Assembly: GCA_034521495.1 (NCBI GenBank)
Contig: JAXHMK010000015.1
Location: 62,001-126,000 of the forward strand
Reading direction: 5' to 3'
Origin: Balneolaceae bacterium
GTDB taxonomy: Bacteria; Bacteroidota; Rhodothermia; Balneolales; Balneolaceae
DNA length: 64,000 bases
Positions 1 to 64,000 of this stretch are shown here, piece by piece (the first letter of the stretch is position 1; each line of letters starts with the position of its first letter). The notes below the pieces were generated by a model. That model searched no databases. It was given only the letters and a program-made list of their open reading frames with translations, and was not told the DNA's origin. The position numbers were made by a program, and so were the translations under genes.

Positions 1-83
1 GTAGATTCTGATGAGCTGCACGCATAGGCTACAGTTAATAATAAAATGAAGAGGGCAAAATTTCGTAAGGAGTTCTGTTTCAT

Positions 84-1268
84 CTATTTATTGGTTTTTA
101 ATCCTTTGATCCCCTTAACAGCTTTTTGACTCAATAAGTTTGTATCGTAGCTCTGTATTCGCCGGGCTTTTTGGTTCTGCTCTTCCACGGCAATCTCAAT
201 AAGTTCAAATAAGAGATCTTTGAATGTTATGTCTGATTCTTTCCAAAGATAGAACGAAAAAGAACCCGGTATGGTGTTAATTTCGTTAAAATAATATTGA
301 CCCGTTTCTTCATTTACCAAAAAATCCAGCCGGGCCAGCCCGCTGCAAGCAAGTAGTTTAAAAACATCAACAGAAGTTTTCTGAATTGACTTGGCCAGCT
401 CATTTGGAATATTTGCCGGTATTTCGCGATCAGCCGAAGCCATTCCTTTCGCCTCCTGGTCATTCATATATTTGTCCTGGAAGGAGAGCAGTTCCTCTTT
501 GCCAAGCGGGCGCTCGCAAACACTGGTTCGCTGTTCCCTGGAAGACCCTAAAACCGAGCAGTTAATCTCCATCAGGGGAGTGACCACTTTTTCTACCAGC
601 AGGTGATTGTCATATTTAAAAGCTGTTTCTACTGCATGAACCAACGATTCCTGGTTATTCACTACTTCAACGCCAATACTGCTCCCCAGGTGGACCGGTT
701 TTACAATGACGGGATATTTGAGCGATTCAATATTTTTGATGAGGGCTGGCTGATCCTCAATCCACTCCTGTTCTACGAAATCAACACCATCCACAACCGG
801 GATATCATGAGCGCGGCAGATTGTTTTTGCCATCACTTTATCCATCCCTATGGAAGAGCCCATCACCCCGCTGCCGGTACAGGGGATATTGAACATTTCA
901 CACGCTCCCTGGAAAGCTCCGTTTTCTCCTTTTGAGCCGTGAAAAGCATCTAACACAGCATAGATTGGAGTGCGTTTCTGTTTTGAGAAAAAGCCGGTTT
1001 TTTGTTCTTGAAGTACAGGCTGCCCAAACTCATTCTGACTAAATGTACAGGGTGTACAGCTGTTTTCAAGCTTTTTCAGATCCTCAAAATTTTTCAGATC
1101 CAGCAGATCTTCCCCGGTTAGCCACCGCCCGTTTTTTGTTATGTACAGCGGGCTGATTTGATACTTTGATTCTTCGAGGGCAGCGATAGCTTGATGAGCT
1201 GTAATTACAGAGACCTCATGCTCCGGTGAAGCGCCTCCAAATGCTACTAAGACAGTTTTTTGCTCCAT
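84..1268 (-). CDS. ddl: D-alanine--D-alanine ligase
   Basis: Cytoplasmic ATP-grasp enzyme that joins two D-alanines for the peptidoglycan stem peptide. The N-terminus reads MEQKTVLVAFGGASPEHEVS, the family's first motif (GG.S.EHEVS). Later come the ATP-grasp signatures YPVIVKPVHLGSSIGV and LARLDFLVNEE, and NEINTIPGSFSFYLW at the Mg/ATP site. The frame stays open for 18 more codons upstream, but ATG at 1268 puts the conserved strand right at the N-terminus, so I prefer it (about 394 aa, somewhat longer than E. coli Ddl). There is no gene partner; the next gene upstream lies beyond a repeat-rich gap. Confidence 0.93.
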   Translation of the reverse strand: MEQKTVLVAFGGASPEHEVSVITAHQAIAALEESKYQISPLYITKNGRWLTGEDLLDLKNFEDLKKLENSCTPCTFSQNEFGQPVLQEQKTGFFSKQKRTPIYAVLDAFHGSKGENGAFQGACEMFNIPCTGSGVMGSSIGMDKVMAKTICRAHDIPVVDGVDFVEQEWIEDQPALIKNIESLKYPVIVKPVHLGSSIGVEVVNNQESLVHAVETAFKYDNHLLVEKVVTPLMEINCSVLGSSREQRTSVCERPLGKEELLSFQDKYMNDQEAKGMASADREIPANIPNELAKSIQKTSVDVFKLLACSGLARLDFLVNEETGQYYFNEINTIPGSFSFYLWKESDITFKDLLFELIEIAVEEQNQKARRIQSYDTNLLSQKAVKGIKGLKTNK

Positions 1269-1336
1269 AAAAAAGAAATCTTGTATGTCTATAACCTGAG
1301 TTCGATTCTTAATCTGTATCAAAGTTCCTCAAAAGT

Positions 1337-1358
1337 CCCCTCCTTTTCCAAGGAGGGG
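1337..1358. repeat. GC-rich hairpin upstream of ddl
   Basis: A perfect 9-bp stem, CCCCTCCTT / AAGGAGGGG, with a 4-nt loop, about 70 bp upstream of the ddl start. There is no T-run on either strand, so it is not a convincing terminator. It resembles the CCTCC-type palindromes also seen at 44.76 kb and is probably a dispersed intergenic repeat. Confidence 0.5.
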
Positions 1359-1483
1359 AGCCTCTTTTATTGATTTTTAGAATCGAACTGAGGTCTATAG
1401 ATGATACGAAGTTAGCCTGTTAATTAACAACGAGAGTCGTTGTTGTTTGTAGTCTGTTGTCAGTTGTTTGTTGCATCGATTTC

Positions 1484-1676
1484 CAGCCGTCAGACCCCTT
1501 CAGTACATGTTTAGCGGTTTGAGTCAAACAACCTGACAGAGCACCGTGCTTTTCGGTTCCTGTCAGAGTTGTGGGATAAGGTATTCCCCTCGAAAACCGA
1601 TCCACGCGACTCTGGCAGGAGCTATCGCACTCTGCCAGGACGCTAAACAGATACCCGCTTCAAGCGGTCAGTCGGC
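1484..1676. repeat. Structured dispersed repeat R1, copy 1
   Basis: The core at 1503-1654 (152 bp) recurs almost exactly at 59451-59600. It differs only by two substitutions and a 2-nt gap. Core ends are inverted: GTACATGTTTAGCG and CGCTAAACAGATAC (12 of 14 pair). Inside are two further stems: CTGACAG (1533-1539) with CTGTCAG (1560-1566), and CTGGCAG (1612-1618) with CTGCCAG (1632-1638). Outside the core, 1484-1502 and about 1658-1676 form an imperfect inverted repeat (AGCCG...GACC). The whole could fold into a multi-branched RNA or cruciform. The only frame across it (1420-1605, minus) looks spurious. Confidence 0.75.
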
Positions 1677-1711
1677 TAAGCCCTAACGATCTACTTACAA
1701 CGATCTACTAC

Positions 1712-1996
1712 CTACTGCTCAAAATCGCAACTCTCTCCGCGGCAACACTCCTCAATATTAATTCCGCATGAAGCGCACTGTCCGTGGCCGTGAACCCAAA
1801 CTAACGGTGCAGGCTGTCCGCAGTAAATGCATCTTCGTTGGTCATTGGAGGTGGAGATAGCGCGAGCGTCCCCTGTCAACGAAGCTTTAGCGTAGTTGAC
1901 TCGCTCGTGCTTGGTAGACCGGGGCACAAACGAGGACGTTTGCGCCATCTCAGTCTCTGCGTCTGATCTTTCCTTATTCCTCTTCGGTAAGCTCAC
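1712..1996 (-). CDS. Small zinc-ribbon protein with repeat-derived N-terminus
   Basis: The conserved-looking part is the last ~41 residues. It has two Cys pairs (CIYCGQ and CASCGI), then a CC and a final Cys, with a His-rich VHGHGQ between them, as in a small zinc-binding protein. The first ~50 codons are made largely of dispersed repeat R3 (1854-1959), so the N-terminus is probably not ancestral. The GTG start at 1996 lies inside the end of the upstream MBL gene (23-bp overlap). A start nearer the zinc ribbon is possible but no in-frame ATG is obvious. Function unknown. Confidence 0.55.
   Translation of the reverse strand: MSLPKRNKERSDAETEMAQTSSFVPRSTKHERVNYAKASLTGDARAISTSNDQRRCIYCGQPAPLVWVHGHGQCASCGINIEECCRGESCDFEQ
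1854..1959. repeat. Dispersed repeat R3, copy 1
   Basis: Two blocks, starting GAGATAGCGCGAGCG (1854) and GGGCACAAACGAGG (1922), recur in the same relative order but inverted at 47286-47445, with many point differences. Each block contains short inverted repeats (CGAGCG with CGCTCG; ...TTTGCGCC with GGGCACAAA...). It lies inside the 5' half of the zinc-ribbon reading frame without closing it. Confidence 0.65.
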
Positions 1997-2867
1997 GATA
2001 GGCTACATCTACATTTCTTGAGAGTGACAGAAAATCGCTGGGACTGATGTGACCCGGGAACTGGTCAAAAGACTCAATGTCCATCAACTCTTCTTTACTT
2101 TTTCCTTCAGCAATTCCCCGGCGTGTGTATTCCATCAGGTGAGACAGGAAATCCCGCATATGCATCAAATCATCACTGGTTCCGGTAACACCAAACTCAG
2201 GGTTTGCGTGACCAAAAATAAATTGAGTATCGGAAGCCGCCTCAGACACAACTTCCTCAAGTGTGGTGATCCAATTGGCAATCAATGCCCCGCCGCCGCG
2301 ATCGATGAAAGGATAGAGACGATTGAATATCAGATCTCCCATGTGGGCGATATTTGCATTTTCAAACCAGATCACAGAATCGCCGCCCGTGTGTCCGGGT
2401 CCATAGTGTTTGGCGTGAATCGTTTCATTCCCCAGGTCTAATTCGTACCGTTCATCAAAGGTGGTATTCGGAACTGTAGGTTGATTTTCTGAATCCTGTG
2501 CAGACATGCGCTGAAGATCAGGAACATTTGTATGCCCGATGATTTGATATCCATTTTCAGCAAAAACCGGATTTCCGCCTGTGTGATCTCCATGATGATG
2601 AGTGTTAAACAGCACTTTTTCCGGTCCGCCGCCAAAATTTGAAATGCCATTAATAAAATTGGTAGCAGGATCAGGGTATTGAGAATCAATGGCTATAATC
2701 GCATCATCTGTTGTAAACCAGCCGATGGTTCCGCCCTGCATCGTAAAAATTCCGACCCCGTTTCTGAGTTCAGTAAAATTAGAGTCCTGGAAAAGTTTCA
2801 GTTTTGGCAAGAAAGCTGAACCAGCCGAGAGCAGTGCAATCTGTTTTAAGAAATCAACACGTTTCAT
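1974..2867 (-). CDS. MBL-fold metallohydrolase, exported
   Basis: Metallo-beta-lactamase-fold hydrolase. The metal-binding motif THHHGDHTGG is at about residue 91, followed by GPGHTGGD and MGDL and a later FGHANPEFG, which gives a complete metal-ligand set. The first ~24 residues (MKRVDFLKQIALLSAGSAFL) look like a secretion or Tat-like signal, so the enzyme is probably periplasmic or membrane-anchored. There is only a single Arg, so Tat export is uncertain. The substrate cannot be told: lactamase, glyoxalase II-like and lactonase-type proteins share this layout. It precedes the zinc-ribbon gene on the same strand and overlaps it slightly. Confidence 0.85.
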   Translation of the reverse strand: MKRVDFLKQIALLSAGSAFLPKLKLFQDSNFTELRNGVGIFTMQGGTIGWFTTDDAIIAIDSQYPDPATNFINGISNFGGGPEKVLFNTHHHGDHTGGNPVFAENGYQIIGHTNVPDLQRMSAQDSENQPTVPNTTFDERYELDLGNETIHAKHYGPGHTGGDSVIWFENANIAHMGDLIFNRLYPFIDRGGGALIANWITTLEEVVSEAASDTQFIFGHANPEFGVTGTSDDLMHMRDFLSHLMEYTRRGIAEGKSKEELMDIESFDQFPGHISPSDFLSLSRNVDVAYRELTEEE

Positions 2868-2881
2868 AAGTAAGTTGGATT

Positions 2882-3259
2882 TTATTCGAGTTGGTGATCG
2901 TCGCGAATCAATAAGAGAATGGATGCATGCGGAACGATGAGAAACTTTTCATTTTCAAATTCAATTTCATGAGCGCGGCTCTTCAGGAAGATCGCTAAGT
3001 CGCCTTCTTCTGCTTGCATGCCAATATATTTGGGATCAGAGGTTTGATCTTTCCACGGTTCATCAATTTCCTGCGAGGGAATAGGATAACCGGGCCCGGT
3101 CTTTATAATGTACCCGCTCTGAATCTCCTCCTTTTCTTTCACTGTAGCGGGAAGAACAAGTCCGCTTTTAGTGCGGGTTTCCATATCACGCGGCTTGATG
3201 AGAACCCGGTCGCCGATGATGATAAATTTATCAACTGAATTGAGATATTCCTGGATCAT
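2882..3259 (-). CDS. GroES-like co-chaperonin family protein
   Basis: 125 aa with the Cpn10 pattern near the start (GDRVLIKPRDMETRTKSGLV, then LPATVKEKEEIQSGYIIKTG) and a C-terminal ...LAIFLKSRAHEIEFENEKFLIV, matching the GroES beta-barrel. It is longer than standard GroES (~95 aa), with an insert around GPGYPIPSQEIDEPWKDQ, and no groEL lies beside it. This is probably a divergent paralogue rather than the housekeeping GroES; an ATG-proximal upstream extension (MIQEYLNSVDKF) precedes the fold. Role inferred from family only. It sits upstream of the MBL hydrolase on the same strand (14-bp gap). Confidence 0.82.
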   Translation of the reverse strand: MIQEYLNSVDKFIIIGDRVLIKPRDMETRTKSGLVLPATVKEKEEIQSGYIIKTGPGYPIPSQEIDEPWKDQTSDPKYIGMQAEEGDLAIFLKSRAHEIEFENEKFLIVPHASILLLIRDDHQLE

Positions 3260-3486
3260 TCAAATATCGTTTGATTTCAAATTAAAACAAAAACGTGAAC
3301 AGAAAGTTCGGAAAAACTGAATTCAATCCAAATTTATGAATTCCGTGAGCTTGGTGATTCAATTTAAGAGAAGTTTTGGGGTACCCGGCAGACGGCTGGG
3401 TTTTCCATTAGTGGAGTCTGAAAATAGTGCTAAAATCCGTCAGCCCGCAAAATCAGCGTGCAGACGGAAAGGATCTGTAAAGCTCC

Positions 3487-3960
3487 CTACAAAAAGTACC
3501 GAACCCCAATGCCGCCATTCACATCGAAATCTGTGGCGGGGACGAGATCGAAGATCGGGGCGACTTCAAAAAACAGGCTAAAACGGCTGTCCGGTATTAC
3601 ATAGTGCAGGCCAATCGGGAAACGCGGACCAAATCTTGCATCATCCGCTAAAATGGCCCGGGCTCCAATGCCATAAAAAAATGTCAGCGATCCACGATCT
3701 ACACTAAGCTGATCGTGTTTCAGATAATCAGCGTGCACGTGAATTTTATCATCTCTGCCAAACGACCATGCAAGAGCACCATCAATAGCTCTTGTGCCCG
3801 ATTGCCAAACCTGAATGCTTACGCCGGTCGGTTCACCCAGCACGACTCCGAGTTCTGTACTGCCGGAACGGTACTGAGCTTGTGCTTCATTCAGAGTTGA
3901 GACTGCAAAGAAAACCAGAGCAGCTAAGAGGGCTTTTTTCAAATATGTTGAATCAATCAT
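3487..3960 (-). CDS. Small outer-membrane beta-barrel protein
   Basis: 157 aa. The N-terminus KKALLAALVFFAVSTLNEAQAQ is a clear Sec signal with an AQA-like cleavage site. The mature part is a run of alternating strands (STELGVVLGEPTGVSIQVW, FFYGIGARAIL, FPIGLHYVIP, RFSLFFEVAP) and ends in an aromatic residue region, GGIGVRYFL, typical of outer-membrane barrels. Probably a 6-8-strand barrel of unknown role. It stands alone. Confidence 0.75.
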   Translation of the reverse strand: MIDSTYLKKALLAALVFFAVSTLNEAQAQYRSGSTELGVVLGEPTGVSIQVWQSGTRAIDGALAWSFGRDDKIHVHADYLKHDQLSVDRGSLTFFYGIGARAILADDARFGPRFPIGLHYVIPDSRFSLFFEVAPIFDLVPATDFDVNGGIGVRYFL

Positions 3961-4101
3961 TGTAAAACAGTGGGCTTTTATTGAGCAATAATTAACAAAC
4001 TACTAACAGCAGATGTTATGAAAAGTTTCAGATTTGTGAAAAATAGTATGAATCATTTTGGTAGTTTGTCATGCGTTAAATATCACTAAAAAACATTATT
4101 T

Positions 4102-4719
4102 GTGAAGGATAAAAAACTTCTTCTGGTCTTTGTGAAGAATCCCGAGAAGGGGAAAGTAAAAACCAGGCTGGCCAAAACAGTTGGCGATGATAAAGCCTAT
4201 CAAACCTACCTGAAGTTGTTGGATTATACAATAGATGTAGCCCGGAAAGTGAACGCAAAAAAACAGGTCTGGTATTCTTCGTTTATAGATGAATCGGATC
4301 GTTTTTTAGGAAAGCGGTCAGACGGCTCCAGAGTTTCTTTTGAAAAAAAACTTCAAAAGGGCGATAACCTTGGCAGAAGAATGTTAAACGCTTTTCAACA
4401 GGGCTTCGAGGATGGCTTCAAAAAAATTGTCATCATCGGGAGTGATTGTCCTGGAATAACACCACAAATTATTGAAGGTGCATTTACCGGGCTGGATCAA
4501 AAAGAAGTGGTAATTGGTCCCTCAAAAGATGGCGGGTATTATCTTTTAGGAATGAGTGAACTGGTTCCCGGAATTTTTAACGACATATCGTGGAGTACAG
4601 AACAGGTATTGTCTGAGACAAAGACTGTGTTGAAAAAAGCGGATAAAGATTACAGACTGCTTTCCACACTAAACGATATTGATACAGAAGAAGATTTACG
4701 AAAGAGTGATTTTGAATGA
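4102..4719 (+). CDS. DUF2064 / TIGR04282-family glycosyltransferase-like protein
   Basis: 205 aa, Rossmann-like nucleotide-sugar transferase fold. Signatures are VFVKNPEKGKVKTRLAKTVG at the N-terminus, IIGSDCPGITPQ in the middle and GPSKDGGYYLLGM near residue 150, all typical of the TIGR04282/DUF2064 family that pairs with TIGR04283 glycosyltransferases. Start is GTG at 4102; no ATG fits as well. Its stop overlaps the next gene by 4 bp (ATGA), so the pair is translationally coupled. The family is named for arsenosugar biosynthesis in some genomes, but the product here is unknown. Confidence 0.85.
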   Translation: MKDKKLLLVFVKNPEKGKVKTRLAKTVGDDKAYQTYLKLLDYTIDVARKVNAKKQVWYSSFIDESDRFLGKRSDGSRVSFEKKLQKGDNLGRRMLNAFQQGFEDGFKKIVIIGSDCPGITPQIIEGAFTGLDQKEVVIGPSKDGGYYLLGMSELVPGIFNDISWSTEQVLSETKTVLKKADKDYRLLSTLNDIDTEEDLRKSDFE

Positions 4720-5411
4720 GACATCCTTTCATCAGTATTATCATTCCAACATATAACGAACAGGAGAGAATCGGTGAACTGTTGGAGTATATTGGACAAT
4801 GTTGTGCGGAAACGCCTCATGAAATTATTGTTGCGGATGGAGGCAGTAACGACAGAACGGTACAAATAGCTAAAAAATCAGGAGCGAAGGTACTTCATTG
4901 CTCAAAAAAGGGGCGTGCACCTCAGATGAATAGAGGAGCTGAACATTCAAAAGGGTCTATTCTCTATTTTCTGCATGCTGATACATTTCCGCCAAAAAAT
5001 TTTGTCGAATCTATCAAGAGATCTTTCCGGGAGGGATGCAGGTCCGGGTGCTTTCGGCTTACATTCGATGATCCTCATCCCATTCTGAAATTTTACGGAT
5101 GGTGCACCCGATTTAAGTGGACCCTTTTCCGGTTTGGTGATCAAAGCTTATTTGTTGAAAAAACTCTCTTTCAACAGGTTAGAGGATTTGACGAGTCGAT
5201 GATAGTGATGGAGGATCAAAAGATTGTTCGGGAGCTAAAAAAGATGAGTCGTTTTTGTTTGGCGGATGCTACTGTTACTACCTCGGCAAGAAGATATAAG
5301 ATAAATGGGATTTTTCGCCTGCAAGCGGTCTTTTTTCTGATTGTGCTATTCTACTATTTTGGGGCGCCTCAGGAGACATTAGTCCATGTATATAATGAGT
5401 TTATAGATTGA
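4716..5411 (+). CDS. TIGR04283-family glycosyltransferase (GT2)
   Basis: 231 aa. GT-A family 2 signatures: SIIIPTYNEQERIGELL at the N-terminus, IIVADGGSNDRTV (nucleotide binding), ILYFLHADTFPP (metal-binding DxD-like HAD) and DQSLFVEKTLFQQVRGFDE. A hydrophobic segment near the C-terminus (LQAVFFLIVLFYYFGAP) suggests membrane association. Coupled to the preceding DUF2064 gene by a 4-bp overlap. The pair is annotated as arsenosugar biosynthesis in related families; lipid or sugar transfer to a small acceptor is the safe statement. Confidence 0.87.
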   Translation: MRHPFISIIIPTYNEQERIGELLEYIGQCCAETPHEIIVADGGSNDRTVQIAKKSGAKVLHCSKKGRAPQMNRGAEHSKGSILYFLHADTFPPKNFVESIKRSFREGCRSGCFRLTFDDPHPILKFYGWCTRFKWTLFRFGDQSLFVEKTLFQQVRGFDESMIVMEDQKIVRELKKMSRFCLADATVTTSARRYKINGIFRLQAVFFLIVLFYYFGAPQETLVHVYNEFID

Positions 5412-5560
5412 AATTTCTGATTATTTCGTGCCCCAGTGCCTTCTGCTCAAAGCCAGGGAGAAGATCGTTTTTTAAAATAAAAACGCTTCCACATTTTATT
5501 GGCTGATTTGCCCTCCTACAAATTCAAATACTGGTAAAAATTCGTTAATTTTTATGCCAA

Positions 5561-5577
5561 GTTAACAACCCGTTAAC
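5561..5577. promoter_or_regulatory. Inverted repeat upstream of the TonB receptor
   Basis: GTTAAC-N5-GTTAAC, a dyad 27 bp upstream of the receptor start and inside its likely promoter region. It could be an operator, but a single AT-rich dyad can occur by chance. Confidence 0.25.
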
Positions 5578-5603
5578 ATTGGCTTCTTATACTCAGAAAG
5601 TAT

Positions 5604-8600
5604 ATGAACACAAAAAAATCAAAGCTAAAATACAACTCTATGACACGTCAAATACTATTGATACTATCCCTGGTATTACTCCCAGTGGCGCTATTTGCGC
5701 AGGGCACAACATCGGGGTCTATTGAAGGTACCATTACGGACGAGGCCGGAGAATCTTTGCCGGGTGCAAATATTATTGCGGTTCATCAGCCGACAGGTAG
5801 TGAATATGGAACATCGAGTCGGGCAGATGGCGGATATACCATCAGGAATGTTCGTGTTGGTGGTCCTTACGAGGTACGGGTCACTTTCATTGGATTTAAT
5901 CCGCAGATAAAAGAAATACGAAATATTGAACTTGGAGAGAGGGTTACCCTGAACTTTCAACTTGAAGAGGGTTCTCTTGAGTTAGGTCAAATTTCAGTGG
6001 TTGCCGTTCCTGATCAAATCTTCAACTCAGATCGAACAGGTGCCAGTAAAAACATTTCAACACAAGAAATTTCACGAACACCAACAGTATCGAGGTCCCT
6101 TAGTGACTTTACCCGGTTAACACCACAGGTAACGAGCGGGAATAGTTTTGGTGGTGCGAATGATCGATACAACAATATTCTTGTTGATGGTGCCACTTTA
6201 AATGATGTTTTTGGACTTGGTGATGCAACTCCCGGATCACAAGCAGGTGTATCATCCCCTTTGAGTATAGATGCCATTGCCGAATTTAATGTAGACATCG
6301 CTCCATTTGATGTTACAAACAACGGTTTTACAGGTGGCCAGGTAAATGCAATTACCAAGAGCGGTACAAACACTTACGAAGGTTCCGTCTATTTCCAAAC
6401 CAGAAATGAATCTCTTGTAGGAACCTATATTGGTGAGGATGGAGATACAGCCAACGACTTTCCGGAATTTTCTGAAAGATATATCGGATTGAATGTTGGT
6501 GGCCCCATCATCCAGGATAAACTTTTCTTTTTTGTAAATGCTGAATTCAGAAGAGAAACACAGCCAATTACTGCGGGTATTTCCGGAAGTGGTGCTCCAA
6601 ATACGATCGATTTTTCAGCATCTACTTTTGATGAGATCAGCAATGTTTTCCAAAGTGAGTATGGTTACAACACCGGAGGTTATACTTCGCCTCTTGATGT
6701 AGATCAGGACAATAATAAAGTGCTTGCAAAGCTTGACTGGAACATTAATCAGGCTAACAAATTAACTTTCCGTTACAATCACGTTGATGCTATAGATGAA
6801 GAAGGTATTGGACGTGGAACCGATGAATACAGCTACAGTAATCGACAATACAACTTCAATAGTAATCAGGACTCATTTGTAGCTCAGTTAACCAGTACAC
6901 TTGGAAATAATGTCTATAATGAAGCTCGAGTTGTGTATACACGAATTCGTGACTCACGAGATGTTGTTGCTCAACGATTTCCTGAAGTAGAAGTTAGCTT
7001 GCCTTTTGAAACACAAAGTGGTTTTGGTTCCATCTTTGCAGGAATCGACAGATTCTCACAAGCAAACTCACTGGATCAGGATCTGATTGAGGTTACAAAT
7101 AACCTGACTTACATTCGTGGTAACCATGAGTTTACGTTTGGTACTAATAATCAAATTTTTACGTTCGATAATACATTTGTACAAGATGCTTTTGGAAGCT
7201 ACGTTTTTAGAAGTATTGATGATCTTGAAGCGGGAACTCCTTACCAGTACCGGTATAGCTATTTACTGCCAGGCGGCAGCCCAACGGCGAACTTTACAGG
7301 AATGCAATTTGGACTCTACGTACAGGATAAATGGACAATCAACCCGGATTTAAAAATTACCTATGGTTTGCGGGTAGATATTCCTGTTCTTCCTGATGAT
7401 CCAACAGCCAACCCAATTGTGCCGGATGCTTTCCCGGGTTACTCTACCGATAGCGTAGCCAGTGGAAATATTCTGTGGTCACCCCGATTTGGATTTAACT
7501 GGGATCTCAGTGGAGGTGAACGAACCACACAGCTTCGTGGTGGTGCAGGTATCTTTTCAGGAACACCGCCGTTTGTATGGATCTCAAACCAGTATAGCAA
7601 CACTGGTGTTGACTACGGACGTGTTGACGTAAGCAGCTCAAGAGTACCGGATGATCTTCGATTCTCTCCGGACCCCGACAATCAGCCAAGTCCTTTAGAC
7701 GCAGGTTCTGCACTGGAGGGACAAAATACATCAGAGATCAACCTAATATCTGATGATTTTAAATACCCACAATCTCTCAAGGTAAATCTTGCAATAGATC
7801 AACAATTACCGCTTGGCTTTATTGGTACACTTGAAGGAGTTTATTCTGCTGGTATTAACGATGTTGTATTTGAAAACCTGAATATTGTTCAGCAGGGAGA
7901 ATCAGCGTACGGCCGTCCTATTTACGGAGATATCTTTTTCAATGAAAGATTTGGTAATGCCTCAGGTGTGCCATCAAGAAGAAATGAGAACTTTACCAAT
8001 GCACTTCTGCTGAAAAATTCAAATGATGCTTACCAGTACAGCATTACCGGTACTCTTGAGAAGCAATTTGATATGGGCTTGAGTACGAACCTGTCATATA
8101 CATATAACAGGGCAGTAACCGTTAATAACGGGACTTCAAGTCGTGCGATCTCTAACTGGCAGTTTAATGAGAATGTAGATGTAAACAATCCTAAACCCGG
8201 AACAGCCGACTTTGAAAGAAGACACAGAATTCTGGGTGTTGTTTCATACCAGTTCTCTTGGTTAGATCGATTAGCTACAACCATCTCGCTGATATATGAT
8301 GGCCGGTCAGGAACTCCATATAGCTGGATATACAATGGCGATGCAAACGGCGACGGTCGATTTGATAACGACTTAATCTATGTGCCTCAATATGAAGATG
8401 AAATAGTTTTGACTAGTAATAACTGGGAAGAGTTTGATGAATGGCTTACAAATGAAGATTCAATTGACGATGATTACAGAGGAGACTTCGTTGATAGAGG
8501 AACTGCACGCGAACCATGGACAAATTATCTCGATCTTCGAATCAGCCAGCAGATTGAAACCTTTGGCGGTCAGTCCGTTGAGTTTAGTGCCAGCATGTTT

Positions 8601-8858
8601 AACGTTCTGAACTTCCTTAACGAAGAGTGGGGCGTTCGAAAAGGTGTTAGCTTTAATAACTATCGTGCATTCGACTTCCAGCAATATGTTTCTCAGGAAT
8701 TCATCGACAACAATCCGGAATACGGTCTCAGTTCTGCTGATATCGGTAAGCCGGTTGTAAACTTCGATCCTGAAAATGTGACTGAAGAAAGACTCTACAG
8801 CATTAGTGACTTAAGCTCACGATGGCAAATGCAATTTAGCGTTCGTTACAACTTCTAA
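5604..8858 (+). CDS. Oar-type TonB-dependent outer-membrane receptor
   Basis: 1084 aa. A Sec signal (ILLILSLVLLPVALFAQG) precedes a carboxypeptidase-regulatory-like domain (GSIEGTITDEAGESLPGANI, about residues 37-120). A plug domain follows (residues ~135-260, with NNILVDGATLND and GGQVNAITKSGTNTYEGSVY), then a large beta-barrel ending in the expected C-terminal aromatic (WQMQFSVRYNF). No SusD-like gene follows, so this is an Oar/OmpA-type receptor, not a SusC. The ligand is unknown. An internal ATG at 5640 would also keep the signal peptide. An intrinsic terminator follows directly, so it is probably monocistronic. Confidence 0.93.
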   Translation: MNTKKSKLKYNSMTRQILLILSLVLLPVALFAQGTTSGSIEGTITDEAGESLPGANIIAVHQPTGSEYGTSSRADGGYTIRNVRVGGPYEVRVTFIGFNPQIKEIRNIELGERVTLNFQLEEGSLELGQISVVAVPDQIFNSDRTGASKNISTQEISRTPTVSRSLSDFTRLTPQVTSGNSFGGANDRYNNILVDGATLNDVFGLGDATPGSQAGVSSPLSIDAIAEFNVDIAPFDVTNNGFTGGQVNAITKSGTNTYEGSVYFQTRNESLVGTYIGEDGDTANDFPEFSERYIGLNVGGPIIQDKLFFFVNAEFRRETQPITAGISGSGAPNTIDFSASTFDEISNVFQSEYGYNTGGYTSPLDVDQDNNKVLAKLDWNINQANKLTFRYNHVDAIDEEGIGRGTDEYSYSNRQYNFNSNQDSFVAQLTSTLGNNVYNEARVVYTRIRDSRDVVAQRFPEVEVSLPFETQSGFGSIFAGIDRFSQANSLDQDLIEVTNNLTYIRGNHEFTFGTNNQIFTFDNTFVQDAFGSYVFRSIDDLEAGTPYQYRYSYLLPGGSPTANFTGMQFGLYVQDKWTINPDLKITYGLRVDIPVLPDDPTANPIVPDAFPGYSTDSVASGNILWSPRFGFNWDLSGGERTTQLRGGAGIFSGTPPFVWISNQYSNTGVDYGRVDVSSSRVPDDLRFSPDPDNQPSPLDAGSALEGQNTSEINLISDDFKYPQSLKVNLAIDQQLPLGFIGTLEGVYSAGINDVVFENLNIVQQGESAYGRPIYGDIFFNERFGNASGVPSRRNENFTNALLLKNSNDAYQYSITGTLEKQFDMGLSTNLSYTYNRAVTVNNGTSSRAISNWQFNENVDVNNPKPGTADFERRHRILGVVSYQFSWLDRLATTISLIYDGRSGTPYSWIYNGDANGDGRFDNDLIYVPQYEDEIVLTSNNWEEFDEWLTNEDSIDDDYRGDFVDRGTAREPWTNYLDLRISQQIETFGGQSVEFSASMFNVLNFLNEEWGVRKGVSFNNYRAFDFQQYVSQEFIDNNPEYGLSSADIGKPVVNFDPENVTEERLYSISDLSSRWQMQFSVRYNF

Positions 8859-8885
8859 AATTTTGTCGCGAATCAATAATATATG

Positions 8886-8915
8886 AGGCCCTGTATCTAT
8901 TACAGGGCCTTTTTA
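8886..8915 (+). terminator. Rho-independent terminator of the TonB receptor
   Basis: A perfect 10-bp stem, AGGCCCTGTA / TACAGGGCCT, with a 5-nt loop followed by TTTTATT, starting 28 bp after the receptor stop. Textbook intrinsic terminator. Confidence 0.92.
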
Positions 8916-8981
8916 TTATACCTTGTAGTAATTTTTCAAGTGAACAAGAAAGATGTTGTTCTGAATATTTAAGTATTTTTT

Positions 8982-10223
8982 ATGAAACGAACAGATCTCG
9001 CTATTCTCTATTTGTTATTACCTGGGCTGCTGCTGATATCATGCAGCGATCAAACAGGCAGATCAGAAAATTCCGGTCGTGCTCAGAAGGTTTTGCTCAT
9101 CTCCTTCGATGGATTTATGAACGAATATATCGAACGAAATGAGACGCCAAACTTTGACCGGTTGATATCAGAAGGTGTAAAAGCTGAATACCTTGTACCT
9201 ATCTTTCCCACAAAAACATTTCCCAATCACTATACCATTGCGACCGGATTATATGCGGAAAATCATGGAATAATTGCCAACAGTTTTCCCGATGAGAAGC
9301 TCAATGCCGAGTTTAATTTCGGGCCGGTTGATTCTCCCAACGATGAACGCTGGTGGGGCGGAGAGCCGATTTGGATTACAGCAGAAAAGCAGGGCCTGAC
9401 ATCCGTCACATTTTTTTGGCCGGGTTCAGAAGCAACCATTGACGGAGTTCAATCTACGAAATGGGTTCAATATGACGACTCCGTTCCCGAAAAAGCTCGC
9501 ATCGACAGTATAGTAACCTGGATGGATCTAAATGGTTCTGTTCAGGCGGATTTTGGATCACTCTATTTTAGTTTAGTTGATCATGCCGGTCACGTATCAG
9601 GTCCGAATTCACCAGAAACAGATCTGGCCGTTCAACGAGCTGATTCGCTATTAGGGTATCTGCTGGATAGAATGGACTCTCAGGGTTTAACAGACAAAAT
9701 AAACCTCATTGTACTATCAGATCATGGTATGGCAGAGCTTTCATCTGAAAAAGTAATTTTTTTGGATGAGCTAATTGACCTGGATGATGTAGAGCTGATT
9801 GACTGGACACCCGTAGCCTTGATTCAACCTGAAGAGGGTGAAATTGATGGTGTTTATGAAACACTGAAAAAGAACGAAAACAATTACAGAGTATTTAAAA
9901 AAGAAGAATTACCGGATCAGTATCACTTTTCGGATCACTACAGAATTCCTGAAATTATTATGATTGCAGATGCAGGCTATACAATTACATCACGCAATTA
10001 TTTTGAAGAACGTGGAGTGAGTGGAGGTGCCCACGGATACGATCACCAGGCACCCGAAATGCGTACAATCTTTTTAGCAGATGGTCCGGCTTTTAAAAGC
10101 GGAGAAATTGTAAATCCGTTTCAGTCTGTTCATATCTATGAATTGATATGCAGCATACTTGGGTTGGAACCTTCAGAAAATGATGGAAAATTTGAAGATG
10201 TTGAGGAACTATTGATCGAATAA
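8982..10223 (+). CDS. Nucleotide pyrophosphatase/phosphodiesterase, lipoprotein
   Basis: 413 aa, alkaline-phosphatase superfamily, type I phosphodiesterase (NPP-like). A lipobox (LLLISCSD, Cys at residue 21) predicts a lipid anchor. Metal-site motifs are LISFDGFMNEY (first Asp), FPTKTFPNHYTIATG (Thr nucleophile), a Trp-rich GGEPIWITAEKQ, YFSLVDHAGHVSGP, VLSDHGMAE and SGGAHGYDHQAPEM. Expected to hydrolyse phosphodiester or pyrophosphate bonds of extracytoplasmic nucleotides; eukaryotic NPP1-3 are homologues. Stands alone between a terminator and the ferredoxin gene. Confidence 0.9.
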   Translation: MKRTDLAILYLLLPGLLLISCSDQTGRSENSGRAQKVLLISFDGFMNEYIERNETPNFDRLISEGVKAEYLVPIFPTKTFPNHYTIATGLYAENHGIIANSFPDEKLNAEFNFGPVDSPNDERWWGGEPIWITAEKQGLTSVTFFWPGSEATIDGVQSTKWVQYDDSVPEKARIDSIVTWMDLNGSVQADFGSLYFSLVDHAGHVSGPNSPETDLAVQRADSLLGYLLDRMDSQGLTDKINLIVLSDHGMAELSSEKVIFLDELIDLDDVELIDWTPVALIQPEEGEIDGVYETLKKNENNYRVFKKEELPDQYHFSDHYRIPEIIMIADAGYTITSRNYFEERGVSGGAHGYDHQAPEMRTIFLADGPAFKSGEIVNPFQSVHIYELICSILGLEPSENDGKFEDVEELLIE

Positions 10224-10369
10224 AATAATTTTCCAGATCAGATTTAACATTGTAAACATTGAAGATTATTTTAATGCAGCGCTTTTTGTTTGTTTGGATT
10301 GTATCTTAACTCTGTTTCAAATACCATAAAAGCTTATTTATAACGTCTAATTTTAATTCCACTGTTTAA

Positions 10370-10708
10370 ATGGCATACGTAGTAACTGAACCATGTATTA
10401 ATTGTAAATACACAAATTGTGCGGCTGTTTGTCCTGTTGATGCTTTCTATGAAGGACCAAACTTTCTTACCATTGATCCGCTCGAATGTATCGACTGTGA
10501 TGCATGTGTGCCTGAATGTCCGGTTGAAGCCATTTATCCAGACGATGAAGTTCCTGAAAAGTGGGAACATTACATTGAGCTAAATGAGCGTCTTGCGGAA
10601 AATTGGCAGGATCATGTCATCAACGAAACCAAAGATGAATTACCTGACGCTGATGAATGGGCTGAAAAAGAAGATAAACTTGATCTTCTGCAAGAAAACT
10701 GGGACTAA
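10370..10708 (+). CDS. fdxA: 7Fe ferredoxin (3Fe-4S/4Fe-4S)
   Basis: 112 aa. The Cys pattern [15 protein letters not shown] (Cys 9, 12, 17, 21) followed by [12 protein letters not shown] (40, 43, 46, 50) matches the 7Fe ferredoxins of the Azotobacter FdI/FdxA type. [11 protein letters not shown] between the clusters is also characteristic. The C-terminal ~50 residues are acidic and probably helical, as in FdxA. A soluble one-electron carrier; the redox partner is not evident from the neighbours. Confidence 0.93.
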
Positions 10709-10821
10709 CGTTTCGTCTTCATAAAAAAGCAGGTATTCTCCATTTAGTTTGACTAAACTCTGTTTTATCTTCGTGTTAAAAAGTTTCACTTCTTAGAGAC
10801 GAAGTTTTTGATGTGGAGAAT

Positions 10822-11667
10822 ATGACCAGTCATTCAAACCTCTTACCAATAAGAGACAGAGTACTTTCACTTGAAAGTCCGGTGGTTATGGGCATTCTTA
10901 ATGTGACACCGGACTCATTTTCTGACGGAGGAAAATATAATTCTGTTCAGAAAGCGATTGATGCCGTTGGCCAAATGGTAAATGAAGGTGCTGCTATTAT
11001 TGATATTGGCGGTGAATCGACCCGTCCCGGCGCCGATCCCGTCACAGAATCGGAAGAATTAAACAGGGTAATTCCGGTACTTGAAGAGGCTCTGAAGAGT
11101 TTCCCCGATACATTTTTTTCCATTGATACAACCAAGTATCAAATTGCAAAAGAGTCACTGGCACGGGGCGCTCATATCATAAACGATGTTAGTGGTCTTC
11201 AAAAAGAACCTCGCTTGGCTGAACTTTGTGCAGCCCATCAAGCCGGTTATGTGTTGATGCACTCCCAGGGCGATCCTCAAACCATGCAAAAAAATCCTGA
11301 ATACGAGAATGTGGTTCATGATATCTACGAATTTCTGAGAAGCGGGATTGAACAATTGGAGCAAGCCGGAGTATCAAGTATTATCACAGATCCCGGAATT
11401 GGTTTTGGAAAAACGCTGCAACACAATTTGGATATCATAAAAGAGCTTAAAAAATTCATTACCTTAGGTTACCCGTTGTTAGTAGGCGCATCCCGAAAGT
11501 CGATGATTGGAAAGCTGTTGGATGAACGACCTGCAGACGGCAGATTGGCCGGAACACTTGCTGTACATTACCATTGCTTGTTGAATGGAGCGAAGATTTT
11601 AAGAGTTCACGATGTTGAGGAAGCGGTTGATTCGGTGAAGATATTTGAGTCGCTTAAAGGCGAGTAA
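10822..11667 (+). CDS. folP: Dihydropteroate synthase
   Basis: Condenses p-aminobenzoate with the pterin pyrophosphate in folate synthesis. TIM-barrel signatures: MGILNVTPDSFSDGGKY, IIDIGGESTRPGA, HIINDVSGLQ, ITDPGIGFGKT and LVGASRKSMIG near the end. About 281 aa, usual length. ATG at 10822 is preferred; an in-frame GTG three codons earlier (10813) is the alternative. The next gene (c-di-AMP cyclase) follows on the same strand after 78 bp, a common pairing in Bacteroidota-like genomes. Confidence 0.95.
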   Translation: MTSHSNLLPIRDRVLSLESPVVMGILNVTPDSFSDGGKYNSVQKAIDAVGQMVNEGAAIIDIGGESTRPGADPVTESEELNRVIPVLEEALKSFPDTFFSIDTTKYQIAKESLARGAHIINDVSGLQKEPRLAELCAAHQAGYVLMHSQGDPQTMQKNPEYENVVHDIYEFLRSGIEQLEQAGVSSIITDPGIGFGKTLQHNLDIIKELKKFITLGYPLLVGASRKSMIGKLLDERPADGRLAGTLAVHYHCLLNGAKILRVHDVEEAVDSVKIFESLKGE

Positions 11668-11745
11668 TAAGTATCGAGTAGCAAGTATTAAGACTTTTTT
11701 TAATTATTGTTAATACTCAATACTCACAACTAAAAAGCATAGCAG

Positions 11746-12558
11746 TTGATTCCCATTGGATTCATAGAATTTGGCATTAAAGACCTGCTTGAAACGCTGG
11801 TTATAGCCCTTGTTTTGTACTACCTGTACCGGTGGATCCGGGGGACGTTTGCAATCCAGGCGGCACTTGGTTTACTCTTTATTATTCTTTTGAATGCGGG
11901 AGTAGGACTACTTGGTTTTACCACTCTAAATTTTCTCCTCAGAAGTGTTTTAGATGTGGGGGTTTTGGCGGTGTTTATCATTTTTCAGCCGGAAATTAGA
12001 AAACTACTGTACAACCTCGGCCAAAACACCTCGTTCGACAGATTTATGAGCAGAACGGGTTCAACGGATATGATATCAGAAGTGATTGATGCCGTTCGGA
12101 ATATGGCACAAACCAAAACCGGCGCTTTGATTGTTTTTGCCAGGTCTTCATCTATGCAGGATTTGGTGGATGTGGGTGTAAAACTGGATGCACGTGTAAA
12201 TGCTTCTCTCCTTCAAACTATTTTTCAAAAAGATACTCCGCTGCATGACGGGGCTGTGATTATTCGGAACAATCGAATTGTTGCGGCAAGCTGTTACCTC
12301 CCCATTTCGCAAAACCCGAACATTTCATCCGTATTTGGAACAAGACACAGGGCTGCGGTTGGAATTAGTGAGACGAATAATGTTTTTGTAGTCGTTGTTT
12401 CTGAGGAGACAGGGCGAATTTCAATTGCAAAAAATGGGGCACTTTCAAGCGGGCTTTCCATCCAAAAACTGCGTTCAGAAATGGAGGCATCTCTCACAGA
12501 AACTAAAGATGAAGATGTTGGTTTCAGCGCAGAAAAAGCAGACCTTGAGATGAATTGA
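11746..12558 (+). CDS. dacA: Diadenylate cyclase (c-di-AMP synthase, CdaA/DacA type)
   Basis: 270 aa. Three N-terminal hydrophobic helices (residues ~13-85) anchor a cytoplasmic DAC domain. The catalytic motifs are present: LHDGAVII (DGA at 168-170) and GTRHRAAVG (RHR at 200-202). Makes cyclic di-AMP from two ATP. The start is TTG at 11746, chosen because the conserved first helix begins right after it. Sits downstream of folP; no CdaR or GlmM gene is adjacent. Confidence 0.94.
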   Translation: MIPIGFIEFGIKDLLETLVIALVLYYLYRWIRGTFAIQAALGLLFIILLNAGVGLLGFTTLNFLLRSVLDVGVLAVFIIFQPEIRKLLYNLGQNTSFDRFMSRTGSTDMISEVIDAVRNMAQTKTGALIVFARSSSMQDLVDVGVKLDARVNASLLQTIFQKDTPLHDGAVIIRNNRIVAASCYLPISQNPNISSVFGTRHRAAVGISETNNVFVVVVSEETGRISIAKNGALSSGLSIQKLRSEMEASLTETKDEDVGFSAEKADLEMN

Positions 12559-12654
12559 TTTTGGTTGTTGTCTGTTTGTTATCCGTCAGCTAAAGCAGAC
12601 GGTAATAGATACTCATTCATTTCTTTTCAGAATCACCAGTCTTTACCATCAATA

Positions 12655-12683
12655 GGAGATCCTGAGTCAAGCTCAGGATGACG
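12655..12683. repeat. Partial copy of dispersed repeat R2
   Basis: GGAGATCCTGAGTCAAGCTC continuing to AGGATGACG, with a TCCTGAG/CTCAGGA hairpin. It matches the right half of the repeat at 30208-30280. Only half of the usual element is present. It sits between the 3' ends of two convergent genes. Confidence 0.6.
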
Positions 12684-12716
12684 TTAAATACGTACTAAAC
12701 TATCATAAAAAGTTAC

Positions 12717-13205
12717 TTACCGATTCATCGACTGAACAGGTGCACTTAGTGTCATCTCTGCCCCATTCGCAAACTCTATCGTAAAATCAATACTGTCTCC
12801 CTCTTTCAACTCACGATTTAACTGCATCAGCATAACGTGTAATCCACCAGGTTTAAGTGAAAGCGATCCGCGTGCAGGAAGCACCACTGTTTCAGCAGGA
12901 CGCATACCCATCATGCCCTCTTCCTGTTCGTAGGTTTCATGAACTTCAGCCATTCCTGCTACAGGAGATGAGATAGATGTCAGCGTATCTGCCTGGGCTG
13001 ATCCATTCAGGATATTCATATAGATGGCAGAGACTCCGGCCTCGCGTCCGGGTCGAGCCCAGGCACCGGCTACTTCAATACCGTCGGATGGTAATTCATA
13101 CTGTTTTATATCTTCGGTGGATTGTTGCCGTTGTTCACTCGTACAGGACAAAATTGAGATCAAAAGAAAAGCAGAAAGTAAAAGATGTGTGAATTTAGAG
13201 ATCAT
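12717..13205 (-). CDS. Copper chaperone PCu(A)C domain lipoprotein
   Basis: 162 aa. Lipobox ISILSCTS (Cys 21). The mature part carries the PCu(A)C pattern: a Met and His in VAGMAEVHETY, a Met-rich EEGMMGMRP, then GGLHVMLMQL, giving the spaced Met/His Cu(I) ligands. The family delivers Cu(I) to cytochrome oxidase CuA in the periplasm. Overlaps the upstream SCO gene by 4 bp, so the two are coupled and probably act together. Confidence 0.88.
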   Translation of the reverse strand: MISKFTHLLLSAFLLISILSCTSEQRQQSTEDIKQYELPSDGIEVAGAWARPGREAGVSAIYMNILNGSAQADTLTSISSPVAGMAEVHETYEQEEGMMGMRPAETVVLPARGSLSLKPGGLHVMLMQLNRELKEGDSIDFTIEFANGAEMTLSAPVQSMNR

Positions 13206-13825
13206 AATTTGTTTAAATCTTCAATAATAATTTCTACGGGAGTCATACTGCCGCCGTAATCAAAAACAAGTTCTGAATCTTCATTGATCAGCAAAATTTT
13301 ATCCGAATGATTTAAAAAATACATTCGCTCTCCGTTTTCCATCTCCTCAGAATAAGATTCCTGGATACGAACCCCCATTCGATCCATAAACGAAGTGATT
13401 GTACTGGAATCCGCTGTGAGGAACTGAAAAGGCTCGTGATCCATTTCAAAGGATTGAGCATAGTCTTTTAAAACTTCAGGCGTATCCCGCTGCGGATCAA
13501 ATGTAACGAGTGCAAATTGTACATCTCCCGGATTTTCCATTTGTCGATACACATTCCGAACATTTGCCGTTATAAATGAACAAATATCGGGACAGTTTGT
13601 ATATATGAATCCCATAACCAGGGGCGCACCTTCAAAATCTTTGGGAAAGATAACCGTTTCACCATCCTGGTTGGTGAGCTCAAATGAACTGTCACTAAAA
13701 TCGTCGATCGTTTTATCCCCACAACCGACAGCTAAAACGAAAAGTAAACCAATGATAATAGTAAGATGCAGACGCCGGGAACAGATCAAAATTTGATAAA
13801 TCATATGAAAATAATCTATAGGCAA
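13202..13825 (-). CDS. SCO family copper-delivery/thioredoxin-like protein
   Basis: 207 aa. A hydrophobic signal ending in a lipobox (VLAVGCGD) anchors a thioredoxin fold. The copper site is intact: CPDIC (Cys 78 and 82) and the distant His 173 (FLNHSDKILL). SCO proteins mature CuA of cytochrome c oxidase. ATG at 13804 (residue 8) is an equally good start. First gene of a two-gene operon with the PCu(A)C protein; the oxidase itself is not in this window. Confidence 0.9.
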   Translation of the reverse strand: MPIDYFHMIYQILICSRRLHLTIIIGLLFVLAVGCGDKTIDDFSDSSFELTNQDGETVIFPKDFEGAPLVMGFIYTNCPDICSFITANVRNVYRQMENPGDVQFALVTFDPQRDTPEVLKDYAQSFEMDHEPFQFLTADSSTITSFMDRMGVRIQESYSEEMENGERMYFLNHSDKILLINEDSELVFDYGGSMTPVEIIIEDLNKL

Positions 13826-14043
13826 TTTATGAATGCGTTATGAAGAAGTTAGGTGGCAAAAACGGGTTTATCATTAGAATTATTCAATATCGATATTCAA
13901 TTGAATGATGATTGCTCAATATTCTTATTTTATAATTCTTTGTAGAACCAAATATCTGTTGTTCCATAAATCGTAAATTAGGAAATCAGACTACATATCG
14001 AACTTAAAGCTCTCTATTCGAGAAACTCATTTCTATAAACTCG

Positions 14044-15981
14044 TTGTTACATATAAAAAAGAATATCATTACGGCAGGTAAATTAACGGTTTTATTGCTG
14101 GTTTTTCTCATCTCTGTGAACGATCTGTACGGTTTTCAGCAGGAGGAGGAATCTGTGAGAAATCCGGTAATTTGGAGTGTGGATATAGAAGGTAACGAAA
14201 CCTACCGCAATATTGTGTTGAAGGAGGTAATTGCCTGTGATAGTCCAACGATTTTTCAAAAACTATTCAAGCGATTTGAAGATTTTTATTATACCGAAGA
14301 TATGGTTCGAAGGGACAGGATTCGATTACGGCGATATTATGAACGTCGCGGTTTTCATAATGTTGATGTAAACTACCGGGTTACTTCGGGTGACAAAGAA
14401 TGGAAAAAAAATATTTTGTTTACCATCCGGGAAGGGGTTCCGCTCTCTATCCAATCAAGTGAAGTAACAATCCATGCGGACAGCTCAGTCAGCCGGGAGA
14501 TCAGGGAGTCCAGGGATTTTGATCGTGCAATGTCGAGACATGAATTCCGCGCAGGAAGAAGGTTTGAATCGATACGCCGCCCGGATGTTGAAGGAGCCTT
14601 TTTGCAGGCTTTGCAAAATTTGGGGTATGCATGGCCGGAAATCAATATTCAAACGGCTGTTGATTCACTTGCCGGTCTTGTGGATGTAGATATTCAGATC
14701 ACACCAAATGCAAAAACCTATTTTAGTGAATTCCAGGTTGAAGGAGAACTCTCCGTTCCCAAACGAACGCTCCTTCGGCAGTCGGGATTGAGAGAGGGCG
14801 AACTCTATACGAAGAGCGAAATACAGGATGCACAACGAAATATTTTTAATCATCACCTGTTCAGATTTGCAACAATCACACTGCCAGAGCAGGATCATGA
14901 TTCAACGCTGACAACGCTGGTACGAGTTCGTGAATTTGAGCCGCGAACAATTCAGGCCTCGGTTGGTGTGGGCATGGAGGAGATTGTGCGTGGACAGGTT
15001 CAGTGGGAGCACCGGAATATTAATGGCCGGGGACATAGATACAGCGCAAATGCACGTGCCTCTTTTATCGAACAGCGATTATCGAGCGATTACCTTGTGC
15101 CCTATATCTTTAACTCCAAAAGCCGAAATGTTACCTCACTATTCGGCTTGCACAGGCTGGAGGAAGCGTTCGAATTGTTCCAGGTTGGTGTGAACAACAG
15201 CCTGATATACCAGATAAATCAAAATAAAACGGCATCATTATCCTACGAATATTCACTGAACGAGGAGCTTTCGCGTGATCAGCAAGTGGAACTGCCGGAC
15301 ACGGTTCTTTCGTATGATATTTCATCGTTTATACTTTCAGGATATTACAGGGAGGGGTATTCCCGGGCACAGAGAGGGTGGGTCCTTCAGCCATCCATTG
15401 AATTATCCGGTACATTTGGAGAGGCAAGTTTTAAATTTCAAAAATTGAACCTGGATGTCCGAAAGTACACTCAGCTAACCAATTCATTGGTACTTGCAAA
15501 CCGCGTGAACGGAGGGGTAATCTTTTACACACAACCCGATAGTTTACCGTCAAACATCCGGTATTACTCAGGTGGTACAAACTCCATTCGTGGATGGGGA
15601 CGCCAGGATTTGGGGCCCAAAGCCCCTGCATTTAACGAGCAGGGCGCTTTCGATTCCTATATTCCGGTAGGCGGCCGTGCCACATTTCTATTTAATTTTG
15701 AACTAAGACAGGATTTAGATCGGTTTATTCCAAATGTTAGTCTTGCCACCTTTCTCGATGGCGGACAGGTATGGCAAAACATTTCATCGCTTGCAAGCAG
15801 GCCAATTCAATTTGGTGCCGGGGGAGGTATACGCTATCAATCCCCGATTGGTCCAGTAAGGGTGGATGTTGCTTATAAACTCAATCCTACAGACGAAGAT
15901 TTACAGATTTATAACGGGGAGAATTTTGGATCGGCGTGGGACAGAATTGGAATTCATTTTAGTATTGGTCAGGCATTTTAA
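14044..15981 (+). CDS. tamA: TamA-like outer-membrane protein (POTRA + Omp85 barrel)
   Basis: 645 aa. A signal segment (LTVLLLVFLISVNDLYGFQ) is followed by POTRA-type domains (VWSVDIEGNETYRNIVLKEV; later TYFSEFQVEGELSVPKRTLL) and a C-terminal Omp85 barrel with the hallmark YYSGGTNSIRGWG and a final IGIHFSIGQAF. The start is TTG at 14044. The stop overlaps the TamB start (TAATG), which supports TamA rather than BamA: TamA/TamB bridge the envelope and assist barrel insertion and phospholipid transport. A 218-bp AT-rich upstream region probably holds the promoter. Confidence 0.88.
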   Translation: MLHIKKNIITAGKLTVLLLVFLISVNDLYGFQQEEESVRNPVIWSVDIEGNETYRNIVLKEVIACDSPTIFQKLFKRFEDFYYTEDMVRRDRIRLRRYYERRGFHNVDVNYRVTSGDKEWKKNILFTIREGVPLSIQSSEVTIHADSSVSREIRESRDFDRAMSRHEFRAGRRFESIRRPDVEGAFLQALQNLGYAWPEINIQTAVDSLAGLVDVDIQITPNAKTYFSEFQVEGELSVPKRTLLRQSGLREGELYTKSEIQDAQRNIFNHHLFRFATITLPEQDHDSTLTTLVRVREFEPRTIQASVGVGMEEIVRGQVQWEHRNINGRGHRYSANARASFIEQRLSSDYLVPYIFNSKSRNVTSLFGLHRLEEAFELFQVGVNNSLIYQINQNKTASLSYEYSLNEELSRDQQVELPDTVLSYDISSFILSGYYREGYSRAQRGWVLQPSIELSGTFGEASFKFQKLNLDVRKYTQLTNSLVLANRVNGGVIFYTQPDSLPSNIRYYSGGTNSIRGWGRQDLGPKAPAFNEQGAFDSYIPVGGRATFLFNFELRQDLDRFIPNVSLATFLDGGQVWQNISSLASRPIQFGAGGGIRYQSPIGPVRVDVAYKLNPTDEDLQIYNGENFGSAWDRIGIHFSIGQAF

Positions 15982-18900
15982 TGAGCAAAAAAAACTCACA
16001 TAAAAAACGCAGTTACAAAGGATGGATTATTGTAGCTATTCTGCTCCTGGCACTTTTGATGAGCGGGAGGTTGCTGCTAAAAAGTGATTGGCTATTTGAG
16101 AAAGCTCGTGGTTTTGCTGTAGAGCAGGCCAACCAGGTGCTTCGCGGAGATCTGTCCATCGGAAACATTCAGGGCGATCTGCTAAATGGATTTACTATTC
16201 GGGATATAATCGTTCAGGACAGCTTATCAGCAGAAATTGCCCAGGTAGATTCCGTTCAGATCAGGTACGATTTTTTCTCGGTACTTTTCTCACCTCACAC
16301 CATCGAAACGGTGAATATTTTCGGCTCAGATGTTTTGGTTGAGCAGTACGCTGACTCATCATGGAACGTATTGGAGTTGCTTCCGGCATCAGAAGATTCT
16401 GCTGCAACATCTGAACCGCTATACTGGTATGTTGAAAATTTTTCACTATCGGGGACTAATATCGAAGTTCAATCCGAACAGTATTTGCCAGATGGCCAGC
16501 TATTTGTGGATAATCTTCATTCAAATATATCTGCCGGGATGTTGGAATCCGGTATTTCAGGAAACCTCCGTGAGCTTGAATTTTCAATACGCGAAGGACG
16601 ACTCCCCGAAGCTGTAGATGTGTACCTTGCAGGTGCTGCTGAGCAGAATCGGTATACGCTGGATTCTATAGTAATCAACACAGGCCGGTCGGTGCTGCGC
16701 GGATCTGCCCAATATGAAGAGGGGGGAGAAATTAGTCAACAGCTCCAGGTATCTCCATTATCGTGGCGCGATGTTGCCGAGTACACGGCCGAGGCACCGA
16801 TCGAACAGAATCTGCAAATTGAATTGGGAGCCAACGGTACACTGGATAATTTGCAATTAACTCTGGATGCCTCCGGCGAGGGCCTTCAACAGTTTAAAAT
16901 TCAGGCTACCTCAAGTTTGCAAGAGCCAATGGCATTAAAGCAGCTTCGTATTACTGCCGAGGGATTGGATATCCCGGTTTTAACAGGTATAGAAAGTTCC
17001 CCTTCAATTCAGTCATTCATGCTTGAGGGAGATGGAAGAATTCTATTCCAATCATTCAACGAATCGAATTGGCAGGGGGCGCTGGCGATGGATAGCGTAA
17101 TATATCAACAATATGCAGTGGACCGACTGGATACGGACTATCGGTTTGAAAATGGAGAACTGAATATTAACAGTGCGCTGGAATATGAAAACCAGGATGT
17201 ATCGATGACGGCTGAGGCGGATTCCCTATTTGGAAAGCAACCCGGATGGAAATTTCATATCAATACTCAGCAATTCGATCCCGGCCTGTGGCTTCAGGAT
17301 CCATTTTATACCGGTAACCTTGATGTCCGGATTGACGCGATAGGAAAAGGATTCAATCCAGATAATTTTACCAGTTCAGCAGATATTATTGTATCCGGCA
17401 GAGAGTTGTGCGGCCAGAATTTTTCCAACCTGAATTTTTCGGGGACTATCAATCACAACTTGGTGAAGGGACAATTGGAAGGAGAAATTACCGAAAGCCG
17501 TGCAGATATGGAGTTCACAATTTCAGACTGGCAGTTGAATCCAAAATATGATTTTAATCTCCAGATGAGCCGTTTGAATTTCGCCGAGTTTAACGGCCTG
17601 CAGGAGTTCCCCACATTCTTAAACGGTACAATTACTGGCAGCGGAACATCATTCAATCCCGAACAGATGGCGATGATGGCAACGGCCAATTTTGATTCCA
17701 GCATTGTAAACGGCGAAGAAATTGAGGAGCTGAATACATCTCTGAGAGTGAAAGATCAGTTTATAATTGTGGATGAGGGGGCGCTTAAGAGTCCCATTGC
17801 GGATGCATCATTCACACTGAATCATCATCTGTCTGATCTTACCAACAGTGCTAATCGGTTTAATTTTAATGCAACTATCAAAGATATTCAGCCGTTGGCA
17901 CCTCTTTTTGCTGTGGAGAGATTGCGCTCGGAAGGATCAATCAGCGGAAATCTTGGCAGAAATGCCGATGGTATCCTGCAGTTTAATGGCGATTTAAACC
18001 TGGAAAATGTGGCTGTTGATACATTATTCAGCTCCCGGGAAATTTCAGGAATGTTGATGTCTTACATTACAGAAAACCCCGATGTTGATCTTAACGTGAA
18101 GCTCAGCGAACCCTCTGTTTATCAAAGAAGTGTGCAGGATATGCAGGTTTATCTGCATGCAAAAAAACGGGAATTTCAAACCAATGGAAATCTCCGCCTG
18201 ACCATTAATAACGGGAATGACAGTTCACTTCAACACAGCGGTGAATTTTCGATCGATTCCACAAAGACAACACTGTTGACAAATCAGCTTTCATTTCAAA
18301 CACAATTCAGGGAATTGAATCTTGAGGAACCGTTCAATGCCACCTATTCAAACAATACAGTTCAGGTTGATTCACTTACCATTTCAACCGATCAGGGGGA
18401 TGCTTACCTGCGTTTTTGGGCACCTAAAATCGATTCATTGAATCAACAGGCAGGCTTGAATGCACAGAATCTGAATTTTGGTGTACTACAGGAAACCATT
18501 TTTAAGGAGAGTTATCTCGACGGGTATTTGAATGGTTCTGTATCCATCTATAATACTCCGGATAAACTTGAAGCATCGATGGCTGGAAACGTGACGAAAT
18601 TAAAATTATCGGAAGGTGAGATGGATTCGTTGCAGATCAACATGGATATTAAAGACGAGTGGATGACGGCATCACTGGAAAGCTGGCATCAAAATAAACA
18701 GTTGGCACAAGGATCTTTCCGGGTTCCCTATCTGCCGGGTGATCCACTGGCATTTGATGATCAGTTTTTTGAACGCGGGGTTGAAGGAGATTTCAGGGTT
18801 TATGAATCTCAATTGAGATATTGGCTGTCATTTTTACCGGATGGTGCCCCTGAACAAACCAGTGGAACGGTTGTATTTGAATCGAGTCTTGGCGGTATTG

Positions 18901-20438
18901 CCGGTAATCCGGATCTGGAAGGAGAATTTACAGTCTCAAATGGCACCTTCTCCGGCATAAGGGTAGATACCGTTGGAATGGTTATTTCGTATCTGCATGA
19001 AAGTGAACATATAGAGTTCAGTGGATCAGTAGAAAAAGACCGGCAAAACATTCTCGATTTCAGTGCAGACATCCCCTTCCTGGTAGATCTGAGGAGAGCA
19101 GAGGTTCATATACCCTCGGGAAGCGATGAGATCTTTGTAGATCTGGAAACCAATAATTTTGATCTCGCTCTGTTCAATAGTTATGTAAACAGGGAACTGG
19201 TTCAGGGAATCTCGGGAAGGCTTGAAGGTGCGGTTACGCTTTCGGGGACTATGGATGATTTACAGGCCGAAGGAAATATGCAGCTTGCAAAAGGATCTAT
19301 GAGCGTTGTACCGGCCGGTATAACGCTTACAGAGGCCTCATCAAACGTTAATTTCAGGAGAGAAACAATCGAATTACAACAGTTTAGCGCAACCAGCGGC
19401 TCGGGCCGTCTCAGGGCAAATGGCAGCGTAACCATGCAAGGCCTGGACCCAGAGCAGATGAATATTAATGTAACAGCGAATCGATTCCGTCTTCTTAATA
19501 CAAATGACTACAGGGCAAATATCAACATGAATGCAACGCTGGGCGGAACAGCATCGCAGCCTACATTGAAGGGCAGTTTAACATTTCTGAATGGATTCTA
19601 TTTTCTGCAGGATTTTGGAGAGAGTTCGGTTGAATCCGTAGAACTCGATGATGAAAGCCAGGATGAGGTATCATATAATTTATATGATGCACTGGATATG
19701 GAGATGACCATAACGTTCAACCGGGAATTTTTTATTCGAAATCGCCAATATCTTGATATGGAGGTTGAACTGGGAGGTGAAGTGAATCTCGTAAAAGAGC
19801 CTGAGCAAGAGCTGCAGATGTTTGGTTCACTTGAAGGGGTTGATGGGTATGCGCGTCCGCTTGGAAAGGAGTTTGCTCTGCAGGAAGCTCTTGTTTCATT
19901 TTATGGGCCTGTTAACAATCCTGAACTGCAAATCAGAAGTCGGTATACACCACCGCAAGCAGCGGGCGTTCAGATTTTTTACATTATTGAGGGCACCCTG
20001 GAAGAACCGGAATTTCGGTTCGACAGTCAGCCGCAACTGGAACTGCAGGACATGATCAGTTACACACTGTTTGGACGGCCGTTCTATGAACTTGAATCTT
20101 GGGAGCAGGTTGTGGCGGGCAGTGGTAACAGTCCATCAGCCGCCGATTACGCGCTGGAGGTTGTGCTCGATCGCGTAGAAATGCTTGCCTCGCAGCGTTT
20201 GGGAATTGATGTAGTGCAGATCGATAACTCGCAATCCGGTTCCAACAATACAGTGATTAAAACGGGTTGGTATCTCAATCAGTCAACATTTTTTGCCATT
20301 CTGAATGAGATTGACGGCACGAACCCAAAAACCCTGTTTGTACTGGAAATTATGCTTAAAGAAAATCTGGAGTTAATCATCACCCAGGGAGATGATACCC
20401 GCCAGGGAATTGATCTGCAGTGGAAGAAAGATTATTGA
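15981..20438 (+). CDS. tamB: TamB-like translocation/assembly module protein
   Basis: 1485 aa. One N-terminal membrane segment (GWIIVAILLLALLMSGRLLL), then a long repetitive beta-helical body of AsmA/DUF490 type spanning the periplasm, and a C-terminal TamB domain (residues ~1250-1485; YARPLGKEFALQEALVSFYG, GVQIFYIIEGTLEEPEFRFD, YTLFGRPFYEL). Size and layout fit TamB. Overlaps tamA by 1 bp, so the two are co-translated. Forms the inner-membrane-anchored hydrophobic groove that partners the TamA barrel. Confidence 0.9.
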   Translation: MSKKNSHKKRSYKGWIIVAILLLALLMSGRLLLKSDWLFEKARGFAVEQANQVLRGDLSIGNIQGDLLNGFTIRDIIVQDSLSAEIAQVDSVQIRYDFFSVLFSPHTIETVNIFGSDVLVEQYADSSWNVLELLPASEDSAATSEPLYWYVENFSLSGTNIEVQSEQYLPDGQLFVDNLHSNISAGMLESGISGNLRELEFSIREGRLPEAVDVYLAGAAEQNRYTLDSIVINTGRSVLRGSAQYEEGGEISQQLQVSPLSWRDVAEYTAEAPIEQNLQIELGANGTLDNLQLTLDASGEGLQQFKIQATSSLQEPMALKQLRITAEGLDIPVLTGIESSPSIQSFMLEGDGRILFQSFNESNWQGALAMDSVIYQQYAVDRLDTDYRFENGELNINSALEYENQDVSMTAEADSLFGKQPGWKFHINTQQFDPGLWLQDPFYTGNLDVRIDAIGKGFNPDNFTSSADIIVSGRELCGQNFSNLNFSGTINHNLVKGQLEGEITESRADMEFTISDWQLNPKYDFNLQMSRLNFAEFNGLQEFPTFLNGTITGSGTSFNPEQMAMMATANFDSSIVNGEEIEELNTSLRVKDQFIIVDEGALKSPIADASFTLNHHLSDLTNSANRFNFNATIKDIQPLAPLFAVERLRSEGSISGNLGRNADGILQFNGDLNLENVAVDTLFSSREISGMLMSYITENPDVDLNVKLSEPSVYQRSVQDMQVYLHAKKREFQTNGNLRLTINNGNDSSLQHSGEFSIDSTKTTLLTNQLSFQTQFRELNLEEPFNATYSNNTVQVDSLTISTDQGDAYLRFWAPKIDSLNQQAGLNAQNLNFGVLQETIFKESYLDGYLNGSVSIYNTPDKLEASMAGNVTKLKLSEGEMDSLQINMDIKDEWMTASLESWHQNKQLAQGSFRVPYLPGDPLAFDDQFFERGVEGDFRVYESQLRYWLSFLPDGAPEQTSGTVVFESSLGGIAGNPDLEGEFTVSNGTFSGIRVDTVGMVISYLHESEHIEFSGSVEKDRQNILDFSADIPFLVDLRRAEVHIPSGSDEIFVDLETNNFDLALFNSYVNRELVQGISGRLEGAVTLSGTMDDLQAEGNMQLAKGSMSVVPAGITLTEASSNVNFRRETIELQQFSATSGSGRLRANGSVTMQGLDPEQMNINVTANRFRLLNTNDYRANINMNATLGGTASQPTLKGSLTFLNGFYFLQDFGESSVESVELDDESQDEVSYNLYDALDMEMTITFNREFFIRNRQYLDMEVELGGEVNLVKEPEQELQMFGSLEGVDGYARPLGKEFALQEALVSFYGPVNNPELQIRSRYTPPQAAGVQIFYIIEGTLEEPEFRFDSQPQLELQDMISYTLFGRPFYELESWEQVVAGSGNSPSAADYALEVVLDRVEMLASQRLGIDVVQIDNSQSGSNNTVIKTGWYLNQSTFFAILNEIDGTNPKTLFVLEIMLKENLELIITQGDDTRQGIDLQWKKDY

Positions 20439-20498
20439 TAAAAACTTCATCGAATATTTATTACTTCAGAAGTTTTGTGAGAGCTAAACAGTTTGTAA

Positions 20499-20939
20499 TC
20501 ATTCATTCTGAACAACAATTCCTTCATTGGCAATCTCCAAATATTCCAGGAAAACAGTGCTGTCTGATGCCTCCAGGTTGTCCCATTTTATTTTAACAGG
20601 AAATGCATTTCTTACTTTCCATACTACAACGGGGCTGTGTTCTTCATTCAACAAAGAGATGGTAATATCCCGCTTATCAACAGTATTGAAATTGATGGTA
20701 TTCCACCATTCAAAAAACTCATTATCTGCTTTTGCAACTCCTCGTGAAAGGGTAATATTTCCGTACTTTTTAAGACCCGGTGCTTTTTGGGATGTATTTA
20801 GCTTCTGAGCTCCTTCGCGGTATTGAATAACATCGACACTTATCTCGAGCCCGCTCACTGATTCAAAACCTATTCGTGTTCCGCCCCATTCTACCTGGAA
20901 ATGAGATCCTGTTAACAGATTATTCATGATTTTGTTCAT
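20499..20939 (-). CDS. Contractile-tail tube protein (gp19/TIGR02241-like), orphan
   Basis: 146 aa. Opening GSHFQVEWGGTRIGFESVSG, then ISVDVIQYREGA and KYGNITLSRGV, then ...WKVRNAFPVKIKWDNLEAS, are the typical blocks of phage T4 gp19-like tube proteins used in extracellular contractile injection systems. These form the inner hexameric tube. No sheath, baseplate or ATPase gene is nearby, so it is an orphan here. The upstream neighbour (unknown) overlaps it by 20 bp. Convergent with tamB. It could be a remnant or a solo tube with another job. Confidence 0.85.
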   Translation of the reverse strand: MNKIMNNLLTGSHFQVEWGGTRIGFESVSGLEISVDVIQYREGAQKLNTSQKAPGLKKYGNITLSRGVAKADNEFFEWWNTINFNTVDKRDITISLLNEEHSPVVVWKVRNAFPVKIKWDNLEASDSTVFLEYLEIANEGIVVQNE

Positions 20940-21345
20940 TTATGATTTGAGGTAAATCGTCGTAGATGGAAAGATTATGCTTGATTGAATATGCAGTTTT
21001 CTTTCCGTCTGGTAATTGATATTTGATGGTGACTGTCACAATTTTCTTTTCTCTTAGACTGTTTAAAAATGAACTCAAGTTACCTGTAAAAATGCGAATT
21101 TTTCGTCCCGGAGAGAGATATGTAAGATTTTTAAAAATATTCAGATGATTCAGTTTTTCACCGTCTGCTGTTGGGAGCGTTTCAGAAAAAGAAATTTTAC
21201 ATTCCCGCAGCGGGAAACTCTCATAGTTGGCAATGATTACAAACATCAAACCGTTTTCAGGTATGAAATCCACGGCAAGTCCGCCGATCTCATCATTTTG
21301 TCGGGGTCGGAAATCAGGAATTCGTGGAAACTCTGTGTTAATCAT
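20920..21345 (-). CDS. Unknown protein paired with the orphan tube gene
   Basis: Not recognised. About 141 aa from ATG at 21345; an in-frame start at 21414 adds 23 residues without clear character. The sequence alternates short hydrophobic strands (AVDFIPENGLMFVIIANY, KIVTVTIKYQLPDGKKTAYS) and suggests a beta-sandwich, with no signal peptide or membrane helix. Its 3' end overlaps the tube gene by 20 bp, so the two are co-translated and probably functionally linked. Confidence 0.65.
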   Translation of the reverse strand: MINTEFPRIPDFRPRQNDEIGGLAVDFIPENGLMFVIIANYESFPLRECKISFSETLPTADGEKLNHLNIFKNLTYLSPGRKIRIFTGNLSSFLNSLREKKIVTVTIKYQLPDGKKTAYSIKHNLSIYDDLPQIINEQNHE

Positions 21346-21431
21346 CAGGCAGGTTCTTGAATATTCAGAAGTTCTATAAGATAAAAAGTTGGAAACCACT
21401 CCCAAATGGTTCAACCATTATTTATTTTCTC

Positions 21432-21559
21432 GGAAGGCTTTGCAAAACTATGACTGTCATCCTGAACTTGATTCAGGATTTCCAGATACTGGCTATAAAG
21501 GCGAATGGAGAATCTGAATCGAGTTCAGATTGACGTAACCGACGGTTTGTAAAGCCTTC
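21432..21559. repeat. MITE-like repeat R2, copy A
   Basis: About 128 bp with terminal inverted repeats GAAGGCTTTGCAAAAC / GGTTTGTAAAGCCTTC (14 of 16 pair). Internal hairpins are CCTGAACTTGATTCAGG and a TCTGAA/TTCAGA pair. The middle GATACTGGCTATAAAGGCGA and beyond is identical to copy B at 23721-23880. No reading frame of note. Confidence 0.8.
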
Positions 21560-21589
21560 TATCAATGCGTTTAAGGCAGATTTAACCAA

Positions 21590-22537
21590 ATGATGCAAAT
21601 TTTTCAATTTAAACCTGTTCAATGGATGATAGCCGGCATTGTTGCAACAGTTCTGTTTATGGTGGGAACGGGTCAGTTCGAGGATGGAGAACAGGTAAAA
21701 GATCCCTGTTCCGAAGCGATCACATTTCGAGTGGGAGATGTTGATGAGCGTTTTTCCATCACTAATGAGGAGGTGGTTGATTTGATGAAGGAGGTGGCGC
21801 AGGTTTGGTCTGATGCTGCAGACACCACGCTTATTAAGTATGATGAAGATGGAGAAATTTCACTGAATCTTGTTTATGCCGAGGAACAACAGTTATCGGA
21901 TCGCGAAAGACAGCACAGAGATCGCCTGGAGCATGAGGAGTTTAGCATTACGGTGTTAGAGAACGAGTATACCCGCCTCAATAAAGAGTATGAGAACGAA
22001 GTGAAGGAATATGACAGGGAATCCAGGGAGTTGCAGGAATCGATTGACCGGTTGAATGAATGGGTGAAGCAAAAAAATGAGCAGGGTGGATTCAATGAAA
22101 AGGATCTGAAACAGTTCGAACATCGCAAGGCACAAATCGAGCAGGTGAAACGGAATCTTGCACGAAAGGAACGAGTATTAAAACGGAAAGCAGCTGACTT
22201 AAATGATAAGATTACGTTTCTGAATCAAAAAGTTGAAGCAAAAAATAGGCTTGTAGACGAGTACAACCGCCAGTTTACCGGAACAAGAAAATTTACACAG
22301 GGAGCGTATGAATGGACGAATAACAGCCGAACCATAAATATTTATCATTTCCTCGATAAGAATGAACTGCGTCTTGTAATAGCTCATGAGATGGGACATG
22401 CACTTGGCATTACTCATGTTTCAAATCCCAAATCTGTGATGCATGAACTCATGGATCAGCAAGACAGGCGTAAAATTGAACTGACGGATGAAGATATTGA
22501 GGCATTACAGAATGTTTGTACGAACCAACTGAATTGA
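21590..22537 (+). CDS. Coiled-coil zinc metalloprotease (matrixin-like)
   Basis: 315 aa. An N-terminal hydrophobic segment (WMIAGIVATVLFMVGTG) exports or anchors it. Residues ~100-225 are a long charged coiled coil (RERQHRDRLEHEEF, KEYENEVKEYDRESRELQES). The C-terminus holds HEMGHALGITH (266-276), a complete HExxHxxGxxH metzincin site, followed by SVMHELM, a plausible Met-turn. The catalytic domain appears split: residues ~43-97 resemble the usual N-part of a matrixin, with the coiled coil inserted before the active site. Substrate unknown; no operon partner. Confidence 0.8.
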   Translation: MMQIFQFKPVQWMIAGIVATVLFMVGTGQFEDGEQVKDPCSEAITFRVGDVDERFSITNEEVVDLMKEVAQVWSDAADTTLIKYDEDGEISLNLVYAEEQQLSDRERQHRDRLEHEEFSITVLENEYTRLNKEYENEVKEYDRESRELQESIDRLNEWVKQKNEQGGFNEKDLKQFEHRKAQIEQVKRNLARKERVLKRKAADLNDKITFLNQKVEAKNRLVDEYNRQFTGTRKFTQGAYEWTNNSRTINIYHFLDKNELRLVIAHEMGHALGITHVSNPKSVMHELMDQQDRRKIELTDEDIEALQNVCTNQLN

Positions 22538-22549
22538 AGAAATAGATGA

Positions 22550-23458
22550 TTAAGTTGAGGGTAAGATTTGTGTGAGTTTATCCTGCTGTAAAAAATCAAG
22601 AAAGTTCTTTATAACACGTGTAATTACTTTATTCTTCCTGTAAAGAGTGTGCCATCGGGTTTTAACTGGAAATTGTTTTACCTGCAGCTCATCAATTTTT
22701 CCTGTCTCTAATTCTGAATACATACTTAATTTTGATATCAGAGAGATCCCGATGCCTGCCATAATTGCTTGTTTCACAGCTTCATTGGTTCCAAGTTCCA
22801 TAGCGATGTTGGGTTCAATACCATCATTTTTCAAAAGCTTCTCCATAACCATCCGGGTACCGGAACCAGGTTCCCGAAAAATGAACGGTTCATCTCTTAA
22901 ATCCTTCAGATGAATATTGGTTTTCTTTGTTAAAGGATGATCCGGGGGACATGCCATAACCAATGGATTGTCTAAAAATGGAGTGGCAATAATTGATGAA
23001 TCTTCCGGAAGCTGTGTCAAAATTGCCAGTTGAAATTCGTTATTGTAAAGTTGCTGAAGTACCTCATCACGATTAGTCACCTTCAGAGTGATCCTCACTT
23101 TTGGATATATTTTTTGAAAAGCTCCTAATAAATAGGGGAGAAAATATTTAGCAGTAGATGCTGCAGAAATGGACAAGTCCCCTGTCAATCCGCCCTTCAA
23201 TTCTGAAGTATAAGCTTCAAAAGCATCTGTATGCTCCTGTATAGTTTGCTGCATGGAATAAAATCTTTCACCGGCTTCTGTCAGGTAAAGTTTTTTTCCA
23301 ATGATTTCGATCAGTGGTATATCAACGGATTCCTGCAACTGTTTCATTTGAATGGAAACTGCAGGTTGTGTCATGTGCAGTGATTCAGCTGCTTTCGTGA
23401 TGCTGCCACATTTTGCCACTTCAGCAAAAACTTTGAGTTGGTGTAACGTGTAGTTCAT
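22550..23458 (-). CDS. LysR family transcriptional regulator
   Basis: 302 aa. N-terminal winged HTH: LHQLKVFAEVAKCGSITKAA then SLHMTQPAVSIQMKQLQES. The C-terminal periplasmic-binding-like effector domain starts near GDLSISAASTAKYFLPYLL and contains FREPGSGTRMVMEKLL, seen in CysB/CbbR-type regulators. Its nearest upstream neighbour on the same strand is a carbonic anhydrase, so a role in inorganic-carbon genes (CbbR/CmpR-like) is possible, but this is inference only. No divergent target gene is present. Confidence 0.92.
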   Translation of the reverse strand: MNYTLHQLKVFAEVAKCGSITKAAESLHMTQPAVSIQMKQLQESVDIPLIEIIGKKLYLTEAGERFYSMQQTIQEHTDAFEAYTSELKGGLTGDLSISAASTAKYFLPYLLGAFQKIYPKVRITLKVTNRDEVLQQLYNNEFQLAILTQLPEDSSIIATPFLDNPLVMACPPDHPLTKKTNIHLKDLRDEPFIFREPGSGTRMVMEKLLKNDGIEPNIAMELGTNEAVKQAIMAGIGISLISKLSMYSELETGKIDELQVKQFPVKTRWHTLYRKNKVITRVIKNFLDFLQQDKLTQILPST

Positions 23459-23720
23459 AAATAATAGTTTATGAATATTTTTAAACCATCAATCATAATT
23501 AATATAAAAATGAGATACATTTTATTGAACAAAAAATTGATATCACAAAAACTGAATACCTTTGTGAATTCAAAGGCGTTTGCGCATACTCTCTCGGATT
23601 AGGAGAGTGATTATTTCAATAGAAGAGATTATAAGACACGATGCATTGGCGTTTACTAATTCTGAACACTGTTCTCATGCAGTTAGTAAAAGACCCTAAA
23701 ATTGTGAGATATACTCTTTA
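23459..23720. other. AT-rich gap upstream of the LysR gene
   Basis: Together with repeat R2 copy B this forms a 428-bp gene-free stretch. The part next to the LysR start (23460-23560) is very AT-rich and probably contains the LysR promoter and autoregulatory site. A small hairpin (ACTCTCTCGGATTAGGAGAGT, about 23590-23610) is the only other structure I see. Confidence 0.4.
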
Positions 23721-23880
23721 GGAAGGCTTTGCAAAACTCTGATCGTCATCCTGAACCTGTCTGCCAAAGCTTAGCGCAGGCAGGCTTGATTCAGGATCTC
23801 CAGATACTGGCTATAAAGGCGAATGGAGAATCTGAATCGAGTTCAGATTGACCAATAACCACGGTTTTGCAAAGCCCTCT
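23721..23880. repeat. MITE-like repeat R2, copy B with nested palindrome
   Basis: The same element as copy A, with terminal inverted repeats GGAAGGCTTTGCAAAAC / GTTTTGCAAAGCCCTC. About 31 extra bases are inserted in the first hairpin, themselves a palindrome (CCTGTCTGCC...GCAGGCAGG). Ends 7 bp from the carbonic anhydrase stop. The nested insert indicates one palindromic repeat landing in another. Confidence 0.8.
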
Positions 23881-23886
23881 TTAGGA

Positions 23887-24489
23887 TTAATTATCCTTGC
23901 CAACAGTAACTTCCAGATCCTTGATTAAACCGTTTTCCATGTTATAGATCCAACCGTGAACCCAGAGTTCTCGTCCATCTGCCCATTCGTTTTGCACAAA
24001 TGGATTTTCGCAAACATGGTGAACCTGCTGTTTAACATTCAACTCAGAAAGACGGTTCACCTTTTCATCTTCAGTAGAAAGAGAGTCGATTTCTGAACTG
24101 TTTATATGATACAGTTCTTTAATATTGCGAAGCCAATTATCAATTAAACCGAATTTTTCCTGGCCCAGTGCAGCTTTAATTCCTCCACAGCCATAATGTC
24201 CGCAGACGATTACATGTTCTACTTTTAAAACCTGAACGGCATATTGCAGAACGGATTGGCTGTTTATATCAGAATGCAGCACAAGGTTGGCTATATTTCT
24301 GTGGACAAAAATATCGCCTGGATGTTGTTTTACAATTTGGGTTTCGGGCACCCGGCTGTCTGAACAACCTATCCATAAGTAGTTTGGATTTTGGCCTTTT
24401 GATAAATCTTCAAAAAAATCAGGTTGTTGAGAACGGACACGTTCTGACCAGGATTTATTGAACTCCAGTAAATTTTGTAATGATTTCAT
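23887..24489 (-). CDS. can: Beta-class carbonic anhydrase
   Basis: 200 aa. Interconverts CO2 and bicarbonate in the cytoplasm. All beta-CA zinc-site residues are present: GCSDSRVPE (Cys42, Asp44, Arg46) and HVIVCGHYGCGGI (His98, Cys101). HRNIANLV is also diagnostic. The length fits the bacterial Can type. Bicarbonate feeds carbamoyl-phosphate synthase, whose carB gene ends 349 bp away on the same strand, but the gap argues against one transcript. Confidence 0.95.
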   Translation of the reverse strand: MKSLQNLLEFNKSWSERVRSQQPDFFEDLSKGQNPNYLWIGCSDSRVPETQIVKQHPGDIFVHRNIANLVLHSDINSQSVLQYAVQVLKVEHVIVCGHYGCGGIKAALGQEKFGLIDNWLRNIKELYHINSSEIDSLSTEDEKVNRLSELNVKQQVHHVCENPFVQNEWADGRELWVHGWIYNMENGLIKDLEVTVGKDN

Positions 24490-24837
24490 TGATGTAAAAG
24501 ATTCTATTCTGTAGCTCTTTAAGTTACAAAATTTTTAATCGGGTATATTTATCTACCCGTACAAACCGAACGGTATTTGAGTAAACGGTAATTGCATAGT
24601 TCTTCAAATATCGACCGGAAATAGTATCAATAGGTTATCGGTGGTTTCATTATTTACGATCGATTTGATTTTCACATTTTTCCCGTTCCATTTGCTGGTT
24701 CTATATCCAAAGAAACCTTTACCCTATAGATGAATGATTGTCCATGATAATCAGCTAAGATTCAAGTTGTAACTTCATCGAATAGATAAAGTTCTTTCAC
24801 GAAGCATTCATCCCTGTATTTGGATGGTTTGTGCGAA
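24490..24837. other. Gene-free stretch between carbonic anhydrase and carB
   Basis: 348 bp, AT-rich, no credible reading frame. A small hairpin GGGTATATTTATCTACCC at about 24541 is the only structure. It probably holds the carbonic anhydrase promoter (right after its start, reading minus) and the 3' end of the car transcript. Confidence 0.45.
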
Positions 24838-25659
24838 CTATTTGCTTAAATATAAGTTCTTAAACTCGTACGGTTTCTTGAAGTGTTCATCATTGAAGTT
24901 CTCCATGAAGTAGATACTCTCCCCGGTTGATTTCATTTCGGGGCCGAGTTCTTTCTTCACTTCTGGAAATTTATCAAACGGAAACACCGGCTCTTTGACC
25001 GCCCAGTTTTTGAGCTTTGATTCTAAATCGAACTCCGAGAGTTTTGCACCCAGCATCACTTTTACAGCGATTGCAGCTTCCGGTCGCTGTGTTGCTTTGG
25101 CCAGGAACGGAATGGTTCGGGTTGATCTGGGATTGGCTTCCAGGACGTACACTTTCTCATCTTTTACACCATACTGCACGTTCAGAAAACCTAAAATATT
25201 CATGTTCTTGGCGATCTTATACTGATACTCCTCAATTTTTTTAATCACTTTGTCGCTGAGAGAGTACGGAGGGAGAACGGCAGTTGAATCACCCGAATGA
25301 ACTCCGGCCGGTTCAATATGCTGCATAATGCCGGCAATGTGAAGTTGTTTACCATCGAAAACGGCATCTACATCCACTTCAACGGCTTTGTCAAGAAACT
25401 TGTCGATCAGGAAGTCGTTTTCGGGATGTGTTGCGAGAATGCGCTCCACGTATCCTTTCATCTCATCCTCCTTCACGGCAATTCTCATTCCCTGCCCTCC
25501 CAGTACGTAACTTGGCCGGATTAAAACGGGATAGCCGATCTCTCTTGCGATGTCAATTGCGTCTTCCACATTTCGGGCAGTACCATACTCCGGAAACGGG
25601 ATGTCGAGTTTCTTGAGGAATTTGGAGAACTCGCCGCGGTCTTCCGCAAAATCGATCAT
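24838..25659 (-). CDS. carB: Carbamoyl-phosphate synthase large subunit, C-terminal part (frameshifted carB)
   Basis: 273 aa, the second ATP-grasp (carbamate kinase) half: [57 protein letters not shown], and ends [14 protein letters not shown]...NLYLSK. The ATG overlaps the stop of the upstream part (ATGA, 25656-25659). The ~130-residue C-terminal MGS-like allosteric domain of E. coli CarB is absent; I recall similarly short CarB in Bacteroidota-type lineages. Read as the second half of one gene whose frame is lost by one missing base near 25680. If the shift is real, the halves might be made separately through coupling. Confidence 0.85.
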
Positions 25660-27668
25660 TTCAAATTCGGTTCCGAAGATTTGTGAATTCCCGCTTCAAC
25701 AAATCTTTTGCCAAGCTTGAGTGCGGTTTGTCCGCCCACCTGAAGAATCACACCGTCGGGTTGTTCATGCTCATAGATATCGAGCACTCGTTCCCAGAAA
25801 ACGGGCTCGAAGTAGAGCTTGTCAGCAATATCAAAATCAGTGGATACGGTTTCCGGGTTGCAGTTCACCATAATGGCTTCGTAACCCATATCCTGGGCCG
25901 CCATGACGGCGTGAACGCAGGAGTAATCGAACTCAATACCCTGGCCTATTCGGTTCGGGCCGCTGCCCAGAATCAACACTTTTTTCTTGTCGGAAACTTC
26001 ACTTTCGTTTTCGTTGTCGTAAGTGGAGTAGTAATAAGGTGTTTCGGCGGGAAATTCAGCTGCGCAGGTATCTACAACTTTAAAACTCGGTTTGAGTCCC
26101 ATATCAAGCCGTTTCCGGCGAACCTCTTCTTCGGTTACATGTTTACCGGTTTTGCTCAGCAGCCATGCAATCTGTACGTCTGAAAATCCTGCCTGTTTAA
26201 CTTCAAGCAGATCTTCTTTTGTGAATGATTCGAGTGTGTGGCCTTCTGTTTTATTTTCAAGGCTCACCATGTAACGGATCTGTTGCAGGAACCAGGGATC
26301 AACCTTTGTAATGTCTGCAATCTCTTCAACCGAAGCACCAAATTTAAAAGCATTTCGAATGTTCAGTGTTTGGTCCCAATGTGGTTTTAATAACCGTTCG
26401 CGAACCTCTTTTCTTTCGGGCTCGGTGTAACCGTCTGCACCAAGGCCGGATCGTCCCACTTCAAGTGACTGCCAGGCTTTGTTGAGCGCTTCAGGAAATG
26501 TTCTGCCGATGGACATCACTTCGCCCACTGCTTTCATCTGGGTAGTGAGTTCCTCATCAACATTGTGGAATTTCTCGAAGTTAAATCGCGGAATTTTTAC
26601 GACTACATAATCAATGGAAGGCTCAAAACAGGCGGATGATACCTGTGTGATAGGATTTGGTAGTTCATCCAGCGTATAGCCCACAGCCAGTTTTGTAGCA
26701 ATTTTTGCAATGGGATACCCGGTTGCTTTAGAAGCCAATGCTGATGAACGGCTTACCCTCGGGTTGATCTCAATTGCGATAACCCTGTCACTACCAGGTT
26801 CTACGGCAAACTGCACGTTACATCCTCCGGCAAAATCGCCAATTGAACGCATCATTTTAATGGCATTGTCCCGCAGGATTTGGTACTGTTTATCTGTCAA
26901 TGTTTGATGGGGTGCCACGGTTAAAGAATCTCCTGTATGAACACCGCAAGGATCCACGTTTTCGACCGGGCAGACAATTACAACATTGTCATTATCATCC
27001 CGGAGAAGTTCTAACTCAAACTCTTTCCAGCCAAAAATACTCTCCTCAATCAAAACCTGGTGAACCGGACTCATTTCAAGTCCTCTCAACACCTTTCTCT
27101 CAAATTCATCTTCATTCCATACAATTCCGCCGCCGGTGCCACCAAGTGTAAAAGAGGGGCGAATCACAATCGGCAGTCCTCCCAGCTCTTCAACAATTTC
27201 TTTTGCATCCAAAACTGAATTGGCTGCCCGGCTTCGTAACTGGTCAATCCCTATTTTATCCATCAAATCACGAAACAGCTGGCGATCTTCGGTGATATCC
27301 ACAGCATCCATATTTACGCCAATTACTTTTACGCCATTGTCTGTCCAGAAATTCTCATGCTGAAGATCTCGTGCAAGGTTGAGGCCGGTTTGCCCACCCA
27401 TGGTAGGAAGAACGGCATCTGGTTTTTCCTTTTTAACAATCTCTTTGATGGAATCCGTGGTTAACGGCTGAAGGTAGATAGAATCGGCCATCATGGGATC
27501 GGTCATAATGGTAGCCGGATTTGAATTAATCAGTACAACTTCATAACCGTCATCTTTCAAAGATCGGCATGCCTGGGTTCCTGAGTAGTCGAATTCACAG
27601 GCCTGACCAATGACGATAGGTCCGGAGCCGATGATTAAAATTTTGTGGATGTCGTTTCGGCGTGGCAT
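25656..27668 (-). CDS. carB: Carbamoyl-phosphate synthase large subunit, N-terminal part (frameshifted carB)
   Basis: 670 aa. First ATP-grasp half ([66 protein letters not shown]), oligomerisation region, and the start of the second half ([20 protein letters not shown] ... [15 protein letters not shown]). After EAGIHK the frame departs and stops. One more A in the minus-strand run CACAAATC would restore ...[17 protein letters not shown], the expected protein. It is therefore a one-base deletion or a sequencing error in a homopolymer. Makes carbamoyl phosphate with CarA for pyrimidine and arginine synthesis. Confidence 0.9.
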
Positions 27669-27733
27669 TAGTAAGTTTTGGTTAGTTTAGTGTTGAAATA
27701 TTGTTTCAGTAAAATTTTGAACGTGTTGAGGTA

Positions 27734-27777
27734 ACGGACAGGCTGTCCGTTGTACGTACGCCGGACAGCTTGTCCGG
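27734..27777. repeat. Twin palindromes between carA and carB
   Basis: ACGGACAGGCTGTCCGT (27734-27750) and CCGGACAGCTTGTCCGG (27761-27777), two nearly identical 17-bp palindromes 10 bp apart (spacer TGTACGTACG, itself partly palindromic). They lie in the 221-bp gap between carA and carB. Probably a REP-like intercistronic element or an mRNA-processing/stability structure. A reading frame spanning it (27687-27890) looks spurious. Confidence 0.7.
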
Positions 27778-27889
27778 CTCTCAGAATCTCCATAATGATT
27801 AAATCCCACGGGTTTGCACTTAAAAAAAGAAATGTGATCAAATTGACGAAAAAGAAAAGAAGTCAAAGTTTCTTTAAATCTGAAACTCA

Positions 27890-29014
27890 TTAAGCCGATT
27901 CTCCTTTTACTTCTTTTATCATGTTTAAAAACTGGTCGAACAAGTAGGCCGAATCGTGCGGTCCGGGTGATGCTTCCGGGTGATATTGAACCGATATTCC
28001 GGGGAAGTTTTTGAATTTCAGGCCTTCAATGGTTTTGTCATTCAGGTTGATGTGCGTGACTTCAACTTTCGAGTCGTCCATCGCATTTTCATCAACTGCA
28101 AACCCATGATTTTGCGTGGTAATTTCTACCAATCCTGTTCCAATATTCTTCACGGGTTGATTGGCTCCGCGGTGGCCTACAAACATTTTCTTAACAGGAA
28201 TTCCTTCTGAAAGAGCCATCAGTTGGTGGCCTAAACAGATACCAAAAAGAGGTTTTCCGCTTTTCTTGGCATGTTCTACAATAGGCAAACCATATGATAA
28301 TGAGGCATTAGGATCACCAGGTCCGTTACTAAAGAAATATCCGTCAGCATTCCACTCTTTAATTTCTTCGACATCTGCTTCTGCCGGGAAAATGCGAAGT
28401 GTGCAGCCCCTCTGGTTAAAGTTATTGATAATGTTCTGTTTAATGCCATAATCAAAAGCGGCAATTTTAAAAGGGCCGTCCGAAGGTATGGTTTGAGCCT
28501 CTTTTCGGGTCACTTTTGTTGCGAGTTCCAGGCCCGCCATATCGTCCCAGTCTTTGGCTTTCTGAACGAGCTCATCTTCATCCAGAATTTCTGAACTGAT
28601 CACGGCGTTCATCACACCTTTGGTTCGAATATGTTTTACAAGCATTCGGGTGTCCACATCAGAAATACCCACAAGGTTATTTTGTTCGAGGTATTCCTGG
28701 AGACTTCCGTCAGCCATCATATTACTGTAATCATCGGAGAATGCGCGAACAATCAGCCCGGCAATCATCACTCTTCTGGCTTCGTCATCACGGCTCATGG
28801 TTCCATAATTCCCGATGTGCGGGTATGTCATCATCATAAGCTGTCCGTAGTAACTCGGATCGGTAAAGATTTCCTGGTAACCGGACATACTGGTGTTAAA
28901 ACAGAGTTCACCACCGGTGGTACCTTTAATTCCAATGGATCGGCCGTGGACAACGGTTCCATCAGAGAGTGCAAGTATAGCTGGTTTCTTTTCTGGTACT
29001 GCTGCTGGGGTCAT
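27890..29014 (-). CDS. carA: Carbamoyl-phosphate synthase small (glutaminase) subunit
   Basis: 374 aa. The N-terminal CPSase domain (ALSDGTVVHGRSIG, ELCFNTSMSGYQEIFTDPSY) is followed by a class I glutaminase domain with nucleophile Cys260 in FGICLGHQLMAL and the HPE pair in VQYHPEASPGPHDS. Releases ammonia from glutamine and channels it to CarB. Precedes carB on the same strand (221-bp gap with twin palindromes). The leader upstream holds an intrinsic terminator and a short overlapping reading frame, so expression is probably controlled by attenuation. Confidence 0.96.
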   Translation of the reverse strand: MTPAAVPEKKPAILALSDGTVVHGRSIGIKGTTGGELCFNTSMSGYQEIFTDPSYYGQLMMMTYPHIGNYGTMSRDDEARRVMIAGLIVRAFSDDYSNMMADGSLQEYLEQNNLVGISDVDTRMLVKHIRTKGVMNAVISSEILDEDELVQKAKDWDDMAGLELATKVTRKEAQTIPSDGPFKIAAFDYGIKQNIINNFNQRGCTLRIFPAEADVEEIKEWNADGYFFSNGPGDPNASLSYGLPIVEHAKKSGKPLFGICLGHQLMALSEGIPVKKMFVGHRGANQPVKNIGTGLVEITTQNHGFAVDENAMDDSKVEVTHINLNDKTIEGLKFKNFPGISVQYHPEASPGPHDSAYLFDQFLNMIKEVKGESA

Positions 29015-29142
29015 ATCGGCTTATTTGTTTCAATTTGGTGAGGGCAAAAGCTGATATCCAAAAAAAATCCGACATCGGAAACCGCGTCGGATTGGGTGGT
29101 TAGAAATAAGGTAATAAATTTGGTCAGTTGAAGCGTGTTCAT
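29011..29142 (-). CDS. Putative carA leader peptide (pyrL-like arrangement)
   Basis: An open frame of 43 codons (MNTLQLTKFI...ETNKPI) starting ATG at 29142, with AAGGG just upstream. It reads straight through the attenuator hairpin and its T-run (Phe-Phe-Leu) and stops at TGA 29013-29011, overlapping the carA ATG (ATGA). E. coli pyrBI has the same plan: a 44-codon leader reading through a terminator and ending next to pyrB. Translation close behind RNA polymerase would block the hairpin when UTP is low. Codons alone do not prove it is translated; a frame of this length can occur by chance. Confidence 0.5.
   Translation of the reverse strand: MNTLQLTKFITLFLTTQSDAVSDVGFFLDISFCPHQIETNKPI
29060..29093 (-). 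terminator. Intrinsic terminator (attenuator) in the carA leader
   Basis: On the minus strand AATCCGAC (29093-29086), a 12-nt loop, GTCGGATT (29073-29066), then a run of T totalling eight with the stem end. It ends 46 bp before the carA start. The upstream gene (cysE) is divergent, so there is no minus-strand gene for this terminator to serve except carA itself. That makes it an attenuator rather than an end-of-gene terminator. Confidence 0.85.
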
Positions 29143-29306
29143 CAGCCCTTTTTAAAAGTTTAAGAAATGTAAGGAGTTTGTACTTTTGTTGAAAGTTGAA
29201 TTTGAAAGAAATTTCTGTTCGTTTTGAATTATGGTGGTGGGCTCGGGCGAACTATCCCAAAAGTGTTTTGTGTTGTAGAGATGCTTAACTTTACAATGAA
29301 GATTAT

Positions 29307-30161
29307 TTGAACCAATTTATTTTGAAAGATTTAGACTCTTTTTACGACCAACTGCTGATGGCGAATATTGAGGCATCGGAATGCCCGCCTCCTGAAATGG
29401 TCATTCGTTTTTTTGAAGATATTCTTGAACTTCTTTTTCCTGAATTTTCGTATGAGCGGCTGCTTGAGAAGGAAGCAATTATAGAGAAAGTAAACGAGGA
29501 GAAAGGTACTCTCCAAAAAATATTGGAGCATAATCAGGAATGTATTAAAAACGATACAGGAGGCGTTGAAGATAAGTTTTTTGAACAACTTCCTGAGATT
29601 CGCAGGAAATTGGTGAACGATATTGATGCTATCTATCGTGGCGACCCCGCGGCAAAAAACAGGGCAGAAGTGATCAGAACCTACCCGGGCTTTTATGCAT
29701 TAGCCGCGTACCGGATTGCCCATCAACTCCTGGATTTAGGAGTACTTTTGATTCCCCGAATTATCTCGGAATATGCCCATCGCCAAACCGGAATTGATAT
29801 CCATCCCGGCGCAAAAATTGATGAACATTTTTGCATCGATCACGGAACCGGGGTTGTGATTGGTGAAACGTCTGTCATCGGTTCGAATGTTAAAATATAT
29901 CAAGGTGTAACACTCGGCGGGTTGAGTGTAAAGAAGGAGGATGCCAGCAAAAAACGCCACCCAACCATCGAAGATAATGTGGTAATTTATGCAGGTGCCT
30001 CCATCCTGGGTGGAGAGACAGTAATTGGAGAGGGAAGTATTATCGGTGGAAATGTGTGGCTGACCCGCAGCGTACCGCCGAATACAAAAATTTATTACAA
30101 AGCAAGCATGACGGATTCCTCCGGCAAAACGGATATGATTACGTTTAAGCAGGAAAGCTGA
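29307..30161 (+). CDS. cysE: Serine O-acetyltransferase
   Basis: 284 aa. Makes O-acetylserine for cysteine synthesis. An N-terminal helical domain (with RAEVIRTYPGFYALAAYRIA) leads into a left-handed beta-helix of hexapeptide repeats: GIDIHPGAKIDEHFCIDHGT, VVIGETSVIGSNVKIYQGVT, then LGG. Catalytic His and Asp are in FCIDHGTGVV. The start is TTG at 29307; the nearby ATG at 29296 stops after four codons. Followed by cysM (157-bp gap with repeat R2), completing the two-step cysteine pathway. Confidence 0.94.
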   Translation: MNQFILKDLDSFYDQLLMANIEASECPPPEMVIRFFEDILELLFPEFSYERLLEKEAIIEKVNEEKGTLQKILEHNQECIKNDTGGVEDKFFEQLPEIRRKLVNDIDAIYRGDPAAKNRAEVIRTYPGFYALAAYRIAHQLLDLGVLLIPRIISEYAHRQTGIDIHPGAKIDEHFCIDHGTGVVIGETSVIGSNVKIYQGVTLGGLSVKKEDASKKRHPTIEDNVVIYAGASILGGETVIGEGSIIGGNVWLTRSVPPNTKIYYKASMTDSSGKTDMITFKQES

Positions 30162-30207
30162 GTGTGGGAAATTCCAAATAACAAGTATCAAACTACAAAC
30201 ATATTCT

Positions 30208-30280
30208 GTCATCCTGAACTTGATTCAGGATCTCCGATCGAAAGTTAAGTATAGAGATTCTGAGTCAAGCTCAGAATGAC
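30208..30280. repeat. Dispersed repeat R2, short copy C
   Basis: GTCATCCTGAACTTGATTCA...GGATCTCC then GAGATTCTGAGTCAAGCTCA...GAATGAC: two hairpins facing each other, related to copies at 21432 and 23721 but without their GAAGGCTTTGC ends. Lies between cysE and cysM. Confidence 0.75.
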
Positions 30281-30318
30281 CTATTTAAATTAGTCAGTAT
30301 CAAAAAACGATTTAAGCC

Positions 30319-31197
30319 ATGAATATCGAAGATCTTATTGGAAACACACCGCAGGTAAAACTGGAAAACATCCCGGTTAAAAAAGATGTGACGATTTTCT
30401 GTAAGCTTGAAGGCCATAACCCCGGGGGAAGTGTAAAAGACCGGGCCGCCCTGGGAATGATCAATGGAGCGTTGGAGCGTGGTGATGTAAAACCCGGAGA
30501 TACTCTTGTAGAAGCTACCAGTGGTAACACCGGAATTGCGCTGGCGATGATTGCCGCTATGAAAGACCTGAAGATGAAATTAATTATGCCTGAAAACGCT
30601 ACCGAGGAAAGAATCAAATCGATGAGAGCGTTCGGAGCGGAAGTAATACTGACACCAGCCGAAAAAACGATTGAATACTCTCGTGATCTGGCCCAGCAAA
30701 TGGCAGATGAAAAGGGCTATTTCCAGCTCAATCAATTTGCCAATCCCGATAATTACAAGATGCACGAAAAAACCACCGGTCCCGAAATATGGAGAGATTC
30801 CGATGGAAAAATTACACATTTTGTCTCGGCTATGGGTACTACAGGTACCATAATGGGTGTTTCACGATTCCTGAAATCACAAAATTCTGAAATTAAAATT
30901 GTGGGTACACAGCCAACCGAAGACTCCTCCATTCCGGGTATTCGAAGATGGTCGCCCGAATTTCTGCCCGATATTTTTGAGGCAGATCGTGTTGATCAAA
31001 CGGTTGATGTAAGCCAGGAAGAATCCACCGAGATGGCCCGCCGAATGGCCAAAGAAGAGGGAATCTTTGCCGGAATGAGCAGTGGTGGTGCGTTAGCTGC
31101 AGCCCTGAAAGTTGCCGATGAAATTGACGAGGGAGTGATTGTTTGCATCACCTGCGACCGTGGGGATCGGTATTTGAGTTCGTCGCTGTTTGAGTAG
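30319..31197 (+). CDS. cysM: Cysteine synthase B (O-acetylserine sulfhydrylase)
   Basis: 292 aa, PLP fold type II. The PLP Lys is K40 in NPGGSVKDRAA. The phosphate-binding loop is EATSGNTGIALA; GTTGTIMGV and GMSSGGALAA follow. TEDSSIPGIRRW and the length match CysM rather than CysK. Converts O-acetylserine and sulfide (or thiosulfate) to cysteine (or S-sulfocysteine). Same strand as cysE; together they form a cysteine synthesis unit. Confidence 0.94.
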   Translation: MNIEDLIGNTPQVKLENIPVKKDVTIFCKLEGHNPGGSVKDRAALGMINGALERGDVKPGDTLVEATSGNTGIALAMIAAMKDLKMKLIMPENATEERIKSMRAFGAEVILTPAEKTIEYSRDLAQQMADEKGYFQLNQFANPDNYKMHEKTTGPEIWRDSDGKITHFVSAMGTTGTIMGVSRFLKSQNSEIKIVGTQPTEDSSIPGIRRWSPEFLPDIFEADRVDQTVDVSQEESTEMARRMAKEEGIFAGMSSGGALAAALKVADEIDEGVIVCITCDRGDRYLSSSLFE

Positions 31198-31380
31198 GTG
31201 TGGCCAAAGCCATCTAAATGTCGAATGAATACGCGAAATTTTGCATTAATCGATGAGTTCAAAATAACCTGCGACTGATCGGTTAACAGCCGATTGTTCT
31301 TACCTGATTGATAAGATTAACCTCTAATTTTTGAATCCATTCTGCTTTCAGTATAATCCTATGATTTCAAACATAGAATT

Positions 31381-32214
31381 ATGATCTCAACCATTCAATC
31401 CATACAGTTTCTCAGGCAAGTTGGTGGAACATTTAATCGTCCCATTGAATCTATCTGCCGGGATGATTCTGGATTGGAGGTGTATTATTTAAAGTATTTC
31501 AGAACAGGAAATGAAATTGAGGGATTGGTTGCAGAGGTAGTCTGCCACTTTTTGGCCCGAAAAATGAATTTACTTACCCCGGATATTTCTTATGTAGAAA
31601 TTGGCGATCATCCAATACCTGATGAGTTTGTCCACCCGGAACATCTATCCACCGGCAAAGTGGTGTTCGGATCTAAAAAAGCAGAAAAAGTTGACGAACT
31701 GACAAAATTAGAGTTTATTTTTAGTAAGCATGAATTTAACAGGCTGGAATATCCAATTCACCTTCTTCGTGTTGGGCTTTTTGATTTGTGGATTGGGAAT
31801 AACGATCGCACGGAAGACAATTACAATCTGTTTTTAACCCGAGGGAAAAAACAAAAAATAGTTGTTTTTGATCATTTTGAAGCATTTAACAAAATAACTG
31901 AAAGTTCGTTTCGTGATGTAAATACTTTTATTGAGATCTATGAAAAAGGATTTTTGGGCTCGAAATATGCATATGAAATGTTGGGTTGGGTCTCAAAGGA
32001 TGATCTAAATAGAGAAGTCGATGAGTTTGTGAGAAACATCCAAGGCTTAGATATTCCTGAAGAAATTGGAAAGATTGAAGAAACGTTTCCAGATAGTTGG
32101 GATATTGGAGCTGAGGTAACAGATTACATTGTTCGTTATCTATCTTCGGAGGATCGATTGAACAATGTATTAGAAGAGGTAAACAATTATATAAAATACT
32201 TACCAGAAAAGTGA
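31381..32214 (+). CDS. HipA-like kinase (HipA_2 type)
   Basis: 277 aa. Recognisable kinase parts: a nucleotide Lys in EVYYLKYF (K38), GLVAEVVCHFLARKM as the alpha-C region, DLWIGNNDRTEDNYNLFL (catalytic Asp 141, Asn 147) and VVFDHFEAFN (metal-binding Asp 164). This matches stand-alone HipA-like kinases lacking the N-terminal HipA cap and the HipB operator protein. It overlaps the next gene (TGATG), a DUF3037-like protein, and this pairing recurs in other genomes as I recall. The target is unknown: toxin, defence effector or regulator. Confidence 0.75.
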   Translation: MISTIQSIQFLRQVGGTFNRPIESICRDDSGLEVYYLKYFRTGNEIEGLVAEVVCHFLARKMNLLTPDISYVEIGDHPIPDEFVHPEHLSTGKVVFGSKKAEKVDELTKLEFIFSKHEFNRLEYPIHLLRVGLFDLWIGNNDRTEDNYNLFLTRGKKQKIVVFDHFEAFNKITESSFRDVNTFIEIYEKGFLGSKYAYEMLGWVSKDDLNREVDEFVRNIQGLDIPEEIGKIEETFPDSWDIGAEVTDYIVRYLSSEDRLNNVLEEVNNYIKYLPEK

Positions 32215-33074
32215 TGAAACCGTTCTACAGTGTATTATATCTAAAACCGGAATCTGTTTCTGAGGAAAAGATTGCCGTTGGATTGTTCTTAAAAATAGAG
32301 GACAAGTCGATCTTCGAGTATTCAGGTCGAAAATTAAAAGTGGCTTCAAAAATTATTGAATCTGAAGTTGTGGATTCAATTGAAAAGAAACTAAAGAACA
32401 TCAAGAAAAAAATTGGTTCCCTCTCCAATAACGAAAATCAGATGGAAGCTTTTGATGTTGAACCATTTACGATTTCATATTTTGATTACCTGAGTAGATA
32501 CGCGAATAATTTATTAGTCTATTCAAAGCCGTCGGAGAATATTGGTGATTTCACGAAGCGAGATTTTAGTTCTCTATTTAAACTTACCGTCGATAAAACG
32601 TTTGAAGAGGAAAAGGAAGAAACTGTTTCATACAGGGAGATCGTAAGAGACAAACTTCAAAAATCGGTGATCTCTGAACGTGTAGATATTCGTTATAGAG
32701 TCCCCAAAAACAGAGTAAAAAGCATCTATAGAAATCATGAAGTAGATTACATTGGTGTAAATGGAAGCATCGTTTCAGGGAATAGCATTGATACAAGAAT
32801 AGACCCGTATTCTCTTGAAAATAAGATTTATCTGCTACGTGCTTTGATAGATGGTCTTTTAGATTTATCTGAATCCTACGATATGAAAGATGGTGGACAT
32901 CACATCATTTTTTATAACGAACCTGAAGAGAGAAAACAGAAAGATATTCTTCACGATGCTCTTAATGATGAAACAAGTAAGTTTTTTTTAAAACCTTGGG
33001 ATGAGTTTGAAAGCATTGAAAAATGGATTATTGAAAATGATGTAAAAAAATTCAGTGAGTTTATTTCAAAATAG
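32214..33074 (+). CDS. DUF3037-like partner of the HipA-like kinase
   Basis: 286 aa from ATG 32214 (a GTG one codon earlier is possible). The N-terminus FYSVLYLKPESVSEEKIAVG and then LFLKIED fits the DUF3037 start pattern (YSV..Y.P......VGV.L). The middle and C-terminus are charged and not recognised. Starts inside the stop of the HipA-like gene, so the two are made together. Possible roles are antitoxin or regulator of the kinase, or its substrate; the sequence does not decide. Confidence 0.6.
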   Translation: MKPFYSVLYLKPESVSEEKIAVGLFLKIEDKSIFEYSGRKLKVASKIIESEVVDSIEKKLKNIKKKIGSLSNNENQMEAFDVEPFTISYFDYLSRYANNLLVYSKPSENIGDFTKRDFSSLFKLTVDKTFEEEKEETVSYREIVRDKLQKSVISERVDIRYRVPKNRVKSIYRNHEVDYIGVNGSIVSGNSIDTRIDPYSLENKIYLLRALIDGLLDLSESYDMKDGGHHIIFYNEPEERKQKDILHDALNDETSKFFLKPWDEFESIEKWIIENDVKKFSEFISK

Positions 33075-33102
33075 GGAGATAAAACGGATACTAATATTTG
33101 AT

Positions 33103-34101
33103 GTGAAAACATTTCTAAATCTTCTTCCAATTTTACTTACTGTCTCTTTCATCTCCTGCAATCCGGCAGACGATGAAAGTAATCAAAGAGATAAGATAGA
33201 ACCTGAACCCGTCCAAGAGTTTATCCTCGATGCAGATACCGGCAATGAACTGGATGATCTGTATGCGATCGTTCGCACGATCATTGATCATGAAGTAACG
33301 GTTACGGCGCTTACATCGGCTCATTTTAACAATCCACAGTTGGTTACGGATTCGTTATGGCATATTTATGAGACAGAGAATATTAATACGGTTCAGATCT
33401 CTCAGGAGATCAATGAGAATCTCCTGGAAACGTTAAACAGAACAGATATCCCGCATCCAACCGGGGCGGATCGAATGGTTGGGTACGCCTGGGGTTATTA
33501 TGAAGGGGCTCAAATTCCGGAATCGCCGGCAACAGATTTCATCATAGAACGTGCAAGAGAACACAGTTCGAGTGATAAACTAAATATTGTAACTGTCGGA
33601 GCTGTAACAAATGTAGCAGCGGCGTTGTTACAAGAACCCCCGATAGCAGAAAACATCAGGTTATTTTCTCTGAATATGCGGTATGATGAAGATTACGAAG
33701 CCTGGAACAAGAACTCTTTCAATGCCAGAAATGACATAAACGGACTGGATTTAATTCTTGAGAATGAAAAATTGGAGCTCTACATCATTCCGGGAAATGT
33801 GTCCCGCACGTTAACATTTCAAAGAGAAGAAACACTTGAGAGATTGAGTGAATGGGATCATCCAACGGTTGACATTCTTGAGCAACGATGGGATGAGGTA
33901 AGCGCAGGCGATAGCTGGATTATGTGGGACCTGGCATTAGTGGAGGCTATAATTCACCCGGAATGGGCTACATTTGAAACCGTTTCTGCACCACCAGAGA
34001 ATGGAAGCCGGGAGATCTTCATGATTTCGGATATTGATGAAGATCAAATGAGAGATGAGTTCTGGCGATTAATGAATGAGTATTTTGATAATGGTTCATA
34101 A
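33103..34101 (+). CDS. Inosine-uridine-type nucleoside hydrolase, lipoprotein
   Basis: About 332 aa from GTG 33103, chosen because it gives a clean lipoprotein signal (NLLPILLTVSFISC). The frame is open back to 33055. The IUNH calcium/ribose motif appears as FILDADTGNELDDLYAIV (normally DtDpGiDDa), with later NIVTVGAVTNVAAALL and NGLDLILENEKLELYIIPGN. The usual second Asp pair DTD reads DAD, and spacing is slightly changed (DTGNELDD), so activity may be altered. Likely hydrolyses nucleosides or related compounds in the periplasm. Confidence 0.78.
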   Translation: MKTFLNLLPILLTVSFISCNPADDESNQRDKIEPEPVQEFILDADTGNELDDLYAIVRTIIDHEVTVTALTSAHFNNPQLVTDSLWHIYETENINTVQISQEINENLLETLNRTDIPHPTGADRMVGYAWGYYEGAQIPESPATDFIIERAREHSSSDKLNIVTVGAVTNVAAALLQEPPIAENIRLFSLNMRYDEDYEAWNKNSFNARNDINGLDLILENEKLELYIIPGNVSRTLTFQREETLERLSEWDHPTVDILEQRWDEVSAGDSWIMWDLALVEAIIHPEWATFETVSAPPENGSREIFMISDIDEDQMRDEFWRLMNEYFDNGS

Positions 34102-34134
34102 AAAACCCAATCACAGCTTTCGCCATGATTGGGT
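34100..34134 (-). terminator. Terminator for the minus-strand transporter gene
   Basis: Read on the minus strand: ACCCAATCA (34134-34126), loop, TGATTGGGT (34113-34105), then TTTTTT. It lies downstream of the transporter 3' fragment and just after the nucleoside hydrolase stop on the other strand. No T-run follows on the plus strand. Confidence 0.8.
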
Positions 34135-34229
34135 GATAAGTGATCATAAAATTTGAAAGTCTGCTTTTTCAGAACCAATCCCGACGACTGTTGGGCATGA
34201 AACTCTGAAAGGTTGACTCTAAATTCAGA

Positions 34230-35280
34230 TTAATCCTCAGCCATTGCTTGTCTTTCAAGGCGTTCAACTTTATATCCGCCGCGTCGCTTATCCCGGATAA
34301 ACCAGAAAATAAACACAATACCGGTGAAGAACGCGAGTGGTGAAACCCAGAGAAATGCCATTCTTCCGCCGTAGTTGTCAGCCGGGGCAAGAACAGTGGA
34401 AGCTTCAGAAATGAGTTCCTGTTCCTGCTCAATTCCCGAATCGATAAGGGCCCTAAGGGCATTTCCTGTAATATTTCCGGCAAATTCTCCATTTTCGCGA
34501 TAGTATGCCAGGGCTTCTTCACTCCGTTCAAGTACATTTCGGGCATCAGCTTCCCTGTAACCGAGTTCAGCTAAAGCTTCGGCACCAGCTGCATCTTCAG
34601 CCATCTGTACATACTCGGGGAATTCTTCTTCAACCTGCTCAAGAATTTGAACTGTGGCTTGTTCATCAAGTGCTTCCGGAAGGTAGCTGTCGGCAATTTC
34701 TCCGATCAGAGCATTTGCCACGCCGCCTCCGAAGAATCCCATACCAAGCAGCAATACAATACCGAGTGAACCGGCTTTTGGAAACTGCTCACTCATCAAC
34801 CCGAGCATTGTGGGTACAAAAAAGGCGATTCCGAATGCGTAAAGTGCTCCGGCAATCATCAACGGAACAATTCCTGTTTCGATTAAGCCAAACATTACAA
34901 GTCCGATACCGGTTAGGAAGGATGCCACCAGAAGCATTCCAGTAGGGGTGAGTTTCTCAACAAAGGGTTCGGCATAAAAACGAAGCAAGAACATCAAACC
35001 ACTAATCCAAACCAGTACCAGGATTCCATGGAGACCGGCAGACTGAAGTACATCGGGAATCCAGCGCATAGGGCCCATCTCCATGGCGAGGGTTAAAATG
35101 GTCAAAAAGATAATTCCCAAAACAGGCAGAGTTGTAAACGTGTATTTGACCATCTCGCTGGGCGGGATACCTGCTTCGGCTGTTTCGGTTTTTGGAAATT
35201 TTCGTGGAAACAGAAGCCATCCGTAGATCAAAATTGGAATATAGACGACTGCAATTTGAGCGGTCCAGTGTCCAACATTA
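34230..35280 (-). pseudogene. Fucose-permease-type MFS transporter, 3' fragment
   Basis: The C-terminal ~350 residues of a 12-helix sugar:H+ symporter of the FHS family (FucP-like). It contains several helices (VKYTFTTLPVLGIIFLTILT, LHGILVLVWISGLMFLL) plus an unusual long acidic cytoplasmic/periplasmic loop (EALDEQATVQILEQVEEEFP through ...EQELISEAS) before the last helix. It is cut from its 5' part by the IS at 35281. Joining across the target site restores GPINVGHWTAQIAVVYIP. Without the IS the gene would be intact, so inactivation is recent. Confidence 0.88.
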
Positions 35281-37018
35281 GTGTCTGTTGCACAACACTG
35301 GGTTGAATTTTTGCTGATTTCCATGATGGGTTGCCATACTTATGAATGTGTCAGGCCCAGGACCGGTTTTCCTGTTAAAAAACTCCACAGGGCATTCTTG
35401 TGAAGGTTACAAGCCCCAAAAAGGTCGAAAACAGACCTCACCATCGAACAGGCCCCGCCCTGTGGTGATTTGCCCGCTTGTTTGAGCCATTTCCTCAAAT
35501 TAAAGGCCGCCGAGGCCATCATCACGTGCTTGGTGGCGGCCGCTTTGCCACGCGCGAAGGTTTTTCTCATGGCATTGTGATGGACAAGAGTGCCAAAAAC
35601 CGGCTCCACAATCCCCTTTCGTTTGGCCAGCATCCATCGGCCTTTATCGGTTTGCAAGCGTGCGTCCATGCGATCATAGAACTCTTTTCCGCTGCTGTGA
35701 TAAAGGGTTTTGTAGGTTTTTTCACCCGACAGGCAGTCCCCACGTAACGGACAATCTGCGCAATCGCCCACACGCGAGGTATAGGCTCGGTTGATGTATT
35801 TCCCGTGGCTTTTTCTCAATCCCTGAAAGGATAGTTCCGCCCCCTGCGAGCAGCGGTAACTATCGCTGAGCGGATCGTAGAGGAAGCCTTCCCGCTCTGC
35901 TTTATATCCTGAAGGATTATTCATGTACGGAATAATCCCGGCGGCTTCACAAACCCGGAGGCTATGATGGGTATTGTATTTGGAATCTGCCAGTACTTCG
36001 CTCAGCTGCAGATCGTAGGGGGCTAAATTCGCAAGACTCTGATTAAGCAGGTCCGGCAGGCTTTCGTGATCATTCAAATCGGCGTAATCGGCCAGGGCTG
36101 CTACAATCACCCCTTGGGCGGCATCCACGCTAATCTGCCCGTGATAATACATCTCGGTGGGCTTGTTGGGCTTACGGGCGATTCGGGCATCCGGGTCGCT
36201 GGTCGAACGGTGAGTTTTATTGGAACGTGTGCGTTTGACGGGGTTGTCCGGGGCTGGAATATCTACTGGGGTTAAGCAGCCGGAGGGCGAGGGCTGTTCC
36301 GTCCTCTTTTGTGAGGGAATATCTGTGGCCTCCTCTTGGTCAGAATTCTCTTCGACCACCTGCCGGCAATATTCGCTGGCGTCACTCATAATCACATCCC
36401 GGCTCATCGAGTCCACACTGGCATTGGCTTTGATCAGGGCGCTGTCGACCGCCTGACGTTTGCCGCTCACCATACCGGCATCCACACATAAGCCCAGCAC
36501 CTGGCCAAATACATCCAAAAAAAGCGACTCCCCAAACAAGGCCCGGGTTCGCGAGAGGGTACTATGGACCGGCAGAGCCTCGTCAATGTCATAGCCTAAA
36601 AACCACCGGCACCCCAGCGAATCCGAGCAGAACCGGCACAGCGCACGGTCTCCGGCGATGTTATTGAGATAGCCGATCAGACACATCTTGAAAAAGACAA
36701 CCGGATCAATGCTCTGCTGGCCGTCTTTGCCGTAATAGGTCCGGGTGCGCCTGTATAAAAACCGCAGATTCAGAGCTTGATCGATTCGGCGGTACATATG
36801 ATCGGCCGGAACGGCATCTTCCAGAGAAAACTGGTAAAAGAGTTTAGAGGTACGTTGTTTTTTTCCTTGCATGGATTAAGATATGAAAAAGGGTAAACTA
36901 AATCTATCTATATTACTGTTATTATTTAAGATATGATTATTTTTTCCGCTCTGTAAATCATGCATAAAAAATAAAAACTCAACACAATTAATTCAGATCT
37001 GCGTTGTGCAACAGACAC
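35281..37018 (-). mobile_element. IS1182-family insertion sequence
   Basis: 1738 bp, bounded by perfect 16-bp inverted repeats GTGTCTGTTGCACAAC / GTTGTGCAACAGACAC. A 4-bp target duplication ATTA flanks it (35277-35280 and 37019-37022). It carries one transposase gene on the minus strand. The base composition is visibly more GC-rich than the host genes, which fits recent arrival. Confidence 0.9.
35340..36872 (-). CDS. IS1182-family transposase
   Basis: 510 aa DDE transposase. The N-terminal helical domain (LFYQFSLEDAVPADHMYRRI, QSIDPVVFFKMCLIGYLNNI) matches the DUF772 module of IS1182. RQAVDSALIKANASVDSM carries the first Asp, DSKYNTHHSL the second, and a C-terminal Cys cluster (CADCPLRGDC) precedes KGIVEPVFGTLVHHNAMRK with the Glu. 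The frame is full length with no obvious lesion, so the element may be active. Start ATG at 36872. Confidence 0.93.
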   Translation of the reverse strand: MQGKKQRTSKLFYQFSLEDAVPADHMYRRIDQALNLRFLYRRTRTYYGKDGQQSIDPVVFFKMCLIGYLNNIAGDRALCRFCSDSLGCRWFLGYDIDEALPVHSTLSRTRALFGESLFLDVFGQVLGLCVDAGMVSGKRQAVDSALIKANASVDSMSRDVIMSDASEYCRQVVEENSDQEEATDIPSQKRTEQPSPSGCLTPVDIPAPDNPVKRTRSNKTHRSTSDPDARIARKPNKPTEMYYHGQISVDAAQGVIVAALADYADLNDHESLPDLLNQSLANLAPYDLQLSEVLADSKYNTHHSLRVCEAAGIIPYMNNPSGYKAEREGFLYDPLSDSYRCSQGAELSFQGLRKSHGKYINRAYTSRVGDCADCPLRGDCLSGEKTYKTLYHSSGKEFYDRMDARLQTDKGRWMLAKRKGIVEPVFGTLVHHNAMRKTFARGKAAATKHVMMASAAFNLRKWLKQAGKSPQGGACSMVRSVFDLFGACNLHKNALWSFLTGKPVLGLTHS

Positions 37019-37537
37019 ATTAATCGGGCCTACACCTCCAATCTGGGTCATTATCCATCCAAGCAAACCACCTACAACGAGTCCGCCGGGGTAAAAGCTG
37101 TGAAAGAGATTCAGTTTCGTTGTTTTGTTGTCCGGGTAGAGAGCGGCTGTGAGCGGATTCCCTGCTACCTCAATCATACCGTTACCAACACCCATTCCAA
37201 TAGCTCCCAGGAAAAGAATCCAGAAAGCGGAGGGGTCACCGGCAAAAAGGTATCCAATGAGAAACAGAGTTACACCTGAGATGTGCCCAACAAATGCGCC
37301 GATCGTGGCTTTTTTGAGTCCAATCTTTTCCAGGAAAGGCCCAATAACGAGCAAAGAGATAGCCATACCCCAAAGTGCGGCACCTCCTATATAGCCCACA
37401 TCGGCATTGGTGAGAATAAATTCATTTTTTAACTGACCAAGAATATTACTTACCAGGATAAAAGAGAATGCTGTAGGCAGTAGTGCCAGACAGATCCCGG
37501 CAAATAGCTTTTTCCGTTCTAAATCTTCTTTATTCAT
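37019..37537 (-). pseudogene. MFS transporter 5' fragment, IS-proximal copy
   Basis: The N-terminal ~173 residues (MNKEDLERKKLFAGICLALL ... GWIMTQIGGVGPINV) of the transporter whose remainder is at 34230-35280. It covers the first five or so helices. The frame runs on into the IS and ends at 36926 with IS-derived residues. It is the 5' part of the interrupted gene, and its upstream region (37538-37814) is also part of the tandem duplication. Confidence 0.87.
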
Positions 37538-37774
37538 GTTTTAATAGCCCCCATATTGGTTCATGTTTGTTATTCATCAATGGTAATTGTGGATTAAAAA
37601 TGAAGTTGGTTTGAAACTTCATATCATCGTCGAACAAGTGCAATCTGTACTTTTTAGAACTATACAAGCAACAGCAGAACTTTTTTCATTTGGGTGATTG
37701 TGTGGTTGACATCGACCCGTAATATGTATTTGAAACAAGAGCACTACTTCAAATAGCATGTTTGAAAGTATTTA

Positions 37775-38335
37775 TCACCCAATTCGCCCATTAATCTGCA
37801 TATTTAAATTGAATACATTAATCGGGCCTACACCTCCAATCTGGGTCATTATCCATCCAAGCAAACCACCTACAACGAGTCCGCCGGGGTAAAAGCTGTG
37901 AAAGAGATTCAGTTTCGTTGTTTTGTTATCCGGGTAGAGAGCGGCTGTGAGCGGATTCCCTGCTACCTCAATCATACCGTTACCAACACCCATTCCAATA
38001 GCTCCCAGGAAAAGAATCCAGAAAGCGGAGGGGTCACCGGCAAAAAGGTATCCAATGAGAAACAGAGTTACACCTGAGATGTGCCCAACAAATGCGCCGA
38101 TCGTGGCTTTTTTGAGTCCAATCTTTTCCAGGAAAGGTCCAATAACGAGCAAAGAGATAGCCATACCCCAAAGTGCGGCACCACCTATATAGCCCACATC
38201 GGCATTGGTGAGAATAAATTCATTTTTTAACTGACCAAGAATATTACTTACCAGGATAAAAGAGAATGCTGTAGGCAGTAGTGCCAGACAAATCCCGGCA
38301 AATAGTTTTTTCCGTTCTAAATCTTCTTTATTCAT
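37775..38335 (-). pseudogene. MFS transporter 5' fragment, second copy
   Basis: The same N-terminal sequence as at 37019-37537, ending ...GPINV and then 13 junk residues (FNLNMQINGRIG) where it runs into the upstream region of the other unit. A truncated product of a tandem duplication; it cannot encode a working transporter. It retains the native start and upstream region, so it may still be transcribed. Confidence 0.87.
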
Positions 38336-38694
38336 GTTTTAATAGCCCCCATATTGGTTCATGTTTGTTATTCATCAATGGTAATTGTGGATTAAAAATG
38401 AAGTTGGTTTGAAACTTCATATCATCATCGAACAAGTTCAATCTGTACTTTTTAGAATTGCACGAGCAACAGCAGAACTTTTTATTTGGGTGATTGTGTG
38501 GTTGACATCGACCCGTAATATGTATTTGAAACAAGAGCACTACTTCAAATAGCATATTCGAAGGTATTTATCACCCAATTCGCCCATTAATCTGCATATT
38601 TAAATTGAATCGTGCAAATGGATTTGTTTTTTGGAATTGAGCTGATAAATTGAAAATTGCATAATTGTTTAAGAACAAGGAAAGAAGATTAAGT

Positions 38695-39720
38695 ATGCTT
38701 ATTACAACAAACGACTATTTCCAAGGAAAAGAAATTGAAGCTTATTTAGGACAGGTTAATGAACAAATTGTTATTGGAGCCAACATATTCAGAGATGTTT
38801 TTGCGTCATTTAGGGATGTTTTTGGCGGACAAACCAAAGGGTACAAAAAAGAACTGGATAAGCTGAAACAAGCAGCAATAAATGGTCTTGAGCAAGAAGC
38901 CAAAAAATTACAGGCTAATGGGGTGATTGGCTTTAATATGGATCTTGATGAAATCTCAGGCGGTAGTAAATCAATGTTTATGCTAAATGTATATGGTACT
39001 GCTGTGAAATTTGCAGATGATGAAAAGGATAAAGAAAGCAGCCAAATAGAGGGAGCCATAACGTCTGAAAAGCTTGAGTATGAAGTAACAAGAAAGGAAC
39101 TCAAAGAAAAAATAGAAGATGGATCAAAACCTTTTAGTCAGATAGGAATTAATGAACTTACAGAATTTAAGATTTATGGAGTATTAAATGAGGGAATTGA
39201 GGAATTAGGTAATGCATATGCAGACGATGAAGATCTGACCAAATACATTGAAATCGTACCTCAGAAAGAAATTGAGGAATTATTATTTCAAAAAATTCAA
39301 ATGATAACAAGTAGATACTGGAACATCATTCTAACTGCATTGGAAAATAGAAATTGGTTTAATAGTAAACTAATTTTAAAATTGTTACAAGATGATGATC
39401 CAATCAGAAGATTCAGGGGTTTACAGCTATGTGAAGTTGAAAAAGATTTTTATAAAAAAGATGACATTCAAAATTTGTCCAATATCTCTGATTTCGTAAA
39501 ATCTGTAATGAATTCTCAAATTAAGACGGTCGTTGAAGAGGGTACATTTAAAAAACATGAGAAGTGGATATGCCCAAGGTGTCTAAGAAAATTAAGCATG
39601 GATATGGACCAATGTAATTGTGGTTCAAAAAATAGATATGGCTTAACTGATTATTCACCAAAAGAATTAATTGATACACTTTCAAAAAGGGCAGAAGTTC
39701 TAAAAGAGCATTTTGCTTAG
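38695..39720 (+). CDS. YbjQ/UPF0145-domain protein with C-terminal zinc ribbon
   Basis: 341 aa from ATG 38695 (an upstream in-frame TTG at 38665 adds ten residues). Residues 1-105 match the YbjQ fold: TTNDYFQGKEIEAYLGQV, GANIFRDVFASFRDVFGG, and ...LQANGVIGFNMDLDEI. A helical middle follows, then CPRCLRKL ... QCNCGS, a four-Cys zinc ribbon near residue 293. The YbjQ family forms pentameric rings of unknown role. The extension is unusual, since YbjQ alone is ~105 aa. Convergent with the GIY-YIG gene, 27 bp apart. Confidence 0.82.
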   Translation: MLITTNDYFQGKEIEAYLGQVNEQIVIGANIFRDVFASFRDVFGGQTKGYKKELDKLKQAAINGLEQEAKKLQANGVIGFNMDLDEISGGSKSMFMLNVYGTAVKFADDEKDKESSQIEGAITSEKLEYEVTRKELKEKIEDGSKPFSQIGINELTEFKIYGVLNEGIEELGNAYADDEDLTKYIEIVPQKEIEELLFQKIQMITSRYWNIILTALENRNWFNSKLILKLLQDDDPIRRFRGLQLCEVEKDFYKKDDIQNLSNISDFVKSVMNSQIKTVVEEGTFKKHEKWICPRCLRKLSMDMDQCNCGSKNRYGLTDYSPKELIDTLSKRAEVLKEHFA

Positions 39721-39747
39721 CTACATTCTCAATAGGAATCTTATTTT

Positions 39748-41316
39748 TTATTTGAGTGTCTTTTTAATTTCTTCGATATCCTTGGCATCTAATTCAAACC
39801 ATTCTCCTCTCAATCTTTTGGTAGAGAATGTGTTATGTAAAGCCGTTTCAATGCTTTCTGCAATGGTTCTGCTTGGATACTCCTTTGAGCTGAGTAATTC
39901 AATTGTAGGTTTTTCACTTTGTAAGGTTTTCTCTCTGTATTCTGGCTGATTGGATATGCCAATCTTAAAAAAATCATTCGCCGTATCTTTCATTAAATAC
40001 ACGTGACAAGGTTCTTCAGGTGAACTTTCTTTATTTATATCACCCACATAAAGTGGTTTATAATCATCTACAATATTTTCTACTTGCTTCAAATGATCTG
40101 CAAAGAGATTACGGATTACAAATTGGCGATACTCCTTATACATATCCCATTCACTAATAAAGTCGGTAATATTGATATCTACTTTAAAGTTATTTGATTT
40201 TTCATGAACTCTTATTCTTTCAACTTCATGTTGACTTAATCTTTTTAATTCCTCTTGGGTAATAGGGACATCGACACCTTTAAGAACCCGTTGTTCAATT
40301 GTGTAAAATTTTTCAGGCAAATTAAACTCCACAACTTCACCATTAGATAGAAGGAAAAATATGGAGTCATCAGCTCTAAGTTTCATCTCTTTAATATTAA
40401 ATTCGAACGTGATGAAATCCAATCCGTTTATATTTTTGAGCTTAAAATAGAGCCAATCGTTAAGCGTGATAAACGGTCTTGGTTCAAATCCTTTTCCAAT
40501 TTGTTCTTCCATTAACTGAAGATACTCGTTGGATGGAGTACCAATGGAGTCCCACTCTAGAATTTTTTTGTTTGTGAATGGATCTTGATGAGTTGAAAAG
40601 TGATTATAAAAACGATGATATAACAGATCTTTTTTCGTATTGAAATAATTGATACATATTGCATAGGACCTGTATTTATCTAATTTATCTAAAATCTCGA
40701 AATATCCTCTTGTATGAGCTTTAAGTTCATGAAGTTTAAATTTGCTAAAGCTAGAACTAAGTGAATCGGGTTCTTCTTTTAAAGTTGAATTTAAATCTAA
40801 TTCAACATTTAGATTCAATAATTTTTTCCCTTTTTCAGTATGATTTAATGGGCTTGAAAGGAGTTCTTCGGAGATATGCCATATGAATCTATCTTCTTGA
40901 ATTTCACTGTGATGCTCCTTAAGCCAATTTACTGTCGCTTCCTTATATGCTTGTCGTAAATTCTCTCTTTTCTCAATTCGGGTATCAATGATGACCCAGT
41001 TTATGGTGCAAAAATCATACTTCTTGGTATACAGCAGATAATTTTCTGTTTCTTCAAGTGTACCATCACCTTTTTTTGATTTTCCATGAAGTGAGTTTGC
41101 CAACTCTAAGACTTCTTTATTAACTGGAGCTTCGACGTTTAAATCTGAATCTGGGAAAATTGCAATATCTGAGTCTTCTTTATTTTCAGAATTTGTGTCT
41201 TCAATCTCTTCTGAGAGCTTATTTATATCTCTGTCCTGTGTTTCCCTATCCCGCGTACTTTCATTTTTTTCCGTTTTGTTTTCACCAATGAATATTTTTT
41301 TTAAAATTCTAAACAT
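39748..41316 (-). CDS. Large protein with C-terminal GIY-YIG (T5orf172-type) nuclease domain
   Basis: 522 aa. The last ~88 residues carry a T5orf172/Mug113-type GIY-YIG domain: CHVYLMKDTANDFFKIGISN, then TIAESIETALHNTF and KRLRGEWFELDAKDIE. The N-terminal ~430 residues are unrecognised; residues ~1-55 are charged and low-complexity (KTEKNESTRDRETQDRDINK). No signal peptide. The position in the accessory zone, low GC and absence of partners would fit a defence or mobile-element nuclease, but function is not shown. Confidence 0.75.
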   Translation of the reverse strand: MFRILKKIFIGENKTEKNESTRDRETQDRDINKLSEEIEDTNSENKEDSDIAIFPDSDLNVEAPVNKEVLELANSLHGKSKKGDGTLEETENYLLYTKKYDFCTINWVIIDTRIEKRENLRQAYKEATVNWLKEHHSEIQEDRFIWHISEELLSSPLNHTEKGKKLLNLNVELDLNSTLKEEPDSLSSSFSKFKLHELKAHTRGYFEILDKLDKYRSYAICINYFNTKKDLLYHRFYNHFSTHQDPFTNKKILEWDSIGTPSNEYLQLMEEQIGKGFEPRPFITLNDWLYFKLKNINGLDFITFEFNIKEMKLRADDSIFFLLSNGEVVEFNLPEKFYTIEQRVLKGVDVPITQEELKRLSQHEVERIRVHEKSNNFKVDINITDFISEWDMYKEYRQFVIRNLFADHLKQVENIVDDYKPLYVGDINKESSPEEPCHVYLMKDTANDFFKIGISNQPEYREKTLQSEKPTIELLSSKEYPSRTIAESIETALHNTFSTKRLRGEWFELDAKDIEEIKKTLK

Positions 41317-41525
41317 ATCGTGTAACGTGTTTACCGGTTAAGATTGTAAACCTTAATGCAAAAGACTCAATTTTAATGAAATATTTTAGCTTATGTCATC
41401 TCCTATTCAGGTAAAGCATCTAAATTTTTCCCATTCGAGAGGAGGATGATCAATCGAAAAAACATGTTTCACAATATAAACGGATATAGCTTCGTGAATT
41501 CAACCTGTACATGCGTTATTTATAA

Positions 41526-41971
41526 TCAGCGTTCATCCCCGGTATAGCTGCTATCATATTTATCGGCTTTGGTTACTTCATCAAAAAGTTTATCCATAGT
41601 TTCACGCTGTTCAGAATCTCTTTCATCAGCATAATTTTTTAAGTCTCGAAAATAGACTCTACGATGGCTGCTAACTTTGTAAAACGGTATTTCTCCATCT
41701 TCAAGAAGGTTAACCAAGTGTTGGCGGGATACTCCTAAAAAGTTTGCCACTGCCTGAGTTGTAAATGTTTCATCTTCAGGCATCTTTACAACAGCATGCC
41801 CCTGTTTTACCTGTTCAATGTCATGAACCAACATTTTGTAAAGTGCTTCCGGGATCTCTATGCTATTCCCATCTACATCCGTGAGCTTCGGTTTCTTTTG
41901 CTCCGAATAATGGTTTGCATAGCCTCCATCTCAGAGTTGTTAAATAAAGATGAATCGATTCTGTGTTCCAT
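41526..41971 (-). pseudogene. Excisionase-type HTH protein (antitoxin-like), probable 5' frameshift
   Basis: The intact-looking part (41526-41834, 102 aa) has a MerR/Xis-like HTH, TTQAVANFLGVSRQHLVNLL followed by EDGEIPFYKVSSHRRVYF. It resembles the antitoxin family usually next to PIN-domain toxins. The same frame continues upstream with family-like VDGNSIEIPEALYKML but has no start codon. An ATG at 41971 opens in another frame (MEHRIDSSLFNNSE...) and would join with one extra base near 41907. No PIN toxin lies beside it, so it is an orphan, probably broken, antitoxin. Confidence 0.65.
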
Positions 41972-42097
41972 AGCTTTACTTTTGATTTATCAACAGTATT
42001 ACAGCAATTAAATGCTATAAACACTAATAAAGTTTACAAATTACCAACCTGTTCATCCTCATCAAGCCTTTATCATTAAAAACTATTCTGGAATCCA

Positions 42098-42775
42098 CTA
42101 TCCATCGGAAAAATCTAAAATCCTCCGAATAATTTCATCAACATTGGCTCTGTCCACTCCGCTTAAATGGCTCAGAATGATTTCTCTCCCGTTTTTATGT
42201 TCAATCAGTTCGCGAAAAGATTCATTGAGATATTCTAAAACTTTGTTGGTGGAATTGTCCATTTTTTCCAAAGCATTAAAGTTGATTATCGTAATGATGT
42301 CTTCCATATCCTTACTGGTTCGCCAGTCATTTTTTCCACGATTTTTAACCGCTTCCCATTTTGCTGCGAGGTAGTAGGGAAGTGTAAAGCGTGGGATGCT
42401 TGTTCCAAAATCCAGATAGATCCATTCTTTGTTGTCCAGCCCCTCTTCATACCATTGGTTGGTAAAACCCAGAATTTCTGGTTTGGTTGGCATTACATCC
42501 AGCAACAGTTCTCCATCAGTATATCTGCAAATGACATTACTTTCTTTGTCAGGATAAAATCCAATAGTTGCAAGTCTATCATTCAAAGCTTCCAGTTTAC
42601 CGTAGTGGCTAAGCCGAATAACCATATCAAGATCGTAAGTAATTCGAGTTTGGCCTTTAAAATTCTTCGGTAAGTATGTATGGAGAATTGCCCCACCAAC
42701 AAATGCTGCATTATCTAAGAAATTTTCTAACTTTTTTGCAGCTTTTATTAAGTGTTTCTTCGTTACAGGATTCAT
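42098..42775 (-). CDS. Nucleotidyltransferase (AbiEii/NTase-like)
   Basis: 225 aa. The core of a polymerase-beta-type nucleotidyltransferase is seen in AAFVGGAILHTYL followed by RITYDLDMVI (GG...D.D motif) and LLLDVMPT as the third acidic position. LPYYLAAKWEAVKNRGKNDW and KDMEDIITII match the downstream region of AbiEii/DUF1814-like proteins. Overlaps the upstream winged-helix gene by 4 bp. This order (regulator first, NTase second) is that of AbiE-type toxin-antitoxin and abortive-infection systems; the target is unknown. Confidence 0.75.
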   Translation of the reverse strand: MNPVTKKHLIKAAKKLENFLDNAAFVGGAILHTYLPKNFKGQTRITYDLDMVIRLSHYGKLEALNDRLATIGFYPDKESNVICRYTDGELLLDVMPTKPEILGFTNQWYEEGLDNKEWIYLDFGTSIPRFTLPYYLAAKWEAVKNRGKNDWRTSKDMEDIITIINFNALEKMDNSTNKVLEYLNESFRELIEHKNGREIILSHLSGVDRANVDEIIRRILDFSDG

Positions 42776-43290
42776 ACATCAAGTTGAGATTCCAATAATT
42801 GTATAGCTACATCCATTTCCCGCCTGCCCTGATTCATCCGAATCACATCAAGAATACTCACAAATTGATAGAGTTCCTGCCATTCAAGGCATGCTTTTGG
42901 GAGCTTTGGATATAATGGCGGAATTGTTATCCCACTGGTTTCACCTTCAGGATGTGCCCAGACAACATCAATTGAGGAACTTATTTGTTCCTTAAAAGAG
43001 GATACAGAAATGGCAGCGGGTATACCACGATCAACAGTACCGGGAAGTGCCGGGAATACATATTTCAAACCAAACTGAATAAAATCCCTGACGTTCATGC
43101 GTTGAACGTGTCTTTTCTCAGGGCCAATTAGGTTCACCTGCATTGACCGGTGCAAAGACTCGCTGATTTCAGACTGGCTCAATTGCAATTTGTGAGCCAG
43201 ATCCTTCATATACCAGTCGTCATTATTTTGTAGCAGTACCGCACTAAGTACAACAATATCGTGCGGTCGCATTCCTGTATGTTCTTTCAT
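42772..43290 (-). CDS. Winged-helix protein, partner of the NTase
   Basis: 172 aa. An N-terminal winged helix (DIVVLSAVLLQNNDDWYMKD, LAHKLQLSQSEISESLHRSM) of MarR/GntR-like character is followed by an unrecognised C-terminal domain (KYVFPALPGTVDRGIPAAIS...). Starts at ATG 43290. Its stop overlaps the NTase start by 4 bp, so it is translationally coupled. It probably represses its own operon and may neutralise the NTase. It does not clearly match AbiEi, so I treat this as an AbiE-like variant. Confidence 0.65.
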   Translation of the reverse strand: MKEHTGMRPHDIVVLSAVLLQNNDDWYMKDLAHKLQLSQSEISESLHRSMQVNLIGPEKRHVQRMNVRDFIQFGLKYVFPALPGTVDRGIPAAISVSSFKEQISSSIDVVWAHPEGETSGITIPPLYPKLPKACLEWQELYQFVSILDVIRMNQGRREMDVAIQLLESQLDV

Positions 43291-43401
43291 TTTTGATTTA
43301 AAAATAGAATTTAATTCGTAATTTGCAAATCGCGAATTGAGATATAAGAATCCAAAACTATAAACCTTCTCGATGAACTGAGTATTAATTTTCTGTCTTA
43401 T

Positions 43402-43656
43402 TTATACAGAACTTTTGAAAAGCCAATTTAAAGCCCGCGAAGGATTTTTCATACGTTTCAATTTATGTTCGGTTTGAGAGGCTTCAGATTTGGAATTACA
43501 TTTCACAAATCCTTTTAAAATCCACGGACCTTTGCCTCGGGTATATTTATTTTGAGTGGTGTTGTGACTTTTCAGTCTCTGCTTTAAATCTGAAGTATGC
43601 CCGTAGTAGTGACGGTTGGATGAGGTAGATTGGATCATGTAAGCGAAGTAACTCAT
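43402..43656 (-). CDS. Small GIY-YIG endonuclease-domain protein
   Basis: 84 aa from ATG 43656: MSYFAYMIQSTSSNRHYYGH has the Y...YYG core of a GIY-YIG domain, followed by DLKQRLKSHN and the Glu in SEASQTEHKLKR. Similar to UvrC-N/YhbQ-like single-domain proteins common in Bacteroidota. A longer frame upstream runs through the terminator and tRNA and is not real. DNA repair or mobile DNA role is not decided. Confidence 0.8.
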   Translation of the reverse strand: MSYFAYMIQSTSSNRHYYGHTSDLKQRLKSHNTTQNKYTRGKGPWILKGFVKCNSKSEASQTEHKLKRMKNPSRALNWLFKSSV

Positions 43657-43674
43657 AATGACTCTCGATAGACA

Positions 43675-43711
43675 GAATAAAAAAGGGACACCTGTTTTAA
43701 GTGTCCCTTTT
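43675..43711 (-). terminator. Intrinsic terminator after tRNA-Pro
   Basis: A perfect 11-bp stem AAAAGGGACAC / GTGTCCCTTTT (43681-43691, 43701-43711) with T-runs on both sides. It ends tRNA-Pro transcription on the minus strand and could act in both directions. Confidence 0.88.
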
Positions 43712-43718
43712 ATGTTTG

Positions 43719-43792
43719 TCGGGACGACAGGATTTGAACCTGCGACCCCTCGACCCCCAGCCGAGTGCTCTACCGGACTGAGCCACGTCCCG
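43719..43792 (-). tRNA. tRNA-Pro (anticodon GGG)
   Basis: On the minus strand the 7-bp acceptor CGGGACG / CGTCCCG closes a full cloverleaf: D-arm GGCTCAGTCCGGTAGAGCA, anticodon loop CTGGGGG (GGG, reads CCC/CCT), T-arm GCAGGTTCAAATCCTGT, discriminator A. 74 nt, CCA not encoded. The terminator is just downstream. Confidence 0.93.
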
Positions 43793-43833
43793 ATCAAAAA
43801 AATAATTAAGTGTCAATACATCAAAATGATTAC

Positions 43834-43906
43834 TCATCGGGATTTGAACCTTGCGATCCTCCCGACAAGCCTGTCGGGATGCTCTACCGGACTGAGCCAC
43901 GTCCCG
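43834..43906 (-). pseudogene. Decayed tRNA-Pro copy with palindromic anticodon arm
   Basis: The 5' 27 nt are identical to the adjacent tRNA-Pro (CGGGACGTGGCTCAG...GAGCA). Where the anticodon arm should be there is TCCCGACA GGCT TGTCGGGA, a strong hairpin with a 4-nt loop and no anticodon. The T-arm is slipped (GCAAGGTTCAAATCC) and the 3' acceptor strand no longer pairs (CGATGAG). Not a functional tRNA. Confidence 0.8.
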
Positions 43907-44232
43907 AATCAGACTTCTAAGATACGGATCATCTTTGATAAAACTCAATCCCTGTTTGAGCAGTGCTATTAGGATGTTCTTCATTCATCTGTTGATTTAG
44001 GTTATAACTTAGCAATGGTTTTGGTAAATTCTTGCTCTATTAGTTTAGAAGAACCAAAGCAATATTAAATACGCCCGGTTTTGCAAAAAAATTGAACCTA
44101 AGACTTTAAATCCGTGATTGCAGTAGAATAACAACCGCCGTTGCCTGGAATGATTATTTTATTTAAGCTCTTCTTCTTTTCTAATCAAATTACCCTCGAA
44201 AAAATTTAAATCCTCGACTAAACCCGAAAAAA

Positions 44233-44721
44233 ATGCCTTCATTCGATATTGTAAATGAAATCAACGCGCAGGAAGTTGATAATGCGGTAAATAATACGCT
44301 GAAAGAAGTATCAAATCGATACGATTTTAGGGGACTTCACACCGAAGTGGAGTTTGTAAAAAAAGAGAATCGGATTGATATAGTAACGGCTGAAAGCATG
44401 AAGCTGAAAGCCGTAAAAGATATGCTCATCAAACACTTTATTAAACGCGGACTCGAACCCAAAGTTCTTGAGTATGGTTCCGAGGAAGGTACAAGCCAGG
44501 GTCATGTGAAAGTGAGTGCGTCTATCAAAGAGGGGATCGACCGTGAGACGGCCAAGAAAATTGTCAAAGAGATTAAAAACCTGAAATTAAAAGTACAGCC
44601 TGCCATTCAGGATAACCAGGTTCGCGTATCCGGCAAAAAGATCGATGATCTGCAGGAAGTGATTCAGCACCTCAAGAGAAAAGATTTTGGTATACCTCTC
44701 CAGTTCGTGAATATGAAGTGA
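44233..44721 (+). CDS. yajQ: YajQ-family nucleotide/c-di-GMP-binding protein
   Basis: 162 aa. Opens MPSFDIVNEINAQEVDNAVN, followed by RYDFRG, then KHFIKRGLEPKVLEYG, KIVKEIKNLKLKVQPAIQDN and QVRVSGKKIDDLQEVI, the typical YajQ blocks (two ferredoxin-like folds). YajQ binds RNA/nucleotides, and c-di-GMP in Xanthomonas. Stands alone, 260 bp past the tRNA region. Confidence 0.95.
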   Translation: MPSFDIVNEINAQEVDNAVNNTLKEVSNRYDFRGLHTEVEFVKKENRIDIVTAESMKLKAVKDMLIKHFIKRGLEPKVLEYGSEEGTSQGHVKVSASIKEGIDRETAKKIVKEIKNLKLKVQPAIQDNQVRVSGKKIDDLQEVIQHLKRKDFGIPLQFVNMK

Positions 44722-44762
44722 AGCAGGATTCAAGTTTCAGGATGCAAGGTGCAGGGAAAAAA

Positions 44763-44882
44763 TCCCTCCTTGAGGAAGGTGGCTGAAATTTTCGTTTTTG
44801 AAAATTCAGGCGGGAGGTGTAACATAATATGGCTTTGAACACCCCTCCCCCGAAGTGTCGGGGAACTCCCCTCAAGGGGAGA
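44763..44882. repeat. Palindrome-rich intergenic repeat
   Basis: Imperfect hairpins in tandem: CCCTCCTTGAGGAAGG, GAAATTTTC...GAAAATTCAG, CGGGAGG...CCCTCCC, CCCCGAAGTGTCGGGG, and CTCCCCTCAAGGGGAG. It fills the space between the convergent yajQ and TPR genes and looks like a composite of dispersed repeats (compare 1337-1358). It may double as a bidirectional transcription stop. Confidence 0.6.
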
Positions 44883-44885
44883 AAT

Positions 44886-45431
44886 TTACTCTTCTTCCAG
44901 CAGTTCCTTCACGTAGGCGTTCTCAGGATCCATCTTGAGGGCTTGCTCGTAATAAGTTTTGGCCTTTTGATCGTGACCGCCTTTTTTCATCAGGTCGCCC
45001 ATCAGGATCCAGTTTTCAACATCCTGCGGTTCGCTTCGAATTCGGTCTAACAGGTAGGTAATCGCCTCTTGTCCTTTACCGCTCATTAGTTTATAGAGAA
45101 CCAGATTTCGATGTGCCGAGGGGAGATCATCAAGCGAAATAGCTTGATCAAAATCTTCCCTGGCTTTTTCAAGTTCATCTGTGTTCAGATAAGCGTAACC
45201 CCGAAGGTTGTAAAGCCGGCCGGAATCACTCTCCAGCTCAATGGCCTCATTAAGAGATTTAATACTTTGCTCCCACTGGTTAAGCTTTTGCATCACTTCG
45301 CCCTCCAGTGTAAATCCTTCGGGTGCTTCAGGTTTCATTTTCTGAAGCCGCCGTGCAATATCCAGACTTTTATCGAGGTCTTTCTCATGAAGGAGTTCAT
45401 ATCCTTCTTTGTGTTTCTCTTCAAAACTCAT
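44886..45431 (-). CDS. TPR-repeat protein
   Basis: 181 aa, soluble, about four to five tetratricopeptide repeats (e.g. LYNLRGYAYLNTDELEKARE, ENWILMGDLMKKGGHDQKAK followed by YYEQALKMDPENA). A scaffold for protein contacts; partner unknown. Last gene of a tight cluster folB-folK-dNK-small membrane protein-TPR, with a 4-bp overlap to the preceding gene. Confidence 0.85.
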   Translation of the reverse strand: MSFEEKHKEGYELLHEKDLDKSLDIARRLQKMKPEAPEGFTLEGEVMQKLNQWEQSIKSLNEAIELESDSGRLYNLRGYAYLNTDELEKAREDFDQAISLDDLPSAHRNLVLYKLMSGKGQEAITYLLDRIRSEPQDVENWILMGDLMKKGGHDQKAKTYYEQALKMDPENAYVKELLEEE

Positions 45432-45652
45432 GAATTATCTTCTTTTTTAACGTTTTCCGTTATGTCTTCAAATTCCGCGTCTTCAATATCTTCTAATCTC
45501 TGATTTCGGGAATTCGATCTATTTTGATTATTAGGTTGATTAGTAAAATCGCCAAATCGAAATTTTATGGATGATCGCTTCCTGTGTTTAGGGCCGCGGA
45601 TCAGCCGGATTACGATATAAATAAATAACAGTATGAATAACCAGCGTATCAT
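45428..45652 (-). CDS. Small single-pass membrane protein (DUF4834-like)
   Basis: 74 aa. One N-terminal helix (WLFILLFIYIVIRLI), then a basic stretch, then a long polar acidic tail (RLEDIEDAEFEDITENVKKE). This resembles the DUF4834 proteins found in Bacteroidota next to folate/dNK genes, but the match is by pattern only. Its start overlaps the stop of the kinase gene by 1 bp and its own stop overlaps the TPR start. Function unknown. Confidence 0.65.
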   Translation of the reverse strand: MIRWLFILLFIYIVIRLIRGPKHRKRSSIKFRFGDFTNQPNNQNRSNSRNQRLEDIEDAEFEDITENVKKEDNS

Positions 45653-46299
45653 TATGAATCGGGAATAATCTGTATGTGAGTGTTGTTTCGTATCGGTTGT
45701 TCAAATATCTGTTCTTCTAAATATGCAAGATGATCGGGATTGTGCAGAAAATCGACGTTTGTGTTGTTGATAATAATCAACGGTGATTTTTCATAGTGAT
45801 AAAAGAACTGATTATAGGCATCGCTCAACTCTTGCAGATAATCGGGTGTAATATGTTTTTCGTAATCCCTTCCGCGATTTTCAATGTTTTTCAACAATCG
45901 ATCTACCGAACTTTGAAGATAAATAACAAGATCGGGCTTTGCAGATATTCCGGTCATAATCCCGTAAATATTATCATACAAGGCCAGCTCATCTTCATCA
46001 AGGTTCAGTCTTGCAAAGATACGGTCTTTTTCGAAGATATAATCAGATATTACAAACTCGTCAAACAGCTCTTTATTGGTCATTTTTTGTTGCTGTTTAA
46101 ACCGGCTTGCTAAAAACGCAAGCTGTGTCTGAAAAGCATAACGTTTTCGATCCTCATAAAATTTGGGCAGAAACGGATTTTCCTCAAACTTCTCCAAAAC
46201 AAGCCGTGCATTATTTCTCTCAGAAAGAAGCTGTGCGAGAGTTGTTTTGCCGGCACCGATTACCCCTTCAATGGCAATAAAATCAAACTGGTTTGGCAT
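45652..46299 (-). CDS. Deoxynucleoside kinase
   Basis: 215 aa. A P-loop (AIEGVIGAGKTTLAQLL) followed by EKFEENPFLPKFYEDRKRYA and DRIFARLNLDEDE (the DRS-like motif reads EKDRIFA) and a lid NRGRDYEKHI identify the dAK/dGK family. Phosphorylates deoxyadenosine/deoxyguanosine for nucleotide salvage. In Bacteroidota-type genomes it commonly neighbours folK, as here (42 bp). Confidence 0.9.
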   Translation of the reverse strand: MPNQFDFIAIEGVIGAGKTTLAQLLSERNNARLVLEKFEENPFLPKFYEDRKRYAFQTQLAFLASRFKQQQKMTNKELFDEFVISDYIFEKDRIFARLNLDEDELALYDNIYGIMTGISAKPDLVIYLQSSVDRLLKNIENRGRDYEKHITPDYLQELSDAYNQFFYHYEKSPLIIINNTNVDFLHNPDHLAYLEEQIFEQPIRNNTHIQIIPDS

Positions 46300-46341
46300 A
46301 TTCCCTATATTGTTTGTTATTCCGTTTGCAGCCTCTGTGAT

Positions 46342-46830
46342 TTACCAATCAAAATCTGTTTTTTGAAGATCCATCTCAGGTGCATTTTTTACGAGTTCCC
46401 CGATAGACTGATGCTCTACCGGCTCCCGCCAATCACTGTCAATCTCTTGCAGGGGCAGAAGAACAAAAAGCCGATTTTTAAATTCGGGATGCGGAATAAT
46501 AAGGTCTTCCTTCTGAATCACCAAGTCGCCAAAGGTAATCAAATCCAGGTCTATGACGCGCGGTCCCCATCGAACGGGATTTTTTTCGCGACCGCACAAC
46601 TGTTCAAAACTTTTCACCCTTTTCAACAAAACCTTTGGTTCCAGAGTGGTGAAAATTTTCGCTGCAGAGTTTAAAAATGTGTACTTCGCCCCGCCAATTG
46701 GTTCAGACTCCCAAATGGAAGATTTAATAATGTCATCCTCCGAAAGTGATTCCAGGAACTCCCCCGCTTTTTGAATATACGAGAGCCGGTGGCCCATATT
46801 ACTTCCAACCGCAATAATTACCGGTTCCAT
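46342..46830 (-). CDS. folK: HPPK (folate pyrophosphokinase)
   Basis: 162 aa. 2-amino-4-hydroxy-6-hydroxymethyl-dihydropteridine diphosphokinase. Conserved AVGSNMGHRLSYIQKA, ESEPIGGAKYTFLN, and RWGPRVIDLDLITFGD (two catalytic Asps), then IPHPEFKNRLFVLLPL. Feeds the pterin pyrophosphate to FolP (10.8 kb). Its start overlaps folB by 13 bp, so the two are coupled. Confidence 0.95.
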   Translation of the reverse strand: MEPVIIAVGSNMGHRLSYIQKAGEFLESLSEDDIIKSSIWESEPIGGAKYTFLNSAAKIFTTLEPKVLLKRVKSFEQLCGREKNPVRWGPRVIDLDLITFGDLVIQKEDLIIPHPEFKNRLFVLLPLQEIDSDWREPVEHQSIGELVKNAPEMDLQKTDFDW

Positions 46831-47207
46831 GTCATCATAATTTCAGCATATTCGACAGGTACACCGATGGGGGGATTTAGTTTGCGGAGGGAGACAACCA
46901 GTTCTTTTGTGACGGGAGATCGTTCAAATATTTCATTTCCAATACGGCTGCACAGGGTTTCGATCAATTTTTCTGATGATCCGTTAAACACCCGCTGAGC
47001 GACCTCTTTTACAATCTCATAATTGAATGTTTGATCCAGGTCATTTCCATTAATGGAGTTTTTAAAATTGCCTTTAGCAATCACATCCAGTTCAAAGTGA
47101 TTTCCCTCCTGGCGTTCTTCGTCGTAATAACCGTGCTTTCCGGTAAATTCCAGGGATTTTAGAGTAATTGTATCCAAATGCAGATGGTTTATTGCGTTCT
47201 GGATCAA
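46818..47207 (-). CDS. folB: Dihydroneopterin aldolase
   Basis: 129 aa. LDTITLKSLEFTGKHGYYDE (catalytic region), FELDVIAKGNF, TFNYEIVKEVAQRVFNG and LRKLNPPIGVPVEYAEIMMT are FolB signatures. Converts dihydroneopterin to the hydroxymethyl pterin used by FolK. First gene of the folB-folK-dNK cluster; an earlier Met five codons in is unlikely given the conserved N-terminus. Confidence 0.93.
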   Translation of the reverse strand: MIQNAINHLHLDTITLKSLEFTGKHGYYDEERQEGNHFELDVIAKGNFKNSINGNDLDQTFNYEIVKEVAQRVFNGSSEKLIETLCSRIGNEIFERSPVTKELVVSLRKLNPPIGVPVEYAEIMMTWNR

Positions 47208-47285
47208 AGATAAGAAGATACGTTTTCAGAATCGAATATTGAGTGAAATCACAAATTCCAAGCACCAATTTTCAAACAGTTTATA

Positions 47286-47445
47286 GCGCAAGCGTCTCGG
47301 TTGTGCTTTTATAAGGGGGCACAAGTGAGACACTTGCGCCATCTGGGTCCCGTAAAATCGAAATGCCCAAAATAGTTAAAGATTAGAGCACGAGCGAGTC
47401 TACTACGCCAAAGGCTTCGTTGACCATGGACGCTCGCGCTATCTC
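47286..47445. repeat. Dispersed repeat R3, copy 2
   Basis: Begins with a long imperfect hairpin (47286-47306 with 47319-47339, 18 of 21 paired) and ends with GACGCTCGCGCTATCTC. Inverted relative to copy 1 (1854-1959) and with extra bases between the two blocks. Fills the gap between folB and the DUF1080 gene. Confidence 0.65.
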
Positions 47446-47466
47446 AAAGGTTTGATATTTGGTCAT

Positions 47467-48318
47467 TTATTCATAGACGCAATCACTTGGCTTCGATTTC
47501 ACATAGTACGATTTGTAGTTCGAAGCAGCCTCATCCATACACCCTTCCAGGTTAAGTACCCGAATAGATCTGAACTCTGTAGGATGACTTTCGGATTGTA
47601 CGGCAATGTAGCCACCGGTCAGTGGAGTACCGTCATCCAGTTGTGGATTTGTGTATTCTAAAACCAGTTCTCCGTTAATTTTATGTTGAATGAGAGAATC
47701 GCCATAAGCAATTAACTCGGCCGTTACCCATTCGTTTCCCAGGTTTGTAGGTCCGTTTGAGGAGATGCAGTGATCCGTAATGAGTTCTCCATCCACAACA
47801 ACATGAGTTCCCGGAGTGCAGACGTTTCCGTTGATTCGTTGCGTAGAGTCATCCTCAACACCAAGCAGTTGAAATTCAATGGAGTTCGGAAATTCCTGGT
47901 CTAATGTAACGCTGTCCGGCGGCTGAGAGTGAAACATAATTCCGTTATTCATAAATGCCCAGCCGGGTCCGCCCTCAACCTGTTCCCCGGGAAACCGATA
48001 TTCGGCAATTAAACGATAGGTTGAAAAGGGTTCTTCGTAATAGATGTGACCAAATTGACCGCCGAATTCCTCGTAGCCATCATACCGGTTGATCAAATTC
48101 CCATTTTCAACACGAAATGTATTAGCATAATTTTCACCGAGTTCGTGATGGGTTATTTTAACTGTCCAGTTGTCGAGATTTTCTCCGTTAAACAGTTCAA
48201 TCCAATTCTCATGGCTCGCTTCTTCGGCAGTTTGACTTTGCTTATTGCAGGAAACAAATTGAAAAATTAAAAAAGACAGGAGTAGATATGGCAGAAATTT
48301 TTTATCTGGTGTATGCAT
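47467..48318 (-). CDS. DUF1080 (3-keto-disaccharide hydrolase-like) lipoprotein
   Basis: 283 aa. Lipobox FQFVSCNK (Cys 24). Core WIELFNGENLDNWTVKITHH, followed by GHIYYEEPFSTYRLIAEYRF, NNGIMFHSQPP, EFQLLG and IQHKINGELVLEYTNP, as in DUF1080/LamG-like glycan proteins of Planctomycetes and Bacteroidota. Probably acts on an oxidised sugar or glycoside in the periplasm or at the surface. An unusual C-terminal Cys-containing tail (LEGCMDEAASNYKSYYVKSK) resembles a short calcium/Cys-type adhesion repeat. Confidence 0.87.
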   Translation of the reverse strand: MHTPDKKFLPYLLLSFLIFQFVSCNKQSQTAEEASHENWIELFNGENLDNWTVKITHHELGENYANTFRVENGNLINRYDGYEEFGGQFGHIYYEEPFSTYRLIAEYRFPGEQVEGGPGWAFMNNGIMFHSQPPDSVTLDQEFPNSIEFQLLGVEDDSTQRINGNVCTPGTHVVVDGELITDHCISSNGPTNLGNEWVTAELIAYGDSLIQHKINGELVLEYTNPQLDDGTPLTGGYIAVQSESHPTEFRSIRVLNLEGCMDEAASNYKSYYVKSKPSDCVYE

Positions 48319-48341
48319 GATTTTATCACATTTTAGATTGA

Positions 48342-48366
48342 GTCGGCTATGAATAAGGTAGCCGAC
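48342..48366. terminator. Hairpin between membrane protein and DUF1080 genes
   Basis: GTCGGCTA / TAGCCGAC, perfect 8-bp stem with a 9-nt loop. There is no clear T-run on either strand, so it is a possible weak or Rho-assisted terminator for the membrane-protein gene. Confidence 0.4.
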
Positions 48367-48407
48367 CCAATATAAATAACCAAGAGGATCAATATATTAA
48401 TGAATTA

Positions 48408-49418
48408 TCAAGCAGACTCCGAGTCCTGTTGATCCAGGTTTTGTACCTCCTCAACGTGATCCAATTTCAGGTAATCGGTCAGATCTTCCTGCAGATCTTC
48501 GGCAATAGATTCGGGATAGGTAATTTTAGTATAGAAAACGGTAAAGTAGATCACTTTTACAGATGTAACCATCCGTTCGAAAAAAGAGCTGAAGAGTTTA
48601 CCAATATAAATAGCACCTACAAGGGGGATCCAGGAAAATACGATCCCATTTAATGGAAAATCGGGATTGTTGAAGTTAAACTCTTGCGAAGGCATTGCAT
48701 TTCCAAACAAGATACCGGCGCCAAGTGATAACAGAATGAGGATAAAGTAAACAGGACCTACAACTCTGCCTACTATTTTACCCAGGAAGTCGATACCAAA
48801 TACACCCACAAGTGTTTCTGGTACCTGGTCTTTTAATTTTTTCATCTTTTCCACGGCTGGTTTTATATCGAGCTTATCGATTGCAACTGAAGGGAGCAGG
48901 TAGTGATTGACCAAATCCCAAACCTCTCCAAGTCCGGAGATGATAAGATTAATGATGCCACTTAGTAATCCCTGCTTGCCGGATGATTTTGACTTACTGG
49001 CAATAGCCATCCCGATATCAATCCAGGCCATTTTTCTAACTTGCGACTTGAGTTCTTTTGAGATCGCTACGCTTTGTTTATAAGACGGATCGTGTCCGGT
49101 AATTGCTTTGTAAACAATCCAGCTCATCCGTATTTCCTGTTTGTTGAAGTAGAAATACTTATAGAGAAACAGCAAAAAAGCGAAAAAGAAAAGAAGCCCT
49201 GCAAAGGGAAGATCATACCAAAAACTAAAAACGAAATAGAAAAAGAATGAGACCATCAGAAAGGTATAAATCATCATTCTGTAGAATGGTTTAAGGATAT
49301 CATCATCCCTGCCGATGACCACAAACGTGTTTTTAAACAGATGGAAAACGGAGGTCATCCGCTTCTTGAAGGATAGTTTATCAAAGGATTGGGCTGCTTT
49401 TTGGAAATCGAAACTCAT
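48408..49418 (-). CDS. Polytopic membrane protein of unknown function
   Basis: 336 aa, not recognised. Predicted membrane helices at about residues 47-70 (MMIYTFLMVSFFFYFVFSFW), 72-92 (PFAGLLFFFAFLLFLYKYF), 215-240 (VVGPVYFILILLSLGAGILF) and 255-280 (GIVFSWIPLVGAIYIGKLF), with a cytoplasmic middle. The C-terminus is acidic (HVEEVQNLDQQDSESA). No enzyme motif seen. Upstream of the DUF1080 gene on the same strand. Confidence 0.7.
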   Translation of the reverse strand: MSFDFQKAAQSFDKLSFKKRMTSVFHLFKNTFVVIGRDDDILKPFYRMMIYTFLMVSFFFYFVFSFWYDLPFAGLLFFFAFLLFLYKYFYFNKQEIRMSWIVYKAITGHDPSYKQSVAISKELKSQVRKMAWIDIGMAIASKSKSSGKQGLLSGIINLIISGLGEVWDLVNHYLLPSVAIDKLDIKPAVEKMKKLKDQVPETLVGVFGIDFLGKIVGRVVGPVYFILILLSLGAGILFGNAMPSQEFNFNNPDFPLNGIVFSWIPLVGAIYIGKLFSSFFERMVTSVKVIYFTVFYTKITYPESIAEDLQEDLTDYLKLDHVEEVQNLDQQDSESA

Positions 49419-49692
49419 AAAGAATGTTATGGTTAGTTTGTATTTGTTGGTTAAGAAAAAGAGTATAAGGTATTTTAAAGGGGGCGTAAAATTATGTAAA
49501 CATGTACATGATTATAGGTTTGTAGATTATAAAAATTGGGGCCTCTGAGTTGCCTGTTATATTATGCGAATGATTTGTGAGAATTAGCCCGAATTTGTGG
49601 AAAGTTTTTCAATTTTATTTCAAACGGATGAGAGATTTATGCGTCTAATAAACAAGAGAAACAAGAAAAACCCAAAAATAGAGGTGAGAATT

Positions 49693-50442
49693 ATGAAAGC
49701 GATAAAAAAAGCAATTTTGTTAACTGTATGTTTAATGATGGGAGCTCTTTCACAAGTGCTTGCACAACCAATGAACCGGGCTGGATTGAACGCACCCGGA
49801 ATTCAGTATATAATAACCCAACATGGTGATGATCTGCAATTATCTGATGATCAAAAAAATGAGCTGATTGCTCTGCAAATTGAGCATAGAAATGAATTCA
49901 GATCACAAAATCGGCCAATGATGCAAAACCGAAAGAGTGATTTTCGAAGAGGACGAAATAACGGCCGGCGAGGTCCCGGAGATCGGGGTTTCAGTAATGC
50001 CAATCCACAGTTTATGCAAGCCCGCTTTGATGCGAGAATGCAGATGAGGCAAGACGTTTTAGATATTTTGTCAGATGAACAAGTTGAACAGCTTACAACT
50101 ATAATGACGGAACAAGCTGAAAGAGCGCATGAATTTCGTACATTTCGGCATGAGTATATTATAGAGGAAGCCGGTATAGAGGGCGAAAAAGCCGACCAGG
50201 TGCTGAGCTTGTTGAATGCCCAAAGTGCCGGCAGATTGGATATGGCTAAACAAAGAATTCAGAATCCAACAGAAGTAAATCAGGATTTATGGAGTAGCCA
50301 TTTTGAAAGAATGAGAGAAACCAATGATCAACTTCAAAATATATTGACGGTTAATGAATATCAGGAATTGCGTCAAAATATGGGATTTGGTAAACGTGGT
50401 GATGGAAATGGTAACCGTGCATCCCGAAGATGGAACCGGTAA
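49693..50442 (+). CDS. CpxP/Spy-like periplasmic stress protein
   Basis: 249 aa from ATG 49693. This start is preceded by a good Shine-Dalgarno (GAGGTGAG) and opens a signal peptide (KKAILLTVCLMMGALSQVLA). Two helical blocks with LTxxQ-like motifs follow: LSDDQKNELIALQIEHR and LSDEQVEQLTTIMTEQ, with a basic Arg/Asn-rich loop between (RRGRNNGRRGPGDR). The layout fits Spy/CpxP-type periplasmic chaperone-sensors. Lies directly upstream of an ECF sigma factor and is probably part of its cassette. Confidence 0.72.
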   Translation: MKAIKKAILLTVCLMMGALSQVLAQPMNRAGLNAPGIQYIITQHGDDLQLSDDQKNELIALQIEHRNEFRSQNRPMMQNRKSDFRRGRNNGRRGPGDRGFSNANPQFMQARFDARMQMRQDVLDILSDEQVEQLTTIMTEQAERAHEFRTFRHEYIIEEAGIEGEKADQVLSLLNAQSAGRLDMAKQRIQNPTEVNQDLWSSHFERMRETNDQLQNILTVNEYQELRQNMGFGKRGDGNGNRASRRWNR

Positions 50443-50497
50443 TTCAGAGCTGAGTTGTCCGTGTGGTACGGATTGGAAACCGTGGAGGCGTTAAGGG

Positions 50498-51013
50498 ATG
50501 GGCAGAGATGATTGGTTTGAAAAACAGATCGATGAGCTTTACCCTCGCCTCCATAGGTCTATGAAAGCGTATCTTGCGGGGTCGGAAGTTGAAGCGGAGG
50601 ATATTTTGCAGGAAACATTTTTGAAAGCATACAAAAATCTCGACCAGTTTGAAGGGAACTCGAACATGTACACCTGGCTCTATTCAATTGCAAGGAATAA
50701 GTGTATAGATGAGTTTCGAAAGCGAAAACATGAATCAAAAAGAAGTTCTGTTCCTGTTGAAGAATATGAAATTGAGTCCGATGAGTTTAAAACAAAAGAT
50801 CAGCATGAGGATGTGGAACTGCTTAAAAAAGCAATTTCGGAATTACCGGAGTTGCTGCGAAGCATTGTTATAATGAAATCGATTGACGGACTTACATATC
50901 CGGAAATTTCAAAGGTGACAGGAGTTAACGAACAAACATTAAAAAACAGAATGTTCAGGGCACGAAAACAGTTAGCTAAAACTCTAAAACAGACAGGGAT
51001 TGATCAATCATGA
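50498..51013 (+). CDS. ECF RNA polymerase sigma factor
   Basis: 171 aa. Sigma region 2 (EAEDILQETFLKAYKNLDQF, MYTWLYSIARNKCIDEFRKR) and region 4 (ELPELLRSIVIMKSIDGLTY, EISKVTGVNEQTLKNRMFRA). Its stop overlaps the anti-sigma gene by 4 bp. Group IV sigma for an envelope stress regulon, by context. Confidence 0.94.
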   Translation: MGRDDWFEKQIDELYPRLHRSMKAYLAGSEVEAEDILQETFLKAYKNLDQFEGNSNMYTWLYSIARNKCIDEFRKRKHESKRSSVPVEEYEIESDEFKTKDQHEDVELLKKAISELPELLRSIVIMKSIDGLTYPEISKVTGVNEQTLKNRMFRARKQLAKTLKQTGIDQS

Positions 51014-51462
51014 AAAAAGAAGAAATTGAGCGGTTAATCGTAGATGCCTCCGATGGTTTATTGAGTACAGGGCAGATGCAAGAGCTGGAAGATGAACTTC
51101 GAAATCATCCTGAACTCCTTGAAGATTACCGCACCATTATGAATCTGCCGGATTTAACTGAGTTGTATCAAACGGATTCAGAACCCAGCAGGCACAGATC
51201 ATCTATCCAATCAATTAAACAGAGAATTCGGGAGATCTCCAGTGATGGAGAATCTTTTGAGATGATTACACTGGAATGGTTTCGCCGATACGCACTGGCT
51301 GCATCTATAGCCATTTTTGCAATCACGTCTGTGTTTTCTCTGATTCAATCGCAGGAGGCAGAAACCGATTCTGAAATGGTTGCAGCTGAATATTTTTACC
51401 CTGCAGATGAAAGTATAACTGACAGTTATGTTCTCTACCTGGAGGAAATGAATGAACAATAA
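51010..51462 (+). CDS. Anti-sigma factor, membrane-anchored
   Basis: 150 aa. The N-terminal cytoplasmic part (DASDGLLSTGQMQELEDELR then NHPELLEDYRTIMN) resembles zinc-less anti-sigma domains, followed by one membrane helix (YALAASIAIFAITSVFSLIQ, residues ~93-113) and a short periplasmic tail. Coupled to the sigma gene by a 4-bp overlap. Expected to hold the sigma factor inactive until envelope stress. Confidence 0.82.
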   Translation: MKKEEIERLIVDASDGLLSTGQMQELEDELRNHPELLEDYRTIMNLPDLTELYQTDSEPSRHRSSIQSIKQRIREISSDGESFEMITLEWFRRYALAASIAIFAITSVFSLIQSQEAETDSEMVAAEYFYPADESITDSYVLYLEEMNEQ

Positions 51463-51473
51463 ATACCAACATT

Positions 51474-51926
51474 ATGAATATTAAGAGTAAAGCACTGTTA
51501 GCCTATGTGGTAATTTTCCTTGTTGGAGGTGCATCAGGCTATTTATTAAATGAGGCAGTGAGCCCGGAACTTCCTACAGATAGATTTGAAAGAGGACGCG
51601 GAATGAGTAATGATTTTTCTGATTTCGGTGAGGGGGATGTTCCTCAAAGAATAAAAAACTTTATGATTGACCGTTTAGATCTCCGGGATGAGCAGGTAGA
51701 TCCGTTTTTTGAAATCCAGTCGGAGCATATGAAAGAAGTTTTTAGTGTGATAGGTGAGCACAGAAGTAGTGAAATGGATACTCTCCGCCAGATGTATGCC
51801 GGCTTTATTGATGATGTTGATGAGGTTCTGACGGCTGAGCAGATAAAAAAATTAAACAGTTTTGCTCACCCGGATTCAGTTCGAAAATGGCGGATGCAAC
51901 ACCGCAGACAAGGAAGGCGGTGGTAG
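51474..51926 (+). CDS. Membrane-anchored CpxP/Spy-like protein
   Basis: 150 aa. An N-terminal anchor helix (ALLAYVVIFLVGGASGYLL) precedes a periplasmic helical domain with LDLRDEQVDPFFEIQSEH, EHMKEVFSVIGEHR and LTAEQIKKLNSF, similar to periplasmic metal/stress sensors of the ZraP/CnrX type. Follows the anti-sigma gene by 11 bp. With the upstream CpxP-like gene it brackets the sigma/anti-sigma pair, so it may be the input sensor. Confidence 0.7.
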   Translation: MNIKSKALLAYVVIFLVGGASGYLLNEAVSPELPTDRFERGRGMSNDFSDFGEGDVPQRIKNFMIDRLDLRDEQVDPFFEIQSEHMKEVFSVIGEHRSSEMDTLRQMYAGFIDDVDEVLTAEQIKKLNSFAHPDSVRKWRMQHRRQGRRW

Positions 51927-51978
51927 TAAATTACCCCGAATTTATTCAGACAAATATGGCGAAATCGCCGCAGATATT

Positions 51979-52353
51979 TTAAGCTTCAACAACATCGTTC
52001 AAAAGCTGCTCGATAGTACTCAGCAATTCAGCTTTTGAAATCGGCTTTGTAAGCAGATCTGAAGGACTCATTGACAGTGCCTCGTCGTGAAGTTCAGATT
52101 TTGTTAAAGCCGTAATGAAAATGACCGGCATTGAATGGCTTTTTCTCACAATTTTCATTGTTTCAATGCCATTCATATCCCCATTTATAAAAATATCCAT
52201 CAGAATGATGTCTGGTACATCAATTTTTAACTGTTCGAGAACTTCCTCACCGGATCGGCATACGGCAGTAACTGTAAATGCTTCACTTTCCAGCATCTTT
52301 TTTACAACCGTAGACTGAATGTGACAATCCTCAACGATTAGTACACGTTTCAT
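51979..52353 (-). CDS. Stand-alone response regulator receiver
   Basis: 124 aa, a CheY-like receiver with no output domain. Acidic pocket Asp9 (IVEDC), phospho-acceptor Asp53 (IILMDIFI), Thr81 (VIFITALT) and Lys103 (LLTKPIS) are all present. It probably works by protein contact or in a phosphorelay; the partner kinase is not in the window. Convergent with the stress cassette. Confidence 0.93.
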   Translation of the reverse strand: MKRVLIVEDCHIQSTVVKKMLESEAFTVTAVCRSGEEVLEQLKIDVPDIILMDIFINGDMNGIETMKIVRKSHSMPVIFITALTKSELHDEALSMSPSDLLTKPISKAELLSTIEQLLNDVVEA

Positions 52354-52553
52354 AGATTATTTAATTAATCTGAAAATAGATTATTCCTGATGCTTGCTAA
52401 ACCAACGTCTATTTTATTTTAATGTAATAAAAGCGAATAAATTTTCACAGAAAAGTAAGCATTCATTTAACGAATTATTAGAAAAGAATTAAAAATTTGT
52501 TAAGCTGTCTTAACGAAAGGCATCAGAATCAGTTTGCTGTGGAGGAGAGTACG
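52354..52553. other. AT-rich region between divergent regulator genes
   Basis: AT-rich, holding the promoters of the receiver gene (minus) and of the ECF sigma gene (plus). No repeat or frame recognised before the small plus-strand frame at 52554. Confidence 0.4.
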
Positions 52554-52652
52554 ATGGTGAAAGTAATTCGGGTAAAGACAACTGTTGAATCTTACAAATC
52601 TGAACCTTGTTTACACATATTAGTGGCAGGATTCATAAGATTGCACATATAA
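52554..52652 (+). CDS. Possible 32-aa leader/small protein upstream of ECF sigma
   Basis: ATG at 52554 with an unusually strong Shine-Dalgarno (GGAGGAG, 6-nt spacing), 32 codons (MVKVIRVKTTVES...), stopping 12 bp before the sigma start. Most genes in this window have weak ribosome sites, so this one stands out. There is no homology I can recognise; it could be a regulatory upstream frame or simply chance. Confidence 0.3.
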   Translation: MVKVIRVKTTVESYKSEPCLHILVAGFIRLHI

Positions 52653-52664
52653 TTCGGGTTATAT

Positions 52665-53231
52665 ATGAGGGATAAATCAAAAATTACCAGGCTTTTGATC
52701 GATCTTCGGCAGTCGGAGCAAACATCTGATGAAGAGTTTTTCCCGGTTGTATATGATGAGCTGAAAAATCTTGCCTATTCCAAACTCCAAAATGAATATG
52801 ACAACATCACACTGACGGAAACCGGGTTGGTGCATGAGGTGTACCTGAAGATGATTGATCAAACCATGATTGAAGCTAAAGATAAAAGCCATTTTTTAGC
52901 AATTGCCGCCCGGTGTATGCGCCAGATTTTAGTAGATCATGCAAGAAAAAGAAAAGCAGAAAAGCGGGGTGGCGATCAACAGGATGTGACCTATATCGAC
53001 AGATTATTGAGGGTGTATGAAGAATCCGGAGAAGTTATTGACCTGGATGAAAAACTGAACGAACTGGCGCAGTTAAATAAGAGAATGGCGGATGTTGTAA
53101 CGCTTCGGTTTTTTGGGCAAATGAGTGTCCATGATACAGCCCAGGCATTAGGTATTTCGGACCGGACGGTTAAACGTGATTGGACAAAAGCAAGAGGCTG
53201 GCTGTACAAAGAGCTGAAAGACAAATTTTGA
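52665..53231 (+). CDS. ECF sigma factor of the Ser/Thr-kinase-linked type
   Basis: 188 aa. FFPVVYDELKNLAYSKLQNE, LTETGLVHEVYLKMIDQ, HFLAIAARCMRQILVDHARK then RAEKRGG-like RKRKAEKRGG, and region 4 VHDTAQALGISDRTVKRDWT match the TIGR02999/Sigma70-ECF group (first seen in Acidobacteria and Planctomycetes). Lies 15 bp before a Ser/Thr kinase gene; in this class the kinase rather than an anti-sigma commonly controls activity. Confidence 0.9.
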   Translation: MRDKSKITRLLIDLRQSEQTSDEEFFPVVYDELKNLAYSKLQNEYDNITLTETGLVHEVYLKMIDQTMIEAKDKSHFLAIAARCMRQILVDHARKRKAEKRGGDQQDVTYIDRLLRVYEESGEVIDLDEKLNELAQLNKRMADVVTLRFFGQMSVHDTAQALGISDRTVKRDWTKARGWLYKELKDKF

Positions 53232-53246
53232 GATATCTCAGGAGAT

Positions 53247-55811
53247 ATGAAGAAAAAACGCTGGGACACCATTAATGAGATTGTTGACAGGGCGATGGAC
53301 CTGGAGATGGAAGATCGTGAGGAATATATCTCAAACAGATGCGGGGAGAATGAGAAACTAAAAAATCAGGTTCTTGAACTCCTTCAGTCCATGCAAGAAT
53401 CTGAAACTGAACGTTTCCTGGAGAGTCCAGCGGATATGCTTGGAAACCTGGCTGAAGATATTTCAAAAGAAAAAGAGGAGCCGGCTGACTCAGCTTTGAT
53501 TGGTGAGACGGTGGAGAATTATAGAATTACAGAGCTGATTGAACACGGCGGTATGGGCTCTGTTTATAAAGCCAAACGAACCGATGGAGCTTATGAAAAG
53601 GAAGTTGCTTTTAAGTTGTTGCGCAGAGGCATGGATACGCCCGCAAATATCGCACGCTTTAAGCGAGAAAGAAATATTCTTGCCAACCTCGATCACCCCA
53701 ATATTCCTCGTTTGTTGGATGGAGGAGTAACGAGAGAAGGACTCCCATTTTTGGTGATGGATTATGTAGATGGGACTCCGCTATTTGAATACTGCGATCA
53801 GCAGAATCTTTCGGTCGAATCCCGGCTTGAGATCTTTAAATTGGTTTGCAGAACCGTTCATTACGCTCATAAAAACGCTGTGATCCACCGCGATCTGAAA
53901 CCCTCTAACATTCTTATTACAGAACAGGGAAAAGTAAAAGTTCTGGATTTTGGCATTGCTAAATTACTCGAAAGCGGGGACCGCGAATGGCGGAACCATA
54001 AAACCATTGAGAGCGCCAGAATCCTTACTCTTCGATATGCAGCCCCGGAAATGATTGAGAATGAACCGATCACTACTGCCACAGATACCTATGCGCTGGG
54101 AATTTTACTGTTTGAACTTCTGGCAGGCGTTCATCCATTCGATTTTGAAGACAAAAAAATCAGGGAAATTGAACAAACCATTCTCGAGGCTTATCCCGAA
54201 AAACCCTCAACCCGATTCAAGAACCTGTCCGAAAATCAGAAGAAAGAGATTGCCGGGAATCGGAGTACTTCTCCCCGGGAACTGTATAAAATTCTGACGG
54301 GAGAGTTAGGTGCTATTGCCATGAAGGCCATCCGAAAAGAACCGGAGAAGAGATACAGCACCATCCAGATGTTGCTTGATGATGTAGAACGGAGAGAGAA
54401 GAATCAACCTATATCTGCAAAAGATAATACCGTTTGGTACAGAACCACGATCTTTTTCAGGCGGAGGAAAAAGGAGATCAGTGTGGCTGCTGTTTTTATT
54501 ATTGTAATTGCCGGGTTTATCCTGTTTTACACCGACCAGATTACTGATGAGCGAAATATTGCACGGCAGGAGGCACGGCGGGCGGATGACGTTTCATCGT
54601 TTTTGTTGGAATTGTTTGATACAGGATCGGCCGGAGATACATTGAGTGCCGCGGGATTATTGCAGCAGGGTTTGGATCACCTGGAAGATCTTGAAAATCA
54701 ACCGGCGTATGTGGATATGCTTTCCGTGATGGGGGAAGCGTATTTGAATTTCGGGGATTACGAGAAAGCTGAAGAGCTGCTTCGGAAAGCTGTAGAGGAA
54801 ACTGAACGCGAGCATGGTAGCGAGAGCCTGGAGCTTGCAAACGCTCTTTTTTCGATGGGAAAATTGCACGAAGAGCAGCGGGAATGGGTGCGGGCAGAAG
54901 AATATTTTCGAAAGGCCTACGAACTACAAGTACAACTACTGGGAGAAGATAACCCCCAAACAGCTCAAACTCTTTCACATTTTGGAACGGCGTTACGCAA
55001 CCTTGGAAAACTTGAACAGGCTGAAGAACATACTCGAAGAGCTGTTCAAATTTACAACCAGGTGTATGAATCGACCGACGCAGAAATGTTAAATGTAAAA
55101 GTAAATCTTGCCTATGTACTGAGGGAACGCGGAAAGTTTGAAGAGGCGGAAGCTATATATAGTCAGGTGATTGAAAATGCTAATCAAAACCCGGCAGTTG
55201 ATTTGGCGTCATTAGCCAACTATTACAACAATTTGGGCTATTTATACCGAGTACAGGAAGAATACGGGAATGCAGTTCGAAATTATAGAAAGAGCCTTGA
55301 ACTCCAGAATGAAAGTTATGTAGAGGGCCATCCCGAAATAATAAATACGCGGAGAAACCTGGCTTCAAGTTTATACTTTCAAGGCAGTTTAGATCAGGCT
55401 GTATCTTACCTTAAAAAGAATGCATCTGACATTCGAAATAAATATTCAACCAATCACTGGCGTACGGCTTCTGCATTAGATGCAGTTGGATTGTTTTACC
55501 TGAGAAACAAACAGTTGGCCGAAGCAGAACCGTATTTGCGAGAAAGTGTTCAGATCTATCGCAATGTACTTGGAAACGATCACCTTTGGACCGCCTACTC
55601 GGAGGGACTCCTGGCTGCTTGTTTAAAATTTCAGGATAAAAATGTGAATGAGGCTGATTCTCTTTACGACCATCATTTCCAGCTTTTTGAGCAAAACATG
55701 TCTGAATTTGATGCTGACAACCGATACCAGCTAAAGCATTTGATTGAGGTGTACTCCATCAATAGTGAAAATGAACAGATTGTTGCCGATTACCAGGAAT
55801 TATTGGATTGA
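53247..55811 (+). CDS. Membrane Ser/Thr protein kinase with TPR sensor domain
   Basis: 854 aa. Residues 1-75 are a helical leader (KKKRWDTINEIVDRAMDLEM...), repeated as a separate mini-gene at 59237. The kinase domain (~92-390) has a glycine loop EHGGMGSVYKA, Lys123 (VAFKLL), HRDLKPSNIL and DFGIAKL, so it is catalytically complete. One membrane helix (VAAVFIIVIAGFILFYT, ~residues 413-430) leads to a TPR-rich extracytoplasmic part (repeats such as EKAEELLRKAVEETEREHGS, EEYFRKAYELQVQLLGEDNP). Downstream of the ECF gene; probably its regulator. Confidence 0.92.
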   Translation: MKKKRWDTINEIVDRAMDLEMEDREEYISNRCGENEKLKNQVLELLQSMQESETERFLESPADMLGNLAEDISKEKEEPADSALIGETVENYRITELIEHGGMGSVYKAKRTDGAYEKEVAFKLLRRGMDTPANIARFKRERNILANLDHPNIPRLLDGGVTREGLPFLVMDYVDGTPLFEYCDQQNLSVESRLEIFKLVCRTVHYAHKNAVIHRDLKPSNILITEQGKVKVLDFGIAKLLESGDREWRNHKTIESARILTLRYAAPEMIENEPITTATDTYALGILLFELLAGVHPFDFEDKKIREIEQTILEAYPEKPSTRFKNLSENQKKEIAGNRSTSPRELYKILTGELGAIAMKAIRKEPEKRYSTIQMLLDDVERREKNQPISAKDNTVWYRTTIFFRRRKKEISVAAVFIIVIAGFILFYTDQITDERNIARQEARRADDVSSFLLELFDTGSAGDTLSAAGLLQQGLDHLEDLENQPAYVDMLSVMGEAYLNFGDYEKAEELLRKAVEETEREHGSESLELANALFSMGKLHEEQREWVRAEEYFRKAYELQVQLLGEDNPQTAQTLSHFGTALRNLGKLEQAEEHTRRAVQIYNQVYESTDAEMLNVKVNLAYVLRERGKFEEAEAIYSQVIENANQNPAVDLASLANYYNNLGYLYRVQEEYGNAVRNYRKSLELQNESYVEGHPEIINTRRNLASSLYFQGSLDQAVSYLKKNASDIRNKYSTNHWRTASALDAVGLFYLRNKQLAEAEPYLRESVQIYRNVLGNDHLWTAYSEGLLAACLKFQDKNVNEADSLYDHHFQLFEQNMSEFDADNRYQLKHLIEVYSINSENEQIVADYQELLD

Positions 55812-55896
55812 TGTGAGGCACGTTGTGCGGATAAATCACAGGCTTGTGAATGATAAAAGGCACGATATTTAGATTTGTCAGGTTACAACACAGTTT

Positions 55897-56299
55897 CATC
55901 CCCCTGCTCACGGAAAAGCACCGTGAGCTTCCCCCTTCGAAGGGCAATGTCGCTAACTTTAAATTTTTATATCAATAAAAAATGTTAGAAAATTTACTAT
56001 TAAATGGTGGCGTGTTGGTGGTCCAAATCGGTCCGGCCTTTGATTGCTGAAGGCGGTGGTTGATTTGCGGGGAGCGCATGCGATGGTTGTAAAAACATAC
56101 CGGATCAATCGTTGATTACGGTGACAAAGCGATATGGACCATTGTTTTTACATCGCAAAACGGACCGCAAATCCCGACTGAAGGAATCACCAGCCCGGCG
56201 GGTTTTGGATACTTTTGACCGTTCAAAAGTATCGGGGAAAAACTCTGATAATAACCAATGTTAGTGACATTACTTCGAAGGGGGATTCAGAGGGGGATG
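55897..56299. repeat. Long nested imperfect inverted repeat
   Basis: About 400 bp occupying most of the 543-bp gap. Outer arms: CATCCCCCT ... CCCCCTTCGAAG ... AATGTCGCTAAC on the left and GTTAGTGACATT...CTTCGAAGGGGG ... AGGGGGATG on the right. Inner arms: GATTTGCGG ... TGCGATG ... TAAAAACA (56062-56097) against TGTTTTTACATCGCA ... CCGCAAATC (56143-56173). The left outer arm has an extra small hairpin (CTCACGG/CCGTGAG). No convincing reading frame. A MITE-like or structured-RNA element. Confidence 0.7.
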
Positions 56300-56354
56300 A
56301 TGCCATTTATACATTCTATTTCCAACCGCACAACCCGTTGCTCTTAGATAAGTT

Positions 56355-57320
56355 TTAATCAACCGGGCTGCTGAAAGGAAATGATTCCCTTGCGTTATTA
56401 GATGACAGGTTTGTTGGTGTACCGCTGCCGTCAGCATCTGTTTTGTATACTTCCCGCTGGCCGTCGCGCTCGGAAGAAAAAATGAGCTCGCTGCCATCAG
56501 GTGACCACGTGGGGTAGATATCGCGTTCTGCACTGTCTGTGATTTGAGTAACATTGCTGCCGTTAGCATCCATGGTATAAATTTCGGAATTACCGCTGCG
56601 TTCGGAGGAGAATGCAATTGTACTGCCATCGGGTGACCATGCACCGGGCGAGGCAAAATCTTCATCACTGTTATCGGTGAGCTTCTGTTGATTGGATCCG
56701 TCGGAATCCATCATGAAAATTTCAAAGTCTCCATCGCGGCTGCTTGCAAAAACGATCTGTGTTCCATCGGGTGACCAAGATGCAGCTCCATCTTCTCCAT
56801 CGCTGCTTGTTAACTGCTGCAGGTTGGTGCCGTCGGCATTGATGGTAAAAATGTTTCGCGCCCCGTCCCGCAAATCATCAAATACAATTTGAGAATCATC
56901 GGGCGACCATCCGGAATAGACCACATTTGCAACGGCGGTGGTAAGACGGGTTACGTTGGAGCCGTCTGCGTCCATCACATACAGATCGGTAAATTGCCCC
57001 GCGCGACTGCTGACAAAAGATATTTTTGTACCGTCGTTCGAGATAGCCGGGGCAGAATCTGCATACTCGTTGTCTGTTAATTTCTGCTGGTTTGATCCGT
57101 CAGCATTCATGATGAATATCTCATCATCCCCGTCGCGGTCGCTGGCAAAGGCGATTTTGTTTGAGAGGACGGTTTGATCCTGATCATCGTCAGAATCATC
57201 CGTTTCATCAGACGCTGAATTTGAATCCAGCAGATCGCAGGAAATTAATCCGAAAAACAGAAGTATTAAAACAATGTTGATCCAATATGTTTTTTCGATA
57301 TACAACTCGTTGTTTTTCAT
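56355..57320 (-). CDS. TolB-like six-bladed propeller lipoprotein
   Basis: 321 aa. Lipobox FFGLISCD (Cys 29), an Asp-rich linker ([12 protein letters not shown]), then six PD40/WD40-like blades with the repeated pattern [20 protein letters not shown] followed by [12 protein letters not shown]. Blades are near-identical at DNA level. The fold matches TolB C-terminal or DPP-type sensors that bind proteins or polysaccharides. 18 bp downstream of the related gene at 57339, so the two form one operon. Confidence 0.85.
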
Positions 57321-57338
57321 AGCTTAAACCTATCTTCT

Positions 57339-59048
57339 TTATTCTACAGGACTCCAATGCGGGAACTCATCAAACGCGCCGCTTTCAGTCAGCCGGCTGG
57401 GAGATGACCCGTCGCTGCCGATGATATGAATGTTAGCACCGCCCGCCCGATTACTTTGAAATCCTATAAAATCACCATTGGGCGACCAGGTGGGCAGAAT
57501 ATCCTGGCTGTCGTTGTTTGTGATTTGGGTGTGATTTGTCCCGTCGCTGTCCATCACAAAGATCTCTTCACCGTTATCGGTATTACGGGAATAGGCTATT
57601 TGTGAACCATCCGGTGAATATTCAGGGTCGCGGTCACTCTGGGCATCGCTTTCTGTCAATAGCGTTGCATCCGAACCATCCGTACTGATGCTGTAGATCG
57701 TCCAGTCGCCGTCCCTCAATGTCTGAAATGCAAGGGTATTCCCGTCGGGCGACCACGTGGGATGGGTATCCACTTCTGGATCGGTGGTCACTTTTGTGAC
57801 ATTTGAGCCGTCGCTGTCCATGATAAAGATATCATCCACACCATCTCGCTGACTGCTGAAAGCCAGTTGATTACCGTCGGGCGACCAAGCGGGGAGTTCA
57901 TCACGGACGGAATTGTTGGTAAGTCGCGTGAGACCGGAGCCGTCACTGTTCATCAGATAAATTTCACGGTTCCCATCACGTTCGCTGGTGAATGCGATTT
58001 TGGTTCCGCCGGGTGAGATGGCTGCCTGTCCGTCCAACTCACCGTGATCTGTAAGCTGTCTGATATTCGTGCCGTCATCCGAAATGGTATAGATATTCGC
58101 ATTGCCATCGCGGAAACTGGTAAAGGTAAGCGCACCGCTTAACGCTTCGGCACAGTTCACTTCAAAGGTGGTAGAAGTTGTTTGATCGGCGGTGATGGTT
58201 ACGGTTCTTGGATTCTCACCGTTTACAACCTCGCAGTTATCGGCAATGCCGGTCAATTCAACTGAGTAATCAGCTCCTTCGAGATCAGAAATGGTTATGG
58301 TTTCATTGGCTCCGATCGTTTCTGTCTGATCATTTACCAACACTTCATAACTGTCATCCGGGTTTGTGCCTCCGGTTTCGGTTGTAATTTCAAGAGAGCC
58401 CGTAGCTGCTTCTTCTGTAAAGATGATTCCGTAGGGTTGGGTTATAACCTCAAAGTCATCTGAATTCTCTGCCAAATGAGGATAAACAACCACCATGGTT
58501 TGATTTTCGGACAGATCAACTTCATTTCGAGCAATCTGTTCGATTTCTGAAGGGGTCCACATAGAACCTGGAACCCACTGATCTGACGGAGTCCAGTGTT
58601 CAGTTTTCACCCATTTTGACGCCTGAGGCCATGTTTCAGTGTTTTGCCATTGTTTGCTTGTTACCCATTCCTGTCCCGGAATATATACCAGCCCCGGAAA
58701 CATCTCTTCCGTAGTTAGGCCGTCAGCAAGTTCATCGGCACTGGTTTCGACAGGTGGAGTGGTAGACCGGTTTACAACCTCTCCATTTTCAACCTGGAAG
58801 GAAGAGAGTACGATTTCGCCGCTCCACATTGGGCCTGGTACCAGTGTTACGATTAAATTGTTGCTGAAAAAGTCCCACGTGAAATCGCTGGGAGTTACTT
58901 CCACCATTTGAGTTAAGTCCTCAGAGGGTTCGGTTGCAAAATCAAGCGTTTCTGGTTCGGGGTCGGCATCCTGGGAGGTTTCATCGCAGGAGAAAAAGAG
59001 TACTGTGAATATCATTAGCAAAAATGCAGTTAGTTTGTAACGCTTCAT
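57339..59048 (-). CDS. Lipoprotein with Trp-hexad domain, PEGA-like domain and TolB-like propeller
   Basis: 569 aa. Lipobox VLFFSCDE (Cys 21). Residues ~45-190 are unrecognised; within them Trp occurs at 128, 134, 140, 146, 152, 158 and 164, exactly every six residues. Residues ~215-300 look like a small Ig/PEGA-like domain (SLEITTETGGTNPDDSYEVL ... TFEVNCA). The rest is six propeller blades as in the next gene (WSPDGNQLAFSSQRDGVDDI). First gene of a two-gene operon. Surface or periplasmic; ligand unknown. Confidence 0.82.
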   Translation of the reverse strand: MKRYKLTAFLLMIFTVLFFSCDETSQDADPEPETLDFATEPSEDLTQMVEVTPSDFTWDFFSNNLIVTLVPGPMWSGEIVLSSFQVENGEVVNRSTTPPVETSADELADGLTTEEMFPGLVYIPGQEWVTSKQWQNTETWPQASKWVKTEHWTPSDQWVPGSMWTPSEIEQIARNEVDLSENQTMVVVYPHLAENSDDFEVITQPYGIIFTEEAATGSLEITTETGGTNPDDSYEVLVNDQTETIGANETITISDLEGADYSVELTGIADNCEVVNGENPRTVTITADQTTSTTFEVNCAEALSGALTFTSFRDGNANIYTISDDGTNIRQLTDHGELDGQAAISPGGTKIAFTSERDGNREIYLMNSDGSGLTRLTNNSVRDELPAWSPDGNQLAFSSQRDGVDDIFIMDSDGSNVTKVTTDPEVDTHPTWSPDGNTLAFQTLRDGDWTIYSISTDGSDATLLTESDAQSDRDPEYSPDGSQIAYSRNTDNGEEIFVMDSDGTNHTQITNNDSQDILPTWSPNGDFIGFQSNRAGGANIHIIGSDGSSPSRLTESGAFDEFPHWSPVE

Positions 59049-59236
59049 AATCTCAAGATTACGGTCTGTTTGAATGTTTTATTTCTGTTGATATTTCTAT
59101 TTGTACCATGCGTAAACTGAGGCGGAAAAAGGACAAATCAATCAGTAAAACTTCCATTTGGCACTTTTTCGGGTTGATCTACGCAAATACTTAATAGAAA
59201 GCACTCAAACTATTCGCCAATCTGAATTCATAAAGC

Positions 59237-59416
59237 ATGAAGAAAAAAAGGTGGAAAAAAATTGAACCGATTGTTGACCAGGCGTTATCTATCGAGCGTC
59301 CGCAAAAAAGGAAAGATTTCATTAAACAGTGTTGCGACAATGATAAGCTTTATCAACAGGTGACCGAATTGATCGAATCGATTGAAGAAGCCGAAGAGGA
59401 GGGGTTTTTAGAGTAG
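59237..59416 (+). CDS. Stand-alone copy of the kinase N-terminal leader (59 aa)
   Basis: MKKKRWKKIEPIVDQALSIE ... EEGFLE-stop. Aligned with residues 1-59 of the kinase at 53247 (MKKKRWDTINEIVDRAMDLE ... ETERFLE), it has the same length and spacing with many substitutions. It ends where the kinase continues to SPADML. It is either the remnant of a second kinase gene or a deliberate mini-protein. Repeat R1 copy 2 lies 10 bp after its stop. Confidence 0.7.
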   Translation: MKKKRWKKIEPIVDQALSIERPQKRKDFIKQCCDNDKLYQQVTELIESIEEAEEEGFLE

Positions 59417-59426
59417 TTTAGCATAT

Positions 59427-59618
59427 AGATCCGCGAAGTTTTTGAAAACTGTACATGTTTAGCGGTTTGAGTCAAACAACCTGACAGAGCACTGTGCTTT
59501 TCGGTTCCTGTCAGTTGTGGGATAAGGCATTCCCCTCGAAAACCGATCCACGCGACTCTGGCAGGAGCTATCGCACTCTGCCAGGACGCTAAACAGATAC
59601 TGAAAACTTCGCGGATCT
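59427..59618. repeat. Structured dispersed repeat R1, copy 2
   Basis: The core 59451-59600 (150 bp) is almost identical to 1503-1654. It is enclosed by a perfect 16-bp inverted repeat AGATCCGCGAAGTTTT (59427-59442) / AAAACTTCGCGGATCT (59603-59618) that is unrelated in sequence to the enclosing repeat of copy 1. Lies after the kinase mini-gene. Confidence 0.8.
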
Positions 59619-59859
59619 GATCTAACGCGTTATCAAAAATTGACTGCGGAAAGAATAATCTTGCTCTAACTCAAAATTTATAGAAAAAAATGGCCTCTTT
59701 CCGATCAGCCGATACGCATGTATAACTGAACGGCATCATAAATTGCAATTTTTAACTGAAAGAGCAGGTTGTTGAGAATTCAATTAAGAATGAAGTCAGC
59801 AATCAGAAATTGTAGGCTGTAACCATAGCTGAAAAGATCTCTTGAATCGAAATTATTTT
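59619..59859. other. Gene-free stretch before the large secreted protein
   Basis: AT-rich; presumably carries the promoter of the gene starting at 59860. No further repeat or RNA recognised. Confidence 0.35.
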
Positions 59860-62800
59860 ATGATTCAAAAAAGATCATTTCAACAGATTTTAAAGAGCCA
59901 GTTCTATACCTGTCTGCTATGGCTCGTAGTTTTTGCGGGGCTCCTTATTCCGGGCGAACTCCTTAGCCAGGGAATGACCCGTGTTAACATCGTTGGCGTG
60001 CCGTCTGTACTCTCCTCTCCCTATGCCGATCAACTGGAAGCAGATTTTCGCAACGGCAAATACCAGGTGGTTTTTAATTATACCAACGCTGCTCAGGAGG
60101 AGACCGATTTCGTTTTCGATTTTGAAGTTTTCAAAGAGGAACAACGACTGCTCAATATCACATCCGATCCGGTACCCTTCCGGCCGGGAACCCATACGTT
60201 TACTGCTTTTTTTGAGGAGATCCCGTTTGAAACCAGCCCCGATGAGGTCGTCAGCACGCTCACCAATCGACTGAAGCAGCAGATTGTAATGGCTGGTACG
60301 CTTCCCGAAGGCCAATACCAGGTTCGCATTCAGGCCCGGCCTGCAGATGGAAACGTGGGGATGACCAATCAGCAGGGAGTGGCAAATTTTTCCGTTCGGT
60401 ATCCGCAACCTCCTACTCTTGTTACACCGCCGGATGGCGCAAATGTGATGCAGCAATTTCCCACCTTTTCGTGGACCCAGGTGCGCGCCACAGACGTAAC
60501 CACGTTTAAATATGAGTTGCTGGTGGTGGAAGTCCTGGAAGGTCAAAATCCATCGGAGGCAATTCTGAGTAACAGAGCCCATCATCAAACCTCACTCACG
60601 GGTCAAACAACCATCCCTTATCAGCCGGAGTTTCAGTCGCTGGAAGAGGGAGTTACCTATGCCTGGCAGATTCGGGCTGCGGATGTTGACGAAAGATTGC
60701 CCGTGAGAAACGAAGGAAGGAGTGAAGTATTTACCTTTACCTATGGAGAAGAGGCGGAGGATGAGGATCAACCGGTTACGGAGATCAACGAGCTTGAAAT
60801 AATTCCCCTGATTCCCGAATTCGCAAGCCTTGTAAATCTTGTTGATTTAGAGATCGATGAAACGTCCGATGCATACCGACTTCAGGGAAATGCAACCCTG
60901 AGACTTCAATTTGATGGTCAGGATGCTCTCGAGACATCGGTCAACGTGCAAAATCTCCGGCTTCAAAAAGAATCGTTAGATAATCCGGTCATACTGGATG
61001 GATCTTTGACTGGCAATGCACCGGATCTTGCAGAAATTTTTGGCCAGACAGCCGGGTTTGTGCGTGCTGATGAGATTAACTGGAGTTTGGAGGAAGGAGT
61101 GACGACAACCGCAGAATTTGAAATTCCGGATGGGGAGAATTTATCTGCCACCGGGGAACTTACTCTTCAGCGATTGGGACCGGTCGGTTCGATACAGGCA
61201 GAATCAGAGGATGTTTTAAAACGCCTTGGAGCTGCACCTTTCCAGGTGTCGGTTACATCGATGAGTGCCAATTATCCTGAAGGAATTGTTACGGCGGGCG
61301 GATTTGCAGAAACGTTTGGAAATGTGCGATGTGATCTTCCCTCTATCCCAATCGGGAGAAGAAGTTTTACGGCGCGGGTCGATTGCGAGGTTAATGAAAC
61401 GTTTTCTCTGCTTGAAGGCTCGGACAAAATTCGAATTTCAATCGGGGATATCACCGGGCAATTTGGCGCTTCATGGTTTGAACCAGTACCACTCAGCTAT
61501 AACCTGGGCATGGGCAGCAGTGTTGAGTTGAAACTCGATCAGCCCCAGGAGTCCGTACGTTATTGTGGTGCGAAAGGAAGATTGAATCTCTCTGCTGAAG
61601 ACGGACTGCAAGCCGGTAATTTTCGGTCCGATTGTCCCTTTCCCGAACCGACACTCAATCTTGGAATCCTGAAGCTGAGTTTTCAAAACCCGGACCTGGC
61701 TTTTCTTGATTATTCTTACGAACTGGGATGGAATTTTGAATTTCAGTTTGATGCGAATCTCTTCCTCCCCTCCGTACCCGAGGCAGAAATGCCGGTTGTT
61801 GAAGATGTAACGATCACCCCCGAAGGCATTCAATTTCCCGATTTTACTTTTAACGAAGAAGATCTGCAGCCGAACAATACTTTTGAACTGGATTCATTTC
61901 AATTTAGCCTGAACCGGTTTACGCTTGAGGAATCCCTCTTTCCCTGGTTTGAGTGGGATGAAACCGGGGTTGGCCCCTGGGAGTTTTCGCTGGATGCCGG
62001 AGTTCAGTTTCCGGATTCAAACGAATATCCCGATTGTCTCAGGAATTCAGAATTGAACCTGAACGATGCCGGTGTGAGTGGGCAATCCATCGAAGGGGAT
62101 CTGCAAACAGTGGGAATGGAAGACTGCCGGTGGGAGTTTGGCGCGGGCTATGCACTGCAAATCAATCAGGCCGGGGGCGAACTGCAGCTTCAGTATGAAC
62201 AGGAAGAACTCCACCCACAAGCGGACCTGGATATAGATGGAGTTGTTGAACTGGGAGAACCGTTTACTTGCGATAATGCACCCGGAGAGCAATCGGTTGA
62301 TCAATTGGAATTCCTGGCTACAAGCAGCGGATTTGATCTGCAAGCAGATGATTTTGTACCGGAGTGTCCAGTTCAGATCGGGCCTTATAAGGGACAAATT
62401 ACATCCTCAGAACTGCAAATTTCACAGGGCGTTCCGGGAGATTTAACGGCCGAAATATCAGGGAGTGCAACTCTCAATCTTGGTGAAGATCAATCTGCAT
62501 CGGGTACATTTACGTTGAACCCTGTGACCGGTGAATTTTCCGAACTGGATTTCAATCTTCAGGGACCGTTTGAATGGGGTATTCCAAAACAGAATTCGGT
62601 ACTGGTTTTCCGGGTGGATGAAGCCACACTTGATGAAAACGGTATCTCCATCGATGGCCGTCAGTCTCTGCTTTTTGAAGATGAAACCATGGGCGTAACC
62701 TTTGATGAGCTGCTGGTGGACTGGCAAACATTTGAAGTTCAAAGCGGACGAATCATCCTGGATGAACAGTTCAGTCTGGAAGCAGGTATCGATCCGGACA

Positions 62801-63045
62801 CGCATCAACTCGATTTTTCAGCAACACTGCGGGATAGTTCTCTCACCTATTCACCGGGCGTTTTGATGACACTGGCCGGTACAATTATTATTGATTCAGA
62901 CGGGGTGAACGCATCGGGTGCATCAACGGCCGAATTGAATTTTAAGGATCTGTCGCTGGATGATCTCGAGATCATCTATTCCAATGATTTTGCCATGCGG
63001 CTCGATCCGTTTGGAGTTCAGAAAAGGACAGGCAGAGATTTTTAA
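59860..63045 (+). CDS. Very large secreted protein, first part (frame broken near 63025)
   Basis: About 1061 aa from ATG 59860 (an in-frame TTG at 59842 is the alternative). Signal peptide LLWLVVFAGLLIPGELLSQG. A fibronectin/Ig-like module sits around residues 190-300 (PPTLVTPPDGANVMQQFPTF, GVTYAWQIRAADVDERLPV). After that come long stretches of beta-rich repeats (SGSATLNLGEDQSASGTFTL). No catalytic motif seen. The frame ends at TAA 63043-63045; the neighbouring frame continues the same style of sequence, so this is the first part of one gene. Probably a cell-surface or gliding/secretion-related structural protein. Confidence 0.8.
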   Translation: MIQKRSFQQILKSQFYTCLLWLVVFAGLLIPGELLSQGMTRVNIVGVPSVLSSPYADQLEADFRNGKYQVVFNYTNAAQEETDFVFDFEVFKEEQRLLNITSDPVPFRPGTHTFTAFFEEIPFETSPDEVVSTLTNRLKQQIVMAGTLPEGQYQVRIQARPADGNVGMTNQQGVANFSVRYPQPPTLVTPPDGANVMQQFPTFSWTQVRATDVTTFKYELLVVEVLEGQNPSEAILSNRAHHQTSLTGQTTIPYQPEFQSLEEGVTYAWQIRAADVDERLPVRNEGRSEVFTFTYGEEAEDEDQPVTEINELEIIPLIPEFASLVNLVDLEIDETSDAYRLQGNATLRLQFDGQDALETSVNVQNLRLQKESLDNPVILDGSLTGNAPDLAEIFGQTAGFVRADEINWSLEEGVTTTAEFEIPDGENLSATGELTLQRLGPVGSIQAESEDVLKRLGAAPFQVSVTSMSANYPEGIVTAGGFAETFGNVRCDLPSIPIGRRSFTARVDCEVNETFSLLEGSDKIRISIGDITGQFGASWFEPVPLSYNLGMGSSVELKLDQPQESVRYCGAKGRLNLSAEDGLQAGNFRSDCPFPEPTLNLGILKLSFQNPDLAFLDYSYELGWNFEFQFDANLFLPSVPEAEMPVVEDVTITPEGIQFPDFTFNEEDLQPNNTFELDSFQFSLNRFTLEESLFPWFEWDETGVGPWEFSLDAGVQFPDSNEYPDCLRNSELNLNDAGVSGQSIEGDLQTVGMEDCRWEFGAGYALQINQAGGELQLQYEQEELHPQADLDIDGVVELGEPFTCDNAPGEQSVDQLEFLATSSGFDLQADDFVPECPVQIGPYKGQITSSELQISQGVPGDLTAEISGSATLNLGEDQSASGTFTLNPVTGEFSELDFNLQGPFEWGIPKQNSVLVFRVDEATLDENGISIDGRQSLLFEDETMGVTFDELLVDWQTFEVQSGRIILDEQFSLEAGIDPDTHQLDFSATLRDSSLTYSPGVLMTLAGTIIIDSDGVNASGASTAELNFKDLSLDDLEIIYSNDFAMRLDPFGVQKRTGRDF

Positions 63046-64000
63046 AGATGATCAGCGCATCGCCGTGATCGATGCTTCAGGTTTTACGCCCAATATGGGT
63101 TTCTTTACCGAGCAGTTTTTACCGGAACGAATACCGCTGCCAACCGAAGAGATCGCGTATCTGAAAGTGAAAGATGACGGGGATCTCCTGGTTCAAACCA
63201 CGCGGCAAAGCAGCGGGAATTTCAAAGTGGAAACACTGCAAGGCCAGCCGCTGCAACTGTTTGTACCGGCGCTTCAGGGCAATCAACCCGATGTTCCCAA
63301 CGTAGATGTAACTCTTACCGATCTAATTGTGGATCCCTCCACCGGGAACTATATCTCAGGCTCGGTGCAAGCAACCGTCCCCGATCAAAACTCCACGTTC
63401 GATCTTGAATCCCACGGAATTCCAATCTCGCTGAATGAAATTATTTATACGACTCAAACAATCGACGGGAATCCCTTTGATGCCCTCTTTTTGAATGGAG
63501 ATCTGACGCTGTTGGATCATCAATTTCAAAATGGCGGAGATGCAACTGTCTTTATCAAAAGTAACGGGCGGGCAGAAGGAACGGTAAACATGCCCGACCT
63601 GGATGCACAAGTTCCTCTCGAGCCCAACAGCAACAGAGTTGTGCTTCGGGTTGATTCACTCGGGGGAAATATTGATGTGCCGCTAACAAGTGGCGGACAG
63701 CCGAATTTCCAGTTCGATCTGACCGGCGGATTTCAGGTCAACGATTTATCAGGAGATCCACTTGCCGATGTCGGTGTTGATGTGCTATTCAGTGATCAGG
63801 GTTTTTCTGTTACTGATTTTGATGCCTCTGCACTGACAGATGATGCAACGATCAACCTGAGTCATTTTAGTTTTACGATCGATCAGATCTCATCGCTGAG
63901 CATGAACTACTCGGATGCATCCGGCTTCAGTTATTTTGCCGATCTTGATTTTACACTTGGTGTTCAGCTTGCCAGCGGGGAATCGATCGAGGTGCCGCTC
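63026..64000 (+). CDS. Very large secreted protein, continuation in the next frame (partial)
   Basis: Open for 325 codons from GGA 63026 (GQAEIFKDDQRIAVIDASGF) to the window edge, with no stop. Composition and beta-rich pattern continue the upstream frame. Removing one A from the run GAAAAGG (63022-63025) joins the two into one protein. It has no start codon of its own, so it is a continuation, not a separate gene. The 3' end lies outside the window. Confidence 0.8.

Follow-up and report, generated by a model that had tools for sequence, protein, structure and literature searches.

Positions 55897-56299 of the window (the whole stretch of 64,000 nucleotides of Balneolaceae DNA that was analysed) are occupied by a nested palindrome, and the locus raises the question of what this palindrome is and how it arose. 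The palindrome is real and its coordinates are correct. Folded as RNA, the region has a minimum free energy of -161.3 kcal/mol, compared with a mean of -111.6 for dinucleotide-shuffled sequences (sd 4.7, z -10.6), none of the 100 shuffles being equally stable, and its fold as single-stranded DNA has a z of -9.1. The original prediction that the region forms a long hairpin is therefore borne out by the fold against shuffled sequence that it had called for, as is its statement that no frame explains the palindrome: the interval 55944-56273 contains no open reading frame of at least 60 aa, and two merely touch its edges. The neighbouring genes are convergent, one on the + strand ending at 55811 and one on the - strand ending at 56355; from our reading of their translations, they may encode a kinase with TPR-like repeats and a protein with TolB-like repeats, respectively. 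The description of the region as one long hairpin holds for its folding but not for its origin, as the region is made up of three concentric pieces with separate origins (viz. a REP-like hairpin that has been split, the terminal inverted repeats (TIRs) that bound a mobile element, and a structured module in the interior).

We consider it about 80% probable that a 330-bp non-autonomous MITE, inserted by a DDE transposase whose most likely family is IS4, occupies the symmetry axis of a REP-like hairpin located between the two convergent genes. The identity of the MITE and the splitting of its target are the well supported parts of this explanation. A search with a 501-bp query has identified two further near-complete copies in this genome, 94-95% identical, for a total of three, along with several partial matches that are largely limited to the right-hand hairpin; hence, the palindrome is not single-copy, the finding by which the original prediction would have taken it for a relic. 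Comparison of the three copies places the ends of the element at GCAATGTCGCTAAC...GTTAGTGACATTAC, with 14-bp TIRs and a length of 329-330 bp. In the window the element extends from 55944 to 56273 on the + strand, an orientation defined by its tail hairpin, with the left TIR (GCAATGTCGCTAAC) at 55944-55957 on the + strand and the right TIR (GTTAGTGACATTAC as read on the + strand) at 56260-56273 on the - strand. Each copy is located in a different palindrome and is flanked by its own perfect 8-bp duplication, viz. TTCGAAGG for the window copy (55936-55943 and 56274-56281), TCTTGAGA for the copy on contig C9 (C9:275533) and CTTTGAAG for that on C18 (C18:153720); should the outermost base of either side belong to the target, the duplication would be 10 bp long, and the C9 copy would then have one mismatch. 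The element is thus short (330 bp) and non-coding, with TIRs, target duplications and several copies, and the MITE that had been offered as one option is supported by the three copies, their TIRs and the perfect duplication of each.

Relatives of this element are present in other Balneolales. The end pattern was matched in 13 of 128 Balneolales genomes, several of these matches being chance occurrences inside genes, and genuine relatives, in which paired ends enclose the same interior, were found in two other genomes of neighbouring genera, eight in G099 (seven complete and one without its right end) and one in G102, with the TIRs kept. Two more genomes (G037 and G115) contain ends in the same target that are truncated by contig ends, a contig of the latter sort belonging to a Balneolia MAG; a search for a continuation of the loci L066 and L067 past their contig ends found none. 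In the 11 complete elements, the two flanks of an element agree better than flanks paired by permutation (p 0.0001), and the 8-bp duplication is perfect in 4 of the 11, the other seven having 1-7 of 8 matches. A score for the self-palindromy of the 8-mers was rejected as uninformative, because the axis of the palindrome may lie off the centre of the 8-mer, and a left-subterminal match to two genomes (G048 and G008) was set aside as it looks like chance start-codon contexts. Two of the G099 copies (L062 and L077) share the same extra stretch of about 27 bases within the tail hairpin (CCGCCTGCCCCGAG..CGGG), either a small insertion that travelled with the element or a product of conversion.

The outer arms of the palindrome, which had been taken for part of the element's own hairpin, are instead the two halves of its interrupted target, a REP-like hairpin (CATCCCCCT..CCCCCTTCGAAGGGGG..AGGGGGATG) at whose axis the MITE is located. 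The outer arm TCCCCCTTCGAAG/CTTCGAAGGGGGA consists of 13 nt that are 100% complementary, the two arms being separated by 330 nt. By direct reading, the left half (55897-55943) is composed of CATCCCCCT, an GCTCACGG/CCGTGAGC hairpin and TCCCCCTTCGAAGG, its last 8 bp being the left copy of the target duplication, and the right half (56274-56299) reads TTCGAAGGGGGATTCAGAGGGGGATG. When the element is excised in silico together with one of the two duplicates, the joined flanks restore a 65-nt hairpin of -41.8 kcal/mol, with a CCCCCTT/AAGGGGG stem and the outer arms CATCCCCCT/AGGGGGATG, and none of 500 mononucleotide shuffles is equally stable. No empty allele of the exact window locus was seen; an uninterrupted relative of the target (CCCCCTTTGAAGGGGG..AGGGGGATG) is present in a genome of the same genus (L027), near another piece of the module, and REP-like sequence similar to the outer arms is found both there and at the other insertion sites. 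Nearly all of the left flanks are CCCCCTTYGAAG-like (e.g. CCCCCTTTGAAG, CCTCCTTCGAAG, and CCCTTCTTGAGA), and the nine G099 and G102 relatives are mostly inserted in the same C-rich target. Where 55930-55942 and 56282-56299 are joined, a C-run is followed by two G-runs (CCCCCTTCGAAGGGGGATTCAGAGGGGGATG), an order that resembles the intrastrand triplex motif described in PMC4666352. A second small repeat of about 155 bp, 95% identical between its copies at 1502-1657 and 59451-59600 of the window and also present at L004:71-227, has the ends TGTTTAGCG/CGCTAAACA, and its copy at 59451, with CCGCGAAGTTTTTGAAAACTG on one side and CTGAAAACTTCGCGG on the other, likewise interrupts a hairpin at its middle.

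These observations bear on two other accounts of the locus. That the palindrome is a product of chance or a decayed relic without a mobile origin has the missing coding sequence as its sole favourable point; it is opposed by the copy number, the sharp ends, the duplications and the fold (z -10.6), and the second and third copies, each with a duplication of its own, refute it, leaving it a negligible probability. It is also quite improbable, if less extremely so, that the whole 403-bp unit is a REP- or BIME-type palindrome which owes its spread to a RAYT, an HUH tyrosine transposase, rather than to a DDE enzyme. The outer arms do look like a REP with the terminal tetranucleotide GATG, and the uninterrupted REP-like sequence in L027 is in keeping with this account; however, the sequence common to the copies ends at the TIRs, the outer arms vary between copies, and 8-bp target duplications are present, which HUH enzymes are not known to make. 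In the preferred reading of a MITE in a split target, the transposase would have acted in trans on the element and inserted it by a staggered cut at the hairpin axis, duplicating 8 bp of the target, or 10 bp with the outermost bases included. We infer that mobilisation occurs in trans by an IS4-family enzyme and that the hairpin, and not its sequence alone, is recognised.

The parent transposon with the same ends that had been expected for such a MITE has been traced only indirectly, to similar ends in another order. No autonomous parent was found in the genome itself, its 17 DDE_Tnp_1 loci being without GYAATGTCRCTAAC ends, and the MITE ends were likewise not found at the DDE_Tnp_1 loci of G099 and G102. 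One DDE_Tnp_1 transposase gene lies in the window at 35496-36167 on the - strand, with a second copy on contig C14 and the candidate inverted repeats GTGTCTGTTGCACAACRC. An IS1-family parent, an idea that came from what we take to be a resemblance of the MITE ends to those of IS1, was ruled out by the occurrence of PF03400 in 0 of the 128 Balneolales genomes. A scan of 84,980 species genomes with the end pattern gave ten matches, where about 7 are expected by chance from a simple base count. One of them, in a Cytophagales MAG, is located about 60 bases upstream of an open reading frame that has three further matches in that MAG, of which two are incomplete and lie where their contigs end. The ends of this IS read TAATGACACTAAYTTAATAA (TTAAGTTAGTGTCATTA in the L098 copy), and its protein, searched in pieces, matched DDE_Tnp_1 with an E of 1.7e-5, above the model's cut-off, and transpos_IS4_1 with an E of 9.8e-8, below the model's cut-off. 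The L098 copy splits a hairpin, with a clear duplication absent. Two of the gene copies (L097 and L098) share an in-frame TAG after KAGRPKK, which is either decay inherited by both or something programmed. Because an IS with similar ends has an IS4-like protein, an IS4-family origin of the MITE is probable, albeit indirectly indicated; the link crosses an order boundary and draws on about 14 bp of end sequence and weak domain scores.

The interior of the MITE contains a long hairpin followed by TTTTGGATACTTTTGACCGTTCAAAAGTATC. The structured module (56033-56207, + strand) is a long imperfect hairpin that starts with CCGGCC and closes with GCCCGG, followed by the linker CGGGTTTTG; the tail hairpin GATACTTTTGACCGTTCAAAAGTATC (56208-56233, + strand) is its most widely shared piece. 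A consensus structure derived from 12 copies in four genomes contains 60 pairs, of which 11 have changed on both sides with the pairing kept, compared with 2.3 in shuffled and 0-1 in slid controls, although much of this signal comes from a few divergent copies (L021, L063, and L075) and relatedness inflates the counts. These changes lend support, short of proof, to the suggestion that the pairing of the module has been kept by compensatory change. The module occurs without the MITE ends in L021 (G001), and a second family of the Balneolales has it with its interior varied. Its layout, again with a different interior, is found in a 624-bp repeat of the present genome (L037:1062-1682 and L036:1367-1989, 96% identical), which has the ends GGAGTTACCCC..GGGGTAACTTC and direct repeats of 11 bp (GATACCTTATT) and 8 bp (AAATCTAA). 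The tail hairpin (TTTTGG-NTACTTTTG..CAAAAGTA) is shared with further repeats, viz. the 624-bp element and repeats in the other Balneolales family, in two additional genomes from the same family and in one from a different class. Across the phylum, a pattern for the tail was matched in at least 5 of 395, a count made with too strict a pattern, whose demand for a pyrimidine at a position occupied by G in the window made it overlook the window's own copy; a tail pattern had no matches in viral contigs, and a literature search on the tail sequence found no relevant paper. A 31-nt match in Acinetobacter baumannii (E 0.06-0.2) has a similar layout and is taken as a lead only; the repeat concerned (L101:1400-1560 and L102 at about 1500) occurs in 21 places on 5 large replicons and has the tail hairpin GGTTTTTGGTTACTTTTGACCTTTCAAAAGT.

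Our leading guess is that the module is a passenger foldback which, if active at all, would provide transcripts from the two flanking genes with a 3'-end or insulating hairpin. It is possible, although we think it unlikely, that the module instead functions as a structured RNA, or as a signal in single-stranded DNA, and that the MITE is no more than its carrier. The variable long hairpin, the linker ending in TTTTGG and the TACTTTTG tail do recur together with unrelated interiors, in carriers with different ends such as the 624-bp element and alone in L021, and the 11 doubly changed pairs would fit such a role; however, compensatory change could also come from gene conversion or template switching between the arms of a foldback, and no Rfam match was found at E up to 10. 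Strand-biased folding was considered as evidence for RNA, but the apparent preference disappeared under a shuffle control (made with a home-made shuffler and covering all but the last two modules), and therefore no RNA is claimed; of the large structured RNA raised by the original prediction, the pairing kept by compensatory change still stands while the strand preference does not. The module may even be, although we think this unlikely, an undescribed and widespread element that acts as RNA or single-stranded DNA and comprises a freely changing long hairpin closed by GGCC..GCC, a linker ending in TTTTGG, and a TACTTTTG..CAAAAGTA hairpin. Such an element would travel in two or more MITE families that are unrelated to each other, and would be found in several families of the phylum and perhaps also in Acinetobacter. 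The folded module has been reused across elements with different ends; if it were expressed or required, mobile elements would be dispersing a structured RNA or DNA signal. The module itself seems not to have been described earlier.

The present work adds to the Balneolales a MITE family that chooses the axes of REP-like hairpins, a habit so far known, in the literature that we found, from Proteobacteria. The IS4-family element ISRm22 of Sinorhizobium meliloti inserts at the axes of REP palindromes (Tobes and Pareja, PMC1525189), and in view of this precedent the targeting of a REP axis here is unsurprising. ISRm22 shares with the MITE this target and short direct repeats, whereas it is an autonomous IS of a Proteobacterium with 6-bp duplications. 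The Cytophagales IS4-like element (L087 and L097-L100) has nearly the same TIR, and its L098 copy is located in the middle of a hairpin; unlike the MITE, it contains a transposase gene (with an in-frame stop, as read in two copies) and is without the structured module. QMITE2 of Coxiella (PMC10969869) is likewise small and non-coding, with TIRs, direct repeats of 7-9 bp and a transcript predicted to fold as a long hairpin, but its ends and interior, as judged by the published description only, are unrelated. The target of the MITE resembles the REPs and the REPINs mobilised by RAYTs (PMC3733652, PMC3116915) in being a short extragenic palindrome with a terminal tetranucleotide, in contrast to the 330-bp MITE itself, whose ends are of the DDE type and which is flanked by target duplications. 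Of the kinds already known, the REP-targeting insertion sequences and the folded MITEs come closest, and insertion of this sort is already known in bacteria.
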